From an uncultured Bacillota bacterium (lineage in GTDB: Bacteria > Bacillota_I > Bacilli_A > Erysipelotrichales > Erysipelotrichaceae): a stretch of DNA of 10,130 bases. This document shows positions 1 to 10,130 of this stretch, piece by piece; position 1 is the stretch's first letter, and every line of letters starts with the position of its first letter. Both the position numbers and the translations under genes were made by a program. The stretch spans positions 1 to 10,130 of the forward strand of contig CAMOMM010000015.1 of NCBI GenBank assembly GCA_946619805.1, in the 5' to 3' direction. The notes beneath the pieces are model-generated. The model was given only the letters and a program-made list of their open reading frames with translations, did no database searches and had not been told where the DNA came from.

Positions 1-512
1 TCGTATTCACTGTCTTCATTATCTCCCAGTCCCTTAACCATTTTCATGAAATGATGTTCATCCAGTCCACGGATCTGAGAGAACTGCGATTTGACGGCAA
101 CAACCGGCATTTCCTCAAACTGTGCCAGAACAATATAGTTTAGTCTTTTATCCAGACGGCGTACGGCATGGTAATCAAAGATGCCCAGCATCCCGATCTT
201 TTCCTTTTTATCCTCAATGTACTGACCGAAAAGCTCCATGGCATTTCCTGTTATTAAGAACACCGTTCCCTTTTCAATCAGTTCTATGATCCTTTCCTTA
301 TATGGTTTAAGTTTCTCCAGAACCAGCAGTTGTTTCGGTTCACTCAAGGATCCCATGCAGATCAGATCAACATCTTCATTAACAAACCACGGTGTTTCAT
401 CCAGTGCCGTTTCTCTGAAAACAGCATCATTACAGCACTGCCTGAACAGAAGCATGTTGCCGCCATCACCGTACAGGGTGGTCACTTCAGGATACAGAAT
501 TTCCCGCTTCAT
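1..512 (-). CDS. GatD-like glutamine amidotransferase domain protein lacking the nucleophilic Cys (3' part outside window)
   Basis: The first 170 codons are visible; the stop lies beyond the window edge. The ATG (512-510) comes one base after the TAG of the MurT-like gene, so translation is probably coupled. The protein resembles GatD, the class I amidotransferase subunit that supplies ammonia to MurT for amidating D-Glu of lipid II. Recognisable parts are LYGDGGN near residue 13 (GatD: LYSDIGN), GSLSEPKQ near 56 (GatD: GGGSDREQ), LGIFDY near 110 and GLGDNED near 161 (GatD: GYGNNDED). At the nucleophile elbow, where S. aureus GatD reads ICGGYQFLG, this protein reads TGNAMELFG (residues about 89-97), so Cys94 aligns with Gly. 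There is no Cys nearby, and GGA differs from either Cys codon by two bases. The FENHGG motif is also gone. The region of His189 is outside the window. Membership of the GatD-like group is fairly sure; glutaminase activity is unlikely. Confidence 0.8.
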   Translation of the reverse strand, partial: MKREILYPEVTTLYGDGGNMLLFRQCCNDAVFRETALDETPWFVNEDVDLICMGSLSEPKQLLVLEKLKPYKERIIELIEKGTVFLITGNAMELFGQYIEDKKEKIGMLGIFDYHAVRRLDKRLNYIVLAQFEEMPVVAVKSQFSQIRGLDEHHFMKMVKGLGDNEDSEY

Positions 513-513
513 T

Positions 514-1884
514 CTACGCACCCCTTTCCATAACATTCTCTCTGATGACGTCAATGATATGGTCTCTCATCGCAATGGAGTAAGTTACGTCATGGAGAAT
601 GATATATTTGTCCACATCATTAAAGCTGATCAGCGGATCGATTTCTTCGATTTTTTCCGCAATCGCTATTCTTTCCGGTTTTACCCCGGCCAATAACATT
701 CTTATCTTATGTTCCCTGCATCTCTGCCCGATCACGATTATGTGCTTTATCGAATCATCATTCAGGAACTGATAATCCGTACTGTAGAGATAAGGGGTCG
801 CTTCAATGCGGTAATCTTCCTTTACCAGTTCATCATATAACATGATGACTGCTTTATTACCCGGCTCCCTGCCGGCATATTCCATGGTCGTGCTCATGGC
901 TGTCGGATTCTGCCGCTTGCTGCAGAGATCATGGATCTGTACACCGTTTATCTCAACTGTTCTGTCGCGGTTTTCCGGTAATTTTGCCTGTTTCAGCAGA
1001 CCGGCTATCTGCTCAGGCTGATATCCCAGCTGTCTGAACAGAGTTATGACTGCCGTTTCGTTGTATACATTGAACAGCGCATTACTTAGAACAGGGTATT
1101 CGTTTTTCTGCTTTCCTTCCCGGACAACCAGGGAGTTCTCTCTGATTTCCTCAACAAAAACGTTTCTTTCAGGAGATCTGTATCCGCACTTCGGACAGTA
1201 GAATTCTCCGAAATGACGGTAATTTCTGTATTTGTATACCGGTGTGCCCCCGCATTTCGGACAGACCGGGAAATCATTGGTCAGGTAATGCTGATCCTTC
1301 TGTCCCTGATCGGCTATTCCGAAGAATACTCTCTTACTGTTTTCTCCAATACCGCAGCAGATCGGGTCATCCCCGTTGATGATCAGAACGGTGTCTTTGT
1401 ATCTGTCGCATCCTTCAATGATGCGCTGGGAAACATAGTCCGGATTGCCATTGCGGTGCAGGGAATCCGTAGCCAGATTATTGATGATCAGATACTGAGG
1501 CTTTACCATTTCCAGCATGTAGGCAATGGTTATCTCATCCATTTCCACTACTGCCACATCCTTGGTGGTTCTGTTGAAAATGTCTGTTGCACCTAAGAAC
1601 AGACGGGCATAACCGGCATTGTCATTAGCTCCCCAGCTGTTATAAGCCACACTGTATCCCTGAGCTTCAAACATGTCGGCAATTATCTTGGTAATGGAGG
1701 TCTTTCCATTGGTACCTGTTACTGCCACCACGATTTTCGGTTTGGCAACATACCTTACAAAGTCAAAAAAGAGTCGCATGGACCGCATGCCCGGTCTGTC
1801 ATCATTGACTCTTCCTTTTCTTATGTAGTACCACAGTACCAGCTTCCCAGCCCACAGGCTGAGGAAAAACCTGAGTTTCTTCAT
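514..1884 (-). CDS. MurT-like Mur ligase (DUF1727-type C-terminal domain), divergent
   Basis: This 456-residue protein has the layout of MurT, the ATP-dependent Mur ligase subunit that pairs with GatD to convert lipid II D-glutamate to D-isoglutamine. Visible features are a hydrophobic basic N-terminus (5-22), the P-loop GTNGKT (57-62), EMDE (115-118; MurT EIDE), NGDDP (170-174), and a four-Cys zinc ribbon inserted in the middle domain (C208, C211, C230, C233), which is a MurT hallmark. The C-terminal domain contains NPTA (326-329) where MurT has NPAG, and IIVIGQR (382-388). The Asp that S. aureus MurT contributes to the GatD triad (D349 in RDTSWIYD) aligns with Ala362 in EATPYLYS, anchored without gaps from the downstream IIV strand, although there is a short insertion just before it. 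Spacing to the upstream gene is 16 bases, with GAAAGG as Shine-Dalgarno. ATP binding looks intact; canonical glutamine-dependent amidation is doubtful. Confidence 0.85.
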   Translation of the reverse strand: MKKLRFFLSLWAGKLVLWYYIRKGRVNDDRPGMRSMRLFFDFVRYVAKPKIVVAVTGTNGKTSITKIIADMFEAQGYSVAYNSWGANDNAGYARLFLGATDIFNRTTKDVAVVEMDEITIAYMLEMVKPQYLIINNLATDSLHRNGNPDYVSQRIIEGCDRYKDTVLIINGDDPICCGIGENSKRVFFGIADQGQKDQHYLTNDFPVCPKCGGTPVYKYRNYRHFGEFYCPKCGYRSPERNVFVEEIRENSLVVREGKQKNEYPVLSNALFNVYNETAVITLFRQLGYQPEQIAGLLKQAKLPENRDRTVEINGVQIHDLCSKRQNPTAMSTTMEYAGREPGNKAVIMLYDELVKEDYRIEATPYLYSTDYQFLNDDSIKHIIVIGQRCREHKIRMLLAGVKPERIAIAEKIEEIDPLISFNDVDKYIILHDVTYSIAMRDHIIDVIRENVMERGA

Positions 1885-1900
1885 TCAGAAACCTTTCAGC

Positions 1901-2239
1901 CTATCCGACGATGTCTACATCGATCGGCTTATCCATTTCCTTTTCTCTCTTGGCGGCTGCTTCCGCTTCCTTCTTCCGCTCAATGTCAGCGATCTTTTTC
2001 TGCAGCTCAGCTACCTTGCGTTCATTTTCTTCCTTGATCTTTTTGTTTTTCTCTCTGTTCTTCTTGGCTTCATGGAATTCAAAGGTGACCAGCAGAACAA
2101 ACAGAATGATCATGACGATCAGAATAGCTGTGATTTTCATCGGTACTCTGACTGTCGCATTGAGCTGAATGACAAAGATCAGTTCAATTACAGATAAGGC
2201 AAACAGAGCTACTTCCATCAGAATCTGTAAGAATTTCAT
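1901..2239 (-). CDS. Small membrane protein with two TM helices and a charged coiled-coil tail
   Basis: I do not recognise this 112-residue protein. It starts with a short N-terminus and a hydrophobic helix (about 3-25), then a short loop containing one Arg and a second helix (about 33-54). A very charged Lys/Glu-rich segment follows (about 55-103), with alanine and leucine spacing typical of a coiled coil, and the tail ends in IDVDIVG. The two helices form a hairpin; I infer that both termini, including the coiled coil, face the cytoplasm because the tail is so Lys-rich. The start is well supported by a near-perfect Shine-Dalgarno. It sits 15 bases after mutS and 16 bases before the MurT-like gene, so it is probably cotranscribed with both. 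A scaffold or partner for the cell-wall pair is possible, but nothing in the sequence shows it. The coding call is fairly sure; the function is unknown. Confidence 0.8.
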   Translation of the reverse strand: MKFLQILMEVALFALSVIELIFVIQLNATVRVPMKITAILIVMIILFVLLVTFEFHEAKKNREKNKKIKEENERKVAELQKKIADIERKKEAEAAAKREKEMDKPIDVDIVG

Positions 2240-2245
2240 GTTTCA

Positions 2246-2253
2246 CACCTCCT
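2246..2253 (-). promoter_or_regulatory. Strong Shine-Dalgarno of the small coiled-coil membrane protein
   Basis: On the minus strand this reads AGGAGGTG, six bases before the ATG at 2239. It is the strongest ribosome binding site in the minus-strand operon and supports this short gene as real. It lies immediately after the mutS stop codon. Confidence 0.8.
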
Positions 2254-2254
2254 G

Positions 2255-4768
2255 TTATTTAGTGTTTTTCTTTTTGAGCATGTCAACAAACTGCAGGGCC
2301 TCGATCGGCGTCATGTTATCAGGCTGTACCTGATTCAGCAGTTCTTCTATTTCCTTTAGATGCTTTGGAACCGTTTCGACCATAACCATCTGGGTCTGGT
2401 CATTACGGTGTTTCTTGCTTTCTTCAAAAACCTTCAGCAGTTCCCCGGCACGGTCTATTACCGGCTGAGGTAACTTAGCCAGGGAAGCCACGTGGATACC
2501 GTAGGACTTATTGGCCCTGCCGTCCTTTACCTTATAAAGGAAAGTGATCTTATCATCTTCTTCATAAACATCAACGTGCTTGTTTCTGATCCCGTTCATG
2601 CTGTTCTCCAGTGAAGTCAGTTCATGATAGTGGGTAGAGAACATGGTTTTGGCACCGATGGTGACATCTATGAATTCCAGCATGCTCTGAGCCAGAGCCA
2701 TGCCATCATAAGTAGAAGTTCCTCTGCCTATTTCGTCAAAGATGATCAGTGAATCCCTGGTGGCATTCTTCAGAGCATTATTGGCTTCCGTCATTTCAAC
2801 CATGAAAGTTGACTGACCGGCCAGAATGTCATCAGTTGAGCCTATTCTGGTATATATGGCATCAAATATCGGCAGGCTGGCTTTCCTGGCCGGGACATAG
2901 CATCCCATCTGTGCCAGTATGACCAGCAATGCGCATTGTCTCATGTAAGTACTCTTACCGCCCATGTTAGGTCCGGTAATGATCTGGATCGGATAACGGT
3001 CATCCATGTGGATGTCATTAGGTACATATTGAGTCGTACCCACTTTTTCCAGAATAGGATGCCTTCCTTCCTTTATGTCAAGTACTCTGTCATCATTGAA
3101 TGTCGGCCTGATATAGCCGTTATTGCTGCTGACCTCACTTAACGCAAAGTTGGCATCAATGACAGCCAGAGCAATTGCCAGTTTCTGCAGGGAAGCAAGA
3201 TATCCCTTAATAAAGGCTATAAGTTCATCAAACAGTTCGCTTTCCAGTCTGATGGCTCTTTCTTCAGCATGCAGAATGGCATCTTCCTTCTCCTTCAGCT
3301 GCTCGGTAATGTATCTTTCCCCGGTTGTAAGGGTCTGCTTGCGCTGATAGCCCCATTCTTCCTTAACCTGGGAAACCATTCCCTTTGACACTTCGATATA
3401 ATAGCCGAAAACCTTGTTATAACCGACCTTAAGTGTCTTGATGCCGGTTCTTTCTCTTTCGCTCTGCTCCAGGGAAACGATCCATTTCTGCCCGTCTTTC
3501 TGAGCGTTACGCAGTTCGTCAAGCTGTTCATTATAGCCGTCACAGAAGATACCGCCCTGATGAGTAGAGATCGGAGGATCTTCAACAATGCAGTTCTGCA
3601 GTTTTTCCCTTAACTCATCACAGGCATCAAGTTCATCGTATTCAGGATAAACCCCGGCCTTTCTGATCAGTCTGAGTATTTCCGGAACAGCGTCCAGTGT
3701 CTTCTGCAGTCGCAGGATATCTCTTCCGTTGGCGTTGCCATAGGAGACGCGGGCAATCAGTCTCTCCAGATCATATAATTCACTGAGTTTTTCCTTCAGG
3801 TCTTCTCTTTCAATGTAATGTTTCTTCAGGTACCCGATCATATCCAGTCTCTGCGTGATCCTGCCCAGATCTCTTAACGGTTTCTGTACCCATTTCTTTA
3901 ACTGTCTGGAACCTGCGGCACTGCGGCATTTATCCAGAAAACTCCATAAGGTTATGGCTTTACTGTTGGTACGGCTGGCATCAGTAAGTTCCAGATTCTG
4001 CATGGTGGAATAATCCATCGTCATGTAGCTCAGACTGTCTTCCAGATCAAAGCGGTCAATGTACTGCATACCTCTTTTCTGGGTTGCTTCCAGATAGTTA
4101 AGCAGACGGCCGATGGCCTTTAACAGATGGACATCTTCAATATGTTCATACAGATGCCTGTAATCAGGCAGCAGGGCAGTATCGTCACAGACAGATACCG
4201 TGACAAAGTTCTTTATTGAAGCTGCCTTGAAATCTGCGGCAGTTACCACTTCTCTGATATCATTGGCCAGGATGGTCTGCTTCAGCAGATTTATGTCATG
4301 CCCTATATCAAGCAGACGGCTTTCCCCGGTCGTTATTTCCGTTATGGCCAGACTGTAGCCGTAATCATAATCGCATAAGGCGGCCAGATAGTTATTGGCC
4401 TTTTCGTCCATGATCTCATCAATGGCCGTACCCGGGGTTACTACCCTTATTACATCTCTTTTGACAATGACGCCTTCCTTATTGGCCGGATCCTCCAGCT
4501 GTTCCACGATCGCCACTTTATAGCCTTTGGCGATCAGTCGCTGAATATAGCTTTTAACGGCGTGATGAGGAACCCCGCACATAGGGACTCTTTCTTCCAC
4601 ACCGGCATTTCTTCCGGTAAGTACAAGATCAAGTTCATGGGCTGCAGTTTTGGCATCCTCAAAGAACATTTCATAGAAATCCCCCAGACGATAAAAGACA
4701 AGCGTATCAGGATACGCTTTCTTTATTTCCAGGTAATGTGTCATCATCGGGGTATACTGTGTTGTCAT
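2255..4768 (-). CDS. mutS: DNA mismatch repair protein MutS
   Basis: MutS recognises mismatches and small loops in newly replicated DNA and, driven by ATP, recruits MutL. The 837 residues are close to the usual length (853 in E. coli). The N-terminal mismatch-binding domain has the Phe-x-Glu reader in GDFYEMF (F31, E33). The C-terminal ABC-type ATPase has Walker A GPNMGGKST (599-607), the signature GQSTFMVEMTEA, Walker B IIFDE (D678, E679) followed by IGRGTSTYDG, and the STHYHEL switch near residue 710. IDRAGELL and a final MTPIEAL segment complete the family pattern. The ATG is four bases after the stop of the upstream PTS-like gene, and the Shine-Dalgarno is weak (GAAG), so translational coupling is likely. 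No mutL follows: the next genes are a small membrane protein and a MurT-like gene, unlike the common mutS-mutL order. All catalytic motifs look intact. Confidence 0.98.
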   Translation of the reverse strand: MTTQYTPMMTHYLEIKKAYPDTLVFYRLGDFYEMFFEDAKTAAHELDLVLTGRNAGVEERVPMCGVPHHAVKSYIQRLIAKGYKVAIVEQLEDPANKEGVIVKRDVIRVVTPGTAIDEIMDEKANNYLAALCDYDYGYSLAITEITTGESRLLDIGHDINLLKQTILANDIREVVTAADFKAASIKNFVTVSVCDDTALLPDYRHLYEHIEDVHLLKAIGRLLNYLEATQKRGMQYIDRFDLEDSLSYMTMDYSTMQNLELTDASRTNSKAITLWSFLDKCRSAAGSRQLKKWVQKPLRDLGRITQRLDMIGYLKKHYIEREDLKEKLSELYDLERLIARVSYGNANGRDILRLQKTLDAVPEILRLIRKAGVYPEYDELDACDELREKLQNCIVEDPPISTHQGGIFCDGYNEQLDELRNAQKDGQKWIVSLEQSERERTGIKTLKVGYNKVFGYYIEVSKGMVSQVKEEWGYQRKQTLTTGERYITEQLKEKEDAILHAEERAIRLESELFDELIAFIKGYLASLQKLAIALAVIDANFALSEVSSNNGYIRPTFNDDRVLDIKEGRHPILEKVGTTQYVPNDIHMDDRYPIQIITGPNMGGKSTYMRQCALLVILAQMGCYVPARKASLPIFDAIYTRIGSTDDILAGQSTFMVEMTEANNALKNATRDSLIIFDEIGRGTSTYDGMALAQSMLEFIDVTIGAKTMFSTHYHELTSLENSMNGIRNKHVDVYEEDDKITFLYKVKDGRANKSYGIHVASLAKLPQPVIDRAGELLKVFEESKKHRNDQTQMVMVETVPKHLKEIEELLNQVQPDNMTPIEALQFVDMLKKKNTK

Positions 4769-4772
4769 TTTT

Positions 4773-6296
4773 TTACTTCGCTTCTAAATACTTCTTTACT
4801 CCATTGTATTCCCTTATTTCTTTCTTAAGCTTGCGGGCTATTCTTACACTGCCCGGGCCAAAGAAAAGACGGTGATAGTAGAACGACTCTGTCACCTTAA
4901 AGGCTCCTAAATCAATTAACGGCTGTGCCTTGATACGTGAGATATCATAAACAGCTACCGACATGCTTAACGGTGAACCATCTGCAATTCTGAGATTGCC
5001 GATACCGCCCAGAGCCTTGATAAGCTCTTTGCGGTTTCTGTCTCCTTCTTTTCCTTCCAGGAAATCAATGGCCAGTACGCCATAGTATAACCAGACAAAG
5101 GCAAAGTAAACAACGGCATATCCTGCTCCTATCAGCAGAATGTTCTTCAGACTGTTGGCACTGAGCATGCCGCTCATTTTAATAAATTCAACGATGGTCC
5201 CAGGAATCGCAAAGGCCAGAGCCCCGTTATAGAAATATCCCAGATAGATCTCCAGAATGGCGAATACCATGTACAGTGAACTTGACAGCAGGATATGGAT
5301 CACCAGCAGTAACGGTGAAATAAACAGCAGAAGGATCTGTACGGGAACCAGACTGCTGGAAGTCATTGATACCGCAATGGCAACTATGGTCAGCCCCAGA
5401 TATCTTCTTCTTTCAATCTTGCTGGAGAACTGGCAGTAAATGCCTATCAGCAAGGCAGGAATGATGAATATATTAATGATGTAATAAGGAGTAATATACT
5501 TACCTACACCAAGTTCAACCATTCCCCTGGTAAGCTGAGCAGTCCAGACTCCGACATCGCCCATGTGTACAGTCCCTGTGCCATCCATCCAGTTTCCGCC
5601 GAAATTCCCGATCCAGAAACCGTTATGCAGTACATCTTCCAGGCCAAACAGCTCCAGAACTCTTTCGATCAGTCCATATACATAAAGTGCACCTGGATTG
5701 GCTGAGTTGTGTGATATGAAAGTCATGATCCTGGTCAGTCCGTTTACCGCAAATGGGAATACCAGAGAAATGGCGATCCCTGCGGCAATGGTTGCCAGGG
5801 CACTGGTGATCAGAAACCAGCTGTCATTGTCTATGAAAGTCAGAATTCCATAGTTAAATCTCTGTCTTGAAAGACGGTAGGTAAATATAACGATGAATAT
5901 GACGATGACACTGGCAACAAAACCCATGTTCAGCGGCCGGCGACTGCTGCCTTCGACACCTCTTAATAAACCGGTACCAAGACTGGTGTAATAACAGCTG
6001 TCAAAATCCTGTCTGGCCATGAACATGGTGACCAGATGAATAAGACCGTAACTGATTACGGCTCCTACAACCGGAATACTGTCCTCGTGGATCTTTCCTA
6101 TGATACTGATTGTTACCAGCAATGGGAAAAGGGTCTTTACCAGACCTCCCGCATACTGAAAAGCCACTAATATCGTCGCAAGGATTTCATTAGTGGACGT
6201 AAAGATATTAGGAATCGCCAGCAGAATCATGGCTATCAGGTACATTACTAACGGCCCTTTAATGCTTTCGTAAGTTGAATACCATATTTTCTTCAT
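4773..6296 (-). CDS. PTS EIIC-EIIB-like membrane protein of the glucose family with degenerate active sites
   Basis: This 507-residue protein has about ten hydrophobic segments between residues 15 and 410, then a soluble domain (about 420-507). The membrane part follows the glucose/maltose EIIC pattern, for example GALYVYGLIERVLELFGL (202-219) and ISPLLLVIHILL (326-337). The tail follows EIIB: ELIKALGG (424-431), GAFKV, and FFGPGSVRIARKLKKEI (478-494). The residues that define a working PTS permease are missing. The EIIB phosphocysteine motif (DACITRLR) reads DGSPLSMS, giving Ser441 for Cys. The EIIC GITEPIEF motif reads SSLVPVQI (314-321). The His-His of GLHHVLN reads Glu220-Asp221. A ribosome binding site (AAAGGA, six bases upstream) and an unbroken frame argue against decay. 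It cannot phosphorylate sugar by the known PTS route. It may be a PTS-independent transporter, a membrane sensor or a scaffold; the substrate is unknown. Confidence 0.8.
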   Translation of the reverse strand: MKKIWYSTYESIKGPLVMYLIAMILLAIPNIFTSTNEILATILVAFQYAGGLVKTLFPLLVTISIIGKIHEDSIPVVGAVISYGLIHLVTMFMARQDFDSCYYTSLGTGLLRGVEGSSRRPLNMGFVASVIVIFIVIFTYRLSRQRFNYGILTFIDNDSWFLITSALATIAAGIAISLVFPFAVNGLTRIMTFISHNSANPGALYVYGLIERVLELFGLEDVLHNGFWIGNFGGNWMDGTGTVHMGDVGVWTAQLTRGMVELGVGKYITPYYIINIFIIPALLIGIYCQFSSKIERRRYLGLTIVAIAVSMTSSSLVPVQILLLFISPLLLVIHILLSSSLYMVFAILEIYLGYFYNGALAFAIPGTIVEFIKMSGMLSANSLKNILLIGAGYAVVYFAFVWLYYGVLAIDFLEGKEGDRNRKELIKALGGIGNLRIADGSPLSMSVAVYDISRIKAQPLIDLGAFKVTESFYYHRLFFGPGSVRIARKLKKEIREYNGVKKYLEAK

Positions 6297-6308
6297 GCAG
6301 TATCCTTT

Positions 6309-7091
6309 CTAAAACAGATTGGAGAGATTCCTCATGAACTGCACCGGTTCATAATGTGCTATTCCAAATGTCACATCTGACAGAGAAACAGCAACCGTAT
6401 CTGCTCCTTTTAGATTAATCGCATATCGGTCAAAACACAAGAGCGATGTTTCAACGTAATTGCTTTTCATGACAATGGTGTTATTTCCACTCAACACCAG
6501 CGGTGCTCCCAGAGAACGGTAATGAGCATGGTGGATTCCTGCAACTTCAACCAGCTGCAGCACTTCCAGCCCTCTCTCGATGACCGCTCCTTTCAGGGCT
6601 CTGTTATAGGCTGTAGAACCGGCCTGTGAACTGACACTTAAGCCGGAACCGCGGAAGGTTTCCAGTTTTTCATCGTTGATGTAAACATCAATGGTTTGAG
6701 TCTTCAGCATGTTTTCCACTCTGATCTCATTGATGCCAAGATAGCTCTTACGGCCTTTCTCACTGATAACATCAGCCTGCAGCAGTCTTCTTCTTTCAAT
6801 TTCCGGTTCCTTATTCAATATGTCATCAATGAACCTGTCGAGCTGATCAACGGTATAATCAATGAAAAAACCAAGAGTACCGGTATTAATGCCAGCAAAG
6901 GCGACACTGTCCAGCTGGTTAATGTACTTGTGAACAGCTGTCAGAAAAGCCCCGTCGCCACCGACAACACAGACAATGTCCGGCTGTTTTTCCGAATAGC
7001 TCATTGCTCCGTTAAAAAGTCTTCTCTGGATGTCCTTGGCTATTAATAACGATTCTCTGTCGTCTCTGGCTACTATCGAAAACTTTTTCAT
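6309..7091 (-). CDS. nadK: NAD kinase (PpnK/NadK family)
   Basis: It phosphorylates the 2'-hydroxyl of the NAD adenosine ribose to make NADP, in the cytosol. With the ATG start the protein has 260 residues, usual for Bacillota. It shows VVGGDG (42-47) with the catalytic Asp46, GINTGTLGF (68-76), the NE pair (121-122) and the glycine-rich GSTAYN (158-163). I prefer the ATG at 7091 to the in-frame GTG at 7100 because the AGGA Shine-Dalgarno abuts the GTG (one base) but sits ten bases from the ATG. Two motifs are unusual: the family FRGDG reads FRGSG (Ser149), and the following VSTPTGSTAY reads VSSQAGSTAY; GG after YNKSL reads KG. It is the first gene of the minus-strand operon, 12 bases before the PTS-like gene, and is divergent from the CYTH gene. 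B. subtilis also has its NAD kinase gene (yjbN) near a CYTH gene (yjbK). Confidence 0.93.
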   Translation of the reverse strand: MKKFSIVARDDRESLLIAKDIQRRLFNGAMSYSEKQPDIVCVVGGDGAFLTAVHKYINQLDSVAFAGINTGTLGFFIDYTVDQLDRFIDDILNKEPEIERRRLLQADVISEKGRKSYLGINEIRVENMLKTQTIDVYINDEKLETFRGSGLSVSSQAGSTAYNRALKGAVIERGLEVLQLVEVAGIHHAHYRSLGAPLVLSGNNTIVMKSNYVETSLLCFDRYAINLKGADTVAVSLSDVTFGIAHYEPVQFMRNLSNLF

Positions 7092-7112
7092 TCTGTTCAC
7101 ATCCTGTATTAA
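7085..7112 (+). promoter_or_regulatory. Weak candidate promoter for the CYTH operon
   Basis: TTTTCA (7085-7090) and TATTAA (7107-7112), spaced by 16 bases, are the best -35/-10 pair I can find upstream of the plus-strand genes. Both are only four-of-six matches. The element overlaps the start of nadK and lies just beside the opposing -10 at 7115-7120, so the two promoters would compete for polymerase. Confidence 0.25.
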
Positions 7113-7114
7113 TT

Positions 7115-7123
7115 ATTGTACCA
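7115..7123 (-). promoter_or_regulatory. Extended -10 promoter of the nadK operon
   Basis: On the minus strand this reads TGGTACAAT, an extended -10 (TGn) with a five-of-six match to TATAAT. No good -35 is visible, which is common for extended -10 promoters. The predicted transcript would start near 7108, leaving a leader of only about 16 bases before the ATG at 7091 that still includes the AGGA site. Confidence 0.55.
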
Positions 7124-7144
7124 TAACTGTGTGAGGTTTAACAT

Positions 7145-7693
7145 ATGAATCATGAGGTTGAAACCGAGCTGAAAATGCTGCTGGACCCTGTCCAGATGCA
7201 GCGTTTACTGGCTGGAAAATTCAAAAACATACCGTTTATTCACCAGGCAAATACCTATTACCGCAGCAATAATCACAGCCATTATGCCTTCAGGATCAGA
7301 GAAAGAAACGGGGAAACTCTTTTCACGCTGAAAGAACATCAGGGAGATGATCTGATGGAATATGAGAAGACTTTTACCGGCAATATGGAAGATGATCCTG
7401 AGCTTATGGAACTGCTGGCATCATTTAATGAATACCCGCCTTTTGAAGTACTGGGCCAGCTTAATACCCTGAGAGCTGATCTGGATACCGGTTTAGCAGT
7501 GATAAGTCTGGACATCAACTTCTATAACGGTACTTATGATTATGAAATAGAGTATGAAGTAAAGAAACCGCACGATTACCGTGAAGCTTTCACTGCCTTT
7601 CTGAATGAGCATTCCATTGAATTCAGACAGAACAGGGTTTCAAAATACAGAAGGTTTCTGAAAACCATGAAGGAGGACGATCATGCTGCATAA
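7145..7693 (+). CDS. CYTH domain protein (YjbK-like triphosphate tunnel enzyme family)
   Basis: CYTH proteins form an eight-stranded tunnel that binds triphosphate groups with metal; members include inorganic triphosphatases, thiamine triphosphatases and class IV adenylate cyclases. The 182 residues carry the ExExK signature at the N-terminus (E6, E8, K10), basic tunnel residues in YAFRIRE (R50, R52), TLKE (K63) and EYEK (E72, E74, K75), the acidic strand YDYEIEYEV (131-139), and the closing NRVSKYRRF (163-171). The set is complete, so the protein is probably active. The start has TGAGG eight bases upstream. The end overlaps the metallo-beta-lactamase gene by 11 bases, and that gene's AGGAGG lies inside this frame. 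Inorganic triphosphatase is the most likely activity, as for other Firmicutes CYTH proteins, but the sequence does not settle the substrate. Confidence 0.9.
   Translation: MNHEVETELKMLLDPVQMQRLLAGKFKNIPFIHQANTYYRSNNHSHYAFRIRERNGETLFTLKEHQGDDLMEYEKTFTGNMEDDPELMELLASFNEYPPFEVLGQLNTLRADLDTGLAVISLDINFYNGTYDYEIEYEVKKPHDYREAFTAFLNEHSIEFRQNRVSKYRRFLKTMKEDDHAA
7671..7676 (+). promoter_or_regulatory. Shine-Dalgarno of the metallo-beta-lactamase gene inside the CYTH gene
   Basis: AGGAGG lies six bases before the ATG at 7683 and within the last codons of the CYTH gene. It fixes the start of the downstream gene and implies translational coupling through the 11-base overlap. Confidence 0.85.
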
Positions 7694-8399
7694 ATATTCT
7701 GACAGAGTATACTATACCGATTATGATGAAGTATCCGACAGACCGGTTCTCGGTTATGTTACCGGGGAAAAATACAGTGCTCTCATTGATGCCGGCAGCA
7801 GTCCGCGTCACATTAATGAGGTTCTTAATGAAATAAGAGAGCTGGGATTAAGAGAACCTGACATGGTCATCATTACTCACAGTCATTGGGATCACACTTA
7901 CGGTTTACGGGCTCTGGACATTCCTGCGATCTGCAACCGTCTTACCTATGATCTGCTAAAGCAGGACAGCACTAAGATCTGGGATAAAGAACATTTTGAA
8001 CAGTATAAAGACTCCGGGCTTATTGAGCCGTTCATATATGAACACATGGAAATTGAATATTCCGATATCAGTGAAGTGAAGATCAGATTACCGGAAATCG
8101 TCTATGACAGGCACCTTTCAATTGACCTGGGAGGACTGAACATTGAAACTTTCCTGGTCACTAACGCTCATTCCCGTGACGGAAGCGTGGTGCTCATAAA
8201 GGAAGAAAAGGTCATTTTCCTGGGAGATTCCTTCTATACCGAACTGGTTGGTCCGGATTGGGTAGATCATCCTGATCTGGTTGGCCAATATCACCGGGAA
8301 CTGACTCCTGTTAACTTTGAGATCGCCTTCCCGGCTCATACTGACAGAGTAACCAGGGAAGAGATGTTCGCTGAACTTACCGAAAGAGAGAACGCATGA
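7683..8399 (+). CDS. Metallo-beta-lactamase fold hydrolase
   Basis: The 238-residue protein has the complete metal site of the MBL superfamily: HSHWDH (H66, H68, D70, H71), H163 in TNAHSRDG, D182 in FLGDSFY, and a last His219 in FPAHTDRV. Together these would bind two metal ions, usually zinc. The overall pattern is like glyoxalase II-type hydrolases. Residues about 85-145 form a mostly charged insert between the first two metal strands that probably shapes the substrate pocket. There is no signal peptide, so it is cytosolic. It overlaps the CYTH gene by 11 bases and the Nudix gene by an ATGA, so the three are almost certainly one transcript. The substrate cannot be read from the sequence: thioester, phosphoester and lactone hydrolysis are all possible. 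Antibiotic resistance is not implied. Confidence 0.9.
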   Translation: MLHKYSDRVYYTDYDEVSDRPVLGYVTGEKYSALIDAGSSPRHINEVLNEIRELGLREPDMVIITHSHWDHTYGLRALDIPAICNRLTYDLLKQDSTKIWDKEHFEQYKDSGLIEPFIYEHMEIEYSDISEVKIRLPEIVYDRHLSIDLGGLNIETFLVTNAHSRDGSVVLIKEEKVIFLGDSFYTELVGPDWVDHPDLVGQYHRELTPVNFEIAFPAHTDRVTREEMFAELTERENA

Positions 8400-8923
8400 T
8401 CGAATATCTCGACATCGTTGATGAAAACGATAATCTTACCGGTAAAGTAAAGGAAAAGCATCAGGCTCATGCCGACGGTGATTATCACCGCACAGCTCAT
8501 GTATGGCTGATAAATGATAAAAGGGAACTGCTGCTGCAGAGAAGAAGTCCTCAGAAATCCTCCTTTCCTGATTACTGGGATATCTCAGCTGCCGGTCATA
8601 TCCGTGCCGGAGAAACCGTTATTGAAGGGGCGATCCGTGAACTGAAGGAAGAACTGGGAGTTGACAGTAAGGAAAGCGACTATCACTATCTGACGACCAT
8701 CAGATTTGACAGTCCTCACAATAATGAATTCGGTTATGTTTATCTGCTCAGATGCAACCTCCATATTGATGAATACGTATTCCGGGATCATGAGGTGGCT
8801 GAAGTAAAGTACGTTTATTATGAAGAGCTGGAAAAGATGGTTAAAAACCGCGCCGACAGGCTTATCATTCACAAAAACGAAGAAGAACTATTATTTGACT
8901 ACATACGAAACAGTCTCTGGTAA
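8396..8923 (+). CDS. Nudix hydrolase (YfcD/IPP isomerase-like subgroup)
   Basis: The 175 residues contain a perfect Nudix box (G67, E73, R81, E82, E85, E86, G88) in the GX5EX7REUXEEXGU pattern; its glutamates bind the metal that cleaves a nucleoside diphosphate linked to another group. The N-terminal EYLDIVDENDNLTGKV, then HRTAHVWLIN and LLLQRRS, resemble the YfcD-like group, which is also related to type 1 isopentenyl diphosphate isomerase. Idi itself is less likely, because its typical catalytic Cys in the NSxCGHP region is absent here (DISAAGHI). It begins in an ATGA overlap with the MBL gene, so it is translationally coupled. Its last codons form the left arm of a terminator. The substrate is unknown; a pyrophosphohydrolase that cleans up unwanted metabolites would fit the CYTH partner. 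Confidence 0.9.
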   Translation: MIEYLDIVDENDNLTGKVKEKHQAHADGDYHRTAHVWLINDKRELLLQRRSPQKSSFPDYWDISAAGHIRAGETVIEGAIRELKEELGVDSKESDYHYLTTIRFDSPHNNEFGYVYLLRCNLHIDEYVFRDHEVAEVKYVYYEELEKMVKNRADRLIIHKNEEELLFDYIRNSLW

Positions 8924-8943
8924 CACTGAGACTGTTTTTATTT
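8908..8943 (+). terminator. Rho-independent terminator overlapping the Nudix stop codon
   Basis: AAACAGTCTC (8908-8917) pairs perfectly with GAGACTGTTT (8928-8937) around a ten-base loop, and TTTTTATTT follows from 8935. The Nudix stop TAA (8921-8923) is in the loop, so the left arm is coding sequence. It ends the CYTH-MBL-Nudix unit and separates it from the aldo/keto reductase gene. Confidence 0.85.
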
Positions 8944-8969
8944 GTCACACAAATAATGTAGAATAAAAA
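8942..8969 (+). promoter_or_regulatory. Candidate promoter of the aldo/keto reductase gene
   Basis: TTGTCA (8942-8947, four of six to the -35 consensus) and the A-rich TAAAAA (8964-8969) are spaced by 16 bases; TAGAAT at 8959-8964 is an alternative -10 with no good -35. The -35 touches the T-tract of the preceding terminator. An AGAGGG Shine-Dalgarno follows at 8978-8983, eight bases before the ATG. Confidence 0.4.
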
Positions 8970-8991
8970 TATAGAAAAGAGGGTATTTTAC

Positions 8992-10122
8992 ATGTATTTC
9001 AGACCGGAAAAGAAACTGGGATTCGGCTTGATGCGCCTTCCGCAGAACAGCAGTAATTCAGCTGACGTTGATGTAGAACAGGTCAAGAAAATGGTCGACC
9101 ATTTTATCGCAAATGGCTTTACCTATTTCGATACTGCCTGGATGTATAATGGCTTCAACAGTGAAAATGTTGCCAAAGAAGCCCTGGTGGACAGATATCC
9201 AAGAGAAAGCTTTACTCTGGCGACCAAACTGCATGCCGGCTTCTTCAATTCTCTGGAAGACAGAGACAAGGTATTTAATGAACAGCTCCGCAAGACCGGA
9301 GCCAGCTACTTTGATTACTATCTGCTGCACGGCATTGAAAAGGGAATGATCGATAAATATGAAGAGTTTGACTGCTTCAACTGGCTTATTGAGAAAAAGA
9401 AACAGGGACTGGTCAGACATATCGGCTTCTCCTTCCATGATTCACCGGAAATGCTGGATAAGATCCTGACTGAGCATCCTGAAATGGAATTCGTGCAGCT
9501 TCAGCTTAACTATCTCGACTGGGAAAGTCCATGGATACAGGCCAGAAGAAACTATGAAGTAACCTGCAAGCATCAGAAACCGGTCATTGTAATGGAGCCT
9601 GTAAAAGGAGGTACCCTGGCCCGTATTCCTGAAGAAGCCGAAAAGATCTTCAGGGATTACAATCCGAACATGTCCATTCCAAGCTGGGCCATCAGATTCG
9701 CAGCCTCGCTTCCTAATGTAATGGTCGTCCTTTCCGGCATGAGCAACATGGAACAGATGATCGACAATACCTCATACATGAATGAGTTCCAGGTAATTAC
9801 CTTTAAGGAAAGACTGATGTGCTTCGATGTAGCCAACATCATCAACAGTCAGATAGCCATACCTTGTACCGCTTGTCACTACTGTACGGAAGGATGTCCT
9901 ATGAACATCTGCATTCCGGAATATTTCTCCCTGTATAATGAAGACATGCGTGAACATCTGGAAGAAAAAGGCTGGACGATCAACTTCTCCAACTATGACA
10001 ACCTGACAGTTACCAGAGGAAAAGCCAGCGACTGTATCCAGTGCGGCCAGTGTGAAGGAGTCTGTCCGCAGCATCTGACCATTATTGATTATCTGCAGAA
10101 AGTTGCTGAACATTTCGAATAA
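8992..10122 (+). CDS. Aldo/keto reductase with C-terminal 2[4Fe-4S] ferredoxin-like domain
   Basis: The 376-residue protein has an N-terminal (beta/alpha)8 aldo/keto reductase domain with an intact tetrad: D47 and Y52 in FDTAWMY, K79 in ATKL, and H113 in LLHG. After about residue 285 comes a ferredoxin-like tail with two CxxCxxCxxxCP motifs: C292, C295, C298, C302 and C348, C351, C354, C358, each suited to one [4Fe-4S] cluster. The two motifs are 45 residues apart, with a helical insert between them, so they are not an adjacent ferredoxin repeat. This architecture is common in anaerobic Bacillota and suggests a cytosolic NAD(P)H- or ferredoxin-linked reductase; the substrate is unknown. The gene has its own likely promoter, a clear AGAGGG site, and follows the terminator, so it is transcribed apart from the Nudix operon. 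The frame is complete, ending eight bases before the window edge. Confidence 0.93.
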   Translation: MYFRPEKKLGFGLMRLPQNSSNSADVDVEQVKKMVDHFIANGFTYFDTAWMYNGFNSENVAKEALVDRYPRESFTLATKLHAGFFNSLEDRDKVFNEQLRKTGASYFDYYLLHGIEKGMIDKYEEFDCFNWLIEKKKQGLVRHIGFSFHDSPEMLDKILTEHPEMEFVQLQLNYLDWESPWIQARRNYEVTCKHQKPVIVMEPVKGGTLARIPEEAEKIFRDYNPNMSIPSWAIRFAASLPNVMVVLSGMSNMEQMIDNTSYMNEFQVITFKERLMCFDVANIINSQIAIPCTACHYCTEGCPMNICIPEYFSLYNEDMREHLEEKGWTINFSNYDNLTVTRGKASDCIQCGQCEGVCPQHLTIIDYLQKVAEHFE

Positions 10123-10130
10123 GAGTTAAA

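Follow-up and report, generated by a model that had tools for sequence, protein, structure and literature searches.

The window analysed here is one entire contig of 10,130 bases (C15 of genome G000, which is 68% complete). At 4773..6296 on the minus strand it encodes a protein of 507 amino acids, here called pseudo-EIICB, in which an EIIC fold (residues ~1–408) is joined by a short linker (~409–415) to an EIIB fold (~416–496). The frame is open throughout, and AAAGGA lies six nucleotides upstream of the ATG. This agrees with the 507-codon open frame and the good ribosome binding site described in the earlier note. The genes on both sides run in the same direction. The NAD kinase gene (nadK; 6309..7100, minus strand) has its stop 12 nt upstream of the pseudo-EIICB start, and mutS (2255..4768, minus strand) starts 4 nt downstream of the pseudo-EIICB end. 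Behind mutS, also on the minus strand, are the gene of a 112-aa protein (1901–2239) with a likely membrane segment, as judged from its sequence, and a MurT-like gene (514–1884). A further minus-strand gene at 3–554 shows a weak match to glutamine amidotransferases (GATase_3). The genes at 514–1884 and 3–554 are perhaps a MurT-GatD pair. A CYTH-domain gene (7145..7693, plus strand) is divergent from nadK and recurs in the neighbourhoods of the orthologues, as a cluster of 53 ORFs. Positions 8992–10122 (plus strand) encode an aldo/keto reductase with a C-terminal 4Fe-4S ferredoxin domain.

Residues 13–496 of pseudo-EIICB align with E. coli PtsG (E = 1.6e-16). The best NCBIfam match is TIGR02002 (glucose IIBC) with E = 5e-29 and 101 bits, which is below the curated cut-off of 592 (591.8) bits, and a Pfam scan of the window protein at E ≤ 1 gives no match. 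Among 58 diverse orthologues, 57 match TIGR02002 (E ≤ 0.001), nine match Pfam PTS_EIIC and two match PTS_EIIB. In the structure model, the EIIC and EIIB folds are present in a single chain with EIIB last, the arrangement of a functional EIICB, and the predicted fold is that of PtsG and of bcMalT (5iws, maltose EIIC), to which pseudo-EIICB is 17% identical in the structural-match alignment. With Foldseek and VIA, none of the matches listed is closer in fold than the EIIC and EIIB entries. At residues 411–420 the pLDDT is 66, so that a docked EIIB would be tentative. The control model of a true EIIBC has pLDDT below 50 at 406–416 and the pseudo-EIICB model has no such segment, the alignments underlying the two models being unequal in depth (12 and 58 rows, respectively). 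The proposal of a protein locked in a single state was abandoned, because the control model also fits 5iws best by rmsd and the conformational state of the model therefore carries nothing special.

Residues were counted in an alignment that sets 87 distinct orthologues against 13 true PTS proteins. Each orthologue scores 280 bits or more, and about 58 remain after 70% clustering; fragments (L075, L076, and L078), a split copy (L077) and later loci are excluded. The true PTS set consists of 12 distinct proteins of the same order (80–138 bits) and E. coli PtsG. The names HP1b and HP2 are used as in PMC11393339 and PMC12900739.

The earlier note stated that the EIIB Cys, the EIIC GITE motif and the EIIC His-His are gone, and the alignment confirms all three. 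Ser441 (codon at 4974..4976, minus strand) is at the place of the EIIB phosphocysteine, C421 of PtsG. SSLVP (S314–P318; 5343..5357, minus strand) is in place of GITEP, and Glu220-Asp221 (5634..5639, minus strand, a position computed from the residue number) are at the place of H211-H212. The phosphocysteine is seen in 0 of 87 orthologues versus 13 of 13 true PTS proteins, and the same counts apply to the GITEP Glu. Both His of HP1b are present in none of the 87 and in all 13; one His alone is left in five orthologues (H211 in three and H212 in two). Because the Cys and the GITEP Glu are absent from all 87 sequences, which diverge to as low as 21% pairwise identity, the losses are neither chance nor a sequencing effect. 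The segments around them can be aligned, as had been claimed: the flanking anchors P318, F227, G430, and N434 are conserved in 95–100% of weighted orthologues.

It had also been asked whether the new residues are conserved in a clade. The absence of the canonical residues is conserved, but Ser441, SSLV, and Glu-Asp themselves are variable. The old Cys position is occupied by S (58), T (17), G (7), A (2), N (2), or D (1). The GITEP Glu position is L, I, V, F, or M in 84 of 87, and the His positions drift. As in PtsG, the GITEP loop contains the Pro (87 of 87) and usually the Gly (74 of 87), and a Glu is found two places after the Pro in 74. At the positions of E298, T297, H211, and H212, no new conserved polar residue is seen in the 87-orthologue alignment. 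Three of the 87 (L006, L007, and L008) have a Cys immediately preceding the former phosphocysteine position (IDCTP or VDCSP), which is a near miss for motif scans.

According to PMC11393339, the partners of glucose in PtsG, in structures or simulations, are E202, R203, K257, T297, E298, and N215, and further H211, H212, F337, S338, and G295. The counterparts of E202-R203 are kept in pseudo-EIICB as Glu211-Arg212 (5661..5666, minus strand); among the 87 orthologues, 84 have D or E at the former position and 81 have R or K at the latter. Asn275 (5472..5474, minus strand) is at the place of K257 and is Asn in 85 of 87. The N215 position is R in 62 and H in 16. The K257 position is M in 12 of the 13 true PTS proteins and the E202 position is K or M in eight, so both places are variable in working PTS too. 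Five ring-side places have a mean entropy of 0.84 bits versus 2.13 bits for the whole EIIC, and the fraction of random draws as low is 0.00085, a value that is post hoc since the split into ring side and OH-6 side was chosen after seeing the columns. The mean entropy is 2.47 bits (fraction 0.78) for the four OH-6-side places and 1.70 bits for all eleven contacts, with a fraction of only 0.049. The alignment indicates that the sugar pocket is partly conserved in a remodelled form, with polar residues on one side. In the comparison with bcMalT, proposed as a check of whether a sugar pocket persists, the predicted fold is the same; the partial conservation of the pocket is seen at the counterparts of the PtsG contacts.

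The gate hairpin is about 8 residues longer than in true PTS proteins. Counted from 353 to 368, the stretch is 15–18 residues long in all but one of the 87 orthologues, the exception having 23, versus 7–8 in 13 of 13 PTS proteins. In the window this longer stretch, residues 354–367 ending in AIPGT, is at 5196..5237 (minus strand), and it is placed at the tip of HP2 by its position at F337-S338. The junction between EIIC and EIIB, from Y404 to G430 (5007..5087, minus strand), is fixed in length: it has 26 residues in 86 of 87 and 25 in one, and 35–53 in the 13 true PTS proteins. Judging from these lengths, the long flexible linker of true PTS is missing and the junction is short and frozen. A junction frozen in this way suggests an EIIB that has ceased to swing between EIIA and EIIC, and together with the longer gate hairpin it points away from phosphotransfer. 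Residues conserved in the orthologues but not in the PTS set include N275, Y272, W251, R/K144, P121, E470, and S483.

Orthologues with E ≤ 1e-60 are found in 217 of 272 genomes of the bacterial family of the window, covering 34 of 59 genera, and in 0 of 43 genomes of the sister bacterial family, where the best match is 5.1e-37. These counts were tallied by hand from the result table of an order-level search of 315 genomes. The 217 genomes include incomplete or broken copies (G150, G254, G190, and G104); G164 and G196 contain only fragments under the limit and are outside the 217. With the first model, full-length orthologues score at least 281 bits, and the other full-length matches, which are true PTS proteins, at most 138 bits. 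With a wider model, samples of the class (395 genomes) and the phylum (392 genomes) contain no orthologue-level score outside the bacterial family. Outsiders passing the limit score 163–220 bits; the unbroken orthologues of the bacterial family and one partly broken copy score at least 486 bits. The single outsider inspected by sequence, L160 of G358 (220 bits), retains GISEP, His-His, and DAC. Two genomes of the genus of the window, G268 and G275, contain two family-model matches each.

A search of a protein database yields 22 proteins; two have 36 and 30% identity, and the other 20 have no less than 45%. A second search with a wider alignment yields the identical 22, among 7998 candidates sharing most words. 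P0012 and P0017, the two of the 22 that carry the name given by their source, are both labelled as PTS components. A literature search with few subscription journals in its scope lists no match that describes the pseudo-EIICB family.

The earlier note considered that the relatives might be scattered among active PTS proteins. No such scatter is seen: a tree was built from 14 true PTS proteins and 60 of the 87 orthologues, selected by thinning, and a fully supported branch has all of these orthologues on one side. A scattered origin is rejected. The presence and absence of the gene were mapped on a MutS tree of 55 gene-bearing, 25 gene-less, and 11 outgroup rows, rooted on the sister bacterial family. 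Five changes are required and the deep branches carry the gene. The gene looks ancestral at its locus, with one gain and about four losses, on a quick MutS tree that alone cannot separate gain from loss. A split mutS from the sister bacterial family (L197 of G001), broken into two frames, was left out of this tree. Across the 55 loci, the identity of orthologues tracks the MutS identity (Pearson 0.75, with 0 of 2000 permutations as high; Spearman 0.43). The median identity is 0.32 for the orthologues versus 0.47 for the first 450 residues of MutS.

The gene recurs at a single locus with nadK, a RodA-like gene, mutS, mutL, and miaA. Sixty-seven loci of at least 7 kb each were compared, some places being fetched twice and some cut by contig ends. 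A nadK-like gene is found within four genes upstream in 50 of the 67, and a divergent RodA/FtsW-like gene is at −1 or −2 in 33 (for example, L130:5482-6705). mutS directly follows the gene (+1) in 33 loci, and no fewer than 46 have it somewhere from +1 to +7; mutL and miaA come next in many. Of 28 gene-less genomes queried, three yielded no mutS; in 15 of the 25 mutS loci from the others, the RodA-like gene is directly beside mutS, and one more locus has a 147-aa ORF between them. None of 37 mutS loci from gene-less genomes and the sister bacterial family, with ~1.5 kb on each side, contains an ORF matching the family model at E ≤ 10. The earlier note described the gene as cotranscribed with NAD kinase and MutS. 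The association looks positional rather than functional, because the RodA-like gene adjoins mutS without pseudo-EIICB, and a functional operon with nadK and mutS was not adopted. As a long-established housekeeping locus, the neighbourhood gives little information on function.

The values of dN/dS (NG86) are 0.015–0.12 in 16 of 16 orthologue pairs, several of which have saturated dS, and 0.056 for the nearest pair of the window ORF. Such values point clearly to strong purifying selection on pseudo-EIICB, and the orthologues compared are not decaying. Broken copies are present in two genomes: the copy of G190 (L159) is in two frames, and the first part of the copy of G104 (L158) is disrupted. 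They are what speaks for a decaying pseudogene, an outcome that the earlier note had foreseen as a refutation. The facts are strongly against decay, as no pair exceeds 0.12, the window frame is open and 217 of 272 genomes match at E ≤ 1e-60; this explanation is rejected and given almost no weight. About four lineage losses and the two broken copies indicate that the gene is dispensable. Since the phosphotransfer residues are lost, yet selection is strong, the protein probably has another job. The proposal of a PTS-derived protein that no longer performs PTS chemistry is thus supported by the residues lost in 87 orthologues and by the selection on them, and it is very likely that pseudo-EIICB is conserved and functional without this chemistry.

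Of the 315 genomes of the order, 293 have an EI match above the cut-off, so a loss of the PTS does not explain the changed pseudo-EIICB. The same frequency of EI would permit PTS chemistry to persist via other residues, such as a phospho-Ser441. Ser or Thr occupies the Cys position in 75 of 87 orthologues, and 57 have R or K at the R424 position. However, 12 of the 87 have G, A, N, or D in place of the Cys, 30 lack both R and K at the R424 position, no more than three retain R426, and 84 have a hydrophobic residue in place of the GITEP Glu. The 75 most conserved places include no EIIB His, Cys, or Asp, and persisting PTS chemistry is very unlikely. The presence of EI in most genomes also fits a regulatory subunit that pairs with a true EIIC and inhibits or tunes it, as a dominant-negative dimer partner. 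The EIIC of V. cholerae is a dimer according to PMC12900739, and true EIIBC matches are found alongside the orthologue in several of 40 genomes. These true PTS matches vary in number and kind among the 40 genomes, however, so no constant partner is evident, and the gene-bearing drafts G275 and G256 contain no EI match, these drafts being only 83 and 85% complete. A regulatory subunit is an unlikely role.

The main rival is a membrane receptor or transceptor, in which EIIC would bind a ligand from outside and the fixed EIIB would signal to a cytoplasmic partner. The conserved pocket fits a receptor too. Unphosphorylated EIIB of PtsG holds the repressor Mlc, and we take 3bp8 to be the structure of this sequestration. 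It resembles what a receptor would need, an unphosphorylated EIIB as a protein-docking domain, and bears on this rival only. Against a receptor, the identified recurrent neighbours are housekeeping genes with no evident signalling partner, and conservation in the EIIB loop at the former Cys does not exceed that of the remaining EIIB (fraction 0.37). We regard a receptor as possible but rather doubtful.

The retained fold, the one conserved side of the pocket and the changed gate lead us to favour a solute-handling protein, and phosphorylation-independent transport is slightly preferred over sensing. In the preferred explanation, a glucose-superfamily PTS permease underwent a single loss of phosphotransfer, no later than in the ancestor of the bacterial family of the window, and pseudo-EIICB was afterwards retained for a different job. 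This job might be elevator-type transport without phosphorylation, as a facilitator or an ion-coupled carrier. Candidates for binding the solute are the conserved Asp/Glu-Arg pair together with Asn275 and the Arg or His of position 224. The EIIB fold would now be a fixed cytoplasmic lid or a regulatory domain, and phosphate shuttling would have ended. That pseudo-EIICB is a transporter is a tentative assignment. The full statement, a PTS-derived pseudo-EIICB acting as a phosphorylation-independent elevator-type transporter with EIIB as a fixed lid or regulatory domain, is put forward with equal reserve. For the whole bacterial family, a broader statement is probable: a repurposed PTS permease works as a phosphorylation-independent transporter or transceptor, with EIIB as a fixed lid and the EIICB outside the PTS.

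Pseudo-EIICB resembles the glucose-superfamily EIICB (PtsG, TIGR02002) in its domain order, its near end-to-end alignment, its predicted EIIC and EIIB folds, and its counterparts of E202-R203. It differs in the loss of the EIIB Cys, the GITEP Glu and the His-His, in the longer HP2 tip and in the junction, which has 35 residues in PtsG and 26 in pseudo-EIICB. PtsG mutants uncoupled from phosphorylation are reportedly laboratory point mutants. They would share transport without phosphotransfer on the same fold, whereas pseudo-EIICB is a natural family.

To our knowledge, EIIC proteins have been regarded as inseparable from phosphotransfer. Here the two-domain architecture is kept throughout a bacterial family and its chemistry is lost, which offers a natural test to separate EIIC features that serve transport from those that serve phosphorylation. 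Automatic annotation can count such a non-PTS protein as a sugar PTS, as with P0012 and P0017. In these gut-type bacteria, pseudo-EIICB most likely moves or senses a small molecule without the usual chemistry. If this is true, they would be a natural lineage whose EIICB architecture has departed entirely from the PTS.
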